Source of the DNA: Bacteroidia bacterium
GTDB lineage: Bacteria > Bacteroidota > Bacteroidia > Chitinophagales > UBA2359
DNA: 64,000 bases
Assembly: GCA_030427245.1 (NCBI GenBank)
Contig: JAUHXA010000009.1
Location: 1-64,000, forward strand
Direction of reading: 5' to 3'
Positions within the stretch are counted from its first letter, which is position 1; each line of letters starts with the position of its first letter. The translations under genes were made by a program, and so were the position numbers. Below are positions 1-64,000 of the stretch, piece after piece. The notes under the pieces are model-generated. The model did no database searches and was not told the origin of the DNA. It worked only from the letters and a program-made list of their open reading frames with translations.

Positions 1-18
1 AAGCAATTGACTATTTAA
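1..18 (+). CDS. 3' end of an upstream gene, possibly an ECF sigma factor
   Basis: The first 18 bases read K-Q-L-T-I-stop in frame 1, and the stop lies 11 bp before the start of the anti-sigma-like gene at 30. Only five residues are visible, so the product cannot be identified from sequence. In Bacteroidota, genes with the downstream protein's architecture usually follow, and are co-transcribed with, an ECF sigma-factor gene. That is the only reason for suggesting a sigma factor. It could also be fortuitous reading of intergenic DNA. Confidence 0.3.
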   Translation, partial: KQLTI

Positions 19-29
19 AAAAGAATTAC

Positions 30-2006
30 ATGGACGAAAATCTACATAACGACTCTTTAGAGGACTTTTTTCGCCGCTCCTTGGACGATTTTGGCGACGA
101 ACCCTCTGATGATGTCTGGAGTGGTCTGGACAAACGGCTTGCATTGCACGAAAGCGGGGCAATGACAGAAGGGGTGAGTCCATCGGTTACTACTTCAACG
201 GGCGGTATTGTGGCGGCAAGTAGTTTTTTGAAATGGTTGTCTGTGGCGGTAATTGTTGGCTTCTTGGGTATTTTCACCTACTATATGTACCAACAAAACA
301 GTGAAATCGCCAACCTAACCGAACACATTGACCAGCAAACCCAAACCATCGAACAGCTCAATGACAAAGTAGATAACCTGCAAAACAATGCTGGGGGGAC
401 GGATGCTGTGGATGCTGTGGATGCTGTGGATGAAAATAAGGGTATCCATTCAGAAAAACAAACTTCCAGTCCTTCAATAAATTCACTGCAAAACAACACT
501 TTACAGCAGTCGAACAACATGGAAGAAAACAATATTTCAGATTCAGAAAAACAAACTTCCAGTCATTCAATAAATCCACTGCAAAACAACACTTTGCAGC
601 AATCGAACAACATGGAAGAAAACAATATTGCTGATTCAGAAAAACAAACTTCCATTCCTTCAATAAATCCACTGCAAAACAACACTTTGCAGCAATCGAA
701 CAACATGGAAGAAAACAATATTGCTGATTCAGAAAAACAAACTTCCATTCCTTCAATAAATCCACTGCAAAACAATACTTTGCAGCAATCGAATACCATT
801 AGAGAAAACAACATTGCAGATTCAGAAAAACAAACTTCCAGTCCTTCAATAAACCCACTGCAAAACAACACTTTGCAGCAATCGAACAACATGGAAGAAA
901 ACAACATTGCTCATTCAGAAAAACAAACTTCCAGTCCTGCAATAAACTCACTGCAAAACAACACTTTGCAGGAAGTAAACACCATTGAAGAAAGCGAAAT
1001 TTTAGAGAAAAACGCAGCTTCAAAAACTGCAAAGAAAAAAAAAGCGGGCAATTCTTCTATCAAAAAAAGCAAAACACCCAAAACAAAACCTTCCAAGAAA
1101 AAGGCTTCCAAACCAGAAGGCGCATTGGCAGACAAGACTTCTCCAGCAAAAGAGGAAAAAGTAGAAAAAATTAATACTTTGGAGGAAACCGAAGTGGCGG
1201 AAAACGTTGCTTTGCCGAAAAACCCCAATTTAAAAGTGGGAAAATGGTCTATTGCGGCTTCTTTTGCTCCAAGTTATAGTTTCAGACGCATCAAAAATAA
1301 AGGCCTTAAAGATGTAGCGAGCAACATCAATCGTCAAGAGAAAGCGGGTTTCTCTTACAATGCAGGAATAGAAGTGGGCTATCAACTTGCCGAAAACTGG
1401 TCGGTAAAGTCGGGGATTCAATACCGTCAAGTAGAACAATCGGCCAATTACAAATTCATATTGGATTGTAATCGTCGAGGTAGCGGTCAAAGAATATTTG
1501 ACTGCAAAGTAGAACGAGTGGGTGGCAGCTTTGGGGAAGTTGGGTTAGACTTTGAATTGCAGGCAGACATTCCTGACAATGAAAACAATGAATTGGATTT
1601 GGAAGTGCAAAAAAAGGAAACGTTCAAATGGTTGCGTGTGCCAGTTTTGGTACAGCGCACTTTCGGAAATGGTAAGCTGAAAGGAAGTGTGACGGCTGGT
1701 TTGGCTGCCAATTTTTTGTTGAACAATACCCCGCAGTTTAAGACCATGAAACCGAAAGATAATCGATTTGAACTCAAAGGCACAAAACACAACCGCCCCG
1801 ATAATACACCTTCTACAAACAACATTTCCAAATCTCACTTAGAATATGTGGTGGGTTTGGGAATGAGTTATCAAGCCACAAACAAACTACAATTCTTTAT
1901 TGAACCTTCTTATTCGGCTGCCTTGAAGCCCGTGTTTGAAAACAAAGATTTTCAAACAACTCCCTTTTCATTGAGTGGAAATCTTGGACTTAGGTTTTCT
2001 TTTTAG
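30..2006 (+). CDS. Probable dual membrane-spanning anti-sigma factor (inner-membrane anchor plus outer-membrane beta-barrel)
   Basis: The 658-residue product has a short acidic cytosolic N-terminus (1-67) with a D-V-W-x-x-L-D-K-R-L stretch of the type seen in Bacteroidota anti-sigma proteins. One transmembrane helix follows at about 68-87, then a coiled coil at 90-118. Residues 141-326 are six 31-residue repeats, followed by a Lys/Ser/Pro-rich linker (335-380) and a C-terminal domain (about 405-658) ending in a typical outer-membrane beta-barrel F-S-F. There is no cleavable signal peptide. This matches the Dma proteins known from Bacteroides, which span both membranes and hold a sigma factor in the cytosol. 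The partial gene just upstream would be the expected partner. The repeats lie in the periplasmic part. The architecture is visible directly; the anti-sigma role is inferred. Confidence 0.6.
   Translation: MDENLHNDSLEDFFRRSLDDFGDEPSDDVWSGLDKRLALHESGAMTEGVSPSVTTSTGGIVAASSFLKWLSVAVIVGFLGIFTYYMYQQNSEIANLTEHIDQQTQTIEQLNDKVDNLQNNAGGTDAVDAVDAVDENKGIHSEKQTSSPSINSLQNNTLQQSNNMEENNISDSEKQTSSHSINPLQNNTLQQSNNMEENNIADSEKQTSIPSINPLQNNTLQQSNNMEENNIADSEKQTSIPSINPLQNNTLQQSNTIRENNIADSEKQTSSPSINPLQNNTLQQSNNMEENNIAHSEKQTSSPAINSLQNNTLQEVNTIEESEILEKNAASKTAKKKKAGNSSIKKSKTPKTKPSKKKASKPEGALADKTSPAKEEKVEKINTLEETEVAENVALPKNPNLKVGKWSIAASFAPSYSFRRIKNKGLKDVASNINRQEKAGFSYNAGIEVGYQLAENWSVKSGIQYRQVEQSANYKFILDCNRRGSGQRIFDCKVERVGGSFGEVGLDFELQADIPDNENNELDLEVQKKETFKWLRVPVLVQRTFGNGKLKGSVTAGLAANFLLNNTPQFKTMKPKDNRFELKGTKHNRPDNTPSTNNISKSHLEYVVGLGMSYQATNKLQFFIEPSYSAALKPVFENKDFQTTPFSLSGNLGLRFSF
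450..1007 (+). repeat. Six tandem 93-bp repeats inside the anti-sigma-like gene
   Basis: The string TCAGAAAAACAAACTTCCA recurs with exact 93-bp spacing at 450, 543, 636, 729, 822 and 915. Each unit encodes 31 residues (S-E-K-Q-T-S ... S-I-N-P-L-Q-N-N-T-L-Q-Q-S-N-N-M-E). The central units are almost identical, so they have duplicated recently or are being homogenised. The period is a multiple of three, so changes in copy number stay in frame. Just upstream, 402-428 holds three copies of the 9-mer GATGCTGTG, encoding D-A-V. Confidence 0.97.
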
Positions 2007-2089
2007 TATATTGTTGAAAAATAACACGATGAAACGTCCGTGATTAAATCATGGTAAGTTCCATCTGACCTTCAAAAAAAAGTACACAG

Positions 2090-3091
2090 ATGAAAAGAAA
2101 AGATTTTCTAAAAGGAACAGGTTTGGCGGGTTTGGGATTTGCTTTGACAGGCTCAAAGTTAAATACGAAGTCTATCAAAAAACCCATCGTCAATAATAGT
2201 GCATGTGCATTGATTCCAAGCGAAACGGCAGGCCCTTTTCCCTTGGATTTGACCACCAATTCTTTCTTTTTGAGACAAGACATTCGAGAAGACAAAACGG
2301 GCGCACAATTGAACCTGAAAATGAAAATTATTGGTCAGAGCAATTGTGAACCGATGCCCAATGTTCGAGTGAATATTTGGCACTGCGACAAGGACGGGAA
2401 TTACTCTGGTTATGGAACCGAATCGGGGCTGACCTATTGCAGAGGGTATCAAATGACGGATGCGAATGGTGAGGCAGAGTTTGTGACGGTTTTTCCCGGA
2501 TGGTACCCTGGTAGAGTTTGGCACATTCATTTTCAGGTGTATGTAAGTGAAATGTATGCTGCGATTTCTCAACTAACCGCCGACCATGATGCGGTCAATG
2601 AGGTGTATGCAGCTTTTCCTTCGCTCTATCCAAAAGGAGCGGATCCTAAAACACCTGCAACGGATGGTATTTTTAATGATGGGAATTACAATCTACAAAC
2701 GGCGACCCTGACTCCCAATGCTGAAACAGGTGGCTACGATGCCTACCTTGAAGTGACCGTAGTAGGAGAAGGGACTGTGGGAATCAGCCGTTTGGAAAAG
2801 GAAGCAGAAAAGATTTTTGAGCTGCAACAAAATACCCCCAATCCTTACCTAAACAAAACGACCATTCCTTTTTCACTGAAAGTTCCTTCAAAGGTAAAAG
2901 TTGATTTGTGGGATTTGTCGGGAAAGAAAATCGCCACCTTACTGGATGAACAAAAATCGGTTGGAGAGTATGAAGTGACTGTGAATCCGACCGAATTAGG
3001 GATTCCGAATGGAAATTACCTCTACCAATTGGAGGCGATCAATGAAAGAGGGACTTTTAGGCTACCTAAGATGATGACTTATCAAAAGTGA
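2090..3091 (+). CDS. Secreted intradiol ring-cleavage dioxygenase-like protein with T9SS C-terminal domain
   Basis: The 333-residue protein begins with K-R-K-D-F-L-K followed by a hydrophobic Gly/Ala stretch, a twin-arginine-like signal with KR in place of RR. Residues 35-250 resemble the catechol/protocatechuate dioxygenase fold. The four non-haem Fe(III) ligands are recognisable: Tyr105 in G-N-Y, Tyr139 in P-G-W-Y-P-G-R, and His145 and His147 in H-I-H-F. Family members open aromatic rings between the two hydroxyls, but the substrate cannot be told here. From about residue 258 there is a T9SS type A sorting domain (N-T-P-N-P-Y, then W-D-L-S-G-K, then G-N-Y-L-Y-Q-L), so the enzyme is probably exported to the surface or medium. 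It is followed by a strong hairpin. Confidence 0.82.
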   Translation: MKRKDFLKGTGLAGLGFALTGSKLNTKSIKKPIVNNSACALIPSETAGPFPLDLTTNSFFLRQDIREDKTGAQLNLKMKIIGQSNCEPMPNVRVNIWHCDKDGNYSGYGTESGLTYCRGYQMTDANGEAEFVTVFPGWYPGRVWHIHFQVYVSEMYAAISQLTADHDAVNEVYAAFPSLYPKGADPKTPATDGIFNDGNYNLQTATLTPNAETGGYDAYLEVTVVGEGTVGISRLEKEAEKIFELQQNTPNPYLNKTTIPFSLKVPSKVKVDLWDLSGKKIATLLDEQKSVGEYEVTVNPTELGIPNGNYLYQLEAINERGTFRLPKMMTYQK

Positions 3092-3110
3092 ACCCACTTA
3101 GTAACTGTAA

Positions 3111-3189
3111 AAAAATAACTCCTCGTTTTCTTTTGCTAACATAATCCATCCCCTTTCTAAAGGGAATATTGGTCGAGGAGTTATTTTTT
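3111..3189. terminator. Long-stem bidirectional terminator-like hairpin
   Basis: AAAAATAACTCCTCG at 3111-3125 is perfectly complementary (15 bp) to CGAGGAGTTATTTTT at 3174-3188. The second arm ends in a T-run on the plus strand, and the first begins with an A-run, so either direction could terminate. The 48-nt loop holds a smaller hairpin, CCCTTTCTAAAGGG. It lies 19 bp after the dioxygenase stop. Confidence 0.65.
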
Positions 3190-3254
3190 CTTTTTTACTC
3201 AAATTACAGAATAACAAAAAGAGAGCGTCACAACAAAACTCTCGTAAAAATTTG

Positions 3255-3289
3255 ACTCTGTACCTTCAATTGGGTACAGAGTTTTTTTA
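3255..3289 (+). terminator. Intrinsic terminator in the intergenic space before the DUF3078 gene
   Basis: ACTCTGTACC (3255-3264) pairs perfectly with GGTACAGAGT (3273-3282) across an 8-nt loop and is followed by seven T residues. It sits about 65 bp after the previous terminator and 130 bp before the next start codon. It therefore does not end any visible gene. It could end a small transcript initiated near 3190, or act as an attenuator in the DUF3078 leader. Confidence 0.6.
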
Positions 3290-3419
3290 TGCTTCCAAAA
3301 AACATTGCTATAACTTTAACTATTTTCGAGACTTTTGCCGTTTTTTGCGTCTGAATAAAAAGAATAAAATTTCCCACCCTTTTCAATTTCACCAAAACTT
3401 TTTAAAAAAAATTCAAGAC

Positions 3420-4385
3420 ATGAAAAAAATGTTATTCTTAGCCCTATTTATGGCGGCTTTCAGTTTACAGGCACAAACAGTAGAAGAGTTAAAAACTAAA
3501 AAAGCAGACTTAGTCTCACAACAAAAAGCGAAACAAGCAGAGGCAGATGCCTTCAATGCAGAAATTGGTAGTCTGACAAAACAAATCGAAGTCTTGTCGG
3601 GCTGGCAAACAGGTTTGAGTGGTTTGGTAGGATTAAATTTTGCAAGTTCTAACAACTGGCAGGCAAATGCCAACCCAAACAGTTCTTCCTCCACATTGAA
3701 TGTTGGAATCAATGCTTTCGCCAACAATATCAAAGAGAAAACCTATTGGAGAAACACCCTAACCACCAATGTCGGCTGGCAGGGATTGGACAATGACACG
3801 AATGACGATGAAGCGGGTTCGGATTTCTTGGAGGATAGAAATGTCGACCTATTGATTTTTTCTTCTTTGTATGGTTTTCGATTAAGTGAAGACATTGCAG
3901 TGACTGTCTTAGGAGATTTGAATACTTCTGTTTTCAATTTCCTTGCTCCCGGTACAGCGGATATTGGAGTCGGTGCTACTTGGACTCCAAAGGCTATCCC
4001 AAATTTGGTGGTTGTTGCGCACCCTTTGACCTATCACTTTGCTTTTTCTGCTTTTGATGATATCGAAAGTCAATCTGCAGTTGGAGCAAAATTGAAAGCT
4101 ACGTACTCTCATGAATTCCCAGGCGGCATCGTATGGTCTTCCAACTTTGGTACTTTTCTTCCTTATAGCAATGAGAAATTTCCGATTAGTTTCATTAACG
4201 AAGAGGGAGTGGAGCAAACGGGCGAAGAAGGATTGTTTGAATATACGTGGATCAACTCTTTGAATATTGCAAATGTGTGGAAAGGTGTAGGGGTTGGATT
4301 GACCTACGGAATCAGAGATGCGAAATTTGAATTCCCAACAGGAACTCAGTCTTATACAGCCATTGGTTTGACGTATGGATTTTGA
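3420..4385 (+). CDS. DUF3078 family outer-membrane protein
   Basis: Translation from ATG 3420 gives 321 residues with a clean Sec signal peptide (M-K-K-M-L-F-L-A-L-F ... L-Q-A-Q). The reading frame extends further upstream to 3252, but that extension runs through the terminator hairpin and is rejected. Residues 20-60 form a charged coiled coil. The rest is built of alternating beta strands, with the W-x-x-G-L-S-G and N-N-W-Q-A motifs of DUF3078 (barrel-like outer-membrane proteins of unknown role in Bacteroidota), and ends in Y-G-F. The gene is flanked by terminators and is probably transcribed alone. Confidence 0.75.
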   Translation: MKKMLFLALFMAAFSLQAQTVEELKTKKADLVSQQKAKQAEADAFNAEIGSLTKQIEVLSGWQTGLSGLVGLNFASSNNWQANANPNSSSSTLNVGINAFANNIKEKTYWRNTLTTNVGWQGLDNDTNDDEAGSDFLEDRNVDLLIFSSLYGFRLSEDIAVTVLGDLNTSVFNFLAPGTADIGVGATWTPKAIPNLVVVAHPLTYHFAFSAFDDIESQSAVGAKLKATYSHEFPGGIVWSSNFGTFLPYSNEKFPISFINEEGVEQTGEEGLFEYTWINSLNIANVWKGVGVGLTYGIRDAKFEFPTGTQSYTAIGLTYGF

Positions 4386-4585
4386 TTTAGGAATGTCTAT
4401 AAAATAATCCCTGTGCTACACATTTTTTTAAGAAAAATGAAACAAAAAGGCAACAATAATTATTGAGTGGATGTTACAATAACAAAAAGAAATACTCTAT
4501 TCCTAAAGGAAAGTTTGTTTTCTTTAGATTAAAAAAGTAGTTTTTTCTTTCATAGTGTTTTTTTTGTATAATTCCTTATCGAAGG

Positions 4586-4620
4586 CAGGCGAGTGAGAAA
4601 ACCACTCGCCTGTTCTTTTT
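4586..4620 (+). terminator. Intrinsic terminator downstream of the DUF3078 gene
   Basis: CAGGCGAGTG (4586-4595) pairs perfectly with CACTCGCCTG (4603-4612) over a 7-nt loop, followed by TTCTTTTTT. It is 200 bp past the DUF3078 stop and 26 bp past the end of the convergent gene, so it separates the two. Confidence 0.85.
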
Positions 4621-4646
4621 TGCTAAACTCTCTACCGAACTGATGG

Positions 4647-7600
4647 TTATTGTTTCAAAAGTTTACTCACCTTCTGTACCCCATCCATTTCCAACACACA
4701 AATGTAAACTCCTTCTTTCAAATTGCAGGACTCAAAGCTAACCTTGTAGCTGCCTACTGTCTGGGCCTGTTGGTGAATCAGTTGTTCTACTTTTTTACCT
4801 GACAAATCATATACACTCAAACTGACTACCGCTTCCTCATAGAGGTAATAGTTTGCAGTAGTTGCAATAGTGAAAGGATTGGGAGATAGGAGCAATTGGG
4901 TTTCATTATTTGAAACGGTTGATTTTTCTATTGCAGTTTTCAGGGTAGCTGTCTGATTGGCAAAAGGACTCGAAGGGGCAGCGCCTGTAATTTCAGTATT
5001 AAGAACGCCGCCTTCTTCTACTGTAAATCCTGGATCCAAGTTGATGTAATTGCCTGCCGAAAATTGGACATTTTGAGTATTAGAAATAACCGTATTGCCT
5101 GCACCATAATTGCCCGCTTTGATGTAATCATCGGCGGATACGCAAGGAGGCAAATCCGTAGTATTTTCATATTCAATGAAAACAACCGTTTCACAACAGT
5201 TTTCACCTGTTCCCACATTAACTGTCACTTGATGAGTATCTTGGCAGCCATTCGCATCGGTTACAACAACAGAATAAACGGTGTTTTCGGTGGGACTTAC
5301 AGCAATCGAAGAGCTTTCACTGCCTGTGTTCCATAAGTAGGTATTTCCACCTGAAGCGGTTAGAGTCGTACTTTCGTTTTCACAAATATCCAAGTTGCCC
5401 TCTATTGAAGCAATTGGGTTGGAGTGAACGACTACGGTGACTTGGTGCGTGTCTGTACAACCATTACCATCTATGGCTGTGACGGTATAAGTGGTGTTTT
5501 GACTTGGGGAAACCGTAATTTGATTACCACTTTCGTCTGTATCCCAAGTATATGTGCTTCCTCCGGTAGCGGTTAAGGTCGTACTTTCTCCTTCGCAAAT
5601 TTCTAAGTCTCCATCAATTGAAGCCGTAGGATTAGAGTGAACCACTACCGTTACTTGGTGCGAATCACTACAGTTTCCACTTATTGCAGTGACTATGTAG
5701 TTTGTGTTTTCAACTGGATTAACAGTGATTTGATTGCCAGTTGCGCCTGTATCCCAATTATATGTGTTACCGCCCGAAGCTGTTAAAGTGGTACTTTCTC
5801 CATTGCAAATTTCTAAGTCTCCACTGATGTCTGCTACCAATGAAGTGGTGACTACTACGGTGACTTGATGCGTGTCTGTACAACCATTGCCATCTATGGC
5901 TGTGACAGTATAAGTGGTGTTTTGACTTGGAGAAACGGTAATTTGATTGCCGCTTTCATCTGTATTCCAAAAATAGGTGTTTCCACCTGAAGCGGTTAAG
6001 GTCGTACTTTCTCCTTCGCAAATTTCTAAGTCTCCATCAATTGAAGCAATTGGGTTGGAGTGAACGACTACGGTGACTTGGTGCGAATCGGTACAGCCAT
6101 TGCCATCTATAGCTGTGACGGTATAAGTGGTGTTTTGACTTGGAGAAACGGTAATTTGATTACCACTTTCGTCTGTATTCCAAAAGTAGGTGTTTCCACC
6201 TGAAGCGGTTAAGGTCGTACTTTCTCCTTCGCAAATTTCTAAGTCTCCATCAATTGAAGCCGTAGGCGGGGCAGAAATATGGATATGAGATTGCTTGACG
6301 AGGGTATTGCTTCCATTGACATTGCTGGCAGTGAGAGAAGCCGTAAATGTGCCCGCATTGTGATAGGTTACAGTAGGATTTTGAAGGTTAGAAGAAGCGG
6401 GTGTTCCGCCTGCAAATGTCCAGCTCCATGCAGTAGGGCTGCCTGTGGAAGTATCTGTATAGTTCACCGTTGTTCCTTCACAACCCTGTGTGGGAGTGGC
6501 TGTAAAGCTGGTAATTATATTATTGGTAGGTGTGTTTTGGATGGTGAGATCATCAATGGCTAAATCACTCAACCAATTGTTTCCTGTAATCCCTCGAATT
6601 CGGAGCTTGACGATTTGACCTTCGTAACTACTTAGGTCAACAATTTTCTCCAACCAGACATTTCCTTGATTACCACTAATGGCACTGCTAATGTCTTGTG
6701 TCCACTCACCATTTTGGAACAAGTCAATGTGTAAAGACCCCATATCCGCTCCATAAGCATGATACCAAAAACGAAATTCGGTTGTGCCTGACGGAATAGA
6801 TAAGCAAGGGCTAACAAGGTGGGCGGATTGTTGTGTGCACCCATTGGAGGCTTCTAAATATAGGTACATACCTGTACCGTTTCCTGTTGTGTGGTCTGTA
6901 TTGGGGCCTGTATCGGAACTTGGAGTACCTCCATCGTCCGCTCGCCAATCTATGTTGTCTCCTATTCCATTTGTTTCGTTGTACCAACTATTATTTAGAT
7001 TCAGATTGCAGTTGGTGTTTCCACAATCGCTACCTGTATTGCAGTTGCTTACGCTTTCAAAATCCAATGACAGAGGTAAGTTAACAGAATTTGTAACACT
7101 GATATAATCATTGAGGGTTTTGCTATTGCTTCCAAAGGAGTTGCTAACAGTAAGTGTAATAGAATAAGTGGTAGTGGCGTCAAATTGAACTTCTGGGTTG
7201 GGGCTTGTCGAACTGGTGTTGTTGAGATAGGTAACGCTGTTGGGCGAAAAAGTCCACTGATAGTTCTCAGGTGAACAGCTCGATAAGTCTTCCAATACGA
7301 TGCTTTCTCCCAAACATATCTGTGTAATGGGGACTCTAAAATCTGTAAGAGGTTCGGCACTTGTGGTACTTTCTAATGGAGATTCCCACAAACCCCGGCC
7401 GTAAGTAGAAGCTCTGATTCTGCTTTCGCTGGATAAATCATCATCGTAGTAGATTTCCAATTCTGTTATTTCTGCATTTACAGGCAGACCTTCTGCAAAG
7501 AGTATCCAATCAATCATACAGTCATTTTTATAATAAATCCCTGCATCTGTACCCACGTAAAGCGCTTCATTCGAGCCTATTTCATAGACCAAGCAATTGG

Positions 7601-9707
7601 TGTTGATATTGGGGATATTGACTGAAATATCCGTCCAACTCACACCTTTATCGGTAGATTTGTACACATTGTTGGAGAGGGTGATATAGACAATGTTTTC
7701 ATCTGTTGGATGGGCTTCAATGTCGGTTGGTTCTGCTGTTACTGGCAAATTACTTGTTAGATTAACCACCGTTGGAGAGACTGCCATCACATTGTCAATG
7801 CGGTAAAACGTATTATCGTCTCGCACAAAATAGAGTAGATTTGTATTGACTGGAGAGTGTTCTATTACTTTGGTATTGGTATTCGAGGATAAATTGGTGA
7901 TTTTGGTCCACGTCACACTACCTGAACTGACTGCTTTGACATTGGTGCTTCTCCAAATATTTTTGTAGCCTACAAACATGGTATTGGCATCGGTTTCGTG
8001 AAGGGTATAAGGTGTAACCCATGCTCCACCTTCGGTAATACCATTGCTTCCTTCTTCTGCAATGACTGAAAAACTAATGCCGTTGTTGGTCGAGCGTCGA
8101 ATATTACCATAATACAAAGCGCCGTATTGATAATTGGAGTTTGTATGGTCAATCACACATTCCATTCCGTCTCCTCCAATTTCGGTTCGCCAAGCACCAT
8201 CGTAAATAGCTGTTCCGTTGTCTTGATAGCCATTGATAACCAAATCTTTGACAGTTGCACTTTGTCCAATTTTATAGACTTGAGCAATTCCTAAACCACT
8301 GCTTCGGTCTGTCCACGTATCGCCATCATTGCTTGTGAAGTACAACCCTCCATCATTGGTTAAATATAAATTATCATTGACAGGAGAAAATTCAAGGGCA
8401 TGTTGGTCAGCATGAACCGAAGGATTGCCTCCTGCTCCATACCAATGCGTATTCACTGTCCAATTCACACCACTATTTGTTGATTTAAAAACATTGATTC
8501 CACCTGTATAGACAATGGTTTCGTCATTCGGGTCAACGGCTATGCAGAGATCGTACCAGGCCTGCCCACTAGTGCCACTTCCATTTGTCGACCAGTCCAT
8601 GATATTAGGCGTAGTGGATTGAGTGGTGAAAGATGCACCTGAATCCATAGATTTGTACAAGGCCTTGAAAGAGCCCGAATTGGATGCCAAAACATACACA
8701 ACATTAGAATTGTCGGGTGTTACCCCAATCACCATGCGATAAGCAGAGGGGATTCCCTCCGAAGTTCCTAATGAGGTCCAACTGTCTCCACCATCTGTAG
8801 AACGGTAAAAATTACCGCTTGCCGAAGCATAAGCAATACTGGCATCGTTGGGTTTGTATTCAATATCCTTGAAATTGCCACTTTGTTCCAAAGTCCAGTT
8901 TGCCGCACCATCTATGGTTTTGTAAATTCCACTGCTGGTAGCGGCCAAAATGATGTCCGAATCAGTAGGGTGCATGACCATCATGCCTACTGTTCTATTG
9001 CCCATCCCTGTATTGGAGCTATTCCAAGTAGCTCCTCCATCGGTTGATTTCATCACTCCTAAACCGGGTGCATCTCCTGCATCTCGGTCGCCTGTTCCAA
9101 TATAAATGGTATTTGGAGTATCATAATCCACCAGTATAGAAGATACTCCCAAAGTTGGTAAATCATCCGTAGTACTGCTCCAAGTCAGTCCAGCATCAGT
9201 TGTTTTCCAAACACCTCCTTGTGGAGCGCCCACATAAAAAATATTCGCATTGGTAGGATGAAACCCAATACCATTCACACGCCCCATGCCATTGGGTTGT
9301 CCAGTGCCATTGGTCGGGAGTTGGATGGGACCCATTTCTGTCCAATTAGCACTGGAAGCAGAACTGGATTTTTGCTTATTTTTTTGGTTTTGCGTTTTCC
9401 AATATTCATTCCAGACTTCATCAGGAGCTGGTTTGCTCCCATCTTCTTTGATTCTGGATTGCATGAAACTCTCCCATCGCTTAAAAGGCTTCCAGCCACT
9501 TCCTTTAGTCACTTTTCTGTCCTCCCAATATTGATTGAAGGCACGAACCGTAGTATGAAAATTGGCATTTGGGTCTTGCATCATTTCTATCCAGTAGGGA
9601 AAATTACTGGTATCTCTGGCTGCTTCGGCGGGTTTTTGTGCTTGTAGGCTAAGAGGTAGGATTAAAACTAGTAGGTTGATGAATACAAAAGCTACTCGTT
9701 TACTCAT
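4647..9707 (-). CDS. Giant T9SS-secreted protein: BNR/sortilin-type propeller, PKD, MAM and Ig-like repeats
   Basis: The 1686-residue protein starts with a Sec signal peptide (1-23, L-S-L-Q-A-Q). Residues about 120-770 contain at least ten BNR/VPS10-type repeats of the form K-S-T-D-G-G-x-x-W, predicting one or two beta-propellers. Next come a PKD-like region (about 780-870), a MAM-like domain (about 876-1045, L-D-F-E-S ... L-A-I-D-D-L-T-I), a second PKD domain (about 1055-1135, W-S-W-T-F-A-G-G-T-P), and five Ig-like repeats of about 70 residues (1147-1497). A Cys-rich stack module (G-E-N-C-C-E) and a T9SS type A sorting domain (S-P-N-P-F ... L-L-K-Q) end the protein. No catalytic residues are evident. 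It is probably a surface-attached or released adhesin or glycan-binding protein. The gene is monocistronic, with 440 bp of AT-rich DNA upstream. Confidence 0.85.
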   Translation of the reverse strand: MSKRVAFVFINLLVLILPLSLQAQKPAEAARDTSNFPYWIEMMQDPNANFHTTVRAFNQYWEDRKVTKGSGWKPFKRWESFMQSRIKEDGSKPAPDEVWNEYWKTQNQKNKQKSSSASSANWTEMGPIQLPTNGTGQPNGMGRVNGIGFHPTNANIFYVGAPQGGVWKTTDAGLTWSSTTDDLPTLGVSSILVDYDTPNTIYIGTGDRDAGDAPGLGVMKSTDGGATWNSSNTGMGNRTVGMMVMHPTDSDIILAATSSGIYKTIDGAANWTLEQSGNFKDIEYKPNDASIAYASASGNFYRSTDGGDSWTSLGTSEGIPSAYRMVIGVTPDNSNVVYVLASNSGSFKALYKSMDSGASFTTQSTTPNIMDWSTNGSGTSGQAWYDLCIAVDPNDETIVYTGGINVFKSTNSGVNWTVNTHWYGAGGNPSVHADQHALEFSPVNDNLYLTNDGGLYFTSNDGDTWTDRSSGLGIAQVYKIGQSATVKDLVINGYQDNGTAIYDGAWRTEIGGDGMECVIDHTNSNYQYGALYYGNIRRSTNNGISFSVIAEEGSNGITEGGAWVTPYTLHETDANTMFVGYKNIWRSTNVKAVSSGSVTWTKITNLSSNTNTKVIEHSPVNTNLLYFVRDDNTFYRIDNVMAVSPTVVNLTSNLPVTAEPTDIEAHPTDENIVYITLSNNVYKSTDKGVSWTDISVNIPNINTNCLVYEIGSNEALYVGTDAGIYYKNDCMIDWILFAEGLPVNAEITELEIYYDDDLSSESRIRASTYGRGLWESPLESTTSAEPLTDFRVPITQICLGESIVLEDLSSCSPENYQWTFSPNSVTYLNNTSSTSPNPEVQFDATTTYSITLTVSNSFGSNSKTLNDYISVTNSVNLPLSLDFESVSNCNTGSDCGNTNCNLNLNNSWYNETNGIGDNIDWRADDGGTPSSDTGPNTDHTTGNGTGMYLYLEASNGCTQQSAHLVSPCLSIPSGTTEFRFWYHAYGADMGSLHIDLFQNGEWTQDISSAISGNQGNVWLEKIVDLSSYEGQIVKLRIRGITGNNWLSDLAIDDLTIQNTPTNNIITSFTATPTQGCEGTTVNYTDTSTGSPTAWSWTFAGGTPASSNLQNPTVTYHNAGTFTASLTASNVNGSNTLVKQSHIHISAPPTASIDGDLEICEGESTTLTASGGNTYFWNTDESGNQITVSPSQNTTYTVTAIDGNGCTDSHQVTVVVHSNPIASIDGDLEICEGESTTLTASGGNTYFWNTDESGNQITVSPSQNTTYTVTAIDGNGCTDTHQVTVVVTTSLVADISGDLEICNGESTTLTASGGNTYNWDTGATGNQITVNPVENTNYIVTAISGNCSDSHQVTVVVHSNPTASIDGDLEICEGESTTLTATGGSTYTWDTDESGNQITVSPSQNTTYTVTAIDGNGCTDTHQVTVVVHSNPIASIEGNLDICENESTTLTASGGNTYLWNTGSESSSIAVSPTENTVYSVVVTDANGCQDTHQVTVNVGTGENCCETVVFIEYENTTDLPPCVSADDYIKAGNYGAGNTVISNTQNVQFSAGNYINLDPGFTVEEGGVLNTEITGAAPSSPFANQTATLKTAIEKSTVSNNETQLLLSPNPFTIATTANYYLYEEAVVSLSVYDLSGKKVEQLIHQQAQTVGSYKVSFESCNLKEGVYICVLEMDGVQKVSKLLKQ
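5216..6267 (-). repeat. Five tandem Ig-like coding repeats of about 213 bp
   Basis: The block encodes five units with the pattern G-D-L-E-I-C-E-G-E-S-T-T-L-T-A-S-G-G, then N-Q-I-T-V-S-P-S-Q-N-T-T-Y, then D-G-N-G-C-T-D-x-H-Q-V-T-V-V-V. Units 1 and 2 are nearly identical at DNA level and units 3-5 are more diverged. The similarity is high enough for recombination to change copy number. Each unit has a Cys pair suited to an intradomain disulfide. Confidence 0.9.
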
Positions 9708-10147
9708 GTTTGGGTGTTTTAATTTTACTTTAATAAAAGCAATCTTTCTTATTTATTCAAAATTCTAGGATGCAAAATAAAGCATTATAATATGATATGA
9801 AAAATGATTTTGGTAAACCTGTCTTCAACATAGCATTTTTGTCAGAAGAATAATAGGGGTTTGATTTATTAAAGACAAATATTTTGTTTATTATTTTTTG
9901 AACTTTATTAAACAATATTTTTTTTCCTCACCAACATTTAAAATTAATCGAATTTTCACTTAAGCGTACAAAACCCTAAAAACAAACAAATTAACGCTGA
10001 ATTTTTAATAATCAGTGATTGTTTTTTCAAAATAATCCAAAAGGGAATTTTATTTTGTTCATTTATTAGCAAATAATTTTAAACAAAAATTTGCATTTCT
10101 CTTTTGGAATTCGTATATTTGTATCCTAATCATTAAATAACAAAATT
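9708..10147. other. AT-rich divergent intergenic region
   Basis: This gene-free 440 bp lies between the divergent giant secreted-protein gene and the ECF sigma-factor gene. It is very AT-rich, with many T and A runs, and contains the sigma-gene promoter annotated at 10090-10121. The promoter of the minus-strand gene must also lie here, but no unambiguous TAnnTTTG was found for it. No hairpin terminator or small gene was recognised. Confidence 0.6.
10090..10121 (+). promoter_or_regulatory. Bacteroidota-type promoter of the ECF sigma gene
   Basis: TTTG at 10090-10093 and TATATTTG at 10114-10121 match the Bacteroidota -33 (TTTG) and -7 (TAnnTTTG) elements, with a 20-bp spacer in the usual range. 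Transcription would start near 10127, about 20 nt before the ATG. Confidence 0.7.
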
Positions 10148-10663
10148 ATGGCTTCTAATAAATCATTTAATCAGCATGTACTGAGCTTGGCCTCCAACTT
10201 GAAACCCTATGCAATTAACCTTACCAAAAACTCAGATGAAGCAAATGACTTGTTACAAGAAACAATGTTTCGTGCTTTTGCAAATAGAGATAAATTTAAG
10301 CAAGGAACAAACCTAAAAGCATGGTTATTTACTATTATGCGTAACATATTCATTAATAAATATAGAAAAAAATCTAAGCGCAAGACGATTGTGGATACGA
10401 CAGAAAATCTTTATTACATCAATTCTGCTCAATCCACAATTCGCAATCGTGCAGAGTCTAATTTTGTGATGAAAGATGTGCTCTATGCCATCCAAAACCT
10501 GAATGATGATTATAGAGTTCCGTTTATGATGTATTACAAGGGATTTAAGTACCAAGAAATTGCCACAGATTTGGGTTTGCCATTGGGTACTGTGAAGAGT
10601 CGTATTTTCTTCGCTCGCAAGGTACTGAAGAAGGAGTTAATAGTTTATAAGGATTTAAAATAA
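10148..10663 (+). CDS. RNA polymerase sigma factor, ECF subfamily
   Basis: The 171-residue protein has both ECF regions. Sigma-2 is at about 10-85, with D-L-L-Q-E-T-M-F-R-A-F and L-K-A-W-L-F-T-I-M-R-N. Sigma-4 is at about 110-165, with the helix-turn-helix Y-Q-E-I-A-T-D-L-G-L-P-L-G-T-V-K-S-R. There is no adjacent anti-sigma gene. It resembles the stand-alone ECF factors common in Bacteroidota, a group that, as I recall, includes the P. gingivalis T9SS regulator SigP. Whether this one controls T9SS genes cannot be read from the sequence. A canonical housekeeping promoter precedes it and a MITE-like element starts 41 bp after its stop. Confidence 0.9.
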   Translation: MASNKSFNQHVLSLASNLKPYAINLTKNSDEANDLLQETMFRAFANRDKFKQGTNLKAWLFTIMRNIFINKYRKKSKRKTIVDTTENLYYINSAQSTIRNRAESNFVMKDVLYAIQNLNDDYRVPFMMYYKGFKYQEIATDLGLPLGTVKSRIFFARKVLKKELIVYKDLK

Positions 10664-10695
10664 GCGGGTGCATCCCAAACTGTCGCATTATGCTT

Positions 10696-10867
10696 GTTTT
10701 TTATCTCAGTACAGGACAAAACCTTATTTGAAGCAGAAGACCTTATAGGTTTAACCTCTAAAAGTATGTACAGGTTTGATAGTCTGCTTAAATTACATAA
10801 GCAAAAACCTATAAGGTTTGAGAGTCATGCTCAATAAAACGTTTTGTCCTTTACAAAGGTTTTTTAT
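10696..10867 (+). mobile_element. MITE-like element, family 1, copy A, with 9-bp target duplication
   Basis: The element occupies 10705-10858 (154 bp) and is flanked by the perfect direct repeat GTTTTTTAT at 10696-10704 and 10859-10867. The left end is CTCAGTACAGGACAAAAC. The right end, on the opposite strand, is CTTTGTAAAGGACAAAACG, giving imperfect terminal inverted repeats. Internal inverted boxes are CCTTATAGGTTT (10741-10752) and AAACCTATAAGG (10805-10816). It is about 95% identical by eye to copy B (62281-62434, inverted) and shares ends and layout with copy C (46741-46891). It is too short to encode a transposase, so it must be mobilised in trans. Confidence 0.85.
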
Positions 10868-10974
10868 ACAATTCAAGTTCCTTTGCTTTTATCAATTTTA
10901 TAAGTTCACCCCATTGTTGGTTCATATTCTTATAGGGAATCACTTAGTTGTGTTTAAAATGTACTTGTCATTTT

Positions 10975-11973
10975 TCAGTCAAACACATAATCCATTATTA
11001 ATGCATTGTGGTCAGAAATATAATGTTTTTTTGAATTGATGATTATTGAAGGAGTCTTGGTCTTCACCTTTTTATAAGGAGCTAAGGTTTCAATGACCGA
11101 GTTTGGATAAGGATAAGAAGTCATGATATAGTCCGAGACAGTTCCATTTTCTGCACTACTCCATGAAGGAAAGGTATAAGGCACTCCATCCATAATCTGA
11201 CTTTTGAAGAAACCATTATTTTCCAGTTTACCCATTGTTTGGTGATACAATGAATGTTTTTTGCTTCTATCTCCATGTGTATAATCCAAGTCTGCCACAT
11301 TCAAACCTCCACAAATCATGACAGGAACATTCACTTCAAATGTATAAACCCTATTCAGTATCCTATCAATTTGAGAGGCTGGATTGATAAACCCCAAGTG
11401 TGTATTGACAATCCAAATCGGATTTTCTTCAAACTCTAATTTTACTGCAATTGCTCCTCGGTCTTCGCCGGAAGCAGAATCAAAAATCTTCCACTTTTGC
11501 TCTTTGGGTTTACCTCCTTTTTCAGTTCCCTTCAAATTGGTGATGATTCCTATTCCATGATTCGGTTTTTTTTCATTGGAAGGGTCGTAGTAATAATAGT
11601 TCCATTCTTCTCCAAGACGGACTTGCAGCGCCTTCAAAAAATTCTTGTTTCCCGAACGGTTTTTATTGAAGTCCACCTCTTGCAGGCAAATCACCATTTT
11701 TTTATTTTCAATTTCAGATTCTACAATCTCCTTTTTTATGAAAGAAGTGAGGTGATGAATTGATTGCTGTACTTCTAAAAAATAGGGTTTGTTTGAGTCC
11801 TTTCTTTTTGCGTCCATACCAAGATTGAAGGACACTATTCGTATGGATTCTTTATTGACTTTAGAAGAAGCTACTTTACCATAGTTTGTGTTGTTTTGGG
11901 TAGTATCATTTACTGTAAAGCCAAAAAAACTCGCAAATAAAATAAGAATAGGGGTAAGGGTTTTGATGTTCAT
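10975..11973 (-). CDS. Endonuclease/exonuclease/phosphatase (EEP) family protein
   Basis: The 332-residue protein has a hydrophobic N-terminus (signal peptide or anchor, 5-20) and an EEP/DNase I-like fold. Recognisable motifs are S-F-N-L-G (Asn50), L-Q-E-V-D (Glu99, metal ligand), N-T-H-L-G (His192) and the terminal S-D-H (Asp321, His322). The usual G-D-x-N motif is G-G-L-N here (222-225), so the transition-state Asp is replaced by Gly. It is likely an extracytoplasmic phosphodiesterase or phosphatase of unknown substrate, possibly with altered activity. The start lies 6 bp after the stop of the DUF3667 gene, so the two probably form an operon. Confidence 0.72.
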   Translation of the reverse strand: MNIKTLTPILILFASFFGFTVNDTTQNNTNYGKVASSKVNKESIRIVSFNLGMDAKRKDSNKPYFLEVQQSIHHLTSFIKKEIVESEIENKKMVICLQEVDFNKNRSGNKNFLKALQVRLGEEWNYYYYDPSNEKKPNHGIGIITNLKGTEKGGKPKEQKWKIFDSASGEDRGAIAVKLEFEENPIWIVNTHLGFINPASQIDRILNRVYTFEVNVPVMICGGLNVADLDYTHGDRSKKHSLYHQTMGKLENNGFFKSQIMDGVPYTFPSWSSAENGTVSDYIMTSYPYPNSVIETLAPYKKVKTKTPSIIINSKKHYISDHNALIMDYVFD

Positions 11974-11979
11974 TTTATT

Positions 11980-12720
11980 TCAAAATTCATTAATTCCCAT
12001 TAAAGCTAATAACAATCCTAAGTTAAATATCATGTACAGCATATAAGTCATTATTGAGCGCAATATATTTATCATTCGATTTCCTTCTGAAAAGAATTGC
12101 CAAAACACCCAACATGTATATGAAATAGCTACTAATAACGACAGCATCTCCATTACATCACTTTCAATAACAGTCCCTACAATTGCAAACAGAGAATAAA
12201 GAATAGCTTGTTGCCCTGTTATATATGAATTGATTACAAAGTGTTCAAGGTAATTTGTATCGAATTTTAAAAATGACAAGTAGGAAGCCAATGAAAAAAT
12301 TGGCAATAAAAGTAAAGAAGAATAAGCATAATTCTTCGAAAACCAAATAAAAATTGTTGGCACTTGAATCTCTTTAGTTTTTCCAGTTGCCCCTTCCATC
12401 CATCCCGAAAGTAAGTCATCCATCCATGTGTTTTGATGAGTGATTTGAGTAATCAGAAAATACAATGTCGACATGGTGAGTACATAAGCGATTGGTTTAA
12501 AGTGTTTTTTCCTTTTTCCATTTAAAAATTCCTTTAGACTCTTCCCCGGTCTCACGGATAATTCTCTTAGGGTATAAAAAAATCCTTTGTTGATTTGAAA
12601 AACACTCTCTGTCACTTCATTTAGAAAATTGGCAAGGTTTATTCTTCCAACTTTTGAATTTTGACCACAATTACTGCAAAACTTACCGCCAATACTATGT
12701 CCACAATTTTTACAGTTCAT
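11980..12720 (-). CDS. DUF3667 membrane protein with N-terminal zinc ribbon
   Basis: The 246-residue product begins C-x-x-C ... C-x-x-C (Cys3, 6, 15, 18), a zinc ribbon. It continues with the family stretch R-P-G-K-S-L-K-E-F-L-N-G-K-R-K-K-H-F-K-P-I and then four or five hydrophobic helices (about 80-245). DUF3667 proteins are Bacteroidota inner-membrane proteins without assigned function. It is the first gene of a likely two-gene operon with the EEP protein. Confidence 0.75.
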   Translation of the reverse strand: MNCKNCGHSIGGKFCSNCGQNSKVGRINLANFLNEVTESVFQINKGFFYTLRELSVRPGKSLKEFLNGKRKKHFKPIAYVLTMSTLYFLITQITHQNTWMDDLLSGWMEGATGKTKEIQVPTIFIWFSKNYAYSSLLLLPIFSLASYLSFLKFDTNYLEHFVINSYITGQQAILYSLFAIVGTVIESDVMEMLSLLVAISYTCWVFWQFFSEGNRMINILRSIMTYMLYMIFNLGLLLALMGINEF

Positions 12721-13122
12721 TCTTTTTTTGATTTATGGATTTTCGTTCACTTCGATTTTTTTCTTTTTAGTTGACTGTAACGGTATTGTATATGTGGTGT
12801 TGTGAGCTTTTACACACAACGAACACATAATACATTGTGTGTACCTCGAATGGTAAATATAACGAAAAATTGGATTTTTACCTAAACAACCGCTTCATTT
12901 TGTGAAGTGAAAGCAAAATGTCCCGAGAGTGAAAGTCTTTTACAGGCGGTTGTGACGACTTGAACTATTATCCTAAAGTTCGATTCTTGGAATGACTAGT
13001 ACCACGTTAGGCAGCAATAGTGAACTGCTGAGTACTAAACCTGAATGCTCGGTGGGGTGATAGGCGCACTTTCCTCAATTATAGGGAGAGCCGTTTACTC
13101 GATTCGCTGCTGGCTTCTTTTT
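12721..13122. other. Gene-free stretch with several inverted repeats
   Basis: No coding frame was found in these 402 bp. Inverted repeats include GTTGTG/CACAAC near 12800-12825. A nested set near 12885-12955 has ACAACCGC pairing with GCGGTTGT and enclosing CATTTTG/CAAAATG. GCAG/CTGC lies near 13012-13030. The right half is markedly more GC-rich than the flanking genes. It may hold a structured RNA or the remains of a mobile element, but nothing is identified. There is no convincing terminator T-run. Confidence 0.4.
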
Positions 13123-13701
13123 CTATTTTAAATTTTCCACGAGATACACAATTCCAAAAATCCACCCTGTGAATAAAATCGTGTATCCGAGGGAGTAAAC
13201 TATTGATTTTCCAAAGGCTCCTTTTGTTTCATTCGATTTGCTAAAAACCATTTTTAAAGCTCTAAAAAATATCCAATACAACATCGCTAAAATCACAAAG
13301 AACGAAAACCAGAAAATTGCTTCAAGCATGATAAGAAGAAATACAAAAAGAATAGTCATTGCTATCCATAAAAGTATTGATACTATTATCCCACCAATTC
13401 CTTCACCAATATCTACACTCGGCATATCTGGTAATTCTCCCGATGAAGAAAACAAATCTCCTGATTTGAAATCCTTGTATTTCGGAAAATTATCAATTAG
13501 CCCTATTCCTTTGTACAATCCGTAAGTCATAAAAATAAATAGGCACATTCCGATTATTCCAAGAGACAAATACAGATTTGAGGTTATCGTCCGATTATAA
13601 TTTATTCCCGATAGGTAAACCGTCAATATTGTTACTCCAATTACTATCAACGAAATTGTGAAAACAGATTTCCCTTTTAAGTAAGTTTCTTTTGCCTTCA
13701 T
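13123..13701 (-). CDS. Hypothetical multi-pass membrane protein
   Basis: The 192-residue product is not recognised. It has hydrophobic helices at about 14-32, 44-64, 101-125, 126-150 and 168-188, a polar Gly/Ser/Asp-rich segment (75-98) between helices 2 and 3, and a Lys-rich N-terminus. There is no signal peptide and there are no catalytic motifs. The gene is isolated, with 400 bp of non-coding DNA downstream and about 190 bp upstream. Base composition is close to its neighbours. Confidence 0.6.
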   Translation of the reverse strand: MKAKETYLKGKSVFTISLIVIGVTILTVYLSGINYNRTITSNLYLSLGIIGMCLFIFMTYGLYKGIGLIDNFPKYKDFKSGDLFSSSGELPDMPSVDIGEGIGGIIVSILLWIAMTILFVFLLIMLEAIFWFSFFVILAMLYWIFFRALKMVFSKSNETKGAFGKSIVYSLGYTILFTGWIFGIVYLVENLK

Positions 13702-13893
13702 TTCTTAGTATTCGTTTTTCGCAATTTCATTTGATATTTTCTTCAAGGTTTGATTTTTACTTTTTTGCTTGCAGCGAACATCTTCAATAACACAACTAAT
13801 TACCTATATTACCATTTAAACTAAATATTTAATATTATCAAAATAAGATTGATAACAGGTTCACTAAGAAGCATTTTTTTCTTCGTATAAAAA

Positions 13894-14898
13894 TCACCTT
13901 TTTATTTTTCCTGAAGTATCTCCTTCCATCAAACTAATAACGTTTTCCAGAGAAACCATATTTACATCTCCAGGAACAGTATGTTTTAGCGCACAAGCAG
14001 CGGAAGCAAAACTCAAGGCTTGTATATCTTCCTCATAATGCATCAACCCATAGATTAGACCAGCGGCAAAAGCATCTCCTGTACCGACACGGTCTATGAC
14101 ATGGGTAATGTTCAGCATTTCGGTTTTAATATACTCCTCTCCATTCCACATTTTACCCTGTATTTGCTGATGAGAAGCACTTAGAGATTTTCTGGTCTTT
14201 CCCACCACTTTCCTGATTCTTGGAAAAGTCTTCATGAGTGCTTCGGCTGAATCCCGAAAATTACACTCCAAATCTCCAAGACCGAACATTTCACGGATAC
14301 CACGACGGCTAGAAATTACAATATCACACTTTTGTACCAACTCAGGCATGACCTCTTGCATGGTTTTGCCATAGTTCCACATGTTCTTACGTGAGTTAAT
14401 ATCCCCCGAAACCATTACTCCCATTCTGTTCGCTGTTTTGATAGCCTCCAAACAACACATAGCAGTCCCTTCCGAAACAGCAGGGGTAATTCCTGTCCAG
14501 TGAAACCAATCTGCGTCTTTGAGTACATATTCCCAGTCAATCATTGAAGGCTCAATCAAGGAAAAAGCCGACCCTTCCCTTTCATAAATCACCTCACTAG
14601 GTCTGTGAACAGCCCCTTTTTCGAGAAAATACTTACCCAACATCTTACCGCCATACAAAACATGTTTGGTACTCAACCAGTGTTGCCGCAAAAACTGAGT
14701 AGCCGCTTTTCCAAGAGCATTATCTGGAAAACGAGTTACGTGGGCGGCTTTCATACCGAGATAGGAGCATGAAATGGAGACATTCGCCGACCCTCCTCCA
14801 TACACAATGTCGAAAGAGGTTGCTTGTGAAAACTTTGAATACCCAGGTGGTGACAAACGCATCATTACCTCACCAAATGTTATTAACTTTTTAGCCAT
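13894..14898 (-). CDS. kdgK: PfkB-family sugar kinase, probable 2-keto-3-deoxygluconate kinase
   Basis: The 334-residue protein has the ribokinase fold: an N-terminal G-E-V-M-M-R-L-S-P, the substrate loop Y-G-G-G-S-A-N-V (33-40), D-I-N-S-R-K-N-M-W (166-174; compare D-x-N-x-R-x-x-L-W of KDG kinases), and the PfkB signature G-T-G-D-A-F-A-A-G (272-280) with catalytic Asp275. The S-A-S-H segment (240-243) also fits KdgK. KdgK phosphorylates 2-keto-3-deoxygluconate in uronate or Entner-Doudoroff-type catabolism. No aldolase (kdpgA) is adjacent, so the exact substrate is inferred. The expected N-E-E-D-A-type helix is replaced by S-R-R-G-I-R-E (197-203), a departure from the family. Confidence 0.75.
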   Translation of the reverse strand: MAKKLITFGEVMMRLSPPGYSKFSQATSFDIVYGGGSANVSISCSYLGMKAAHVTRFPDNALGKAATQFLRQHWLSTKHVLYGGKMLGKYFLEKGAVHRPSEVIYEREGSAFSLIEPSMIDWEYVLKDADWFHWTGITPAVSEGTAMCCLEAIKTANRMGVMVSGDINSRKNMWNYGKTMQEVMPELVQKCDIVISSRRGIREMFGLGDLECNFRDSAEALMKTFPRIRKVVGKTRKSLSASHQQIQGKMWNGEEYIKTEMLNITHVIDRVGTGDAFAAGLIYGLMHYEEDIQALSFASAACALKHTVPGDVNMVSLENVISLMEGDTSGKIKR

Positions 14899-14965
14899 CC
14901 TATATATAATTGAAGTATAATTAATACATCTATTTCTATCCCAACGGACAATGACTTTTAGAATC

Positions 14966-16321
14966 TTACGAAAACCGAATCGCCTTTATCGGGTCAATTC
15001 TCGTCACCAAATAAGAAGGCAAAATCAAGGCAAAAATACAAATCACAATCGTTCCCAAGTTCAATCCCGCAATCACAAAAAAGTCGAGCGAAACAGGTGC
15101 AGTTTGGATATAATAAGATTCTTCGGGCAGACTGATGAAGCCAAATTGCAGTTGAAGCAGACACAAGCCGATGCCAATGATATTGCCGATAATCAAGCCC
15201 AAGCCGATGGTAAAAGCTGAATTGTACAAGAATATTTTGCGGATACGCCAATTAGGTGCGCCCAAAGCCTTCAATATGCCAATCATATTCGTGCGCTCCA
15301 AAATGATGATTAACAAAACCGTAATCATATTAATCACTGCCACCAAAGCCATCAAAACCAAAATCACCAAGCGGTTCACATTTTGCAGGGTGAGCCACTC
15401 AAAAATATTGGTTTGTTTCTCCTTAATGGTTCTGGCGGTGAGGGCATTCGGCAACACATTGTAGTGAATGTGTTCCGCCACGCTGTCAATTGCATCCATC
15501 TTTTCGGTATCTGCCCACTCCCAACCAAAGTTTTCATAAAAAAAGTAAAAAATCACCGATTTGAAATAGTCATACACATAAAAGGTAAAACCCGACAAAA
15601 AGGAGTCAATCGGCGTATTTTGTTGTGTGTCCTCCAAAAACACTTCAAAACCGCCCACTTCATCATCTTCCCATCCATTGAGGCGCTGAACGTGTTTGAT
15701 GTCCGTTAACGCAAATTTTTCGTCGTATTCCGACAAACCTGTACTGAAAATCCCCTTGATTTTGAGTTTGCGAATTTTGATGGGTTTTTCTGCAAAATAA
15801 ATATAGAGGTCGTCCCCAACCTTCAATTGCAGCCGCTTTGAAGTAATCTTAGAAATAATCACCTCATCCACCCTTGCCGTATCGTTTAAAGCAAGCGGCT
15901 CGCTTCCTTTTTCCATGTATTGATTGAAAAAATCCCAATCAAAATCCGTATCTAAGCCCTTCAATATCACCCCTTCAATGTCGGTGTCCGTCTTGATAAT
16001 TCCAGGCTTATGGGCATAGACTTGTATGTGGTGAATGTTGGGAAAAGTATCCAAACCTGAAATAAAAGACTGGTCTTTACTAATTGGATTCGTGTCTTCA
16101 AATGAACGGCTGCTATCAAAACTGGCAATGTGAATGTGTCCCCAAAAACCAAAAATTTTGCGGCTGATTTCGTCCTGAAAACCATTGACCAATGCCGTAG
16201 TGATAATCATCACCGCCACGGACAAGGCAACAGCCGTCACTGCAATTTTGGCTATAAAATTGGAGAAGGATTTACTGCCACTAAAAGCGATTCTTTTGGT
16301 AATAAAAAACTCTAAATTCAC
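14966..16321 (-). CDS. LolC/LolE-type ABC transporter permease (FtsX family)
   Basis: The 451-residue protein has one N-terminal helix (about 22-45), a long periplasmic MacB-PCD-like domain (about 50-310) and three C-terminal helices (about 320-345, 365-395, 410-440). The FtsX-type N-M-I-G-I-L-K-A-L-G-A region is present at about 342-352. It fits the lipoprotein-releasing permeases that move lipoproteins from the inner to the outer membrane with a LolD ATPase, but no ATPase gene is next to it. The start follows the Bacteroidota pattern M-N-L-E-F-F-I-T-K-R. It lies 67 bp upstream of kdgK on the same strand. Confidence 0.85.
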   Translation of the reverse strand: MNLEFFITKRIAFSGSKSFSNFIAKIAVTAVALSVAVMIITTALVNGFQDEISRKIFGFWGHIHIASFDSSRSFEDTNPISKDQSFISGLDTFPNIHHIQVYAHKPGIIKTDTDIEGVILKGLDTDFDWDFFNQYMEKGSEPLALNDTARVDEVIISKITSKRLQLKVGDDLYIYFAEKPIKIRKLKIKGIFSTGLSEYDEKFALTDIKHVQRLNGWEDDEVGGFEVFLEDTQQNTPIDSFLSGFTFYVYDYFKSVIFYFFYENFGWEWADTEKMDAIDSVAEHIHYNVLPNALTARTIKEKQTNIFEWLTLQNVNRLVILVLMALVAVINMITVLLIIILERTNMIGILKALGAPNWRIRKIFLYNSAFTIGLGLIIGNIIGIGLCLLQLQFGFISLPEESYYIQTAPVSLDFFVIAGLNLGTIVICIFALILPSYLVTRIDPIKAIRFS

Positions 16322-16708
16322 TTCAACGTTTTAATTTAAAAATGAAGATGTTACTTTTGTTCGTCAATAACATCTAAATAATTGTATTGCTGTACTGTTA
16401 TATTGCTAAATTGTCGTATTGTTTTATGGTTGTATGGCTAAATTGTTAGATTGTACTATTCAATTGTCGAATGATTAAGGTTTCGGCAGGCTCTAACAGA
16501 GTTGGTGATTAGTTATTTATACGTTTTCTACAAATATTTTACTCCTACGGAGTGAGTTCAACGATACAGACATTTGCTTTTTGCAGTACCAACAATACAA
16601 TCATACAACAATTCGGCAATGAAACAATTCAACCGTATAACTATACAGCAATTCAACAATGAAACAATTGAACCATAAAACAATCCAACCATTTAATTCA
16701 TCAAAAGT
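16322..16708. repeat. Intergenic region with degenerate inverted oligonucleotide arrays
   Basis: The left part (about 16380-16475) is full of ATTGT-type words such as ATTGTTAGATTG and GTTTTATGGTTGTATGG. The right part (about 16580-16692) is full of the complementary words CAATTCAACAAT, ACAACAATTC and CCATAAAACAAT. Together they form an imperfect inverted repeat with a central spacer holding ACTCCTACGGAGT. No gene or clear promoter was recognised. The region separates the divergent permease and NamZ-like genes. Confidence 0.55.
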
Positions 16709-18103
16709 ATGAAAAAACTTGCTGTAATAGGCTTTATTATGATTATGGTTTTTGCATGTACCCCAAGAAATAGGGTGCAGAAATCACCTATTGAAACGCC
16801 AACAACGGTTCGTACCGATATACCTATGGGTGAAAAACCCAAAAAATTTATCCCCAAACCTCCTTCCGAAACGGTGGAAACGCCTACTTCAAAGCCTGAA
16901 AAAACCGAAATTCCCGAAATGGTGTCGCCTCCAGAACGTCCTACACCTCCCATCATCACTTCTCCAACTGCCCCTCCCAAAGCTGCAAGACTGCAAATGG
17001 GGGCAGAAAAGATGAATCAATACCTTCCGATTTTGAGCGGTGCAAGGGTGGCATTGGTGGTCAACCAAACTTCCATGATTGGCAGTCGACATTTGGTAGA
17101 TGCACTGTTGGCGCAAGGGGTTTCGGTCAAAAAAGTGTTTGCGCCCGAACATGGATTTAGAGGAACGGCAGATGCGGGGGAACAAATCAGCAATTCGAGA
17201 GATGTTCGGACAGGATTGCCCGTGATTTCACTCTACGGCAATTCCAAAAAACCTTCTCCTGAACATTTGGCGGGCATTGACTTGGTGATTTTTGATATTC
17301 AAGACGTTGGAGCAAGGTTTTATACTTACATTTCGACGATGCACTATGTAATGGAAGCATGTGCTGAAAATGGCAAAAAAATGGTGGTCTTAGACCGTCC
17401 AAATCCGAATGGTCATTATGTGGATGGGCCTGTTTTGGAGTCTTCCCAACAGTCTTTTGTGGGAATGCACCCGATTCCCGTAGTGCATGGCATGACCGTT
17501 GGCGAATTGGCGAGAATGATAAACAGTGAAGGGTGGTTGAAAAATGGAGTGCGCTGCGATTTGACGGTGATTCCCTGCGATGCCTATTCACACCGAACGA
17601 TTTACAATCTACCCATCAAACCTTCTCCAAATTTGCCGAACAGCCGCTCGATTTACCTCTACCCTTCCTTGTGCTTTTTTGAAGGCACGGCTATCAGCGT
17701 AGGGCGTGGGACAGACAAGCAGTTTCAGGTGATTGGCGCACCTCAATTGCCTCGTCAAAAAATGCCTTTTCAATTTACTCCTGTCAGCAAAGAGGGGGCA
17801 AAATATCCAAAACACGAAAACAAAACTTGCTATGGTTTTGACCTTTCCTTGATGCGCTTGGAGGCGTTTTATGGTCAGCAGCAAATCGAATTGAAGTGGT
17901 TGATTCAAGCCTATCAAGACTTTCCCAACAAATCCGAGTTTTTCAACAAAAACAACTTTTTCGACAAATTAGCGGGTACTTCTCGCCTTCGCCAACAAAT
18001 CATTGCTGGTACACCTGAATACAAAATTCGTGAAAGTTGGGAACCTGCTTTGAGTCAGTTTAAGGAAAAGCGTAAGCGGTATTTGTTGTATGCGGACTTT
18101 TAA
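16709..18103 (+). CDS. DUF1343/NamZ-like exo-beta-N-acetylmuramidase, lipoprotein
   Basis: The 464-residue protein has a lipoprotein signal (M-I-M-V-F-A-C, lipobox Cys17) and a Pro/Thr-rich linker to about residue 88. The DUF1343 domain that follows shows V-V-N-Q-T-S, A-P-E-H-G-F-R-G, V-I-F-D-I-Q-D-V-G-A-R-F-Y-T-Y, L-D-R-P-N-P-N-G and F-F-E-G-T-A-I-S-V-G-R-G-T. Characterised members (NamZ) remove terminal MurNAc from peptidoglycan fragments during cell-wall recycling. Here the lipid anchor places the enzyme in the periplasm, probably on a membrane. No other muropeptide-recycling gene is adjacent. Confidence 0.88.
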   Translation: MKKLAVIGFIMIMVFACTPRNRVQKSPIETPTTVRTDIPMGEKPKKFIPKPPSETVETPTSKPEKTEIPEMVSPPERPTPPIITSPTAPPKAARLQMGAEKMNQYLPILSGARVALVVNQTSMIGSRHLVDALLAQGVSVKKVFAPEHGFRGTADAGEQISNSRDVRTGLPVISLYGNSKKPSPEHLAGIDLVIFDIQDVGARFYTYISTMHYVMEACAENGKKMVVLDRPNPNGHYVDGPVLESSQQSFVGMHPIPVVHGMTVGELARMINSEGWLKNGVRCDLTVIPCDAYSHRTIYNLPIKPSPNLPNSRSIYLYPSLCFFEGTAISVGRGTDKQFQVIGAPQLPRQKMPFQFTPVSKEGAKYPKHENKTCYGFDLSLMRLEAFYGQQQIELKWLIQAYQDFPNKSEFFNKNNFFDKLAGTSRLRQQIIAGTPEYKIRESWEPALSQFKEKRKRYLLYADF

Positions 18104-18195
18104 ATCACTGATTTTCGCTGATATTTGGATGAACGCTGATTATTGGTTTGAAATTTTCCTGTTGATTATTGACCTGAACTTTAAGTTTTTGAAAT

Positions 18196-18825
18196 ATGAA
18201 AATAACCCTTATCTCCGATACACATGGCAAACACCATAGCCCCAAACTACAAGTACCAGATAGCGAAATAATTGTCCATGCAGGTGATTTTACTTCAATG
18301 GGAACATTGGAGCAGGTCATTGATTTTTTGAAATGGTACAGCGAATTGCCGCATCCCTACAAAGTTTTGATTGGCGGCAATCACGACTTTCTATTGGAAA
18401 AAAATGCTCTTCTTTTCAAGTCCCTCTTGCCCGACAACATCATTTACCTCGAAAACGAATCCGTTGAGATTGAAGGCATCAAAATTTGGGGTTCACCCAT
18501 CACACCGTGGTTTTACGATTGGGCCTTCAACCGAGAACGTGGTGAAGATATTCGACGCTACTGGGAACAGATTCCCGATGATGTGGATATTTTGGTAACA
18601 CATGGACCACCTTATGGACATGGGGACAAAACACTGAGGGGTGAATTGGTGGGTTGTGAAGATTTGTTGGAGTTTGTATTGAAAATCAAACCCAAATACC
18701 ACGTTTTTGGACACATTCACGAAGCCTATGGCATCACCCAAAACGAATCCACAACTTTTATCAATGCGAGTTGTTTGAACCTGAACTATCAAATGGTCAA
18801 TGACCCTGTTTGTATTGAATTTTAG
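18196..18825 (+). CDS. Metallophosphatase domain-containing protein (calcineurin-like)
   Basis: The 209-residue cytosolic protein carries the complete metallophosphoesterase motif set: S-D-T-H-G (8-11), H-A-G-D-F-T (about 29-34), G-G-N-H-D-F (about 60-65), T-H-G-P-P and G-H-I-H-E. These bind two metal ions. It resembles the MPPED1/MPPED2 group of phosphodiesterases. The natural substrate is unknown. It starts 92 bp after the NamZ-like gene on the same strand and may be co-transcribed. Confidence 0.88.
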   Translation: MKITLISDTHGKHHSPKLQVPDSEIIVHAGDFTSMGTLEQVIDFLKWYSELPHPYKVLIGGNHDFLLEKNALLFKSLLPDNIIYLENESVEIEGIKIWGSPITPWFYDWAFNRERGEDIRRYWEQIPDDVDILVTHGPPYGHGDKTLRGELVGCEDLLEFVLKIKPKYHVFGHIHEAYGITQNESTTFINASCLNLNYQMVNDPVCIEF

Positions 18826-18943
18826 GCTTAACTTTGTATTACAAAAGAAAATCAAGGGGCTTTTCAAATGGAATTTTAAGTTTGACCAATTTTTATCATC
18901 TGGTTTTCGTTTTTGTAAATCATTTGAGCAGGAAAACGTTTAG

Positions 18944-19122
18944 TACACTGTAATGGAAATTTCGTAATATTATTCTATGACAAAATTCGTGCATTTACAT
19001 CTCCCTAAGTCCCCCTTCAAAGGGGGAGTTTCCTCACTATCAGTGTATTCCCCCTTTGAAGGGGGGCAGGGGGATGTTGCGCCAGTTTTGTCACATTGTC
19101 AAAAAACTTCCGTTACACTGTA
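18944..19122. mobile_element. MITE-like inverted-repeat element with TA borders
   Basis: TACACTGTAATGGAA (18944-18958) and TTCCGTTACACTGTA (19108-19122) form terminal inverted repeats matching at 13 of 15 positions. The similarity continues inward as GACAAAATTCG... and its inverted counterpart. The centre holds two facing copies of a CCCCCTTCAAAGGGGGA-type palindrome. Both ends abut TA, as expected for insertion by IS630/Tc1-mariner-type transposases. There is no coding capacity. It sits in the otherwise empty 472 bp between the metallophosphatase and ubiE genes. Confidence 0.6.
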
Positions 19123-19214
19123 TTTAATATCCTAAGCTGGCAAAGCCAGTTCCATAAAATTCAAACTCAAGTATCAAATTCAAAACTGCACTTGATGTTG
19201 GGTAAGAAAATTTA

Positions 19215-19241
19215 AAGTCTTGCCAAAAAAGCGCAAGACTT
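19215..19241. other. Perfect 9-bp hairpin in the ubiE leader
   Basis: AAGTCTTGC (19215-19223) pairs with GCAAGACTT (19233-19241) over a 9-nt loop, about 57 bp upstream of the ubiE start. No T-run follows, so a simple terminator is unlikely. It could be a leader structure or an operator. A smaller CTGGC/GCCAG hairpin lies near 19137-19150. Confidence 0.35.
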
Positions 19242-19297
19242 CAGTGCTGAATAACTAAGCCACAAGATTTTTTCAAAATGACAAAAAGAGTGTTTCC

Positions 19298-20041
19298 ATG
19301 AACGAAAAAACCGATTCACAAAAAGTTGTTCCCTATAAAGATTCCGAATTGAGTAAGAAAAAGCAGGTTGCCAAGATGTTTGACAACATTGCGCCTCGCT
19401 ACGATTTTCTGAATCATCTACTTTCTCTCAACGTTGACCACTATTGGCGTTGGAGAATGATTAATCGATTGAAAGGTATTCAGCCCAAAAAGATATTGGA
19501 TGTCGCTACGGGTACGGGTGATGTAGCGATTGCAGCCATGCGATTGAAGCCCACAGAGGTTGTCGGTGTGGACATTTCGGCGGAAATGTTGGAGGTCGGA
19601 AAGGGTAAAATGAAGAAGAAGAAATTGGATAAAATCGTCACGATGCAGTTGGGGGATGCAGAAAATTTGGAGTTCGCAGACAATAGCTTTGACGCAATAA
19701 CCGTTGCTTTTGGTGTAAGAAATTTCGAACACCTCCAAAAAGGCATCAAGGAACTCAACAGAGTATTGAAGCCCAACGGCAAATTGGTCGTATTGGAGTT
19801 TTCCAAACCTAAAGCATTTCCTATCAAGCAGTTTTACAATTTTTATTTCAAGTACATTTTACCATTGGTCGGACGCTTTTTTTCGAGTGATGCAAGTGCC
19901 TATACTTACTTGCCCGCATCGGTTCAAGCGTTTCCCGAAGGTGGTGAATTCATCAACATTTTATCACAATCAGGTTTTAAATCAACAAAATGGATACCCC
20001 TAACTTTTGGAATATCCTCGATTTACGAAGGAACAAAATAA
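19298..20041 (+). CDS. ubiE: Demethylmenaquinone methyltransferase UbiE/MenG
   Basis: The 247-residue SAM-dependent methyltransferase has N-terminal V-A-K-M-F-D-N-I-A-P-R-Y-D-F-L-N-H, motif I L-D-V-A-T-G-T-G-D-V-A (about 67-77), V-G-V-D-I-S-A-E-M-L, and the UbiE signatures A-F-G-V-R-N-F and L-E-F-S-K-P. It catalyses the last step of menaquinone synthesis, C-methylation of demethylmenaquinone; menaquinone is the usual quinone in this phylum, so menG would be an equally good symbol. The porT-like gene follows 8 bp later, a conserved gene order in Bacteroidota. Confidence 0.95.
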   Translation: MNEKTDSQKVVPYKDSELSKKKQVAKMFDNIAPRYDFLNHLLSLNVDHYWRWRMINRLKGIQPKKILDVATGTGDVAIAAMRLKPTEVVGVDISAEMLEVGKGKMKKKKLDKIVTMQLGDAENLEFADNSFDAITVAFGVRNFEHLQKGIKELNRVLKPNGKLVVLEFSKPKAFPIKQFYNFYFKYILPLVGRFFSSDASAYTYLPASVQAFPEGGEFINILSQSGFKSTKWIPLTFGISSIYEGTK

Positions 20042-20049
20042 ATAATTCA

Positions 20050-20808
20050 ATGCTGCTTACAAATTCAAGAGAAAACTCCAGTTCAAGTTCAATCTCAAAG
20101 TTCAAAACGCATGTAGGTTATTGCTTTGCGTTTGTATCGCTTATACTCTTTACTTCAAATTTTGCTCAGGCTCAACTAAATATGCCCGACCACGAAAACA
20201 AACAAGTGCATTTTGGAATTGCAGTGGGCTTAAATTGGAGTAACTTCAAAATCACGCATTCCGAAGATTTTATTAATCACGATACGATTCGAGTCGTAGA
20301 ATCTCCTCGTTCTCCAGGCTTCAATGTGGGCATTATTTCGGACTTGCATTTGGGCAAACGTGCCGACTTGAGGTTCATTCCTACTTTGATTTTCATGGAA
20401 AAAGATTTGATTTACGATGAGCAGTTTACCAATGAAATACGGGAAACTCCTCAAACTATTGAGTCCATTACTCTGAGCTTTCCGCTTTATTTCAAATACA
20501 AATCTGACCGTTTCTTCAATAATTTCCGCTTCTATGTTTTGGGTGGAGTACGATTTGATTGGGATTTGGGTTCCAACTCCAAAGCTCGTAAAGCTTTTGA
20601 CATCATCAAGTTGGATAGATATGATGCGGCGGTGGAGTATGGTTTCGGTTTGGAATTTTATTTCCCCTTGTTCATCTTTTCGCCCGAAATCAAATTCAAT
20701 CACGGATTTCCGAACATTCACGTACCAACGGACGGACTTCGCTACTCCAATGTATTGCAGAAATTGCAGTCTAAAGGAGTGACCTTGACATTGCAGTTTG
20801 AGGGCTAA
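20050..20808 (+). CDS. porT: PorT-like outer-membrane beta-barrel protein (T9SS component)
   Basis: From ATG 20050 the product has 252 residues. An in-frame ATG at 19990 would overlap ubiE and add a hydrophilic tail before the signal, so it is rejected. The signal peptide's hydrophobic core is at about 25-40 (F-A-F-V-S-L-I-L-F ... A-Q-A). The mature part is an eight-stranded-type barrel with G-I-A-V-G-L-N-W-S-N-F, Y-V-L-G-G-V-R-F-D-W-D and E-I-K-F-N-H-G-F. Position directly behind ubiE and the overall pattern fit PorT, required for type IX secretion in Porphyromonas and Flavobacterium. This fits the many T9SS cargo genes around it. Other PorT-family barrels exist, so the orthology is likely but not proven. 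Confidence 0.78.
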   Translation: MLLTNSRENSSSSSISKFKTHVGYCFAFVSLILFTSNFAQAQLNMPDHENKQVHFGIAVGLNWSNFKITHSEDFINHDTIRVVESPRSPGFNVGIISDLHLGKRADLRFIPTLIFMEKDLIYDEQFTNEIRETPQTIESITLSFPLYFKYKSDRFFNNFRFYVLGGVRFDWDLGSNSKARKAFDIIKLDRYDAAVEYGFGLEFYFPLFIFSPEIKFNHGFPNIHVPTDGLRYSNVLQKLQSKGVTLTLQFEG

Positions 20809-20845
20809 GAATAATGTGAATTTAAGTTACAAATTCAAAAACCAA

Positions 20846-22309
20846 ATGGAAAGAAAAACATATCGACTTTGGCAGCCTGTCATTTTTCATGACTACTGGC
20901 AAAATTGTGATACTTCCATTTTGGATGATATTTCAGCAGCTTGGTTTGCCAGGAGGGCGAGTCTTCAATCCAACTCACAAGAATACAGCGATTTTTTGAA
21001 TCAACTCAAAAGAGAACATGCCATCGAAACGGGTGTAATAGAACGACTGTATGATTTGAAGAAAGGCATCACCGAAACGTTTATCAAAGAAGGTTTTGTT
21101 CAATCTTATCTGAGTCACGGTGATACGGATATTTCCAAAGAGCAATTGATGAAACATCTGCAAGACCATCTGGATGCAGTGAATTTCATTTTTGATATTG
21201 TCAAAGAAAATCGTCCTCTCAGCACAAGTTTTATCAAGGAACTTCATCACCTCACAACTCAACACCAAGATTTTGCTACAGGTCGCAATCAATTTGGCGA
21301 AAAGATAGACATTCCACTATTAAAGGGTACTTACAAGCTTCGGGAAAACAATCCAACGGGTAAAGACGGTGCGGTTATTCGTTATTGTCCTCCTGAGCAA
21401 GTTGCTTCTGAAATGGACAACTTGGTGAGTATTTACAATGCATTGGTAGAAAGAGGCGCATCGCCACTTATTATTGCAACTTGGTTTCACCATGCGTTTA
21501 CCACTATTCACCCTTTTCAAGACGGCAATGGAAGAGTCGCACGATTACTTACCAGCTTGATTTTCATAAAGTTTGGTTATTTCCCATTTACGGTCTTGCG
21601 AGAAGAAGCCAAAGTGAAGTACATTGAAGCATTGGAGGAAGCGGACAAAGGAAAACCTCAACGACTGGTGAATTATTTTGCAGAAGTTCAGAAACGCAAT
21701 ATTCAGAAAGCGTTGAATTTGAAGGAAGTTTCAAGTACTTCTTTAGCCGAAATGCAAAAACTTTTTGCAGAAAGAATTGACCATTTGAAGCAAGAAAAAG
21801 AAGAGCAGAAACTAAAATTAGAAACGTACCGACAAGCTACGTTTGATTTCTGTTTTGAAGTGTTGGGTCGCCTAAAGCAGAATTTAGAGGCACAAATCAA
21901 TGGCAATGCTCAAATTTCCATTTATTCCTCATCCTTCAATGAACCAACTACACCTTCTTACTTTCACCAAGAAATCAGTGCCTACGCCCAAAAATATAGC
22001 TATTACTTCAATGGCACACTCCCTCAAGCATGGCTTGCTTACAAAATAAAACTATCACAAAGTAAAGAATATCAACTTGCTATTCATATTCACCACTATG
22101 GTTATGGAACAAGCACATTGGCTATTGGAGCTTTGTTAGAATTTGAAGGAAAAGACATCAGCGGCTTAGATTTCAAGACTGTTCCTTTGACCATTCCTCC
22201 TCATGTTATAGCTATTGACGATAATCTAATAAACAAACAGAAAAACATTGAAGTATTTCTCGAAAATGCTCTTGCAACTGCTTTGGCACAGATTATCAGC
22301 GAGATTTAA
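20846..22309 (+). CDS. Fic family protein (probable AMP transferase)
   Basis: The start at 20846 (M-E-R-K-T-Y-R-L-W) is preferred over 20798, which overlaps porT; this gives 487 residues. The Fic motif H-P-F-Q-D-G-N-G-R is complete at 222-230 with catalytic His222, so AMPylation or a related transfer is possible. An N-terminal helix contains E-T-G-V-I-E-R (61-67), matching the (S/T)xxxE inhibitory motif that blocks ATP binding in regulated Fic enzymes. Residues 285-335 are a charged coiled coil and the C-terminal 150 residues are unassigned. The gene is 37 bp downstream of porT and converges on an FRG gene, with the two stops overlapping. The target is unknown. Confidence 0.88.
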   Translation: MERKTYRLWQPVIFHDYWQNCDTSILDDISAAWFARRASLQSNSQEYSDFLNQLKREHAIETGVIERLYDLKKGITETFIKEGFVQSYLSHGDTDISKEQLMKHLQDHLDAVNFIFDIVKENRPLSTSFIKELHHLTTQHQDFATGRNQFGEKIDIPLLKGTYKLRENNPTGKDGAVIRYCPPEQVASEMDNLVSIYNALVERGASPLIIATWFHHAFTTIHPFQDGNGRVARLLTSLIFIKFGYFPFTVLREEAKVKYIEALEEADKGKPQRLVNYFAEVQKRNIQKALNLKEVSSTSLAEMQKLFAERIDHLKQEKEEQKLKLETYRQATFDFCFEVLGRLKQNLEAQINGNAQISIYSSSFNEPTTPSYFHQEISAYAQKYSYYFNGTLPQAWLAYKIKLSQSKEYQLAIHIHHYGYGTSTLAIGALLEFEGKDISGLDFKTVPLTIPPHVIAIDDNLINKQKNIEVFLENALATALAQIISEI

Positions 22310-23103
22310 GAAGAATTTTTAGGCGTATAATGCCTTCTCAACCAAACACTTAATCCGTCCAAACCAGGAAACAAAACCCTTTCGGTGATATTGGCTTGGT
22401 CCAGCTTGTCTCTGATTTCCCATTTCAGTCTGGCAGGAATGATGATTTTGAAGTAGAGTTCGGGATACAAATCCAGCCAAGTATTGAGCAAATAGGTTGA
22501 ATCGGATAAGAGCGAAAACAGTGCGTATTGATTGACAATGCGTTCGTCCAAAGAAGGAGGTTCTAAGAATGCCAAAAAAGGTGTTTTTTGGAGGCTGTCA
22601 AATTCGTGTAAGGTATGACAGGCATCTTCAAGGATTTCGGCGGTAAAGATATTGGAGCCTTCTTCAATGAGTGCATACTTCAATTTGTTGGGCAAATAAT
22701 CCTTGACTTTCACATAGTTAACTGCCCAAATCACCCCATCCCTATCGTATTCGTCAATATTGGCAGTCATAAAATGCAGCGCTACATAAGGCGAATAGGT
22801 CCAATCCAATAAGCGGGTCGGCAATCCATAATGCTGTGCAACTGCCAGCCAATTCCATATCGAACCGCTTGCCGAAATTTTGTCTCTTCTTGCATATTTG
22901 CGGAAGTTTCGGAGTAAATGACGCTCCAATGCATCATAACTTCCTCCCAATCGCATCAAACTTGTTTTGAGGCTATAAGTCGCATCGGGCAACCCACGAT
23001 ACACATAGGGCGAGCGAAAACGCCCCAACCTTTCGTCCCAAGAGTTGTGAAATAGTTTTTCTTGAAGTACGACCCAACTATCCACCTCTATTGCATTGTC
23101 CAT
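22306..23103 (-). CDS. FRG domain-containing protein
   Basis: The 265-residue protein shows the FRG domain signatures: Y-V-Y-R-G-L (Arg36-Gly37, Tyr in place of Phe), A-Q-H-Y-G-L-P-T-R-L-L-D-W-T (about 88-101), A-L-H-F, and the later F-L-E-P-P ... R-I-V-N-Q-Y-A-L-F. The conserved Arg, His and Gln residues suggest an enzymatic pocket, but I know of no established activity. FRG proteins are frequent in accessory and defence-type gene neighbourhoods. Its stop codon overlaps that of the Fic gene (22306-22309), tail to tail. There is no signal peptide, so it is cytosolic. Confidence 0.85.
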   Translation of the reverse strand: MDNAIEVDSWVVLQEKLFHNSWDERLGRFRSPYVYRGLPDATYSLKTSLMRLGGSYDALERHLLRNFRKYARRDKISASGSIWNWLAVAQHYGLPTRLLDWTYSPYVALHFMTANIDEYDRDGVIWAVNYVKVKDYLPNKLKYALIEEGSNIFTAEILEDACHTLHEFDSLQKTPFLAFLEPPSLDERIVNQYALFSLLSDSTYLLNTWLDLYPELYFKIIIPARLKWEIRDKLDQANITERVLFPGLDGLSVWLRRHYTPKNSS

Positions 23104-23222
23104 AGATTCATTATTGTAGTTTTCTCAATACAAAATTTTCAGTATCAATTGTTTTAAAAATACATTTTTTACCCTAACTTAGCTAACACAATTTTATAAT
23201 CACCAAAATTTCACCAAAAACC

Positions 23223-24845
23223 ATGCTACGAAATTTACTTTATTTAAGCATTTGTGTGTTATTCATTTGCAGTTGTTTCCCTGCAATGGCACAATCGGAG
23301 TCTGATATTGTCATCACCGAAATCATGTACAACCCGCCCGAAAGCGGTACAGATTCCTTAGAATTCATTGAAATATACAACAAAAGTACCGCTTCTATTG
23401 ATATATCGGGTTATTCTTTTTCGGAAGGTGTAACTTTTACTTTTCCAGCCAATACAGTTATTGAAGGAGAAAGCTATGTATTGTCAGCCGTTAATTCATC
23501 TGCTTTTGAAGCCTTTTTTGGAGTAGCGGCTTTTCAGTGGGAAAGTGGTGCATTGAGCAATAGTGGCGAAGATATTGTATTGATTGACACCAATGGTGCG
23601 GTTGTAGATTCGGTCAATTACGATGATGAAGGTGAATGGCCACTTGAACCTGACGGAAGTGGACCTTCTTTGGTCTTTTGCAATCCAGAAGAAGACAATG
23701 TGCTTGCATCGAACTGGAGTTTTGCGACCATTGAAGCAGGAGTAAATAGTGATGGACAAACCGTTTTTGCTCACCCAAATGGAGCTTGTTCCGAAATAGA
23801 TGCCATTCCGCCAGCACCTACTTCTGTGAGTACGACAAGTGCTACAACCCTTGAAGTGCGGTTCAGTGAGGAGGTCGACATGGCGGCGGCTACCAACATG
23901 GCCAATTATACAGGCTTAGACATTGCAGCCATTGAAATAAATGCAACTCAGGTTCAAGTAAATATACAACTGACCAACCCTTTGACCTTAGGCGTTTTTG
24001 AGACTTTGACCATCGCCAATATCAGCGATTTGGCGGGCAATGTGATGCCTACGCCTGAAAATTTTGCGGTTGTGTTCAACAACACATTGGCAGAATTGGT
24101 GATTACCGAAATCATGTACAATGATCCAGGCGGAGAGGACAGTTTGGAGTTTGTGGAGCTGCAATATTTAGGCACAACGACTGCACAATTAGGTGGTTAT
24201 CATTTTGCGGATGGCGTGGCATTTACTTTTCCAACGATGACCATTGAGCCAAATGAATACATTGTGATTTCAAAACTTCCCAACTTTATGGAGGAGTTTT
24301 TTGGGGTTTCGTCTATGCAGTTTTTGGGAGGATTGCGAAACAGTGGTGAGCCACTTGAGATTCAAAATACTTCTGGTGATGTGATTGATTTTGTAGAGTT
24401 TTTGGATACCGACCCTTGGCCAACCGAAGCCGATGGAGATGGTTATTCTCTCAATTTGTGTGACGTGACGATGGACAACAGTGATGCCCTCAATTGGTCT
24501 CTTGCCACAGAATTGGACTCAGCAGGAGTCTATCAAGGCGAAGTTATCTATGCTACTCCCGGTGCTGCAGGCTGTAAAACGGATGTGGGTATCGAAACTT
24601 TGGATGGGACAAAAATTGACCTTTTCCCAAATCCTGCGACTACACAATTGTTTGTTCAAATCGAAGGCTCAAACGATTGGGAATTGAGTATTTTCAATAT
24701 TTTGGGTCAAGAAATGCTTCAATTGGAGAGCTTCAACAATCGCTATCAATTAGATGTTTCCGACTTTGAAGTAGGTGTTTATTTCGTTCATTTTCAGAGC
24801 AAAACAACGAATGAATATTATGTGGAGAGAGTCGTTATAAAATAA
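23223..24845 (+). CDS. T9SS-secreted protein with two lamin-tail domains
   Basis: The 540-residue protein has a signal peptide (1-24, ending A-M-A-Q). Two lamin-tail (LTD) domains follow: I-V-I-T-E-I-M-Y-N-P-P (about 27-165) and L-V-I-T-E-I-M-Y-N-D-P (about 290-420), each with S-L-E-F-x-E and a Y-x-x-x-D-G-V/E-G-V-x-F-T-F-P stretch. An Ig-like domain (about 195-285, A-P-T-S-V-S-T-T-S-A-T) separates them. A T9SS type A sorting domain (D-L-F-P-N-P-A ... Y-V-E-R-V-V-I-K) ends the protein. No catalytic domain was seen. It is probably a surface scaffold or ligand-binding protein. Confidence 0.85.
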   Translation: MLRNLLYLSICVLFICSCFPAMAQSESDIVITEIMYNPPESGTDSLEFIEIYNKSTASIDISGYSFSEGVTFTFPANTVIEGESYVLSAVNSSAFEAFFGVAAFQWESGALSNSGEDIVLIDTNGAVVDSVNYDDEGEWPLEPDGSGPSLVFCNPEEDNVLASNWSFATIEAGVNSDGQTVFAHPNGACSEIDAIPPAPTSVSTTSATTLEVRFSEEVDMAAATNMANYTGLDIAAIEINATQVQVNIQLTNPLTLGVFETLTIANISDLAGNVMPTPENFAVVFNNTLAELVITEIMYNDPGGEDSLEFVELQYLGTTTAQLGGYHFADGVAFTFPTMTIEPNEYIVISKLPNFMEEFFGVSSMQFLGGLRNSGEPLEIQNTSGDVIDFVEFLDTDPWPTEADGDGYSLNLCDVTMDNSDALNWSLATELDSAGVYQGEVIYATPGAAGCKTDVGIETLDGTKIDLFPNPATTQLFVQIEGSNDWELSIFNILGQEMLQLESFNNRYQLDVSDFEVGVYFVHFQSKTTNEYYVERVVIK

Positions 24846-24995
24846 ATCGAAAAGGGAATAGAGAGGTGAGATGCGAGAGGTGAAATACTGATAATCAATC
24901 ATTTATCCGTTTTAACTATACGACCGTAAATTATTCATTATCAATTAATTAATATCCCACTTCCCGCATCTCTGCTCCCTCCTCCAAAGTCTAAA
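24846..24995. repeat. Dispersed intergenic repeat (shared with 30527-30645)
   Basis: Read on the minus strand, about 24931-24995 gives TTAGACTTTGGAGGAGGGAG, then GCGGGAA and TTAATTGATAATGAATAA. The same words occur in the same order on the plus strand at about 30524-30590. The left part (AGAGAGGTGAGATGCGAGAG) repeats related words in inverted orientation. It fills the gap between two convergent genes and could also act as their terminator region, though no clean T-run hairpin is present. Confidence 0.5.
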
Positions 24996-25760
24996 TCAAT
25001 TCCCTCTTTGCTGTTGCTGCATTTTCTCGACAATTTCACGCATTTTGGCGGGGTCATCTTTGGCATCCATCAATTGTTGGCGCAAATTTCCCATATCGGT
25101 TAATTCGTACTCAGAAGGCACTTCAAAAACGCTTGATGCAACATTGTACTCATTGACCTCCAAATGAATACGCTGACTTTCGCCTGTTTGAGTATTTCGA
25201 TAGTTCATGCGTATCACCAAACCATCTAAGCCAGGAATCTTCATAAAAGCAGACAAACTTTGATTTCTCCTAAGCATTGGTGCTAAGTCTTGCATCGTTA
25301 TATTTAAAGTCGTAGCTACCCATGCTTCTCCTTCAATATTGGGCGTATTACTCACCACTTTTGTACATTTGTGTCCATCAATGTCCCTTTTTTCGTTGGT
25401 TATGCGAATCGCATCTGCATCGAAACGATGACGAGATTGTATGCGTCCACTTGTAAAAACGTTGTCGTATTCACTCAACTGATTGCGAATAGCCATTTTT
25501 CTGCCATCTTCGGTCGTTGTCATGGTTGTTACCGTTTCAGCATTGAGGTCGGTCACAATGCGAACCACATTGCCTATTTGGTCGCCTACACCATGTACTT
25601 CCATTAAAGACATCGCTCCTTTGAGCGTATAAACGATTTTGCTTTGGTCGGGTGATTGGGGAACAACAGTTATCGTACCTTCAAAATCAGTTTGTTGGGC
25701 TGCGAGGTTTGTTGTAAAAATGAGGGTTAAAAAACAAATCACAAAATGGGAAATTTTCAT
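24996..25760 (-). CDS. DUF4412-like secreted protein
   Basis: The 254-residue protein has a signal peptide (1-21, T-N-L-A-A-Q). The mature part is an all-beta, lipocalin-like domain with F-E-G-T-I-T-V, a G-R-K-M-A-I motif and D-G-H-K-C-T-K-V, matching DUF4412 (periplasmic or outer-membrane-associated Bacteroidota proteins of unknown function). The C-terminal 35 residues are a charged helix ending in Q-Q-Q-Q-R-G-N. It converges on the lamin-tail gene. Confidence 0.65.
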   Translation of the reverse strand: MKISHFVICFLTLIFTTNLAAQQTDFEGTITVVPQSPDQSKIVYTLKGAMSLMEVHGVGDQIGNVVRIVTDLNAETVTTMTTTEDGRKMAIRNQLSEYDNVFTSGRIQSRHRFDADAIRITNEKRDIDGHKCTKVVSNTPNIEGEAWVATTLNITMQDLAPMLRRNQSLSAFMKIPGLDGLVIRMNYRNTQTGESQRIHLEVNEYNVASSVFEVPSEYELTDMGNLRQQLMDAKDDPAKMREIVEKMQQQQRGN

Positions 25761-25952
25761 TCTTTTGGTATTTTGATTAAAAATAATAGGAAGATTTTGA
25801 AAACTTGCGGCAAAAATCTCTATCCAAAAATAAGCTCTCTCCTACCCGATTGCAAACAAAAAAATAACGGTTTGTAGGTTTCCAATTTCAAGACTATCAC
25901 ACTTCAATACATTGTACTTCAAAAACTTATCATGCTTAAAAAGTAGTTTTCC

Positions 25953-27440
25953 ATGGCAGTTTCCAACCATCTTTTTGATTTGATAAAAGTGCTTACCAAG
26001 CAAGAAAAACGCTACTTCAAGCTGTATTCTTCTAAATACAACAAATCGAAGGACAACAATTATATGCGCTTATTTGAAGTCATTGATAAGCAAAGTGTCT
26101 ACGATGAAAAGGCAATCAAACGGGCTTTTGCAGGGGAAAAATTTGTGAAACAATTTCATGTGGTAAAGAACTATTTGTATCACCTTATTTTGGAGGCATT
26201 GCAGGCTTATGGAGGTGGTCAAACGGTGAATCAACAGATACAAGAGGCATTGAGCAAAAGCCAAATTTTGTATGAAAAAGGCTTGTATGAGCAGGCTTTG
26301 CGCTTGTTGAAGAAGGCTGAAAAACTGGCGGTGATTTATGAAAAATTTGATTCGCTATTGAAGGTTTACAAAAAACTAAAGCTACTCTATACTCGAAAAT
26401 TGGCGGTGAGTGAGCATGAATATTACACCAACTTGTACCTTCAATTGGAACAAAAAACCATGCAGCAATTTCAGAATTTATGGGAATATGAATGGATTTC
26501 GAATGAGGTTTTCAATCTTTACTTCAAGGTAAATGCAGCAAGGCAACTGAAGGAAAAGAAGGCTTACCAAACCTTGATGCAGCATCCTTTATTGAAGGAA
26601 GAATCTAAGGCATTGTCTTTCAGAGCAAAGGTTTTTTACTTCAATATTCAAGCAGTTTGCTTTGAAGCCATTGGAGAAAAAAGACATTGCTGCAAATTTA
26701 GGGCGGAGACGGTCGCACTTTTTGAAGCGCATCCACATTTTATCGAAGAATCACTGTTGAATTATATTGTGGTCTTGAACAATTTGGTGGTGATGTTGGC
26801 GACATTGAAGGAATATGAAGCATTTGACCAACATTTTGAACAACTGTTGAAGATTCCTGAATGGGTAAAACGAAAACTTAGTGATGAGGAAAGGGTGATG
26901 TTGTTTCGCAGTCGTTGGTCAAATCAGTTGCAGGTTTTGGTTCAGAAAAAGGAATTTGCGAAAGCGATTGATTTGAGCCAAGAGATTGAAAGAGAGTTCA
27001 AACGATTGGGCAATACATTGAACGAAGCCTACAAACGACCATTATATTATTTTTTTGCTTATTGTCATTTTTCGGTGGGTAATCACCTCGAAAGTCTCAC
27101 CTACTTGGAACACTTGGTGCATGAGGATGATGTGAGCTTCAAGTTGGATTTGTTTCGTTTTGGTCGAATGCTTTATTTGCTGAATCATTTTGAGTTGGAA
27201 CACTTCGACCTGCTGCCTTCTTTGATTCGCTCTACTCAACGGTATTTGCAGAAGTTGGGAAAAACCTATCCGATGGAACATCTTCTATTGCAATTCTTGA
27301 AAGAAGTACCTTATTCCAATGAGCGAAAAGCTTTTGTAGAGCTTCAAAGCAAGCTACAATTTTTGGTGGAAGATGAAAAATACGAATCGGTATTGCATCA
27401 CTTAGATGTTGTGACGTGGATAAGTGGGAAACTAAGATGA
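25953..27440 (+). CDS. Conserved hypothetical helical-repeat protein
   Basis: The 495-residue soluble protein has no signal peptide and is almost entirely alpha-helical, with a TPR-like rhythm (for example Y-E-K-G-L-Y-E-Q-A-L-R-L-L-K-K-A-E-K at about 108-125). The N-terminus, L-F-D-L-I-K-V-L-T-K-Q-E-K-R-Y-F-K-L-Y, is of a type seen in uncharacterised large Bacteroidota proteins. There are no catalytic motifs. It may be a scaffold or regulator. It is convergent with the small gene at 27460, only 19 bp away. Confidence 0.7.
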   Translation: MAVSNHLFDLIKVLTKQEKRYFKLYSSKYNKSKDNNYMRLFEVIDKQSVYDEKAIKRAFAGEKFVKQFHVVKNYLYHLILEALQAYGGGQTVNQQIQEALSKSQILYEKGLYEQALRLLKKAEKLAVIYEKFDSLLKVYKKLKLLYTRKLAVSEHEYYTNLYLQLEQKTMQQFQNLWEYEWISNEVFNLYFKVNAARQLKEKKAYQTLMQHPLLKEESKALSFRAKVFYFNIQAVCFEAIGEKRHCCKFRAETVALFEAHPHFIEESLLNYIVVLNNLVVMLATLKEYEAFDQHFEQLLKIPEWVKRKLSDEERVMLFRSRWSNQLQVLVQKKEFAKAIDLSQEIEREFKRLGNTLNEAYKRPLYYFFAYCHFSVGNHLESLTYLEHLVHEDDVSFKLDLFRFGRMLYLLNHFELEHFDLLPSLIRSTQRYLQKLGKTYPMEHLLLQFLKEVPYSNERKAFVELQSKLQFLVEDEKYESVLHHLDVVTWISGKLR

Positions 27441-27459
27441 GGAATTAGAATCCCTGTTC

Positions 27460-27852
27460 TTACAACAATTCCAAGTCTTCCTGCAAGTCTTTCATCATGT
27501 CGTATTGACTGATAGCCAAACAAACAATTGAAGCAAAATTTTTTGCCTGTTTGCGGTTTTTGCGACTAATCGGCAGGTGAATTTCTCCTCCTTTGGTAGT
27601 CGGAAAATCTTGGGCAGCTTGAAGGCTTTTGAGTTGTATGCGAAGTTTGGCGGTGAAAAAATTGCTGTCGAAAAGAATGTCGTTGATGTCACCAAAAGGA
27701 ATATGCAGGGTTTTTAAGTCGGATTTGAAATAACCAATGATTGCATCTTTGGTTTGATACTCGATACTGACCGTTTCTTTACCATCTCGAATGACTCCTT
27801 CTGTCTCTGCAAATCCTTCGTAAGCGTCCATTTTGAAAGCAACCGTATTCAT
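27460..27852 (-). CDS. Hypothetical protein, possibly PH-like
   Basis: The 130-residue protein is not recognised. It is predicted as mainly beta with a C-terminal helix (100-130). The segment T-L-H-I-P-F-G-D-I-N-D-I-L-F followed by L-R-I-Q-L-K-S-L resembles the strand pattern of small bacterial PH-like domains, which is only a suggestion. There is no signal peptide. It precedes tilS on the same strand by transcript order only in reverse (tilS lies upstream, 87 bp away), so the two may share a transcript. Confidence 0.5.
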   Translation of the reverse strand: MNTVAFKMDAYEGFAETEGVIRDGKETVSIEYQTKDAIIGYFKSDLKTLHIPFGDINDILFDSNFFTAKLRIQLKSLQAAQDFPTTKGGEIHLPISRKNRKQAKNFASIVCLAISQYDMMKDLQEDLELL

Positions 27853-27939
27853 ATACTATTGATTTTTGTTTGTGTTCAATGCGTCTCTACCTAAATTTAC
27901 AAATAATGCTGCTAATTAGTTCCCAACAAGGAACGGTAA

Positions 27940-29268
27940 TTATTGAATGGCAATCTTCAACACCCCCTTTGTCTTGTGCGTAATCTTGAAACGTTCGTCA
28001 GGGCGATAACCTACGACCCAAACCAAATGCTTTTTGTTGTCGGTCAAAACCCAAACTCTTTCCTTGTCGATTCGAGGGAGTTTGAGGTCGATAAAAAAGC
28101 GGCTGAGTTTCTTCTTTTTGCGCTTCATACCCAAAGGATAAAAATAATCGCCCTCTTTCCATCTGCGAAGCATCAGTGGAAATTCCAGTTTATCTACGTC
28201 CAAGCAAGCCATGTTTGCATCTTTGGGGATGTCAAAGCCTTCGGCAGGCACTTCACTTATGTGTAGCACCAAATCTGCTTTTTTTACCTCTGCTTCTCCC
28301 CTTTCAATCAAGGCAAAACCGCTGTCTCGGTCGTTTTTTTCGGACAAAATAAAATGCTTGCGGTCTTTGATGATTTGATGGGTTTCTGAATAAAAAATCT
28401 TCCCCGCTTCGGCTTCAAAAGCTGCAATGATTTGGTCGGTTTGTGCGGCATTGAAGCCATATTCCTTCAATAGCTCATACAAAATCGTTCGCACAAAAGG
28501 GATTTTTTGAAGCTTGGCAATCGAAATCAGTATGTCTTTCTTCTTGGATTCCAGCAGTTTTTTGCGATAAGCTGCAATTCCTTCTTTGTAAACCTGTTCT
28601 ACTTCAATGAATCGCTGGGCATTTTCATAAAAAGTTTGGACGACGTTCGGATTCAGCTCTTCCAAAACGGGCATGACCAAATGTCGGATTTTGTTGCGGG
28701 CATATTTTGTGCTTTGGTTGCTCGCATCGGTACGATAAGTCAGCTCCTGTTCTCTACCATAAGCTTCAATTTCGGCTTTGGAGGCAAACAAAATGGGGCG
28801 AATGATTTTGCCTTGTTTCGGTAAGATTCCATGCAGTCCTGCAATGCCTGTTCCTTTGGCGAGGTTGTAAATCATGGTTTCTGCCAAGTCATTTTGGTGG
28901 TGGGCAGTAGCAATGAATTTGTAGTCGTTTTCGCTGCGAATTTGCTCCAACCAATTGTAGCGCAATTCTCTGGCAGCCATTTGGATAGACTGTTTGTTTT
29001 CATTGGCGTATTCGGTGGTATTGAAGGAAGTGGTGAAAACGGGCATTTTGTATTTCTCCCCCAATACTTTCACAAAAATCTCATCTTCGTCCGATTCTAT
29101 TCCACGAAGTGAAAAATTGCAGTGCGCTAATCCTACTTCAAAACCCGCTTGATGCAATACATCACAAAGCACTACCGAGTCAATTCCTCCACTGATAGCC
29201 AATAGAATACGGTCATTTTTTTGAAGGAGATGCTTTTCTGCAATGTAGTTTTGAAATTTATTTAGCAT
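27940..29268 (-). CDS. tilS: tRNA(Ile)-lysidine synthase
   Basis: The 442-residue protein has the N-type ATP-pyrophosphatase PP-loop S-G-G-I-D-S (26-31), H-C-N-F-S-L-R-G, A-T-A-H-H-Q-N-D-L-A-E-T and the TilS motif K-Y-A-R-N-K-I-R-H. A C-terminal TilS domain (R-R-W-K-E-G-D-Y-F-Y-P-L-G-M) is complete. The enzyme adds lysine to C34 of tRNA-Ile2, changing its codon reading from AUG to AUA, and is essential in most bacteria. Length is normal for the family. Confidence 0.95.
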   Translation of the reverse strand: MLNKFQNYIAEKHLLQKNDRILLAISGGIDSVVLCDVLHQAGFEVGLAHCNFSLRGIESDEDEIFVKVLGEKYKMPVFTTSFNTTEYANENKQSIQMAARELRYNWLEQIRSENDYKFIATAHHQNDLAETMIYNLAKGTGIAGLHGILPKQGKIIRPILFASKAEIEAYGREQELTYRTDASNQSTKYARNKIRHLVMPVLEELNPNVVQTFYENAQRFIEVEQVYKEGIAAYRKKLLESKKKDILISIAKLQKIPFVRTILYELLKEYGFNAAQTDQIIAAFEAEAGKIFYSETHQIIKDRKHFILSEKNDRDSGFALIERGEAEVKKADLVLHISEVPAEGFDIPKDANMACLDVDKLEFPLMLRRWKEGDYFYPLGMKRKKKKLSRFFIDLKLPRIDKERVWVLTDNKKHLVWVVGYRPDERFKITHKTKGVLKIAIQ

Positions 29269-29336
29269 TAATGTGGGTTTTAATTTAAGCTATTCTATAT
29301 GTACCATCGAATTGATTCGACGATACAAAATCTATT

Positions 29337-30473
29337 TTATCTAACCTTCACCTGATTCTTCACAGGATTGGCATACATCTCCAACATGGATTGTCGAATG
29401 ACATCCCTGTCCATATTACTATCAAGTGTGTCCAGTTTTGCGTTGAGGTAAGATACAAAATAATCGTAGTAGTATTGTGGATACAAACCTTGATAGGTCG
29501 TAGTTTCGGTCAATATATCGTGGGCGATGTAATTGGAGAAAAATAGGCGGTAGTTTTGGTGAATTTGTGTGTCTATCAAATCCGCCAAACCTTTTATCTG
29601 CTCATTTTTTCGGAGTTCCTTCAATCCTTCCAGCTCATCCTTCAATACCGTTCCTATCGACAAATGTATTTTCCCCTTTTCTCCAGTCAAACCCACTGCC
29701 ATACTTTTGAGGTCGTCTTGCGGTGTTTTTTGGTAAGTACCTTGTGCTTTTAGGTAGAGTTCTTTTGCTTTCATCAGGTCACAGGGGTCGTACTCATACG
29801 AAATCGCCATCGGTACGATTTGTAGCGATTGAAAGTGTTCGATAAGATTGCCTTCTGAGCTCAAACCCAGCATTTTGAGTAGTGCAGGATGTGTATGGTC
29901 GTTTCCATCTTTGGCTCGTCCTTCTCGTTGAGCTATCCAGACAGAGGTATTTTTTTCGAGTACGGTTTGTTTGATGTAAGCCGCCAACCGCTGTGACTGA
30001 AAGACAAAATCTCGCCCAACGGCATCTCGAATCACCGCAAAATTTTTGTTGAGTTTTGACAAGGCTTCAATCCACGGCATCACAAAAAGATTGTTCCCAA
30101 TTGCTATTGCAGCCGTTGGTCGACCGATTTCGTGTAGGGAAACATTGAGGGAAGCGGGGTCAAAAATGATGTCTCGGTGATTGGAAATGTAGAGATAATT
30201 GCCATTTTCGGGTAGTTCCTTTAGTCCCGAAACCGTCAGTCCATTGCTACTTTTGGAGAGCATGTTTTGAAGGTTGGGATAGATGAACTCTTTTTGAAAA
30301 CCGTAAATAGAATCAATATTGTGAAGACTATCAATCAATTGTTCTTCTGACCAATTGGGCAAATACATTCTTGCATACTGCAAAAACATAGGGTTTTTCA
30401 CCAACTTCTGCAATATATCTGCTACTTCGGTATCGGCATAAAAGCGTATGTCGTCAAATTGAAATTTACTCAT
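29337..30473 (-). CDS. 1-acyl-glycerol-3-phosphate acyltransferase-like protein
   Basis: The 378-residue protein has an acyltransferase core with I-S-N-H-R-D-I-I-F-D (about 95-104; the His-Asp spacing is H-x5-D, as in the Bacteroidota subgroup with N-H-R-D, not the usual H-x4-D) and a second block I-A-Q-R-E-G-R-A-K-D-G corresponding to the E-G-T-R motif. It probably transfers acyl chains in phospholipid or ornithine-lipid synthesis at the inner membrane; the acceptor is uncertain. Three ATCACACA units lie 4-27 bp before its ATG (minus strand). Confidence 0.78.
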   Translation of the reverse strand: MSKFQFDDIRFYADTEVADILQKLVKNPMFLQYARMYLPNWSEEQLIDSLHNIDSIYGFQKEFIYPNLQNMLSKSSNGLTVSGLKELPENGNYLYISNHRDIIFDPASLNVSLHEIGRPTAAIAIGNNLFVMPWIEALSKLNKNFAVIRDAVGRDFVFQSQRLAAYIKQTVLEKNTSVWIAQREGRAKDGNDHTHPALLKMLGLSSEGNLIEHFQSLQIVPMAISYEYDPCDLMKAKELYLKAQGTYQKTPQDDLKSMAVGLTGEKGKIHLSIGTVLKDELEGLKELRKNEQIKGLADLIDTQIHQNYRLFFSNYIAHDILTETTTYQGLYPQYYYDYFVSYLNAKLDTLDSNMDRDVIRQSMLEMYANPVKNQVKVR

Positions 30474-30477
30474 AGGT

Positions 30478-30501
30478 TGTGTGATTGTGTGATTGTGTGA
30501 T
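30478..30501. repeat. Three tandem 8-bp repeats just upstream of the acyltransferase start
   Basis: TGTGTGAT occurs three times without interruption at 30478-30501. On the coding (minus) strand this is ATCACACA x3, ending 4 bp before the ATG at 30473. Slippage would move whatever lies upstream relative to the start codon by 8 bp. Confidence 0.85.
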
Positions 30502-30526
30502 TGATGTACAAATAAAATTTACGTTA

Positions 30527-30645
30527 GACTTTGGACGAGGGAGTAGAGAGGTGAGCAGCGGGAAATTAATTGATAACGAATAACCCACAACTAAACAACT
30601 GGGTAATTATCAAAACCTTACATTTTACTTCTTCCGTCCAAAGTC
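30527..30645. repeat. Dispersed intergenic repeat with 11-bp inverted ends
   Basis: GACTTTGGACG (30527-30537) and CGTCCAAAGTC (30635-30645) are perfect inverted repeats. The left half is related to the repeat at 24931-24995 (shared AGACTTTGGA, GAGGGAG, GCGGGAA, TTAATTGATAA). No flanking direct repeat was found. It lies between the acyltransferase and lgt genes. Confidence 0.6.
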
Positions 30646-30654
30646 CAACATTTA

Positions 30655-31836
30655 CTATTTACTCCATTTTCGTATTCCTATCACTCCAATTCCCAGAGCT
30701 ACCAATCCAAGCGCAATATACTGAGAGAAAGACAGTTCGATGCCCAGAATTGTATGTCGGTCATTGATGCGGACAAATTCAATGAGGAATCGCTCTATTC
30801 CATTGAGGATAAGAAAAATTCCAAATAGAATTCCTGCAGTAGTGATGCGTTTTCGGAGCAACCATAGAATCACAAAAATAGTCATTGCCATCAAAAATTC
30901 ATACACCGAAGTCGGAAAAACACCTTCTGGAAGGACTTTGCAGTAGCGAGTTGCACATCCAGATACTTCTATAAAACAAGGCATTGAGCAGTTCGCTAAG
31001 TCAATTCCCTCATTGATGACATTGTGTGGATAAGTGTACGACCAAGCCCAGTCGGGCAACCAAGCCAACCAATCAGGGCGAGTCAGAGTATTGGCAATAC
31101 CCCAGTCTCCATCTCCCGAAAAATGACAGCCCAAACGCCCAATTCCATAACCCATAATAACCGCCATTCCTGCTGCATCGGTCATTCTCCACACAGGAAT
31201 TTTGACCATTCGAGCATAGATGACCAAAGCCAACGAACCACAAATCAAACCGCCATAAAACATCAAACCGCTAAAAGAGAGGAGCGAACCTATTGGATCT
31301 CGCATAAAGTTCTCCCAATCTTCTATCCATGTAAATATCTTAGAGCCGAGAATACCTGCAATTGCAGCAATTACAATCAGGTCGCCAATTCGATGATGTG
31401 GGTAAATCGTTTCTTCAATCGTTTGAGGCTTCTGGAGTTTTTCCTGTTTTTTCTCGTACCAACGCCAAGTCGTCAGAATCAACGCCAACCCAACACCGCC
31501 TATTACACTTCCTTCAGATGATACTATGAAATCCTGTGGGTTGTCTGCAAAAGCACACCACTCTAACGCTGCTGCTACTAATTTGTAGCCCAACAAAAAA
31601 CCCAGTACTGCATTGATAATATATTCGATGGGATTGGCAGAAGTTCCTACGGTTCGTGAAACAGTAACTCCAGGCATCAACCCTGCTCGTTCCATACGTC
31701 GAAATTCGGCATACAATACCATTCCTGCTACAACAAAACCCAAAGCCAAAAAGAAGCCATAGGTTTGAATGGGTAAGCAAGGGAAATAACCAATAAGATC
31801 GTAGATAAGGTCAGATAGTCTGGGGTACATAAGCAA
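30655..31836 (-). CDS. lgt: Prolipoprotein diacylglyceryl transferase
   Basis: The 393-residue membrane protein has about seven hydrophobic helices and the Lgt signature G-R-L-G-C-H-F-S-G-D-G-D-W-G (about 233-246), including the catalytic-region Arg. The N-terminal P-I-Q-T-Y-G-F-F-L-A-L-G-F is also typical. It transfers diacylglycerol from phosphatidylglycerol to the lipobox cysteine of prolipoproteins at the inner membrane. It is longer than E. coli Lgt (291) because of an insertion around 75-140, a feature of Bacteroidota homologues. Two adjacent ATG codons (31836, 31830) are possible starts. Confidence 0.92.
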   Translation of the reverse strand: MLMYPRLSDLIYDLIGYFPCLPIQTYGFFLALGFVVAGMVLYAEFRRMERAGLMPGVTVSRTVGTSANPIEYIINAVLGFLLGYKLVAAALEWCAFADNPQDFIVSSEGSVIGGVGLALILTTWRWYEKKQEKLQKPQTIEETIYPHHRIGDLIVIAAIAGILGSKIFTWIEDWENFMRDPIGSLLSFSGLMFYGGLICGSLALVIYARMVKIPVWRMTDAAGMAVIMGYGIGRLGCHFSGDGDWGIANTLTRPDWLAWLPDWAWSYTYPHNVINEGIDLANCSMPCFIEVSGCATRYCKVLPEGVFPTSVYEFLMAMTIFVILWLLRKRITTAGILFGIFLILNGIERFLIEFVRINDRHTILGIELSFSQYIALGLVALGIGVIGIRKWSK

Positions 31837-31955
31837 TCTGTAAAATGAAAATCAAAGATAGTAGGATTTTTCTGCCAAATAAACATTTGGAAAAACTATT
31901 GCTTGCGACGCTCCAACCAGTTTATTTTCGGTTTGAAGTTCTTAAATCCCCCTTA

Positions 31956-33158
31956 TCAGTTCTCCTCGGCAGTTGGCCCTCTCCCACTATCCACTACGCC
32001 CCAGTTGATTTCGGGACGAAGGGCTTTGGTTTTGGCATCTTGACCAATGCCCACAAAACCAGCCAAGAATTCCATTTTGCTTTTATCGCCATTGTTGTCC
32101 AATACAAAATCCGCTTTGGAAAGCCCCTTCGAAAAATCGGACAACTCTAATATGGCTTGTCCAGACTCGTATTCTTTCTGATTGGAGATTTGATGACTGT
32201 ATTTTTCCAAGTCCATCCCAATCAGAGGGTTTTTGCTTTCGTCCGCCAAATAAGGAAAAAACTTGACCATCCAACCTGTGATAGAACCAGTCGGACTGCC
32301 ACACATTCCTCTATCAAAATGCCGATAATCATACATTCTACCCCAAAAATCTTTGTTGACTTTACCTTTTGCAGCTTGGGTGAATTGGCGTAAAATAGGC
32401 TTCAAATCATCTGTCCACCACTCCAAATCATAGGCTGCAAAAACGGCAGCATCTCGCTCCAATTTTTCCCAATCAGCTACGGTTCCTTCAAGGGTAATGG
32501 AGGGGATACCACAAGTAATGCCCACTGTGTAGGAAAAATAACTGCTCATAGCATCCATCAATGTCACTTCAAAAGCAGTCGCTTCAATCGAACTCGTAGT
32601 CGAAAAATGGTTGGTTGCCAAGTCGTGCATTTTTGCGCCCACATGGTTTCGGATAGAATCGCTGAACTCCGCCAAGATGTTTTCCCAATAACCAACACTG
32701 CTCGCCATGTAGTATTTTCTCTCTACTCGAATGTTTTTTTTGCCTTCGTGCTTCACAAAATGATGCCGCAATTCTTCGCTGTTCAGATCCACGTGCTTGG
32801 CAAAGCCTTGACAAATCAACATCCAAACCATATCGGGCGAAAAGGTCAAAGGGCGATGTTGGGCATAAGCTATTTGGATGGCTTCGGCGAAAGGATGATT
32901 ATAACTTGTAATCAAGGTCTCTCCCCTTTGTGGAAACGCCAATAGTTCACGTTTCAAATCCTGTTTGTATCGATCTTCTTCACTCATAACACTTCTATCC
33001 TCTACCATCAGAGCGTTCACCACCTCTTGATAGTTTCTTTCGGGCAGCAATGCTTCTGCTATCTCTACTTCACATACCTCGAAGGTAGTACCTGTTTGGG
33101 CAGATATTGCAGAAGAGAAGAATAAAGAGAAAAGAAAAGTAATGCGGACAATATTCAT
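31956..33158 (-). CDS. DUF4419 domain-containing secreted protein
   Basis: The 400-residue protein has a signal peptide (1-20, A-I-S-A-Q). It shows the DUF4419 pattern: N-H-P-F-A-E-A-I-Q-I-A-Y-A-Q-H-R-P-L, S-P-D-M-V-W-M-L-I-C-Q-G-F-A and a late C-G-S-P-T-G-S-I-T-G-W block followed by F-F-P-Y. The domain occurs in fungi and bacteria and no function is established that I know of. In this copy it is exported. The gene stands alone on the minus strand. Confidence 0.8.
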   Translation of the reverse strand: MNIVRITFLFSLFFSSAISAQTGTTFEVCEVEIAEALLPERNYQEVVNALMVEDRSVMSEEDRYKQDLKRELLAFPQRGETLITSYNHPFAEAIQIAYAQHRPLTFSPDMVWMLICQGFAKHVDLNSEELRHHFVKHEGKKNIRVERKYYMASSVGYWENILAEFSDSIRNHVGAKMHDLATNHFSTTSSIEATAFEVTLMDAMSSYFSYTVGITCGIPSITLEGTVADWEKLERDAAVFAAYDLEWWTDDLKPILRQFTQAAKGKVNKDFWGRMYDYRHFDRGMCGSPTGSITGWMVKFFPYLADESKNPLIGMDLEKYSHQISNQKEYESGQAILELSDFSKGLSKADFVLDNNGDKSKMEFLAGFVGIGQDAKTKALRPEINWGVVDSGRGPTAEEN

Positions 33159-33296
33159 GTCTTGTTGTTTTGATTGTTAAGTGGTTTAAAAATAGGGCAA
33201 ATTGCTTATTCCTACCACTTTTAAGATAATATTCCTACTACTTTGTTTAATTTGGATTTGGAAAAACAAACGACAAATGAATCAAGACTTGTTTCT

Positions 33297-33304
33297 TACT
33301 TTTG
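33297..33304 (+). promoter_or_regulatory. Putative -7 promoter element of the subtilase gene
   Basis: TACTTTTG matches the Bacteroidota TAnnTTTG -7 consensus exactly and lies 39 bp before the ATG at 33344. No TTTG was found at the optimal -33 distance, so support is partial. Confidence 0.4.
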
Positions 33305-33343
33305 TTCGCTTAAAAAATCCATCAATAAAAATATTCCTACAAG

Positions 33344-36193
33344 ATGAACAAAAAATTTTACTCTTTTTTAGTAGTATTCATCGCTTTGAGCCTCGTGTTT
33401 TATGGCTTTGAAAACCTACAATTGTTGCCTGATTACAAACAAAAACAAGCCAACAATTCATCAGAAGTCATTGAGGGCGTAATCGTAGTAAAGCTTCAAA
33501 ACACGATTGCAGTGCTGGACTACGACAATCCACAAACCTCTGACTCACAATTCAATGAATTGTTGAAAAAACATCGAATCAGCAGCATTGAAGCGGTTTT
33601 CCCAAAGGTTGGTGAATCAGGTTTGGTAAATGCAGAAGAAATGGCAAAGATTCATTTTTTGAAATTTACCCACCCTACAGATCCTCGACTTCTTGTAGCT
33701 GATTTTGGAGGGCTTCGAGGTGTGCAATATGCAGAACCTAAATACAAATCTTATCTTCAAGAAGTTCCCAATGATCCTCAGTACATTACCCAAGGATATC
33801 TAAATGCAGCATTAAGCGCAGAAAGTGCTTGGGACATCGCCAAAGCCGAAAACGGTGATGTGCGAGTGGCAATTGTGGACAGTGGTACAGATTGGCCTCA
33901 CGAAGATTTGGAGCCAAATATATGGATGAATCCCAATGAGATACCTGACAATGGCATAGACGATGACAACAATGGTTTTGTGGACGACATCAGAGGTTGG
34001 AATTTCCAAAGCGGCAACAACAATCCTCAGCCTGGTGGTTCGAGTCATGGAACACATGTATCAGGCATTGCAGCCGCAGCGACCAACAATGGAATCGGTA
34101 TTTCGAGTATTAGTTGGAATCCAAAACTCATTGGCATCAATGCTTCTACTCCTGGCTCTGGGGCAGGAATATCCTTTGGATATGAAGCCATTGGCTATGC
34201 CACGATGGTAAATGCGGATGTCATCAATTGCAGTTGGGGACGTGGAGGCGCACCCTCTTTGTTTGAAGAAGAAGTGGTAGATTTTGCGCTTGCCAACAAT
34301 TCATTGGTGATTGCAGCGTCTGGAAATGGCGGTACTGACAATGTGGGAGATTCCAATGACGAAACTCCTTTTTACCCCTGCAATTATAAAAATGCCTTGT
34401 CGGTAGGGGCTACACAAGACGCAACAGACCTCATTGCAGGTTATTCCAACTATGGTTTATCGGTCAATGTATTTGCTCCCGGTTCTGGAATTTTGAGTAC
34501 TTATCCAGACAATACTTATGGCTTCAATACAGGTACTTCAATGGCTTCACCTGTGGTAGCGGGCCTAGCAGCTATGGTGAAAGCAGCACATCCCGATTGG
34601 ACAGCACAGCAGGTAAGCGAACAGATTCGAGTGACTTGTGACCCTATGGAAGGCGCCAATTCTTCGCAGCTTGCAGGTTTGATGGGCAATGGTCGGGTCA
34701 ATGCTGATAGAGCTATCCGGGAAGAATCTCCAGCGATTCGTTTGGACAGTTACTTTATTTTGGACAGTGGTGGCGATGGTGAATTGGACGCAGGAGAATC
34801 CATTACCTTGTTTTTGACATTTGTGAACCGATTAGCGCCGACCAACAGCGTAGGCGTATTTTTGAGCACAGATGACCCCAACATACATTTTATCAATCAT
34901 GCAGATGCGATTCCGATTATTGAAACCAACCAATTGATTTCCACTTCATTTACCTTCGATGTAGATCCCAACTCGCCTCGTGGTCAAGAGGTCTTGTTCA
35001 AAATAGACATTACCAATGGCGTATATGTGGATTACGACTTATTAAAACTCACGATTTCCCCTCCAAAATTCATTGCACACAATACAGGACCATTGAGAAT
35101 GTCGGTGAGCAACCAAGGTAACTTAGGTTTTGCAGGTTTTTCGGGACAAGCTCCTGGAGATGGTTTTTCATGGAATAATCAAAACCTACTCTTTGAAGGA
35201 GGGTTGGTAGTGGCTACCAGTGCCAATCAAATTTCGGATTGTATCAGGGGAATTGGAAATGAACCAAATGAAGAGTTCAAAGCATTGGATGATGCTGTTT
35301 TGAGGTTGGTTTCACCTGGAGAAAAGGCGCATGAAGAAAGTTCTATTGTAATTGTGGACTCTTTGGCGACGAATCCAATTGGGATTTCTATTTTGCAGGA
35401 AAGTTTTGCAGACACCATCACTTCAAGACAGAATTTTGTGATTTTGAAATATACGCTTAAAAACGAAACACCTGATACGATTGACAACCTACATGTTGCC
35501 CTCTTTTTTGATTGGGATATTGGCTCAGACTTCAATGATTTTGGACGGTTGGACGAAGATAGACGATTGGGTTATGCCTACAATACCGTGGGTGGAAAAA
35601 CCTATATCGGCGCTACTAAAATGCTTTCTTCGGAAGCGGGTTATTCCTACCGCACACTTCACAATCCAAATGAACTGTATGACAACTTTACCGATTCAGA
35701 AAAATGGCAGTTCATTACAGGAGGTATTCAGACACAAGATATTGATGCAACAGATATTTCAACTTATAGTGGCGCAGGGCCTTTCAAAATAGCTCCCAAC
35801 GAAACAGCAGAGGTGGGTTTTGCACTGATTGGCGCACATGGTTTTGAAGAATTGGCGGCAGCAGCAGATACTGCACAAGTGGTTTGGGATGGTTTGGACA
35901 TTATTTCTTCGATTGAAGAAATCCCTGCCTCCAAACTTGGTGAGCTACAATTGTTTCCCAATCCTTTCTACAATGACCTTCAGCTAAGTTATGAATTGAA
36001 GCAACCTGAACAGGTTCGCATAAGTTTGTTCAATATGGAAGGCCAACGCATTGAAGTGTTGAAAAATGAGCTTCAAAATATAGGTACATATCACTTCAAT
36101 TGGGACTTGACCGAAAAAATACCTGCGGGTACATATTTGCTGCAATTGCAGATGGGGGATCAAGCACTGACAAGGAAGGTGGTAAAATTTTAG
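33344..36193 (+). CDS. Subtilisin-like serine protease (S8) with T9SS C-terminal domain
   Basis: The 949-residue protein has a signal or anchor segment (5-22), an inhibitor-like prodomain (about 40-145) and an S8 catalytic domain with the complete triad: Asp179 (V-A-I-V-D-S-G-T), His235 (S-S-H-G-T-H-V-S-G) and Ser399 (G-T-S-M-A-S-P). A Ca-binding-type D-D-D-N-N-G-F-V-D-D loop follows the Asp. Residues 470-865 are beta-rich accessory domains. The C-terminus (about 870-949: L-F-P-N-P-F ... L-T-R-K-V-V-K-F) is a T9SS type A sorting domain. It is probably a surface or extracellular endopeptidase used for nutrition or for processing other secreted proteins. Confidence 0.92.
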   Translation: MNKKFYSFLVVFIALSLVFYGFENLQLLPDYKQKQANNSSEVIEGVIVVKLQNTIAVLDYDNPQTSDSQFNELLKKHRISSIEAVFPKVGESGLVNAEEMAKIHFLKFTHPTDPRLLVADFGGLRGVQYAEPKYKSYLQEVPNDPQYITQGYLNAALSAESAWDIAKAENGDVRVAIVDSGTDWPHEDLEPNIWMNPNEIPDNGIDDDNNGFVDDIRGWNFQSGNNNPQPGGSSHGTHVSGIAAAATNNGIGISSISWNPKLIGINASTPGSGAGISFGYEAIGYATMVNADVINCSWGRGGAPSLFEEEVVDFALANNSLVIAASGNGGTDNVGDSNDETPFYPCNYKNALSVGATQDATDLIAGYSNYGLSVNVFAPGSGILSTYPDNTYGFNTGTSMASPVVAGLAAMVKAAHPDWTAQQVSEQIRVTCDPMEGANSSQLAGLMGNGRVNADRAIREESPAIRLDSYFILDSGGDGELDAGESITLFLTFVNRLAPTNSVGVFLSTDDPNIHFINHADAIPIIETNQLISTSFTFDVDPNSPRGQEVLFKIDITNGVYVDYDLLKLTISPPKFIAHNTGPLRMSVSNQGNLGFAGFSGQAPGDGFSWNNQNLLFEGGLVVATSANQISDCIRGIGNEPNEEFKALDDAVLRLVSPGEKAHEESSIVIVDSLATNPIGISILQESFADTITSRQNFVILKYTLKNETPDTIDNLHVALFFDWDIGSDFNDFGRLDEDRRLGYAYNTVGGKTYIGATKMLSSEAGYSYRTLHNPNELYDNFTDSEKWQFITGGIQTQDIDATDISTYSGAGPFKIAPNETAEVGFALIGAHGFEELAAAADTAQVVWDGLDIISSIEEIPASKLGELQLFPNPFYNDLQLSYELKQPEQVRISLFNMEGQRIEVLKNELQNIGTYHFNWDLTEKIPAGTYLLQLQMGDQALTRKVVKF

Positions 36194-36221
36194 ACCACTG
36201 GTGAAATATTTCTTTGATACT

Positions 36222-36315
36222 AAATCCAGTATCAAACTTCAAAAATCATCTAATGTATATGCGGGATAGTATATACAAATAATAGATACCGAGGTTTGAT
36301 ATTGGATTTTTTTTA
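36222..36315. terminator. Long inverted repeat after the subtilase gene, terminator-like
   Basis: AAATCCAGTATCAAACTTC (36222-36240) pairs with GAGGTTTGATATTGGATTT (36291-36309) with two mismatches. It is followed by a run of T on the plus strand. The loop contains a second inverted repeat (TGTATA...TATACA). It lies between the convergent subtilase and ferredoxin-CDGSH genes and could stop transcripts from both. Confidence 0.5.
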
Positions 36316-36332
36316 TACATCGGGGAAAACAA

Positions 36333-36761
36333 TTAGTCCCTAAAATCTACCTTGACATGCGTACCGTCGCAATAAGGTTTGTTGTGGGAAGCACCACACC
36401 GACAGAAAGCAGTCGTTTTGTTTCTAACTTCAACATTGCCGTCCTTGTCTTTGACTTTGAGCGTACCGTAAATGAGCAAAGGACCATTCGGAAGCACTTC
36501 AACTTTGGTCTCTAAAGTTGTTGCTTCTTGATTATCTTCCCCATTCATATAATAACTCAAAGCACCAGAAGGGCATCTGTTTACTTGTGCTTTTAGTTCT
36601 TCTGTAGAAGCATTTTCTACTTTTATCCAAGGTCGTTCATTGGGATTGTAAACTTGCGGCAGGGTCTTTACACAAATGCCTGAATGAATACATTTTTGAG
36701 GTTCCCATACAACGGTTAGTTCTCCATTAGAATATTCTTTCGTCTTGTTTTTGTTTGCCAT
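36333..36761 (-). CDS. Divergent mono-cluster ferredoxin fused to a CDGSH iron-sulfur domain
   Basis: The 142-residue cytosolic protein has two modules. Residues 14-72 match the divergent 4Fe-4S mono-cluster domain, with Cys24, Cys30 (C-I-H-S-G-I-C) and Cys63 (N-R-C-P-S-G-A-L). Residues 95-140 are a CDGSH domain with C-R-C-G-A-S-H-N-K-P-Y-C-D-G-T-H: Cys120, Cys122, Cys131 and His135 would bind a 2Fe-2S cluster. Both domains are known together in bacterial proteins. A role in redox sensing or electron transfer is plausible, but the partner is unknown. Confidence 0.88.
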   Translation of the reverse strand: MANKNKTKEYSNGELTVVWEPQKCIHSGICVKTLPQVYNPNERPWIKVENASTEELKAQVNRCPSGALSYYMNGEDNQEATTLETKVEVLPNGPLLIYGTLKVKDKDGNVEVRNKTTAFCRCGASHNKPYCDGTHVKVDFRD

Positions 36762-36778
36762 CTGATTGAATGTTTAGT

Positions 36779-36929
36779 AAGATTTATCATACTACTATGC
36801 AAAATGATTTTTGAACCACAAAAGTATCAAAAGGGCACAAAAGAGGTTATTGAATTTCAGTTCTTTACTTTTGTTTTCTTTGTGCCTTTTGTGGTTGAAT
36901 TAAAAATGTACAGTAGTATGAAGATTTAT
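36779..36929. mobile_element. MITE-like element, family 2, with perfect 9-bp target duplication
   Basis: The element at 36788-36920 (133 bp) begins CATACTACTATGCA and ends GTACAGTAGTATG (perfect 9-bp inverted ends, extended with mismatches). It is flanked by AAGATTTAT at 36779-36787 and again at 36921-36929. Internally, TTGAACCACAAAAG ... GGGCACAAA is mirrored by TTTGTGCC ... TTGTGGTT, so almost the whole element can fold as one hairpin. It has no coding capacity; a frame of 61 codons inside it is fortuitous. It shares no sequence with family 1 but has the same duplication length. Confidence 0.8.
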
Positions 36930-37042
36930 TTCAATAACAGCAGAAAAGGGAAGGATTGTTTCGGAAGTGAAGGAAAAGAATTCATTTAGGAGTTAGAAAG
37001 GTAGAAGAGCTGTCAATTTTGGCAGCAAAGTCAATTGATTTC

Positions 37043-38242
37043 TTACACTTTTCGATTCTCCAAATACCTTGCTTCCTCTGTTTGTGAAGTTTCAACACCC
37101 AAATGCCGCCACCTATACCTCTGCGAAAATTGGTGGATTTTTCCTTCTATTCTATCTGCGGTCATTTCACCCAAAATCGGAGCCATTTTCATGCCATGAC
37201 CGCTTCCTCCTGTGCTTACCGAAAGTCCTTTGATATTGGGATGTTGATCAATCCAAAAATGCCCGTCCAGCGTATCGGTGTAGAGACATCTTCGGGTAAA
37301 AACCAACGGAGCAGAAGCCAATTCTGGAAAGCTTTCTTTTAGAAAAGAACGCATATCCACTACTTCTTCGTCCTTGATTTGTCGATCATCTTTATCGGGG
37401 TGCATCAATAAGCCATTGGAGTGTTTACCAATTTTCACAATTCCGTATTTCGGAACAAAAGGAAAGCCATACCAACCCGAATTAGAAATATCGGCAGCAA
37501 AAAAGCTTAAATAGGGGGGTGAAAAATATTTGGAGTTTTCAGGTTTCAACCAAAAAAGTGGATGTCCTGTCGTTTTGATGTAAGGCTGCAATTCGGGCAA
37601 TAAATAAGGTGTATTTGCACCAGCTGCAATAAGCGCATGACCACAATGAAAAGTGATACCCTCTTTGGTTTTCACAGCCTTCAATCGTTCATTTTCTACT
37701 TCAATACTTTCTGCCGTTTGTCTTTCGTGAATCTCAACGCCCAAAGAGCGAGCGTATTCGGCCAATTTGGTGATAACCAAACCTGATTCAACATAGCCCC
37801 CTTTGGGATTGAAGAACGCATCTTGATATACATTGGCATTGACGGCGGGAAAACGCTTTTTTAGTTCCTTTGTTGTCAGACGGTCGGTAACATATCCACT
37901 AGCAAGAAGATTTTCGTAACTCTGTTTTTCATAGCGATGTTTTCCATCTTCCATATTGCCTTTGCAGAGCATCAAAAAACCAACTTCATGATACAGTTTT
38001 TCCCCAAAAAAGTCGTTCCATTCCTTCCATCGATCTATACAAATTTCGGCCATCCGAAAATACTCTTTGTCCGAACCATATTCCATTCGGACAGCTTTGT
38101 TCACATCTGTTGAAGCAGCTAAATGATGCGGGATGCTGTCGGGATTGATAAGCCCAATTTTATATTTTCGTTTTGCCAATTCTACGGCTGAGGTCATGCC
38201 GAATACCCCTCCTCCGACTATGAGAACATCATAACTTTTCAT
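37043..38242 (-). CDS. FAD-dependent amine oxidase of the sarcosine/N-methyltryptophan oxidase type
   Basis: The 399-residue protein begins with a Rossmann FAD motif G-G-G-V-F-G (10-15). It has the DAO-fold features of monomeric sarcosine oxidase: R-R-C-L-Y-T-D-T-L-D-G-H-F-W-I-D near residue 312, where the Cys corresponds to the covalent flavin link, and G-G-S-G-H-G-M-K-M-A-P near the end. It would oxidise a secondary amine or N-methyl amino acid, releasing H2O2; the substrate is unknown. It is translated 3 bp after ytxJ on the same strand, so the two form an operon. Confidence 0.82.
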   Translation of the reverse strand: MKSYDVLIVGGGVFGMTSAVELAKRKYKIGLINPDSIPHHLAASTDVNKAVRMEYGSDKEYFRMAEICIDRWKEWNDFFGEKLYHEVGFLMLCKGNMEDGKHRYEKQSYENLLASGYVTDRLTTKELKKRFPAVNANVYQDAFFNPKGGYVESGLVITKLAEYARSLGVEIHERQTAESIEVENERLKAVKTKEGITFHCGHALIAAGANTPYLLPELQPYIKTTGHPLFWLKPENSKYFSPPYLSFFAADISNSGWYGFPFVPKYGIVKIGKHSNGLLMHPDKDDRQIKDEEVVDMRSFLKESFPELASAPLVFTRRCLYTDTLDGHFWIDQHPNIKGLSVSTGGSGHGMKMAPILGEMTADRIEGKIHQFSQRYRWRHLGVETSQTEEARYLENRKV

Positions 38243-38245
38243 GGT

Positions 38246-38641
38246 TTACAATTCTGCTTTCAAACCTTCAACAGAAATATCGCTGTGGGAAGTATGAAAA
38301 ATCACTTCGCCATCTTTGACAAGAAGAATTTGTGGCGATTCATGTGGCACTTCAAAGGCTTCAGCAATTTTGTTGGAAACCGAACGAAAGGTAATCAAAT
38401 CAAGGTAATAGATGGTCAATTGATCTTCTGCAATGTCCCAATTACGCTCCAAACGTCTTTTTGCCATAGAGCTGATTGAGCAACGAATACTATGTTTAAA
38501 AATGGCAACAGGTTTTTCAAAAGATTGATTAGCAATTTGCCTCAATTGTTCTTCATTTTGAAGCACTTGCCAATTGATACCCGTGATAGTTGTTTCATCT
38601 TGATTATTTCCTTTTCCCAAAAATTTGTCTAAAATACCCAT
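38246..38641 (-). CDS. ytxJ: Bacillithiol-system redox-active protein YtxJ
   Basis: The 131-residue thioredoxin-fold protein has the YtxJ active-site segment F-K-H-S-I-R-C-S-I-S with single redox Cys54, the cis-Pro region E-S-P-Q-I-L and a C-terminal G-E-V-I-F-H-T-S-H. YtxJ (BrxC) is a monothiol bacilliredoxin thought to remove bacillithiol from proteins. Its presence suggests the organism makes bacillithiol. It is the first gene of an operon with the H2O2-producing amine oxidase. Confidence 0.88.
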   Translation of the reverse strand: MGILDKFLGKGNNQDETTITGINWQVLQNEEQLRQIANQSFEKPVAIFKHSIRCSISSMAKRRLERNWDIAEDQLTIYYLDLITFRSVSNKIAEAFEVPHESPQILLVKDGEVIFHTSHSDISVEGLKAEL

Positions 38642-38740
38642 AGTATATTGATTTATTGTTAATAACTTGTAGCTCGATTGGTAACAGCAATAAGATAGTA
38701 AAAGTTCAATAGTTGAAAAACCTATTATTTTAAGATTTTT

Positions 38741-41476
38741 ATGGCCTTTATAGATGATATAATAAAATGGATCATGCCCAGTGAGGGCAAAAATAGAGAT
38801 GGAATAGAGAAAGACTATAGTACGAGGTTTGTTGTTACTTCTATGGTGTCAATCATTATTTTAGGAACAAGTTACCTTTTCTTTTACATCTTTATTAGAT
38901 TTCAAGTAGGTGTGATTGCGCTATTTGGCATTCTGCTGATTGAAGGCTTTAGTATTTTATTGTATCAAAAATATGGCAAAAAAGATTGGATAGGAAATCT
39001 ATTCGGGGTTAGTATTTTGGTGTTTGTTTATGCACTCATTTTTTCTACTGGAGGTTTGTACTCACCTGTAGTAAGTTGGATAATAGCAGCGGTGATTAGC
39101 TTTTTTTGGTTTGTTGATAGAAGATCGAGTTATATTTGGGGTGCCATAAATTTCGTATTAGTTTTTGTCCTATACTTTTTAACTATTAATGGACATGACT
39201 TTCCGATAACATACGACCTATCTTTTCAACCACTTTTTATTACTTTCTCCCATTTAGGTTTGTTTATGTATCTACTTATGTTTTTTTCAGTGTATGAAAT
39301 AGAACATAAGTCGGAAAATAGACAGTTGGAGCTTATGAATAAACTTATCCTCGAAAAAAACGATAAGTTAGAAGCACAACGCTTGGTAACGGAGGAAAAA
39401 TCACAATTGCTCGAAGAAGCTTATAAAAAACTGGAAGATCACAAAGATTATTACTACCACAAATTGATGGAAAATGGTGGGGAAGTATTGTGTATTGTAG
39501 ATAAGAATGGCCTAATAAAATTTATTTCTTCAACTATTGAAAAGGAGTTTGGATATAAACCTTCGAAAATCATCCATGAGAGTGCGTTTAAACATGTACA
39601 CCCATCAGACTTGGATCAAGTTTATTTGGATTTTCAAACAATATTGAAAACTCCAAATAAATCTATTAAAAGTACATATCGCTACGAGCATCAAGATGGC
39701 ACTTGGTATTATGTAGAAAGTTTTGCTCAGAACCTACTGAATGACAAAGAGGTAAAAGGCATAGTCATAAACTTCCGCAATATCAACGACTATATCAAAA
39801 ATCAGCAGAAGGTCTCAGAAAAAGAGCGCTATTATCGCTCTTTGATTGAAAACTCTTCGGATATTATTAGTATTATAGATATTGAAGGAAAATACCAATA
39901 TTTATCTCCTTCTTTTGAAAAACAGTTTGGACACTTTGCTATAGATTTCATTGGAGAAGATGCGTTTCAATACATTCATCCTGATGATGTAGCAGAAGTC
40001 AAAACTTTATTCAATAAAGTAAAGAAAATACCTGGCTGGCAACTGGTATTAGACAAGCAATATCGTACTCCTGACAAATCAGGAACATGGAGATACCTCG
40101 AATCAGCTGTACACAACTTGATTGACGATCCTATTATCAAGGGAATTGTCATCAATACCCGTATAGTAGATGAGAAGGTACTGAGCCAAAAAATGTTGGA
40201 AGGAAGAGAGAAGTACTATCGTTCATTGATTGAAAATTCAATGGATTTGATTTCTGTGCGAAACGAGAATGCTGTGATAACTTACTGCTCACCTTCTACA
40301 AGGCATATTTTGGGATATGAAGAGGAGGAATTGATTGGAACAACGGGGTTTCACCTCATTCATCCCAACGACAAAAAAACAGCCGAAGATGACTGGGACT
40401 ATATGATGTCACACCCCAATGAAGTAATCCAAATCGAACAGAGGGTCAAACGAAAAGATGGTGTTTGGATTTTCGTTGAAGCCAAAGCCATCAATTTGTT
40501 ACACATAGAAGGAGTCAATGGAGTCGTTTCCAATTTTTATGATATTACACAAAGAAAAGAAGCGGAGCGAATTCAGAAAGAATATGAACATACACTTGAA
40601 AAAGAAGTAGCCAATAAGACACAACAGTTGAAGGAACAAAATAATGCATTAGCTGCTACTCTTAATAGACTCAAAAGCGCTCAAACACAATTGGTCAATG
40701 CAGAAAAAATGGCTTCTTTGGGGCAACTTACAGCAGGTATCGCACATGAAATCAACAATCCCATCAATTTTGTATCAGGAAATATCTTTCCTCTAAAAAC
40801 CGATTTTCAGGACATAAAAGAAATCTTGAAAAAATACCAAGCAATTGCAAATTCGGAGGATAAATTGAAAGCTATTGAAAACGCAGAAAAGCAAGCACAA
40901 GAATTGGATGTCAATTACTTATTTGAAGAAATGGAGGCGCTGATAGATGGAATTGAAGAAGGTGCAAATCGAACAAGAGACATTGTTGTAGGACTCCGCA
41001 ATTTCTCTAGATTGGATGAAGACAGCATTAAATCTGCTGACGTTCACGCAGGCATGGAAGCTACCTTAGTCCTGCTGAAAAACAAAACCAAAAATTCCAT
41101 CAAAATCGAACGAAACTACGATGAATCTATTGAGGAAATAGAGTGCTACCCTGGCAAACTCAATCAGGTTTTCATGAACCTACTCTCCAATGCCATTCAA
41201 GCAATTGATGGCAAAGGCACTATAAAAATTACGACCGAAAATAAAGGAGAAGAAATCACAATCAAGATAGAAGATACAGGTTCGGGAATGTCTGATGAAG
41301 TAAAAGAAAAAATATTTGAGCCATTTTTTACCACCAAAGATGTAGGAAAAGGTACAGGCTTAGGCCTCTCAATTACATACGGAATCATTGAACAACACAA
41401 GGGTAAAATCATCGTAAACAGTGAATTGGGAAAAGGCAGCGAGTTTGTTATTGTATTACCCAAACACTTGGAATAA
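38741..41476 (+). CDS. PAS-domain sensor histidine kinase
   Basis: The 911-residue protein has about six N-terminal transmembrane helices (30-190) and a coiled coil (200-232). Three PAS domains start near 237, 363 and 491; the second and third begin with nearly identical Y-Y-R-S-L-I-E-N-S stretches. A second coiled coil (605-655) leads to a HisKA domain with phosphoacceptor His669 (G-I-A-H-E-I-N-N-P) and a HATPase domain with N-box L-L-S-N-A-I-Q-A-I-D and G-T-G-L-G-L-S. It lacks a receiver domain and no response regulator is adjacent on its strand, so its partner is elsewhere. The signal sensed is unknown. Confidence 0.93.
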   Translation: MAFIDDIIKWIMPSEGKNRDGIEKDYSTRFVVTSMVSIIILGTSYLFFYIFIRFQVGVIALFGILLIEGFSILLYQKYGKKDWIGNLFGVSILVFVYALIFSTGGLYSPVVSWIIAAVISFFWFVDRRSSYIWGAINFVLVFVLYFLTINGHDFPITYDLSFQPLFITFSHLGLFMYLLMFFSVYEIEHKSENRQLELMNKLILEKNDKLEAQRLVTEEKSQLLEEAYKKLEDHKDYYYHKLMENGGEVLCIVDKNGLIKFISSTIEKEFGYKPSKIIHESAFKHVHPSDLDQVYLDFQTILKTPNKSIKSTYRYEHQDGTWYYVESFAQNLLNDKEVKGIVINFRNINDYIKNQQKVSEKERYYRSLIENSSDIISIIDIEGKYQYLSPSFEKQFGHFAIDFIGEDAFQYIHPDDVAEVKTLFNKVKKIPGWQLVLDKQYRTPDKSGTWRYLESAVHNLIDDPIIKGIVINTRIVDEKVLSQKMLEGREKYYRSLIENSMDLISVRNENAVITYCSPSTRHILGYEEEELIGTTGFHLIHPNDKKTAEDDWDYMMSHPNEVIQIEQRVKRKDGVWIFVEAKAINLLHIEGVNGVVSNFYDITQRKEAERIQKEYEHTLEKEVANKTQQLKEQNNALAATLNRLKSAQTQLVNAEKMASLGQLTAGIAHEINNPINFVSGNIFPLKTDFQDIKEILKKYQAIANSEDKLKAIENAEKQAQELDVNYLFEEMEALIDGIEEGANRTRDIVVGLRNFSRLDEDSIKSADVHAGMEATLVLLKNKTKNSIKIERNYDESIEEIECYPGKLNQVFMNLLSNAIQAIDGKGTIKITTENKGEEITIKIEDTGSGMSDEVKEKIFEPFFTTKDVGKGTGLGLSITYGIIEQHKGKIIVNSELGKGSEFVIVLPKHLE

Positions 41477-41519
41477 GGCGAATAAAATCTGGCCTCCCAA
41501 TTCTGGCCTCCCTCCTCTC

Positions 41520-43394
41520 CTACTGATAACCAGCCGCCTGCAATCCAAACAACTCTGAATAAGAACCGCCCAAATCCAACAATTCTTCGTGTGTACCCAG
41601 CTCTATTTTTTGCCCATTTTGCAGTACCAAAATACGGTCTGCCATTCGAACAGTTGAGAAACGATGGGAAATCAAAACTGCCATTTTTCCAGCCGTCAAA
41701 TCTGCAAAACGCTGAAACACTTCAAATTCAGCACGGGCATCCAAAGCAGCCGTTGGTTCGTCGAGAATCAAAACTTGTGCTTTTCGCATATATGCACGCC
41801 CCAAAGCCACCTTTTGCCATTCACCACCCGACAGTTCTACGCCTCCTTTAAAGCGGCGGCCTAACATCTGTTCATATTGAGCAGGTAGTTTTTCGATAAC
41901 CGTATCCGCCAAACTCTGTTCGGCGGAATGAACAATCGTAGGTTGATCTTCCAATTCATCAATCTTACCAATCGCAATGTTCTCAGAAGCAGTCATTTGA
42001 AATCGCACAAAATCTTGAAATATAACTCCTATCGCTTCCCTCAATCCCTTCAAATCGTAGTCTTTCAAGTCGTGACCATCCAATAAAATCCGTCCTTCGG
42101 AAGGATCATACAGTCGAGCAATCAATTTGGTCAAAGTCGTTTTTCCTGCGCCATTTTCGCCCACCAAAGCTAATTTTTCGCCTGCTTTGAAGGTAAAAGA
42201 TAAGTGTCGCAATGCCCAAATTTCGGTACCGGGATATTTGAAACCTACATTTTCAAACACAAAACCTGTTTGGATTTCTTCGGGAAAAGGCAAAGCTTGT
42301 TTGGAAGAGGTAATCGTTGGCTGCATATCTAAGAAATCGAAAAAGTCTTGAAGATACAAGGCGTTTTGGGAAATACTCGAAAACCGACTCAAAATGGACT
42401 GCAATAGGGTTCGCAAGCGATTGAAGGAACCTGCCAAAAAGGTCAAATCCCCAACAGAAATAAGGTTTTTTACAGTTTGTAAGATAATGACAATATACGC
42501 AATATAATACCCAGCATTGCCCAAACTATTGAAGACACTTCCCCAAGCGGCTCGTTTGACAGACAAGGCTTTGTTCACTTCATAGTAGCGGTCTGCAACG
42601 GCTTCAAAACGGTTGCGAAGGAATTTTTCGAGTCCAAAAATTTTGACCTCTTTAGCGGTGATATCGCTTGCGCCAATGTATCGAAGATAGTCTAATTCTC
42701 GCCTTTCGGGAGTCCAATTGCGAGTAATCGAGTAGCTTTTTTCATTGAAATACGTTTCGCTCAAAAAGGCGGGAATGACTGCTACAAATAACAGCACTAT
42801 CAACCACGGATTGAAAACCACCAAACCTGCGCCCAAAAATAGGATGGTGATGAGGTCTTGCAATTGTGATAAAACTTGCGACATCAAGACCGTCCTGCCT
42901 GTTGTTTGTCGCCTTGCTCGCTCCAATTTGTCGTAAAATTCCGCATCTTCAAACTGCTGCAAATCCAACTGAGCAGCGTGTTCTATCAGTTGAACAGAAG
43001 TTTTGTTGGCAAAAAGGTCGCCTAATAAAGCGTCCAATAAATTGATGCCTCTATTAAGCAAGTCGGACATAAGTGCCAATCCAAATTCTATGGCTACAAT
43101 TGTCCACAAATATTGCAAATCCGTTCCCTCAAATCCCACCTGAGCAACTCGAATTACTTCATCTATGATCAGTTTGCCAACATAGAGCATCGTCAATGGC
43201 ACCCCTGCCTTCAACAGCCGCAAAATCACATTGCCAAGCATCATCGAAGGACTTGTTTGCCATATCAAACGAAAAAATTTGGGAACATTGTTAAGGGCCT
43301 CCCAGCGTTCTTTGAAGGTTAAGGACTCTATAGGTCTTCTACCTCTGGGAGTAGAATGAGAAGGTGTGCCGAATAGTTTTGACCAAAAAGACAT
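41520..43394 (-). CDS. ABC transporter, fused permease and ATPase (half-exporter)
   Basis: The 624-residue protein has a six-helix transmembrane domain (about 45-350) and a nucleotide-binding domain. The latter has Walker A G-E-N-G-A-G-K-T (412-419), the signature L-S-G-G-E-W-Q-K, Walker B V-L-I-L-D-E-P-T-A-A-L-D and the switch His in L-I-S-H-R-F-S-T. It must work as a dimer to export a lipid, peptide or drug-like molecule; nothing nearby identifies the cargo. The gene converges on the histidine kinase gene 43 bp away. Confidence 0.92.
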   Translation of the reverse strand: MSFWSKLFGTPSHSTPRGRRPIESLTFKERWEALNNVPKFFRLIWQTSPSMMLGNVILRLLKAGVPLTMLYVGKLIIDEVIRVAQVGFEGTDLQYLWTIVAIEFGLALMSDLLNRGINLLDALLGDLFANKTSVQLIEHAAQLDLQQFEDAEFYDKLERARRQTTGRTVLMSQVLSQLQDLITILFLGAGLVVFNPWLIVLLFVAVIPAFLSETYFNEKSYSITRNWTPERRELDYLRYIGASDITAKEVKIFGLEKFLRNRFEAVADRYYEVNKALSVKRAAWGSVFNSLGNAGYYIAYIVIILQTVKNLISVGDLTFLAGSFNRLRTLLQSILSRFSSISQNALYLQDFFDFLDMQPTITSSKQALPFPEEIQTGFVFENVGFKYPGTEIWALRHLSFTFKAGEKLALVGENGAGKTTLTKLIARLYDPSEGRILLDGHDLKDYDLKGLREAIGVIFQDFVRFQMTASENIAIGKIDELEDQPTIVHSAEQSLADTVIEKLPAQYEQMLGRRFKGGVELSGGEWQKVALGRAYMRKAQVLILDEPTAALDARAEFEVFQRFADLTAGKMAVLISHRFSTVRMADRILVLQNGQKIELGTHEELLDLGGSYSELFGLQAAGYQ

Positions 43395-43561
43395 ATAGTA
43401 TTGAGTTGGTTAGGTTGGGTAAACATTATTGAATGGTTTTTGGTTCGGGTGTAATGATTACATAATATTTGATTTCAGACTTGTGATTTCTAAAATCGTA
43501 ACTCATAAATCAGGTAATCAAGCTTCTTTCACCAAAGGTCTTTTTTGAGAAGGTGGGCATA

Positions 43562-43600
43562 AAAAAATCCGTTAGGCATAAAACATCTAACAGATTTTTT
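43562..43600. terminator. Bidirectional terminator after the response-regulator gene
   Basis: AAAAAATCCGTTAG (43562-43575) pairs with CTAACAGATTTTTT (43587-43600) at 13 of 14 positions over an 11-nt loop. On the minus strand it ends in a T-run and lies 27 bp after the response-regulator stop, fitting termination of the hemE-regulator operon. Confidence 0.8.
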
Positions 43601-43626
43601 GTTTCAGATTATCAAATATGTGTTTA

Positions 43627-44355
43627 TCAAGCAAGCATCTGAACCGGATCTTTCTGCTCTTCCGAATTCGTAAACTTGTAGCCAACCCCTCGCACTGAAT
43701 GGAAAAATTCGGGCTTTTTAGGATCTTTCTCAAAGTATTTACGGAAAGCCAAAATGAAGTTGTCAATTGTTCGAGTAGAGGGATAGACATCATAACCCCA
43801 TACAAACTGCAGTATTTGTTCCCTCGAAACAACCTCATTATTGCGTTCGATCAAGAGTTTCAAAAGTTTGGATTCCTTATTGGTGAGGCTGACCTCCCCT
43901 TTTTGACAAACAGCTCGATAGGTAGAAAAATTCACTTCATTGTCGCCAAAAGAATATTCAATAATTTCACGAGTAGGCGTTTCTGTTTTCATACTCCTTT
44001 GCACCAATTTGCCAGCACGAAGTAAGAATTCTTCTAGATTGAAGGGTTTGGTCATGTAATCATCTGCTCCTTTTTTCAAACCATTGATTTTGTCTTGAGC
44101 AGTATCCTTTGCAGTGAGGAATAGAATAGGAACATCCGCATCTTCCAAGCGTACCTTTTCACAAACATGAATACCATCAACTTCGGGGAGCATTATGTCC
44201 AATACAATCAAATTGAAACGCTGACCTTTGAAGGTTTTAATAGCAGAAAGTCCATCTCCAACCGCAACAACCTCATACCCCTCCAATTCGAGGTTCATTT
44301 TAATGGCTTCTTGGAGATTTTCCTCATCTTCTACGAGTAAAATTCTGGGCATCAT
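43627..44355 (-). CDS. OmpR/PhoB-family response regulator
   Basis: The 242-residue protein has a receiver domain with acidic pocket Glu9-Asp10-Glu11, phosphoacceptor Asp53 (L-I-V-L-D-I-M-L-P), Thr81 and Lys103. A winged-helix DNA-binding domain (about 130-232) follows, with L-T-N-K-E-S-K-L-L-K-L-L and R-T-I-D-N-F-I-L-A-F-R-K-Y-F. It lies 26 bp downstream of hemE and appears to be co-transcribed with it. No histidine kinase gene is on the same strand; the kinase at 38741 is 2 kb away and oppositely oriented. Confidence 0.93.
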   Translation of the reverse strand: MMPRILLVEDEENLQEAIKMNLELEGYEVVAVGDGLSAIKTFKGQRFNLIVLDIMLPEVDGIHVCEKVRLEDADVPILFLTAKDTAQDKINGLKKGADDYMTKPFNLEEFLLRAGKLVQRSMKTETPTREIIEYSFGDNEVNFSTYRAVCQKGEVSLTNKESKLLKLLIERNNEVVSREQILQFVWGYDVYPSTRTIDNFILAFRKYFEKDPKKPEFFHSVRGVGYKFTNSEEQKDPVQMLA

Positions 44356-44381
44356 AGTAGATAGATTTTATTGTGGATTAA

Positions 44382-45422
44382 TTAATATATTTTAGAAAAA
44401 TTGTATTCTTTTACAGTATCTACAAAACACTTTACATTATCAAGCGGTGTATCTGGATATACACCATGCCCCAAATTGGCAATGTATCGGTTGGTTCCAA
44501 AAATCTCTAGCATTTTGCGAACTTCTTTTCGAATCGTATTTTGGTCGGCATAAAGTAGGCAAGGGTCGAAATTTCCTTGAAGGGTTTTTTGATTGCCTAT
44601 GAGTTGACGGCTTTCTGAAGGTGACATATTCCAATCCAAACCAACGACTTGACAATCCAATTGCCCAATCGCTTCTCTGGCAAAATAAGCTCCTTTCGCA
44701 AAAACAGTAACGGGTACTTCGTCCATTGCATCACATAACTGAGCTATGTAAGGCAGCGAAAATTCAGCATATTGTTGGGGTGGCAAGATACCCGCCCATG
44801 AATCAAACAACTGAATCAAATCTGCTCCTGCTGCTACTTGGGCTTTTATATAAGATAAAATGCTTAGGGTTATTTTTTGCATCAATTGATGCGAAGCTTC
44901 AGGCTGTTGGTACAACATTCGTCTGGCTTTGGAGAATGTTTTTGAACCGCTTCCTTCAATCATGTAAGCGAAAAGCGTCCAGGGGCAGCCCGAAAAACCA
45001 ATCAAAGGTACACGTCCGTTGAGTGCTTTTTTGGTGAGGCGAATGGCTTCAATGGTGTACCCAATGTCTCTTGCACCATCTGCAATTTTTAGGGCATCAA
45101 CATCGGCTTGTGATTGAATGGTCTTGGGAAACAGTGGTCCTTTAGATTCCACCATTTTGTAGGGCAATCCCATCGCCTCGGGAATTTCCAAAATATCGGA
45201 GAAAATGATGGCTGCATCAACGTCCAGTTCATCAACAGGCTGAATGGTTACTTCACATGCCAATTCGGGCGTTTGTACCAATTCTTTGAAGCCCGAAAGC
45301 TTATTGCGAATCGCTCTATACTGTGGCAAAATCCTACCTGCTTGTCTCATAAGCCATACAGGTGTTCGTTCTACTTCCTCTCCCAAGGCGGCTCTTAATA
45401 GTAAATCGTTCTTTTTTTGCAT
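44382..45422 (-). CDS. hemE: Uroporphyrinogen decarboxylase
   Basis: The 346-residue protein carries both UroD signatures, [16 protein letters not shown] (about 22-37) and [12 protein letters not shown] (about 143-154), the catalytic Asp in I-I-F-S-D-I-L and the late N-L-G-H-G-V-Y-P. It decarboxylates uroporphyrinogen III to coproporphyrinogen III in haem synthesis. No other haem gene is nearby. It leads an operon with the response regulator. Confidence 0.96.
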
Positions 45423-45660
45423 AAATTTTGAAAAAATATCTAAATAAGGATAGCTTTGAAGCTCATTCCTATTTGGGCTTTATTTGTCTTTTTTGATTAT
45501 ATATTTTTCTTTAATATAGAGAGGAATAGTGATTTTGTTACAGTAATGTAATTTTTTTGTTTAAAATTAGTCATTTTTTTTGAATTGAGCCTAAAAAAAG
45601 CGTTTTTGGCACAAGTTCAAGGTACTTTTCCCTATAAAATTAAAATAGCAATTCCCGATT

Positions 45661-46584
45661 ATGCAAATTTTTATGACTCCTTCCAGCAGATTTGAGGGTT
45701 TAGAAGACTATCCTTTTTCTGCCAATTACAAAACCGTTGGTGATGGACTTCAAATGCACTATGTAGATGCAGGGCCTAAAAAAGCAAGACAGACCTTACT
45801 CTTATTACACGGCGAACCAAGTTGGTCTTACCTCTATCGCAAGATGATTCCCGTTTTTGTGGAAGCAGGTTTTCGCTGTATTGCACCTGATTTAATTGGT
45901 TTTGGCAAGTCTTCAAAACCCAGCAAAACCACCGATTATTCTTTTGCGAAACACATCGAGTGGGTTTCGAGCCTCGTTCAGCAGTTAGATCTCCAAAATA
46001 TCACCTTTTTTGGGCAAGATTGGGGCGGACTGATTGGCCTTCGTATCGTCACGGCAGAGCCTGAACGTTTCAGTCGGATTGTGGTAGCGAATACAGGTTT
46101 ACCAACAGGCGATCATACTCCTCCAAAAGCGTTTTTGGAGTGGCAAGAGTTTTCACAAAAGGTCAAGGTTTTTCCATTTGAGAAAATCATGCAAAACTCT
46201 ACGGTTTCTAAGTTGTCAAAAAAAGTTTTGAGTGCTTATTCTGCCCCATTTCCCCACAAAAACTATACGGCGGGCGCACGTGTTTTTCCCGCTTTGGTTC
46301 CTACAAAACCCGATGACCCCGAATCTGACAACAATCGGGCAGCATGGAAAGTCTTAATGGCTTGGGACAAACCTTTGTTGACTCTGTTTTCGGACAGCGA
46401 CCCGATTACCAAAGGAGGCGATAAGCCATTTGTCAAACTGGTACCAGGAGCAAAAGATCAACCGCATCAAACCATTGAAGCGGCAGGACATTTTTTGCAG
46501 GAAGACAAAGGGGAAGAAATTGCAGGTATTATTGTGAATTGGATACGAAAATCATTGAAGGTAAGCGTTGAAGAAAGTCAGTAA
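45661..46584 (+). CDS. Haloalkane dehalogenase-like alpha/beta hydrolase
   Basis: The 307-residue protein resembles HLD-I dehalogenases throughout: T-P-x-S-R-F-E-x-L-x-x-Y-P-F at the N-terminus, oxyanion region L-H-G-E-P-S-W-S-Y-L-Y, nucleophile Asp120 followed by halide-binding Trp121 (G-Q-D-W-G-G), an acidic residue in F-S-D-S-D-P-I and base His277 (A-A-G-H-F-L-Q-E-D). These enzymes cleave carbon-halogen bonds, and the nucleophile Asp (not Ser) supports that over esterase activity. The natural substrate is unknown. A start at 45673 is also possible. Confidence 0.85.
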   Translation: MQIFMTPSSRFEGLEDYPFSANYKTVGDGLQMHYVDAGPKKARQTLLLLHGEPSWSYLYRKMIPVFVEAGFRCIAPDLIGFGKSSKPSKTTDYSFAKHIEWVSSLVQQLDLQNITFFGQDWGGLIGLRIVTAEPERFSRIVVANTGLPTGDHTPPKAFLEWQEFSQKVKVFPFEKIMQNSTVSKLSKKVLSAYSAPFPHKNYTAGARVFPALVPTKPDDPESDNNRAAWKVLMAWDKPLLTLFSDSDPITKGGDKPFVKLVPGAKDQPHQTIEAAGHFLQEDKGEEIAGIIVNWIRKSLKVSVEESQ

Positions 46585-46731
46585 ACTAAATCGCTGTTTT
46601 CACTTTATATCTTTCTGATTATCAGATATATTTAAAAGAATGGCTATTGAAAGGTGAAAGAGCCTTTGCTGACTTTATAACCATTTTTGTGGAAACTAAA
46701 TGTTTTAATCTCATTGTTTTATTGTAGAATA

Positions 46732-46900
46732 CTAGTTCAACTCAGTACAGGCAAAACGTTTCTATGATTCAGAATCCAAACCTTATAGGTTTTTTTCATA
46801 TAAATTCACCTCATCAATAAAATCCTATGCAACTTCAAGATTTAAACCTATAAGGTTTTATTTGGCAAATATATTTTTGTCCTGTCCTCAGCTTGTTCAA
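46732..46900 (+). mobile_element. MITE-like element, family 1, copy C (diverged), with near-perfect 9-bp duplication
   Basis: The element at 46741-46891 (151 bp) starts CTCAGTACAGGCAAAACG and ends TTTTTGTCCTGTCCTCAG. Its boxes CCTTATAGGTTT and AAACCTATAAGG are spaced almost as in copies A and B (51 versus 53 nt apart). The flanks are CTAGTTCAA (46732-46740) and CTTGTTCAA (46892-46900), 8 of 9 identical. The remaining internal sequence differs from copies A and B, so only ends and boxes are conserved. It lies in the 400-bp gap between the dehalogenase and CotH genes; the rest of that gap shows only a weak TATATCT/AGATATA hairpin near 46606-46630. Confidence 0.75.
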
Positions 46901-46984
46901 TACAGATAAAATCATTTTTTCTGAGTAATACCGAAGGATTCTCCAATTTTGACTGTCTAAAATAGAAACAACCAAAATAATACA

Positions 46985-49261
46985 ATGAGATACTTAATTT
47001 TTACTTTTTTTGTACTACTGCAATCAGCAGTTCTTGCACAGGATTTTTACGATTTATATACGATTCAAACCATCGAAATCACCTTTGAGCAAAGCAACTG
47101 GGATCAACTTTTGGATGCCGAAAAACAAGGGGATGAAAACTACATCATGGCACAGAGTGTGAGCATCAATGGAGTCATATTTGACAGCGTTGGAGTGAAA
47201 TACAAAGGAAATAGTACTTATAATGCCAACCAAACCAAAAATCCTTTTCACATCGAATTGGATACCTACAAAGATCAAGATTACGAAGGTTACAAGGACA
47301 TCAAATTGAGCAATGTTGCCAAAGACCCTTCTTTTTTGAGGGAAGTATTATCCTATCAAATTTTGAGGCAGTACATGGATGCTCCTCTTTCCAACTATGC
47401 GAATGTCTATGTGAACGGTGATTTGTTAGGGCTTTACAGCAATTCTGAATCCATCACCAAAACATTTGTAAACAGTCGTTTTTACTCCAAAAACAATACA
47501 TTTATTAAGTGTAATCCGCCTGCTGGAGCTGGACCACAATCCAACGATCTGCCTAATTTGGTTTATTTGGGACAAGATAGTACGGATTATTACGATGCTT
47601 ACGAATTGAAGTCCGATGAAGGATGGCAAGAGTTGATCAACCTCTGCGATACCTTGGCGAATCATACCGATCAAATCGAAGAAATGTTGGACATTGACAG
47701 AGTTTTGTGGATGCACGCTTTCAACAATGTACTGGTGAATTTGGACAGCTATTCTGGGCAGTTCGCTCAGAATTACTACTTGTATCGTCAGGACAATGGA
47801 AGATTTGTGCCTGTAGTTTGGGATTTGAATGAGTCCTTTGGGAAGTTTTCGAGTACGGGTTCGGGGAATCTGAACAATACGACTGCGAAGCAAAGAATGG
47901 ATTACTTACTCCACGCAAATGATACAGATTACCCGCTTATTCAAAAGCTGCTGAGTGATCCAACTTACAAACGAATGTATATTGCCCACTGCAAAACCAT
48001 GCTTTTGGAGAACTTTGACAACAATAGTTATTTCGCTATTGGACAAGCTCTTCAAGCTACGATTGATGCGGCTGTACAGGCGGATGACAACAAGTTTTTT
48101 AGCTACAATAATTTTGTGGACAATCTTACCAGTGATGTCAATGCAGGCGGTGGTGGCCCTGGAGGCGGGGCAACAGTTGGAATCACCAACTTAATGGATG
48201 TAAGAAGTGACTACTTATTGGGGCTTGCCGATTTTTCGCAAACAGAACCAACCATCTCCGAAATTGGTGTATTGAATACTCCAATAATCAATCAAACCGT
48301 CACTGTTTCTGCTGCAATTGTTGACGCTAATAGAGTTTATCTTCAATATCGAAGCGATGTAGAAATGCCTTTCAGCCAAGTAGAAATGTTTGACGACGGC
48401 GCACACAACGATGGTGCTGCAAATGATGGATTTTATGGTGCAGAGTTGGCTGTAGAAAGTGCATTGACGCAGTACTATATCTATGCAGAAAACGACAATG
48501 CGGGTAAATTTTCACCAGAAAGAGCTGCCCATGAATTTTATTCTTTCACTGCAACACTTTCAGAACCCACCGTTGGTGACTTGGTTATCAACGAGTTTAT
48601 GGCTTCAAATGATGTGACCGTAGCCGACCAAGACGGAGAGTTTGACGATTGGATAGAACTCTACAACAACAGTTCAGAGAGCATCAATTTAGAGGGCTAC
48701 TATCTTTCGGATGATGCAGAAGACTTGACGCAATGGGCATTTCCTGCGGGTACAGTCATTGAAGGAATGGGCTATTTGACGATTTGGGCAGACGACGATG
48801 AAGACCAAATGGGCTTACACACCAACTTCAAATTATCAGCTGGAGCGGAGTCTGTTATTTTGACAGATCCTTTGGGAGTGGTTGTGGATGAGGTGAGTTA
48901 TGTAGATCAAGAAACGGATGTAGCTTATGGCAGATTCCCAAATGGTACGGGCAATTTTCAAGCGATTGAAGCTACTTTCGGTACTGAAAATGGTGTAATT
49001 GTAGGCATTGAAACACCTTTATTGGAGAATCTATCATTGAAGGCTGTACCAAACCCTACTAACGATTCTTTTTATTTGGAAATCACTGCTCCCAATTCAA
49101 AAGACCGAACCTTGTCTGTTTACAATTTGACTGGAAAACTCATCCATCAAGATGCGTTTTCTTCTGCCAATGCCAATATTTTCATAGACACATCTCATTG
49201 GAATTCGGGTGTGTATGTAGTGCAAGTAGATGGAGCTTTTTTGAAGGTGGTAGTTTGGTAA
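46985..49261 (+). CDS. T9SS-secreted CotH kinase-family protein with lamin-tail domain
   Basis: The 758-residue protein has a signal peptide (1-19, V-L-A-Q) and a CotH domain (about 25-400) with V-G-V-K-Y-K-G-N-S-T and the active-site-like W-D-L-N-E-S-F-G (about 278-285). CotH proteins are atypical protein kinases that phosphorylate spore-coat or surface proteins. A Gly-rich linker (about 384-396) leads to a beta domain, a lamin-tail domain (about 533-675, L-V-I-N-E-F-M-A-S-N) and a T9SS sorting domain (V-P-N-P-T-N-D-S-F ... G-V-Y-V-V-Q-V). It may phosphorylate surface or secreted proteins, but ATP availability outside the cell is a problem for that idea. Confidence 0.87.
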   Translation: MRYLIFTFFVLLQSAVLAQDFYDLYTIQTIEITFEQSNWDQLLDAEKQGDENYIMAQSVSINGVIFDSVGVKYKGNSTYNANQTKNPFHIELDTYKDQDYEGYKDIKLSNVAKDPSFLREVLSYQILRQYMDAPLSNYANVYVNGDLLGLYSNSESITKTFVNSRFYSKNNTFIKCNPPAGAGPQSNDLPNLVYLGQDSTDYYDAYELKSDEGWQELINLCDTLANHTDQIEEMLDIDRVLWMHAFNNVLVNLDSYSGQFAQNYYLYRQDNGRFVPVVWDLNESFGKFSSTGSGNLNNTTAKQRMDYLLHANDTDYPLIQKLLSDPTYKRMYIAHCKTMLLENFDNNSYFAIGQALQATIDAAVQADDNKFFSYNNFVDNLTSDVNAGGGGPGGGATVGITNLMDVRSDYLLGLADFSQTEPTISEIGVLNTPIINQTVTVSAAIVDANRVYLQYRSDVEMPFSQVEMFDDGAHNDGAANDGFYGAELAVESALTQYYIYAENDNAGKFSPERAAHEFYSFTATLSEPTVGDLVINEFMASNDVTVADQDGEFDDWIELYNNSSESINLEGYYLSDDAEDLTQWAFPAGTVIEGMGYLTIWADDDEDQMGLHTNFKLSAGAESVILTDPLGVVVDEVSYVDQETDVAYGRFPNGTGNFQAIEATFGTENGVIVGIETPLLENLSLKAVPNPTNDSFYLEITAPNSKDRTLSVYNLTGKLIHQDAFSSANANIFIDTSHWNSGVYVVQVDGAFLKVVVW

Positions 49262-49287
49262 TCAAATCTCACCTTATGAATAAGTTA

Positions 49288-49333
49288 TAAAAAAATGGCC
49301 CGAAACTTTAATAAAGCTTTGGGCCGTTTTTTT
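49288..49333. terminator. Bidirectional terminator between the CotH and BI-1 genes
   Basis: A hairpin of GGCCC...GGGCC with an extended stem (AAACTTTA against TAAAGCTTT) and flanking A-run and T-run lies between the two convergent stops. GC pairs at the base and the T-run on each strand make it a good two-way terminator. Confidence 0.85.
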
Positions 49334-49355
49334 ATATTGTTTTACTCAAAAAATA

Positions 49356-50075
49356 CTAATCTCCAGACATTCTCATCAAAATATCCAAGATATACCAAAA
49401 CAACAACATAAATGAAGCAAAAAGCCCCAAAGAAGCTGCAACGTATTGGTCGGTTCGATATTGATGGATAATGTTGGAAGTTTGGTAAAGAATCGTTCCT
49501 GCGGCAAGCATCACCATTGCGCCAGAAAAGAACAAGCCCAAGTCAAAGCCGAAAATAACTCCTGCTACAATCAAACCAAAGGCAATGATAAAACCTACGG
49601 TCAAGAAAGATTTGAGGAAAGAAAAGTCTTTGTTGGAGAAAAAGGCAATCGCTGTCAATCCTGTAAACAAACAAGCCGTCAATAAGCCCGCCTGCTGTAC
49701 AACTGCACCCCCGCCTGTCACTGCCATAGCAATGTAAATCAAAGGAACAAAGATAAATGCTTCTGCTATCACGTATAATGCCAAAGCTCGGTATTGCTTG
49801 CCTTTATCCGTAGATGTTCGTGCCCATTTGTCTGCCATATTGGTGACAAACATAAAACCTCCCAAAAGCAACAACCACTGAAAACCGCCTACAAACCACA
49901 TTCCTGCTTTGACGATGATAGGTGTGTTGAGAAACAAAGCTTCTACAACAATAAATCCTAAAATCGCAAGGGCAAGGTGTAGATAAGTCTTTTTTATGAA
50001 TTCTGCTCTATCCAGTGCCGAACTCCTGTCGGCATACATAGAGGTTTCATTGCTAAGAAATCTGGTATCTTCCAT
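49356..50075 (-). CDS. Bax inhibitor-1/YccA family membrane protein
   Basis: Starting at M-E-D-T-R-F-L-S (50075) the protein has 239 residues. An in-frame ATG at 50165 would add 30 residues that look non-native. There are seven hydrophobic helices, with F-I-K-K-T-Y-L-H-L-A before the first, as usual in the family. The C-terminal helix carries Asp residues (L-D-I-L) of the type forming the pH-sensitive Ca2+ leak pore. BI-1/YccA proteins are inner-membrane proteins linked to Ca2+ leak and, in E. coli, to FtsH modulation. The gene is monocistronic. Confidence 0.85.
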   Translation of the reverse strand: MEDTRFLSNETSMYADRSSALDRAEFIKKTYLHLALAILGFIVVEALFLNTPIIVKAGMWFVGGFQWLLLLGGFMFVTNMADKWARTSTDKGKQYRALALYVIAEAFIFVPLIYIAMAVTGGGAVVQQAGLLTACLFTGLTAIAFFSNKDFSFLKSFLTVGFIIAFGLIVAGVIFGFDLGLFFSGAMVMLAAGTILYQTSNIIHQYRTDQYVAASLGLFASFMLLFWYILDILMRMSGD

Positions 50076-50319
50076 ATTCTGTTTTTTTGTTTTACTGTTA
50101 TTAAAAACGGTGAATAATTCTGCTTTCAAACAAGCGAAGTAAGGAATTAGTTCCTTCTGACTCACTTTTTTTTGTGTGGTAAATATAGGTATTTGTTTTT
50201 ATTTTTTGAAGAATTTGTTTGAAGGCTTGTTGAAAGGTATCTGGTATCTTTTCAGCTTATTACCAAATTGATTTCCAACTCATTTGGACTCTTTAGAAAT
50301 TAGGTATCCATTCCTACGA

Positions 50320-50361
50320 TTTTTTAACATTTTTTGTTTTTGCCTAAAAAATGTTAAAAAA
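50320..50361. promoter_or_regulatory. Perfect 16-bp A/T-rich inverted repeat upstream of the glycosidase-like cluster
   Basis: TTTTTTAACATTTTTT (50320-50335) is perfectly complementary to AAAAAATGTTAAAAAA (50346-50361) across a 10-nt spacer. Its low GC makes it a poor terminator. It lies about 95 bp before the start at 50456 in the divergent gap with the BI-1 gene, so an operator is a reasonable guess. Confidence 0.4.
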
Positions 50362-50455
50362 TTGCAATCCCAAGCAGCTTTTGACAAATTGTTGGTCATT
50401 AATAGTTAAATTAGGTGACCGCCAACATATCGTTTCCTTCAATATCCCCCAAAAA

Positions 50456-51160
50456 ATGGAACTAAAACTACTACTAATCACTTTACTAACAACGATGGTT
50501 TTGTTTCTCAACCACCCCTGCTTTGCTTTTGAAGGGATGGAGGTATATCTGCAAGAAAACGAAGGACTTAGTGAAAAAGCTTTTTTGCAAGATTTTCCTT
50601 TTGAAGCCTATTTGGAGGAGACAAAACTAACTGATTATCAAGCATTGGAAACAGATAGACAGCTATTGAAGGAAAAAGGAAAAGATGGAGGGCAATTTAT
50701 CGCCGCATTGGGTGAGCAGTATTTGAAGGCAAAACCCATTGATTTACTGAATTTTAGACAAACTAAAAACAGCATTGAAGTAGGTTGGATGTATTTGAAG
50801 GCTTTGCCCAAAATCGTTTCCAAACCCGATGTGAGTTTTGAAGTCATGGGAGATTACATTTTGAAGGAGGTTGCAGAAAAAGTCGAACAGGGAATCAAGG
50901 ACGGAACTTTAGAGGCAGACAATTGGCAAACGAGATTCTACGTTCAAAGATTAGAAGATTGTAGCTACTATATTGACATTCCCAAAAGTGATGTTTCCAA
51001 ATTGTTGTTTCATGTTCAACACAACAATTGGGGATATATTTGGAGTAGAGTGAGAAGCCGATACCTCATGGAATTCATTTTCCTGCTTTTATTACCAATT
51101 GGTTTATTGGGATGGTATCTCAAAAAGAAGAAAAACAAGCACAAACTAAATACTCAATAA
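50456..51160 (+). CDS. Hypothetical protein with signal peptide and C-terminal membrane anchor
   Basis: ATG 50456 gives 234 residues with a signal peptide (1-22, M-V-L-F-L-N-H-P-C-F-A). An upstream in-frame ATG at 50351 would place 35 hydrophilic residues before it. The mature part is helical and charged and has no recognised domain. A transmembrane helix at about 206-223 is followed by K-K-K-K-N-K-H-K, so the protein is anchored with a short cytosolic tail. It is the first gene of a same-strand run ending at 57012, 26 bp before the next gene. Confidence 0.6.
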   Translation: MELKLLLITLLTTMVLFLNHPCFAFEGMEVYLQENEGLSEKAFLQDFPFEAYLEETKLTDYQALETDRQLLKEKGKDGGQFIAALGEQYLKAKPIDLLNFRQTKNSIEVGWMYLKALPKIVSKPDVSFEVMGDYILKEVAEKVEQGIKDGTLEADNWQTRFYVQRLEDCSYYIDIPKSDVSKLLFHVQHNNWGYIWSRVRSRYLMEFIFLLLLPIGLLGWYLKKKKNKHKLNTQ

Positions 51161-51186
51161 TTCATCATTAACTATTCCTATTTCCT

Positions 51187-52203
51187 ATGAAAGAAAAATA
51201 TACGCATTACGCCTCACTGACATTGTTTCTATTTTTGCTTACCGCCTATTCTATCCTCAATTCGTCTGAAGATTCGACAACTGCTACAAAAGTAGAAACC
51301 GACAAAGTGAACATTTCAAAAGCTGCAATCGGCGATTTCCAATTCACTATTGCGCCAGATGGCAATGCTTTACAACTGCAAGAAGAACACCATTCGAGTA
51401 TTTACAACGACAACATACAGGTCTTTACCCTCAGAACAGACGATAGAGAATATGGGCAGTCTATATGGTTGAAGCGAAAATCAGGTAAGGTGAAAGCCAA
51501 GTATTTCGCCTACAAAGATTTGGACGATGAGCGAAGCGTATATAGCAAGTACCGTTCTTGGCGGGGCAACAAAGACATAGTTTTGGTTTGTAGTGGAGCC
51601 TACACGACCGAAAGAGGGGCGGATTCTTACATGGTCCCAACGGGTTTGACGGTTGATAATGGCAATGTAGTCAATCGAAATTATCGAGATGATATGGACG
51701 GGTTGGTGATTGTGTATGCGACAGGTGGCATCGTCGTTTCCGATATTGAAGAAGGTAATCTTTGGCTCCAAACGCTTGAAAAACGGGTAGATGTGAAAGA
51801 ATCTTCGGATAGAACTGCTCTTATTTCATGGGCAAAACAAGAGGAAGCCACCATTTTCCAGACACATCTGTTGGCCTACCGAAATGAGCTGCGGATTGAC
51901 GATAGAGGACGTACTGAAAGAGCGGAAAGAAGAATGTTGGCATTGGCGGTAGATGACAACAACGAAGTCATTCACATCCTCTTCAACATAGAACAAGAAG
52001 TATATTTGTACGACATTGCACGGGATGTATTAAGCTACCTCAAAGACAAAAATATGAATGTAGTGGCGATGTTGAACCTCGACACAGGATGGTACAATAT
52101 CTTGGAGGTATATGACCGAAATGGCAGCAAATACGATGATATTGAAGGAGACAAGCCTTTGGTGAAAGCCACAAATTTAGTAACGTATTATTATGAAGAC
52201 TAA
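51187..52203 (+). CDS. Divergent phosphodiester glycosidase-like (NAGPA/DUF2233-like) protein
   Basis: The 338-residue protein has an N-terminal hydrophobic anchor or signal (8-25). Its middle and end follow the order of the DUF2233 proteins encoded next to it: C-S-G-A-Y in place of T-N-G-G-M-F, P-T-G-L-T-V-D-N-G-N-V in place of P-V-G-L-Y-V-E-D-G-K-V, and L-N-L-D-T-G in place of L-Y-L-D-G. The glycines and Asn of the first motif are changed, so catalysis is doubtful. It could be a distant paralogue kept for binding. Its 3' end overlaps the next gene by 11 bp, implying translational coupling. Confidence 0.5.
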   Translation: MKEKYTHYASLTLFLFLLTAYSILNSSEDSTTATKVETDKVNISKAAIGDFQFTIAPDGNALQLQEEHHSSIYNDNIQVFTLRTDDREYGQSIWLKRKSGKVKAKYFAYKDLDDERSVYSKYRSWRGNKDIVLVCSGAYTTERGADSYMVPTGLTVDNGNVVNRNYRDDMDGLVIVYATGGIVVSDIEEGNLWLQTLEKRVDVKESSDRTALISWAKQEEATIFQTHLLAYRNELRIDDRGRTERAERRMLALAVDDNNEVIHILFNIEQEVYLYDIARDVLSYLKDKNMNVVAMLNLDTGWYNILEVYDRNGSKYDDIEGDKPLVKATNLVTYYYED

Positions 52204-53107
52204 GGGATTGGGCAATGTATGGGGATTGGTGATGATTGGGAGTTTTATTGTGGCATTGTTTGCGGTAGATGCCCTGACAAACAATGGAAAGTTCTCATTT
52301 TTTCAATTCCCAGGAGCAGATTCATTGGCGATAGAAAGCCCAAATACTTCAAATAATGACACCTCTAAACACACGACGACCAAAACACGTACAGAAGTTT
52401 TAGTAAAACGTCTCTACAAACCACAAAACGAAACCTTTAAGGGGGTAAGCTATAATGTGGCGATGGTCAATTTATCCTTAGCAAACATCGGTTTTTTTTG
52501 GAAAAATGACCAACAAGAAAAAATCCAAACTTTCCATCGCTTAGACCTTCAATTGCAGCAAGAAGGCCAAAAATTGTTATTTGCGACCAATGGCGGAATG
52601 TTCACTTCTACTTACGAGCCTGTGGGTTTGTATGTTGAAGATGGCAAAGTACTGCAAAAGAACAATTTGGAGAAAGACAAAAAAGGTAATTTTTTTTTGC
52701 AACCGAATGGTATTTTTTACCTCGCTAAAGATAGTACGGCACATATTGTACCGAGTACAGCCTTCAATGATTCTTTGAAGCAGACCGTAAAGTATGCGAC
52801 TCAATCAGGACCTATGTTGTTGATTGACGGAAAGATTCATCCAAAGTTTGGGAAGGAATCCAAGAATACAAACATCCGAAGTGGTGTCGGAATCATAGAT
52901 CCTAAAACAGTCGTTTTTGCGATTTCGAATGAGGAAGTTACCTTTCACGATTTTGCCAGTTTTTTTCAACAGAAGTTTGGCTGTGAAAATGCACTGTATT
53001 TGGATGGGGTGATTTCAGAAATGTATTTGCCCGAATTGGGGAGGTATGATTCTACTGGAAGATTTGGGGTGATGATTGGGGTGTTTGATAGGGTGGAGGA
53101 AATATGA
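52193..53107 (+). CDS. DUF2233/phosphodiester glycosidase family protein
   Basis: The 304-residue protein has an uncleaved-looking N-terminal helix (9-26) and a Ser/Thr-rich linker. The glycosidase-like domain (about 78-304) shows F-A-T-N-G-G-M-F, P-V-G-L-Y-V-E-D-G, Q-P-N-G-I-F, Q-S-G-P-M-L-L, I-R-S-G-V-G-I and A-L-Y-L-D-G-V-I-S-E-M-Y-L-P-E. It belongs with E. coli YigE-like DUF2233 proteins and is related to the mammalian uncovering enzyme NAGPA, which cleaves GlcNAc-1-phosphodiesters. It probably acts in the periplasm on a sugar-phosphodiester; the substrate is unknown. It overlaps the preceding gene. Confidence 0.78.
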   Translation: MKTKGLGNVWGLVMIGSFIVALFAVDALTNNGKFSFFQFPGADSLAIESPNTSNNDTSKHTTTKTRTEVLVKRLYKPQNETFKGVSYNVAMVNLSLANIGFFWKNDQQEKIQTFHRLDLQLQQEGQKLLFATNGGMFTSTYEPVGLYVEDGKVLQKNNLEKDKKGNFFLQPNGIFYLAKDSTAHIVPSTAFNDSLKQTVKYATQSGPMLLIDGKIHPKFGKESKNTNIRSGVGIIDPKTVVFAISNEEVTFHDFASFFQQKFGCENALYLDGVISEMYLPELGRYDSTGRFGVMIGVFDRVEEI

Positions 53108-53298
53108 TATTGGGATATTGAGGAGAAAAATAATTCACTGGAAATCACTACAAACATATTCACAAACCAAAAACCTATCATCTCGAATCCGATTGATTCG
53201 ATGGAAAGACGTTATGCCGAGGTTTCGGCACAGGCTCTTCTCCATTCTTCCGAAGATTATACCTTTCTATCTCAAAAAGCAAAATAAAACACGCTTTT

Positions 53299-54546
53299 AT
53301 GCAAAAAAAGACTCTATATACTTCAACGAAAACATTCTTGAAACATCAATTTTGGTGTGTTTACACCTTTCTTTTGATAGGATTGCTTTTATTTCCAACC
53401 GCTTGTACCTCCTCCAAACTGGTCAACAACGATGGAAACAAACCCACAATTCTCAGTTATAATCCATCGTCGAACCAACAATTTGCAGCTCGAATAGTGG
53501 GGGGTAAAGATGTAGAAAAATTGAAGGCAGAAAATAGGCGATTGCGGAGAGACAGCCTTGATTTTCAAGCAAGACTTCAATCTTGTCGAAACTTCAATAT
53601 GGAACTTATTAACAATTCAAATACAGCTTCGAGTTTGGTCAACCTCAACAAAAGATTGGAAGATATGCAAGTCACTAAAAACAACTTGCTCTACGAAAAT
53701 AATTACCTCAAAAAAGAATTAAATGCCTTCAAATCAAATACTTCAAAACCATCTATAAGCACTACAACTCCAAATATTCCCACTCCCACAAATAATGCAC
53801 TTGCAGAAACGGCTTATTTGTCTGTTATCAAGAGCATGTTTGCTTCACACACAGGAAGCGGCGCTATGCGGATTCACATTCCGTATTGGGAAAACAATAT
53901 TTTTGATATTTACATTGTGGATTTGAAGCAAGACAAGGTAAACCTCTATTGGAAAGACCGCAAGGGACAGCGATATGCCAACTTCAACAACTTAAAAACA
54001 GGACTGCAATTTGAGCGCAAAGAATTGAAGTTTGCCACCAACGGAGGAATGTTTTCTCCCGAAATGAAACCCGTAGGGCTGTACATCGAAAACGGCTTGA
54101 CAATTCACCCCATTGATTTGAGTGACAAGCCTTCGGGTAATTTCTATATGAAACCCAACGGCGTGTTTATGCTCGAAAAAAACGGCAATGCCAAGGTGGT
54201 TTCTTCCGAAGATTTTGTAGCGAGGAACTATACTCCAAACACAATGTTTGCGACTCAATCGGGACCAATGTTGGTCACAAACGGCAATATTCACCCAAAA
54301 TTTAACCTTGCTTCTACAAGCAAGCGAATTAGGAGTGGAGTGGGCATCATCAATTCACAAAAAGTGGCTTTTGTCATTTCCCATAAACCTGTCAATTTCT
54401 ATCATTTCGCCAAACTATTTCGAGACTATTTGGGCTGCAATAATGCCCTCTACCTCGATGGTGCGATTTCTCAAATGCATATTCCAGAATTAAAACGCTT
54501 TGATGCAGGATTAGATTATGGGGTGATGATTGGGGTTGTGAAATGA
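53299..54546 (+). CDS. Lipoprotein with coiled coil and DUF2233/phosphodiester glycosidase domain
   Basis: The 415-residue protein has a lipoprotein signal (L-F-P-T-A-C, Cys36, rather late because of a 17-residue polar N-terminus). A coiled coil (about 71-152) follows, then a Pro/Thr linker, then the same domain as its neighbours (about 190-415): F-A-T-N-G-G-M-F, P-V-G-L-Y-I-E-N-G, K-P-N-G-V-F, Q-S-G-P-M-L-V, I-R-S-G-V-G-I and A-L-Y-L-D-G-A-I-S-Q-M-H-I-P-E. The coiled coil suggests oligomers tethered to a membrane. It is a clear paralogue of the genes at 52193 and 56176. Confidence 0.8.
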   Translation: MQKKTLYTSTKTFLKHQFWCVYTFLLIGLLLFPTACTSSKLVNNDGNKPTILSYNPSSNQQFAARIVGGKDVEKLKAENRRLRRDSLDFQARLQSCRNFNMELINNSNTASSLVNLNKRLEDMQVTKNNLLYENNYLKKELNAFKSNTSKPSISTTTPNIPTPTNNALAETAYLSVIKSMFASHTGSGAMRIHIPYWENNIFDIYIVDLKQDKVNLYWKDRKGQRYANFNNLKTGLQFERKELKFATNGGMFSPEMKPVGLYIENGLTIHPIDLSDKPSGNFYMKPNGVFMLEKNGNAKVVSSEDFVARNYTPNTMFATQSGPMLVTNGNIHPKFNLASTSKRIRSGVGIINSQKVAFVISHKPVNFYHFAKLFRDYLGCNNALYLDGAISQMHIPELKRFDAGLDYGVMIGVVK

Positions 54547-54584
54547 CAGTTTAGGGGCGAGATATTAGGAGTCAGCCTATGCTT

Positions 54585-54648
54585 TGACACCTGACACCTG
54601 ACACCTGACACCTGACACCTGACACCTGACACCTGACACCTGACACCT
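54585..54648. repeat. Nine tandem copies of a 7-bp repeat upstream of the LamG gene
   Basis: TGACACC is repeated nine times without interruption from 54585 to 54647. The array ends 24 bp before the LamG gene start at 54672 and begins 38 bp after the preceding stop. Seven-base repeats are not multiples of three and change promoter or leader spacing when they slip. Confidence 0.97.
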
Positions 54649-54671
54649 ATTAAAAAATAAAACATTGAACC

Positions 54672-56051
54672 ATGCAAAAAAAACAATTTCAAATCGTGCT
54701 TGTATTGGCACTTTTATTTTGCAGTATGAGTGTCTTCCCCAATGAAGGAAAGACTACAAAAGAAGGCGATAAAAAGAGAACAACAACCACAAACATCTCA
54801 AAATCAAGCGACAGCAATCTCGCTCATGGCTTGATAGCTCGCTATCTTATGAATGCGGATGCCCGTGATGTGGCAGGGAGCAAAAATCACGGCGACATCA
54901 TCGGCAAAGTAGAACCGACTGAAGACCGATTCGGCAACGAATGTGGAGCAATGTACTTTGATGGTTCAACGGGTTTTATCTCTGTTCCTGACTCCAAAAG
55001 TTTGAGTTCACCAAAGGACGAAATCACCATTGCAGCTTGGGTAAAAATCAACGATGGAGCAGCTTTTGCAGATTTGAAGTGGATGACGATTTGCTGCAAA
55101 TCCGACTTGCCCGAAGAAACAGACAACAGTCCACATTACCGCCTTCAATCTACGATTGTAACCGTTTCGGTGAATACCGATTTCACCGAAGAATTGAAAC
55201 AGCCTTTCGAGTTTGATACGTGGTATTTTTATGCTTCGACTTACGATGGACACAGCATCAAAGCTTATTTGAATGGCATCAAAGTGATGGATATGCCTTA
55301 TTATACGGAGTTTGAGCCTAACAATCTACCTTTGGAGATTGGGCGAGATGTGCCAGGAGTGATGGAATATTTTCATGGAAGTATGGACGATTTGCGAATT
55401 TACAATCGAGCTTTGAGCAGTAAAGAAATCCAAGAACTTTTTTGGGACCAATCTGATAGAGACACTCCAAAACCTTGTGTGACAGCCGTTCCTTCGAAAA
55501 AAGGTAAAACACCGAATCTCGAAATCGAAACTCAACCAATTCCTCAAAAGAAAGTACCCAAAAATCGCCGAACTCCAACAGTGAAACCACCTGTCACCCA
55601 ACCGACTCCAACCCCAAATCCCCCTCTCCCGACACAACCAAGAACGATTCCAACGACTCCCATTAAAACAATTCCTGTACCTCCAACGACTTTCGAGAAC
55701 ATACCAATTGACTATGACCGCACGATTACGGTTCGTTCCGACAAACTAAAGTTTTTGATTTACGACCACGAAGAAGAAGATGGTGATACGGTTTCGATTA
55801 ACTTCAATGGGCAATGGATTGCAGATAAATATGCAATTCGACACAAACACAAAACCAAAGAAGTTTTTGAAGTTCAGGTCGTTCCCAAAGCGGAGAATTA
55901 CCTCTTTTCAAAGGCATGGAATTTGGGTGGTATTCCCCCCAATACTTTGACCTTGGAAATTGACGATGGCGTGGGACGGGTGCGTGTTTTGACCATTAAC
56001 TCAGATTTGAAGAAAAGCGGTGGAGTGAAGATTGTGTTTGATCCAGATTAA
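54672..56051 (+). CDS. LamG (concanavalin A-like) domain secreted protein
   Basis: The 459-residue protein has a signal peptide (1-24). A LamG/laminin-G-3 domain (about 50-262) shows L-I-A-R-Y-L-M-N-A-D-A-R-D, M-Y-F-D-G-S-T-G-F-I-S-V-P, I-T-I-A-A-W-V-K and M-D-D-L-R-I-Y-N-R-A-L-S-S-K-E-I. A Pro/Thr-rich linker (275-345) leads to a C-terminal beta domain (350-459) with L-I-Y-D-H-E-E-E-D-G-D-T-V-S-I-N-F-N-G, a module seen in other secreted Bacteroidota proteins. There is no T9SS domain. LamG usually binds glycans. It sits inside the DUF2233 cluster, suggesting a shared polysaccharide target. Confidence 0.82.
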   Translation: MQKKQFQIVLVLALLFCSMSVFPNEGKTTKEGDKKRTTTTNISKSSDSNLAHGLIARYLMNADARDVAGSKNHGDIIGKVEPTEDRFGNECGAMYFDGSTGFISVPDSKSLSSPKDEITIAAWVKINDGAAFADLKWMTICCKSDLPEETDNSPHYRLQSTIVTVSVNTDFTEELKQPFEFDTWYFYASTYDGHSIKAYLNGIKVMDMPYYTEFEPNNLPLEIGRDVPGVMEYFHGSMDDLRIYNRALSSKEIQELFWDQSDRDTPKPCVTAVPSKKGKTPNLEIETQPIPQKKVPKNRRTPTVKPPVTQPTPTPNPPLPTQPRTIPTTPIKTIPVPPTTFENIPIDYDRTITVRSDKLKFLIYDHEEEDGDTVSINFNGQWIADKYAIRHKHKTKEVFEVQVVPKAENYLFSKAWNLGGIPPNTLTLEIDDGVGRVRVLTINSDLKKSGGVKIVFDPD

Positions 56052-56175
56052 CGTGTATTTATGTGTTTGTGTTGGTAGTTGTGTTTGGGTGTTCATGTGT
56101 TTGTAGAGACGTTTTAGTAAAACGACTGTAAGTTGGTGTATTAACCTTAAATTTTACCTCTGTATGTTTTTTTTG

Positions 56176-57012
56176 ATGAAAAATAGGTTACTAGTTTCTT
56201 ATCGCAGGATAGGGTTTAAACCCTATTCTGCGATAAGAAACCATAAATTTCGACCTTCTATTTTATTTCCCTTTTTCCTGTTGCTCCTGACATTCAACAG
56301 TTATGCACAAGAAGCTGCAAAACAAGCCCAAGCACAGACACTCACCTACCGAAACCACAGCTTTGATGTCTATTTTGTCGACATCACGAAGCAGGAAGTG
56401 AAAATGTATTTGGAGGACAAGAATCGGGTGAAGTTCCATAGTTTGGGCAATCTTCAAAATCACTTGAAGCAGAAAGGCAAAAAACTGATTTTTGCCACCA
56501 ATGGAGGAATGTATTTGCCGCCTTATGACAGCGAACCACAGGGTTTGTATGTTGAAAATACTTGGGAACGCAATCCAATTAATCTTCGGGATTCCGAAAA
56601 ATTATTGAACTTCTATATGAAACCCAATGGCGTATTTTTGCTTACCGACAAGACTGCAAAAGTCATAGAATCCTCGCACTATCCTCAATTGAAGGAAAAA
56701 GAAGAAGTTCTATATGCGACTCAATCAGGGCCAATGTTGGTCATTGAAGGGCAATTACATCCAAAATTTAACGAAGGTTCTACGAGTACCTATATCAGAA
56801 GCGGAGTCGGTCTGATTGACGATACACACCTTGTATTTGCGATTTCTAATGAGCGGGTGAATTTTTGGACCTTTGCGATGTTGTTCAAAGAAAAATTGAA
56901 GTGTGAGAATGCGCTCTATTTGGATGGAGCTATTTCACAGATGTATTTGCCCGAATTGAAGCGAACCGAATTGGGCGGCGATTTTGGGGTGATAATTGGC
57001 GTTTGTGAATAG
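56176..57012 (+). CDS. DUF2233/phosphodiester glycosidase family protein, secreted
   Basis: The start at 56176 (M-K-N-R-L-L-V) gives 278 residues; 56164 is also possible and adds four. The n-region before the signal's hydrophobic core (about 31-42) is unusually long, because a 48-bp near-palindrome lies within codons 7-22. The domain (about 60-278) has F-A-T-N-G-G-M-Y, P-Q-G-L-Y-V-E-N, K-P-N-G-V-F, Q-S-G-P-M-L-V, I-R-S-G-V-G-L and A-L-Y-L-D-G-A-I-S-Q-M-Y-L-P-E. It is the closest match to the 53299 product but lacks the coiled coil and lipobox. Predicted location is the periplasm. Confidence 0.8.
   Translation: MKNRLLVSYRRIGFKPYSAIRNHKFRPSILFPFFLLLLTFNSYAQEAAKQAQAQTLTYRNHSFDVYFVDITKQEVKMYLEDKNRVKFHSLGNLQNHLKQKGKKLIFATNGGMYLPPYDSEPQGLYVENTWERNPINLRDSEKLLNFYMKPNGVFLLTDKTAKVIESSHYPQLKEKEEVLYATQSGPMLVIEGQLHPKFNEGSTSTYIRSGVGLIDDTHLVFAISNERVNFWTFAMLFKEKLKCENALYLDGAISQMYLPELKRTELGGDFGVIIGVCE
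56194..56241. repeat. 48-bp near-perfect palindrome inside a coding start
   Basis: The 24 bases 56194-56217 (GTTTCTTATCGCAGGATAGG then GTTT) are followed directly by their reverse complement at 56218-56241 with a single mismatch. It is in frame within the glycosidase-like gene and encodes part of the polar region before the signal peptide core. Such a structure would form a long cruciform, or a hairpin in the mRNA starting about 18 nt after the AUG. Confidence 0.93.
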
Positions 57013-57018
57013 GTCAGT

Positions 57019-59358
57019 TCACTCCGCCAATTCAGGCTCCGTCACTCTACCCATCATCAATAAATGCTTTCGATGATTGTCAATAATCAAAAACATAAAT
57101 GGACGATTGGCTTCAAATATATATTCGCTTTCTGCATCCGACTCAGTCCAGTTGCCAGCCGTTGAAGGGCTGCTGTTTTCTTCGGTACCGATGCCTGATT
57201 CATTGATGTGAATGTGTGTGGGATGGAAAATTGTGCCGATAGCAGCGTTTCTTTTATTGAACATACCTGTGAAATCTGCCTCTTTTTTGTCGAAAGGTGT
57301 GGTCATACCTATTTTTTCGAGCGAAGGAATCATATCAACTTGCGTATTGAAGCTGAATCGAGGGATGGACAGGCGAACTGTTTGGTTTTGCATGGCATTT
57401 AGCCAATGTGTATAACCACCTCTCATAAGCGTTTTTTGAACAGCTTTGAGTTGGAAATAGGCTTTTGGGAGGAGTACCAACATCGTATAGTCGTCATTGC
57501 AGGGAATGGCCACGGTTTTGACCATGCTGTTTTCAAAGTAGCCATAAGTGCCTTCGGTGTGCATCATATTGACTTGCAGACTTTTCTCTTCCGTCAATTT
57601 GAAGGCAGCAGCTTGGGTTACAGAACGGTCGAAAGGCAAATTCCATTTGGTTTTGAGGTGCAGATTATTGGTCAATAAAATGGCAGATTCGTCGGGTTTG
57701 AAGTCTGTGGCTACTTCGTCTGTAAGGTGGTAAGCCGTTTTGAGTGTCATCCAATTGTTGAGTTCTTCCAACAGCACATCCTTGTCTTTGAAGTTTACTT
57801 TTCGTAAGCTGCCTCGATAGTTTTTCTTGGCAATATCGCTGTATGGGTCGCTTACTTCAAACTTATCGTCCAACCACATCGCATTTCCAATCATCAATTC
57901 TGTACCTGTATTGTCATTGTTGAGAGCCATTCCATCCAAGACCATTTCTTCCAACAAGTTCTCGTAGTTTTTGTGGAGGTTTTTACTCGATTGGTGAAAT
58001 TGAAGGGTTTGCAGCATTTGGGTTTCAGTAGCGTTTCGTGCGCCTGCATAAGACATTGCAAGGGCGGTAGATAAAGCGAAAGGTGAAAAAACAACATTAC
58101 CACTTTCCATTTGCATCAACTGTTCGAACACATTGAAGCCAAATTGCTGATTGGATTCTGCCACATTTTCCATTGCGGCATTGGTGGTTTCATCTACTTT
58201 CGCCATACGTTGAGTTTTGTAAGGCGAGGTAAGCTCCTCTATTTCTTCATTTTGTTCCTCCGCCAAAGCTTCGGTCTCCTGCTCTATTTGAGCCAATTTT
58301 TCCTTGATAGAAGGCTGTGTATTGTTGATTCCGGGTGCTTCTTCCTCTTTCTTTTTTTGCAATTGGGCTTCTTCTTCTTTGGTAATAATCACCTTTTCCT
58401 CTTCAAATAAATCCTCCTCATCCTCCAATTCTGCACTCGGAATGTCCTCCACTTCTTCGACGGCCTTCTCCTCCAACTGTTGATTCAAAACCTCTTTCAC
58501 TTCCCTAATCGTTTCCTCTTCCAAAGGCGTTTTCATAGCATCTTCCACTTTTTGAATGGTCTCATCCTCCAATTCCATGTCTAAAATTTCTTCTGCCCTC
58601 TGAATAAGTTTTTCTTTTTCAGTCATTTGGGCAACTTCTGCTTCCTTCAGCTTTTCCTCCTCTATTGGACTATCATCTTCCAAATCCGTATTTTCTCTAT
58701 ACGCCCCCGATTCTATCACCTCCTCAACATCCATTGGATCATCGTTTTCAAGCTCTGCAGTTCCCATTATGTCTTCCAATTCCTCATCCATAACATCTGA
58801 TTTTTCCTCAAACTCGGGAACAAAGGTAACAGGTGCGGGAATGGCTTCTTGAGGATGTTCGTCAATGGGAATATCTGTAATCGGAACATTGTTTTCAAAA
58901 AAACGAATGTTTTTGAAGTCTTTTTTCTTGACTTTGATGATGTGAAGAAAGTTAGAAGTTTTGAAGGCGTTCACACCGATGATTTGTGCGCCATAAGCCA
59001 CATACAAATTGCCGTTTTGGTCGGTTACTTTGTGGGTGTCAAATTTCCAAATTTCATGTGTTTTTTTAAATATGACAATGACCATGTCTTCTTGAAAATT
59101 CAAATCCACTACCTTTGGCGCACGCAAATCGTTTTGTTCGGACATAAAATACTGCTGCCAAATAGCCTCTTCTTGAATCACAAAAAAAGTATTGTTGTTC
59201 AACTCTATATAAGGATACAATTGATAACCAAGCACTTTTTCGTACTTCACATTCTTGGCGACCAAGGGAGAAACGGCGTAAAGATCTGAATTGGAAAAAC
59301 ACAAAAATAGGGTAAACACAATTGCAATGGCAGATGCAAAGGATCGAAACTTTTTCAC
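57019..59358 (-). CDS. Serpin with long acidic N-terminal extension
   Basis: The 779-residue protein has a signal peptide (1-28), a beta-rich N-terminal domain (30-165), a very acidic Glu-rich helical segment (about 165-395) and a complete serpin fold (about 400-779: V-V-F-S-P-F-A-L-S-T-A-L-A-M ... R-P-F-M-F-L-I). The reactive-centre region (about 716-746) reads I-N-E-S-G-I-G-T-E-E-N-S-S-P-S-T-A-G. The normal hinge is E-E-G-T-E-A-A-A-A-T, so the small-residue stretch is altered and the loop is extended. Serpins inhibit proteases by loop insertion; this one may be non-inhibitory or tuned differently. It converges on the glycosidase-like gene (6 bp between stops). Confidence 0.87.
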   Translation of the reverse strand: MKKFRSFASAIAIVFTLFLCFSNSDLYAVSPLVAKNVKYEKVLGYQLYPYIELNNNTFFVIQEEAIWQQYFMSEQNDLRAPKVVDLNFQEDMVIVIFKKTHEIWKFDTHKVTDQNGNLYVAYGAQIIGVNAFKTSNFLHIIKVKKKDFKNIRFFENNVPITDIPIDEHPQEAIPAPVTFVPEFEEKSDVMDEELEDIMGTAELENDDPMDVEEVIESGAYRENTDLEDDSPIEEEKLKEAEVAQMTEKEKLIQRAEEILDMELEDETIQKVEDAMKTPLEEETIREVKEVLNQQLEEKAVEEVEDIPSAELEDEEDLFEEEKVIITKEEEAQLQKKKEEEAPGINNTQPSIKEKLAQIEQETEALAEEQNEEIEELTSPYKTQRMAKVDETTNAAMENVAESNQQFGFNVFEQLMQMESGNVVFSPFALSTALAMSYAGARNATETQMLQTLQFHQSSKNLHKNYENLLEEMVLDGMALNNDNTGTELMIGNAMWLDDKFEVSDPYSDIAKKNYRGSLRKVNFKDKDVLLEELNNWMTLKTAYHLTDEVATDFKPDESAILLTNNLHLKTKWNLPFDRSVTQAAAFKLTEEKSLQVNMMHTEGTYGYFENSMVKTVAIPCNDDYTMLVLLPKAYFQLKAVQKTLMRGGYTHWLNAMQNQTVRLSIPRFSFNTQVDMIPSLEKIGMTTPFDKKEADFTGMFNKRNAAIGTIFHPTHIHINESGIGTEENSSPSTAGNWTESDAESEYIFEANRPFMFLIIDNHRKHLLMMGRVTEPELAE

Positions 59359-59513
59359 AGCTTTAGGTATTAGGTTGAGAAATTAGTGGGCTTAATTTTC
59401 AAATTTAATAGACTTAAAAGCTGTATTCAAAAAAGGTGGGAAGGGTTAATGGATTAATTAAAAATAGGAAATGGATAATTTAGTAAAAAGTATATTTATA
59501 TAAATTATCACCG

Positions 59514-59521
59514 CAAATATA
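59514..59521 (-). promoter_or_regulatory. Candidate -7 element for the serpin gene
   Basis: On the minus strand the sequence is TATATTTG, an exact TAnnTTTG. It lies about 155 bp upstream of the serpin ATG, which would give a long leader, and no good -33 TTTG is present. Support is therefore moderate at best. Confidence 0.3.
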
Positions 59522-59596
59522 AACATTATTCGTTAAATTTCATGACATTTTTGTGACATTATTTTTATCTTCTAAAACTGATTGTCATAACCTCTT

Positions 59597-60202
59597 TTAC
59601 TTCAAACAGTTCAAAAAAAGTTGGTAAGTGGCTTTTCCATACTTCAATGTTTGCTCCCAATCTCGAAGCGACAATTTTCGACTCAACTTGACAAAACCTG
59701 TCTCTGCCATTCTTTCTTCAATTGTTTTTTTGTCTAACTCATCCATTGACAAATAGTTGTCTTCACAAAAATCGTACTCCCACGGCGTATTGTTGATACA
59801 AAAATAAACCTCCTTTTCCTTCAATTGCTCCAAATTCTTCAAAATAGCATCTTGATATGGCAGTAGATAACTTCCTGCAATATGGAGGGTAAAACTAAAC
59901 TCATTCCCCCACCAAAACATACTGCGATAAGTAAAAATTGCCGTTTTGTTGAAGCATTTGGGAAAGTCCAAAACCATGTAGGGAAGCCCTTTGTAATTTT
60001 CACCTTTTGATATTTTACCTACTGTCACATCTGTTCCTTCAGGAAATCGAAAACCTTGATGAATAGGAAGCTGTTGTAGTTGGTGAGCCAAACGACCAAA
60101 TAAACTCATTATTTTCTCCAAAGCAACCCTTTTGGTCAGTAGAAAGTTTTTATCCAAGAGTATCGTCATTTCTTTGTCGGTAAAAGCAGGAGATTTTGAC
60201 AT
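59597..60202 (-). CDS. Conserved hypothetical protein
   Basis: The 201-residue cytosolic protein is not assigned to a named family. It has an N-terminal helical region (K-E-M-T-I-L-L-D-K-N-F-L-L-T-K-R), then strands with G-L-P-Y-M-V-L-D-F-P-K and F-R-S/T-Y-R-S-M-F-W-W-G-N-E-F-S-F, and a C-terminal helix ending L-F-L-N-C-L-K. It is divergent from lptF/G with a 99-bp gap containing a perfect palindrome. Confidence 0.65.
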   Translation of the reverse strand: MSKSPAFTDKEMTILLDKNFLLTKRVALEKIMSLFGRLAHQLQQLPIHQGFRFPEGTDVTVGKISKGENYKGLPYMVLDFPKCFNKTAIFTYRSMFWWGNEFSFTLHIAGSYLLPYQDAILKNLEQLKEKEVYFCINNTPWEYDFCEDNYLSMDELDKKTIEERMAETGFVKLSRKLSLRDWEQTLKYGKATYQLFLNCLK

Positions 60203-60255
60203 TATTGGAGAATTTTTAGCAGTTTTGTAATTCTAAAAATCACATTTAATTAGAG

Positions 60256-60288
60256 AGAATACAAAAGTTTTCAGAACTTTTGTATTCT
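60256..60288. promoter_or_regulatory. Perfect 14-bp inverted repeat in a divergent promoter region
   Basis: AGAATACAAAAGTT (60256-60269) and AACTTTTGTATTCT (60275-60288) are perfect inverted repeats with a 5-nt spacer. The right arm ends 13 bp before the lptF/G start. Each arm contains ACTTTTG on one strand, close to the -7 consensus (TAnnTTTG), so this may be a symmetric back-to-back promoter or an operator controlling both genes. Confidence 0.5.
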
Positions 60289-60301
60289 GTATGGTAGAAA
60301 T

Positions 60302-61744
60302 ATGAAAAAAATTGATCGCCTGATATTGCGAGCGTTTATAGGTCCATTTATCGTCACCTTTTTCATCGCACTGTTTGTTCTCATCATGCAGTTTCTATGG
60401 AAATACATTGACGATTTGGTGGGCAAAGGATTAGATATCTTCATCATTGCAGAACTGATATTTTATCTCTCTGCAAGTGTCGTGCCATTGGCATTACCGA
60501 TTGCCATTTTGTTGGCTTCGATTATGACTTTTGGCAGTTTGGGTGAACACTACGAATTGGTGGCACTCAAATCTGCGGGTATTTCTTTGCTTCGATTCAT
60601 GTTACCTCTTTTGATTACTGCTACCATATTGAGTGGCATTGCTTTCGCTTTTGCAAATTATGTACTGCCCGTTGCCAACCTCAAATACTACACCATGCTC
60701 TATTCGGTCACTCGACAGCGACCCGCCTTCAATATTCGACCGGGGGTGTTCTCCAATGACATTGAAGGGTATGTGATTCGGGCAGGCGACAAAGATTCCA
60801 ACGGCAATATTCTATACGATATCAAGATTCACGATCACACCGATTTGCGAGGAAATGTAAATGTATTGCTTGCCGAAAAAGGCGAAATGCACATTGCGCC
60901 CGACAATACAGCCATGATTTTTAAGCTCTACAATGGCGTACAATATGAAGAACCTCGTACACAAGGTCCAACCCAAAAATATGAGTTTATCCGCACTCGT
61001 TTCACCGAATACGAAATGGTTTTTGACCTATCTATGTTTGCTTTCGACAAAAAAAACGAAAAGCTTTTTGAGCGAAACTACCGAATGATGAGCAGTGAGC
61101 AATTGCTAAGTGGTGTAGATTCGTTGAGAAGAGCAGAGCGTGAACTTCCTAAGGGACTCGAAAAAAGACTGAGTGCTTATTTTAGTTTCTTGAAAGACAG
61201 CACTTTTCAATACGACCCCTCTCCCATTACGTGGAATCCTGCCGATACTTCCTTTTTGGCTTGTCTGAGCTTGGACGACACCCAAAAGCAACGGATATTG
61301 AATAATACACAAAGTTTGCTGCGAAATACCAAGGGCTTTGCGGCTTCTTCGGAGGGGCGATCGGACAGTAATTTGAAGCACATCAATAAATTCCTCATTT
61401 TCTTTCACTACAAAATATCACTTTCCTTGGCTTGTTTGGTGCTGTTCTTAGTGGGCGCACCTTTAGGGGCTTTGATTCGTAAGGGGGGCTTAGGTATGCC
61501 GATGGTTTTAGCGATTCTCTTTTTCACCATCTTCCACATTCTCACCACAATGGGCAAAAAGTTTGCAGAGGAATATGTCATGACTCCCTTTGAAGGAATG
61601 TGGTTGGCTACGGCTATTTTATTGCCACTGGGTTTGTTTCTTTTGTTTAAGGCAACAAATGATTCTGCTTTGCTGAATTTTGAAGGCTATGGTAAGGGGT
61701 TGAAAGATTTTGTGGGGAAGTTGTTTAAGCGGAAAAGACAATGA
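60302..61744 (+). CDS. LptF/LptG family permease (YjgP/YjgQ)
   Basis: The 480-residue protein has three N-terminal transmembrane helices (about 15-40, 60-85, 100-125), a large periplasmic region (about 130-365) and three C-terminal helices (about 378-400, 405-425, 435-455). It opens with I-D-R-L-I-L-R-A-F-I-G-P-F and contains G-A-P-L-G-A-L-I-R-K-G-G-L-G-M-P, typical of the family. LptF and LptG with LptB2 extract LPS from the inner membrane and pass it to LptC. Which of the two this is cannot be decided. The SUKH gene overlaps its stop by 4 bp. Confidence 0.93.
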   Translation: MKKIDRLILRAFIGPFIVTFFIALFVLIMQFLWKYIDDLVGKGLDIFIIAELIFYLSASVVPLALPIAILLASIMTFGSLGEHYELVALKSAGISLLRFMLPLLITATILSGIAFAFANYVLPVANLKYYTMLYSVTRQRPAFNIRPGVFSNDIEGYVIRAGDKDSNGNILYDIKIHDHTDLRGNVNVLLAEKGEMHIAPDNTAMIFKLYNGVQYEEPRTQGPTQKYEFIRTRFTEYEMVFDLSMFAFDKKNEKLFERNYRMMSSEQLLSGVDSLRRAERELPKGLEKRLSAYFSFLKDSTFQYDPSPITWNPADTSFLACLSLDDTQKQRILNNTQSLLRNTKGFAASSEGRSDSNLKHINKFLIFFHYKISLSLACLVLFLVGAPLGALIRKGGLGMPMVLAILFFTIFHILTTMGKKFAEEYVMTPFEGMWLATAILLPLGLFLLFKATNDSALLNFEGYGKGLKDFVGKLFKRKRQ

Positions 61745-62208
61745 ATATCAGGTCGTTAAAACAATACATTCATTCTCTTGGGTTGAAAGCAGACAATATT
61801 GCTCCTTCTCAAGGAGTTTCTGACAAAACATTGGTAGATAGTCAGCAAATGCTTGGTTTTGAATTACCTACTCAATATTGCACTTTTCTGAAAGAATACA
61901 ATGGGATTCACTTATTTCCAAATCATTTCTCCTTTAGAAATACTGACAATCATATAGGAAAAGAAAATATTTCTTATTTTATTAGTATTGAAGAAGTCCT
62001 CGAATCTTGGAAGCATATCAAAACTTGCCTATTTACAAAACATTTACTTCCCATTGCATTTACTTTGGGTGGAGGAAAATATATTGGTATAGGAATAGTT
62101 GAAGAAAACAAAGGGTGCATATATCTTGTCGAATCCGACTTTTCATATACTATGATTGCTCACAGCTTCCTTGAGTTCGTGTCAAAAATAATCTATGAAG
62201 AAACATAA
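61741..62208 (+). CDS. SMI1/KNR4 (SUKH) family protein
   Basis: The 155-residue protein matches the SUKH fold: L-G-F-E-L-P-T-Q-Y-C-T-F-L-K-E-Y-N-G (about 39-56), a later I-E-E-V-L-E-S-W and L-P-I-A-F-T-L-G-G-G-K-Y-I-G-I-G-I. SUKH proteins are often immunity proteins against polymorphic toxins, and others have unknown roles. Its ATG overlaps the lptF/G TGA (ATGA), so it is translationally coupled. No toxin gene is adjacent. A MITE-like element lies 63 bp after its stop. Confidence 0.82.
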   Translation: MNIRSLKQYIHSLGLKADNIAPSQGVSDKTLVDSQQMLGFELPTQYCTFLKEYNGIHLFPNHFSFRNTDNHIGKENISYFISIEEVLESWKHIKTCLFTKHLLPIAFTLGGGKYIGIGIVEENKGCIYLVESDFSYTMIAHSFLEFVSKIIYEET

Positions 62209-62271
62209 AACCACCCCCAATTTTGAAGTCAATTACGAAAGATTTAATCTACTCGGGATTTCTATTCTTAC

Positions 62272-62443
62272 CAATAAAATCTTTGTAAAGGACAAAACGT
62301 TTTATTAAGCATGACTCTCAAACCTTATAGGTTTTTGCTTATGTAATTTAAGCAGATTATCAAACCTGTACATACTTGCTGAGGTTAAACCTATAAGGTC
62401 TTTTGCTTCAAATAAGGTTTTGTCCTGTACTGAGCAATAAAAT
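62272..62443 (-). mobile_element. MITE-like element, family 1, copy B, with 9-bp target duplication
   Basis: The element at 62281-62434 (154 bp, inverted relative to copy A) is flanked by perfect direct repeats CAATAAAAT at 62272-62280 and 62435-62443. Ends are CTTTGTAAAGGACAAAACG and GTTTTGTCCTGTACTGAG. The boxes AACCTTATAGGTTT and AAACCTATAAGG are both present. It differs from copy A at only a handful of positions, implying recent movement. It lies between the SUKH gene and the convergent TonB receptor gene. Confidence 0.85.
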
Positions 62444-62490
62444 AGTAGGGCGAACAATTGCAAATTTATCGTATTAAGCACCCACAATAC

Positions 62491-64000
62491 CTAAAACTCC
62501 ACACTCAAAGCAGTTGTCCATCTTCTTCCTTGTCCAAAATGCACAGAAGCAGATTGAGCATCAAAATTGGCAGTCGGTCTTTCGTTGAAGTCGTCGTTGT
62601 TGTTGGCATCACTTAAATAAACCGTGTCAAACAAATTCAAAACATTGAACCTGACACTCATTTTGGTTTTATTGAGGCGGAAATTGTAGCCTGCATGGAA
62701 ATTATAGAGCATGTAGTCAGGCAGTTTCCAAGAATCTCGACGAGCAGAGTTGGATTCAGGCTTCAAATCTTCAGGTTGAAAAGCTGCGTAATTGTTGTCA
62801 AAAAACGTACCCCGCATTTTAAAATACAATCCTTTGATAGGTTCATACTTAATCAAACCACCTAATTGAAGTTGAGCTGCATCACCAACATGCACATCCG
62901 TAGCATCAAACTCATAGGTACGAAGCAATTGACCATTGAAGAAAACTTCTGCTGTTTCAGAAGAAGTCCATCGCCAATCTCCAATAGATATCAAGCCTTC
63001 AAAGGTGATTTTTTTGGTAGGTTGAATGGCAAAATCGGCTTCAATACCTTTGTGCAGCGCATCAATTCCAGATACATTCACAGGCACTCTATCCGAATCT
63101 TCGTCAATCGTACCATCTGCATTTGGAACAGGAACAGTTGGAGGACTTTCCAAAGGTTTGTTTTTCCAAACGGTGTAATAGGCATTGATATTGGTGGTGA
63201 ATATCGAACTGCTATAACCATATCCCAACTCGAAAGCCAGTGTTTTTTCGTTTTCGTAGTCATTGAAGGCAGTAAAAGAGTTGGTATTGATGATGTTGTT
63301 GAAACGCTGGGCTTTGGATAAATAACCTGTGTTGAAGAATACATTGTGGCGGTCACCCAATTTGCGAGATGCCCCCATTTTGAAGGTGAAAGAAGGAATA
63401 TTGATCCAATCAACACGTTGGTTTTGAGCTTCTGGAGAATCAACCGTGTAGGTTGCATCATTGTAAACCACAGGGGTTGTGTGAGTCACATTAAAAGTCG
63501 TATCTGCCAAACTTACCACTTTTGCTCGCATGAAATCTTCAATACTGTAACCCGAAACAGAAGTAGAAAGATTCACAAATGCTGTCCATTGGTTTTTCTT
63601 CCATTCCAACTGTCCAAACACTCCTGCCGAACGAACATAGCTCGAATAGTCGTAAAAAATCTTGTCGCCTTCGTATAGCTTGCGGGTGAAATCTACTTGA
63701 TAATCATCTCTGTCTGGCTTAAAGATAAAATAATCTCCGCCTAACAAATCGTATATTTCTCGATAGTGATCGCCACGATAATATCGTCCATCCAAACCAC
63801 CCGATAAGGTTAGATTTGGGCTAAGATTGTAGGATAAAGTAGAAAGAAAGCCATACCAAAAGTGGTTGTTGATACTCGTTCGCAAAATCCGATCAGATAC
63901 AGGTTCTGGACGAAAAGGGCTAAGCAATTGATTGGATTCTATTGCTCCTTCAATGTCGTACAAGCCATTGTCTAACCTTTGAAGGGATTGTGCGCCATCG
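62491..64000 (-). CDS. TonB-dependent outer-membrane receptor, C-terminal part
   Basis: The frame is open to the window edge (at least 503 codons; the 5' end is beyond 64000), so no start, signal peptide or plug domain is visible. The sequence is a run of amphipathic beta strands typical of the 22-stranded TonB-dependent barrel. It has N-L-T-L-S-G-G-L-D-G-R-Y-Y-R-G at the edge, Y-N-F-H-A-G-Y-N-F-R near the end, V-R-F-N-V-L-N-L-F-D-T-V-Y and the terminal L-S-V-E-F. The substrate (siderophore, glycan or other) cannot be inferred. No SusD-like gene is in view. Confidence 0.88.
   Translation of the reverse strand, partial: DGAQSLQRLDNGLYDIEGAIESNQLLSPFRPEPVSDRILRTSINNHFWYGFLSTLSYNLSPNLTLSGGLDGRYYRGDHYREIYDLLGGDYFIFKPDRDDYQVDFTRKLYEGDKIFYDYSSYVRSAGVFGQLEWKKNQWTAFVNLSTSVSGYSIEDFMRAKVVSLADTTFNVTHTTPVVYNDATYTVDSPEAQNQRVDWINIPSFTFKMGASRKLGDRHNVFFNTGYLSKAQRFNNIINTNSFTAFNDYENEKTLAFELGYGYSSSIFTTNINAYYTVWKNKPLESPPTVPVPNADGTIDEDSDRVPVNVSGIDALHKGIEADFAIQPTKKITFEGLISIGDWRWTSSETAEVFFNGQLLRTYEFDATDVHVGDAAQLQLGGLIKYEPIKGLYFKMRGTFFDNNYAAFQPEDLKPESNSARRDSWKLPDYMLYNFHAGYNFRLNKTKMSVRFNVLNLFDTVYLSDANNNDDFNERPTANFDAQSASVHFGQGRRWTTALSVEF

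Follow-up and report, generated by a model that had tools for sequence, protein, structure and literature searches.

The window, the whole 64,000-nucleotide stretch of DNA that was analyzed (positions 1 to 64,000 of contig JAUHXA010000009.1 of a Bacteroidia bacterium), contains three copies (A, B and C) of a short element with terminal inverted repeats, two facing internal boxes and flanking 9-bp direct repeats. According to mechanically called open reading frames (ORFs), the genes flanking copies A and C are convergent and those flanking copy B are in tandem. The features are as follows.

10696-10704, no strand: left target duplication of copy A, GTTTTTTAT, a perfect 9-bp match to 10859-10867
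10705-10858, + strand: MITE copy A, 154 bp, defined by sequence reading, BLAST and edge location
10705-10722, + strand: left terminal repeat of copy A, CTCAGTACAGGACAAAAC, identical to the left end of the resident insertion sequence (IS)
10738-10752, + strand: box 1 of copy A, AGACCTTATAGGTTT, one mismatch
10805-10819, - strand: box 2 of copy A, exact, AAACCTATAAGGTTT on the + strand
10840-10858, - strand: right terminal repeat of copy A, CTTTGTAAAGGACAAAACG on the - strand
10859-10867, no strand: right target duplication of copy A, a perfect match to the left one
46732-46740, no strand: left target duplication of copy B, CTAGTTCAA, 8/9 match
46741-46891, - strand: MITE copy B (L021), 151 bp, old and diverged, ~72% identical to A
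46778-46792, + strand: box of copy B, exact
46844-46858, - strand: box of copy B, exact
46892-46900, no strand: right target duplication of copy B, CTTGTTCAA, 8/9 match
62272-62280, no strand: left target duplication of copy C, CAATAAAAT, a perfect 9-bp match
62281-62434, - strand: MITE copy C, 154 bp, 96% identical to A, in the opposite orientation
62320-62334, + strand: box of copy C, exact
62387-62401, - strand: box of copy C, one mismatch
62435-62443, no strand: right target duplication of copy C, a perfect match to the left one

Sequence reading and alignment bore out the locations of the three copies and their CTCAGTACAGGACAAAAC-type terminal repeats as given in a preliminary description of the locus, as well as the facing CCTTATAGGTTT boxes, which lie at matching distances (51-52 bp apart), and the 9-bp duplications, two of them perfect and one matching at 8 of 9 positions. 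The same alignment overturned the proposed relationship among the copies. A and B had been described as nearly identical and recent, with C keeping only ends and boxes, but it is A and C that are near-identical and B that is the old copy. Copy A has a 100% identical counterpart elsewhere in the genome (G000:C130:8425-8578), with a different 9-bp duplication there. Box matches with at most two mismatches numbered six in the window, compared with 0.26 expected. Open frames in copies A, B and C reach at most 50 codons, with no transposase gene among them, and an Rfam search of the window at gathering thresholds gave no match.

Genome-wide copies and their target duplications

The whole-genome search called for in the preliminary description was carried out by BLAST with a 184-bp query. 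In the 7.58-Mb assembly, 27 matches were obtained, which represent 26 distinct MITE copies (two matches overlap at C19). Fourteen copies showed 85-100% identity across at least 137 bp, and the remaining 12 (71-91% identity) are older, several of them partial. Copies with two ends are 151-155 bp long. The MITE was found in its own genome only among 40 genomes searched, its own included, and a plasmid collection gave no match; with regard to an empty-site comparison, none of the 39 other genomes searched has the MITE.

Target duplications were counted in the 17 copies with both edges located. L014, which lies at a contig end, and L015, L019, L020, L022, L023, L024, L025 and L026, in which one or both ends are unrecognizable, were left out. 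An exact 9-bp duplication was found in 10 of the 17 copies and a duplication with at most one mismatch in 13 (the one-mismatch cases being L016, L018 and L021, which is copy B), and no duplication of 7, 8, 10 or 11 bp fits any of them. In a control in which left flanks were matched with the right flanks of other copies, 0 of 272 combinations agreed at 9 bp with at most one mismatch. These results support the origin by transposition that had been proposed from the window.

Copies lacking duplications, which the preliminary description had named as evidence against a transposed family, do occur but form the minority: L009 (four mismatches), L010 (six), L013 (seven) and L017 (four). Sequence decay can explain the missing duplications in L013 and L017. 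The sequence of L010 does not differ from those of L006, L007 and L008, all three with perfect duplications, so that recombination, deletion or misassembly is needed at L010, which is probably a rearranged or misassembled site. As for variable ends, which had been named in the same place, the right-hand end does differ between subfamilies, being mostly TTTACAAAG or TGTACAAAG in recent copies and TGTACTGAG or TGTACTAAA in older ones. L001 and L002 have the same sequence, and both their sites and their 9-bp duplications differ. L002 and L010 (G000:C130, C77) adjoin a second repeated sequence, CCCCCTCrCCCCCTTCAAAGTGGGAAT.

Three copies split ORFs. The two flanks were read separately, not joined, and the flanking frames stay in phase after 154 + 9 bp are discounted, which is expected of simple insertions. 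L008 lies inside an ORF with an SprB repeat, a domain that points to Bacteroidota as the host, L011 inside a YhcG/DUF1016 ORF (DUF1016_N profile positions 1-103 before the insert and 102-137 after it), and L012 inside an unnamed ORF whose frame is in phase across the insert.

A probable insertion sequence with matching ends at contig breaks

We searched the genome with the 18-bp end pattern at up to two mismatches and obtained 32 matches (16 per strand), compared with one for the control. Nineteen of them are MITE ends. The other 13 comprise seven left and six right ends of one IS, and their distance to the contig break is 122-126 bp in every case, the signature of a collapsed insertion sequence. 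Exact 9-bp duplications were found in four left/right pairs of these ends (contigs C39/C44, C91/C97, C113/C76 and C146/C23), giving the locus pairs L033/L052, L040/L057, L041/L053 and L045/L050. The five other ends, three left and two right, remained unpaired. The shared duplications suggest that such ends mark neighboring contigs of the draft assembly. BLAST with 126 bp of the left end returned seven matches, all of them IS ends at contig ends and none a MITE, suggesting that the IS body is absent from the assembly, and a transposase search of the genome with a cyanobacterial relative as the query gave no match. The full-length IS with the same ends that the preliminary description had suggested looking for was recovered as ends with 9-bp duplications, but not as a body.

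On the left, the MITE has the same 18 terminal bp as the left end of the resident IS. On the right, the end of recent copies matches the IS left end at 15 of 18 positions and is identical to neither IS end. The two IS ends begin with CTCAG/CTAAG. The left end opens into a frame, ...VTKDNQKELLNL, presumably from a GTG start, and at the right end a frame, ...VLLSCT*, terminates exactly at the edge of the element, the last three bases being its stop codon. Of the parent transposase, ~40 C-terminal and a dozen N-terminal residues can be read, and the C-terminus is identical at 17-18 of 40 positions, without internal gaps, to 358-codon transposase ORFs.

ISs of 1158 bp with matching ends, exact 9-bp duplications and a 358-codon ORF were found in two other genomes, G740 (one examined) and G677 (three). 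The ...LLSCT* closing also occurs in Persicobacter (L182) and in cyanobacteria (L061, L062, L068, L181 and L184); it is not universal, being missing from an ISAba1-family copy and from a decayed copy in G223. Ten full-length relatives measured 1138-1179 bp, and some shorter, decayed copies exist besides. Seven of the ten carry an exact 9-bp duplication, which is absent in L061, L062 and L181. DRT[NE]W, ADREF and the whole of the YREK motif are present in the transposases of all four relatives examined. The L068 transposase matches Pfam DDE_Tnp_1 and NCBIfam NF033591 (IS4 family), and the L207 transposase matches NF033591 as well. The resident IS ends and these IS4-family relatives, with their CT ends and 9-bp repeats, agree with the IS4-like assignment made from the window, and the parent, judged by its relatives, is likely an IS4-family, IS10-subgroup-like element.

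In L068, L206, L207, L182 and L184, the IS terminates on the right with the three bases of the transposase stop codon, so that LSCT, the C-terminus, is encoded by the terminal repeat itself. Such a coding role may help to explain the similarity of ends across phyla.

Matching IS ends occur in cyanobacterial, Competibacteraceae and same-order genomes. Within the order, the exact 17-bp IS end was present in 9 of 396 genomes, including the own genome, and a transposase match to the cyanobacterial query in 14 of 298. In a scanned contig collection, the 18-bp end was present in 15 stretches, 10 of them labeled cyanobacteria; a few other stretches, with no IS nearby, may be chance matches. Three stretches of viral contigs carry the end pattern, by comparison of the ends only.

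Conservation of the boxes and stand-alone hairpins

The AAACCTTATAGGTTT boxes are far better kept than the rest of the MITE. In four old copies found by the end pattern alone, the boxes are 93% identical, and none of 43 other equally arranged double windows exceeds 74%. For the full set of 12 old copies, which was found partly through the boxes, the values are 96% and at most 64% elsewhere. Two of the four copies found by end pattern, L022 and L023, have no recognizable left end and nearly intact boxes. These results indicate that some constraint or homogenizing force acts on the two palindromic boxes. Across the 26 copies, 21 of 390 box pairs have changed, all on one side only (15 to G-U and 6 broken), and 14 of the 15 G-U cells represent a single change common to recent copies. 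Since the changes are all one-sided, selection on pairing is not favored, and RNA-level selection on box pairing was not supported, for want of any two-sided (compensatory) change among the 390 pairs.

The exact 15-bp box was also present in 17 of 395 genomes of a sample of the phylum, the own genome included. Eight other genomes have at least four copies each, compared with at most two in any genome for the reversed control. The last eight genomes have one or two matches each, which may be due to chance. Among the sites listed for the eight multi-copy genomes, 42 of 66 form 21 facing pairs 3 bp apart, that is, a 33-bp hairpin. Stand-alone hairpins in which two AAACCTTATAGGTTT boxes face each other, in most cases across a 3-bp loop, were recorded at L016 (G000:C173:64662-64694) and, elsewhere, at L185-L204, and there are several to many per genome in the eight sampled genomes of the phylum.

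We compared the gene context of 21 hairpins (20 of the 23 listed, two with 24-bp loops, plus the own-genome hairpin at C173:64662-64694) and the 26 MITE copies. Twelve hairpins lie between tandem genes, seven between convergent genes and one between divergent genes, with one unclassified; the corresponding numbers for the MITEs are 17, 6 and 1, with two unclassified. Thus, one of 24 classified MITEs, or one of 21 when the three copies inside reading frames are excluded, is found between divergent genes. This scarcity may reflect a function or mere promoter avoidance, and a binomial estimate of it, whose background was drawn from a single 64-kb window of mechanically called ORFs, is given little weight.

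What keeps the boxes intact was considered in the light of these results. A role in transposition, in which the boxes serve as a site for a host factor or the transposase or allow the strand to fold back, is a tentative possibility to which we would not commit ourselves. All 17 two-ended copies retain both boxes with at most one mismatch each, and single-strand folding is strong (z -6.55, -6.25 and -3.45), but the near-intact boxes of copies without a recognizable left end, L022 and L023 included, the lack of any box in four full-length IS relatives and the one-sided, in six cases broken, box pairs argue against it. It is somewhat doubtful that the boxes act after insertion, as a carried 3'-end/terminator-like or protein-binding palindrome. 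Their conservation in decayed copies is consistent with such a role, as are the stand-alone hairpins, which use the same palindrome and are seldom found between divergent genes (1 of 20 classified), as is also true of the MITEs; one hairpin, L146, begins 9 bp downstream of a tRNA-Arg gene and leads into a T run. However, a simple terminator scan of positions 10000-11500 around copy A found no T-tract terminator, promoter avoidance via purifying selection would yield an equal bias, and box pairing is not kept by covariation. A bolder form of this reading, which we consider rather unlikely, is that the MITE is a chimera that captured the 15-bp AAACCTTATAGGTTT hairpin motif, found stand-alone in other genomes, and carries it as a functional 3'-end, terminator-like or protein-binding module that outlasts the decay of the transposon ends. 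The element would then be a regulatory hairpin made mobile by IS10-type ends. The preservation of the boxes while old copies decay, together with their stand-alone occurrence, raises the question of whether a transposon is distributing a regulatory motif.

Origin of the family and comparison with known systems

The copies are dispersed, have defined ends and 9-bp duplications, and split reading frames, and the same genome contains a matching multicopy repeat with a transposase-like C-terminus. We consider it very probable that the window copies belong to one MITE family that is moved in trans by the resident IS4-family (IS10-subgroup-like) IS. The element is a non-autonomous unit whose ~154 bp leave no room for a transposase gene. 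The terminal repeats of the MITE would be recognized by the DDE transposase of the resident IS, which, acting in trans, would insert the MITE into staggered cuts, and repair of these cuts would produce the 9-bp duplications. Mobilization by the resident IS is deduced from the match of the ends.

The interior of the MITE is unlike the known ~125 bp at each IS end, suggesting a type II MITE, a class defined by sharing ends only in the available part of PMC10969869; as far as can be seen, the family appears to be of this type. It is very unlikely that it is instead of type I, an internal deletion derivative of the resident IS with IS-specific sequence kept inside the ends. In one subfamily the left ends do agree with the IS left end over 20 bp (CTCAGTACAGGACAAAACTA), the old copy L017 shares ~20 bp with the IS right end, and the MITE interior could still sit in the unseen IS body. 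On the other side, BLAST with the IS left end retrieved IS ends and no MITE, the IS right end and the MITE diverge, by eye, after ~20 bp, and no box was found in the four full-length relatives at up to three mismatches. That the family consists of stand-alone REP/REPIN-like hairpins spreading in another way, with the end similarity and the duplications being incidental, is extremely improbable. The box palindrome does occur outside MITEs, both in the own genome and in the eight multi-copy genomes, but the exact 9-bp duplications lie at the terminal repeats and not at the boxes, and the MITE end repeat is common to an IS. For the two-ended copies, a REP/REPIN-like origin is refuted by their 9-bp duplications.

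Several described systems resemble the family in part. The IS10 subgroup of the IS4 family is characterized, in the part of De Palmenaer et al. 2008 (PMC2266710) available, by CT ends, 9-bp direct repeats, YREK and a typical length of 1200-1350 bp. The MITE and the resident IS share the 5'-CT ends and 9-bp repeats of this subgroup, and the relatives' transposases share YREK, the catalytic region of the parent itself being outside the assembly. The ten relatives, at 1138-1179 bp, fall a little below that typical length, and the MITE has no transposase. A copy annotated as ISSysp2 family on a Picosynechococcus plasmid has the ends CTCAGTACAGGACAAAAA/CTAAGTACAGGACAAAAG, and one annotated as ISAba1 family on an Acinetobacter plasmid has related ends, with two and three mismatches in 17; the transposases of both are homologous to the query. 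Unlike the MITE, these are autonomous ISs, and the ISSysp2-family copy lacks a 9-bp duplication.

Among small elements, the Haloquadratum walsbyi MITE linked to ISHwa2 is likewise non-autonomous and assigned to an IS4-type IS, but it is 237 bp long, has 5-bp duplications and lives in another host (available part of PMC3852290). Correia elements and SPRITE, as far as covered by the available part of PMC10969869, are also short non-autonomous repeats that may carry regulatory motifs; they are other elements in other hosts, and the role of the boxes here is putative. A text search of the literature for the end and box sequences found no paper, and none of the literature listings on such elements names this MITE. 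Sources on MITEs, the IS4 family and Bacteroidetes, in the parts available, yielded a Porphyromonas element only. IS4-type ISs with MITEs are already known (PMC3852290, available part), and the present one is a new MITE family of an already known kind. It documents a MITE family on IS10-type ends and ties it to a parent IS hidden in the contig breaks of a draft assembly.

Two short structures with such ends were observed in other genomes. At G763:C4:1830-1872 (L208), two inverted IS ends span only 43 bp. In the filamentous cyanobacterium LEGE 07170 (L070), near position 3856, there is a 114-bp element with such IS ends and a long unrelated hairpin inside, which may be a further MITE built on ends of this kind.
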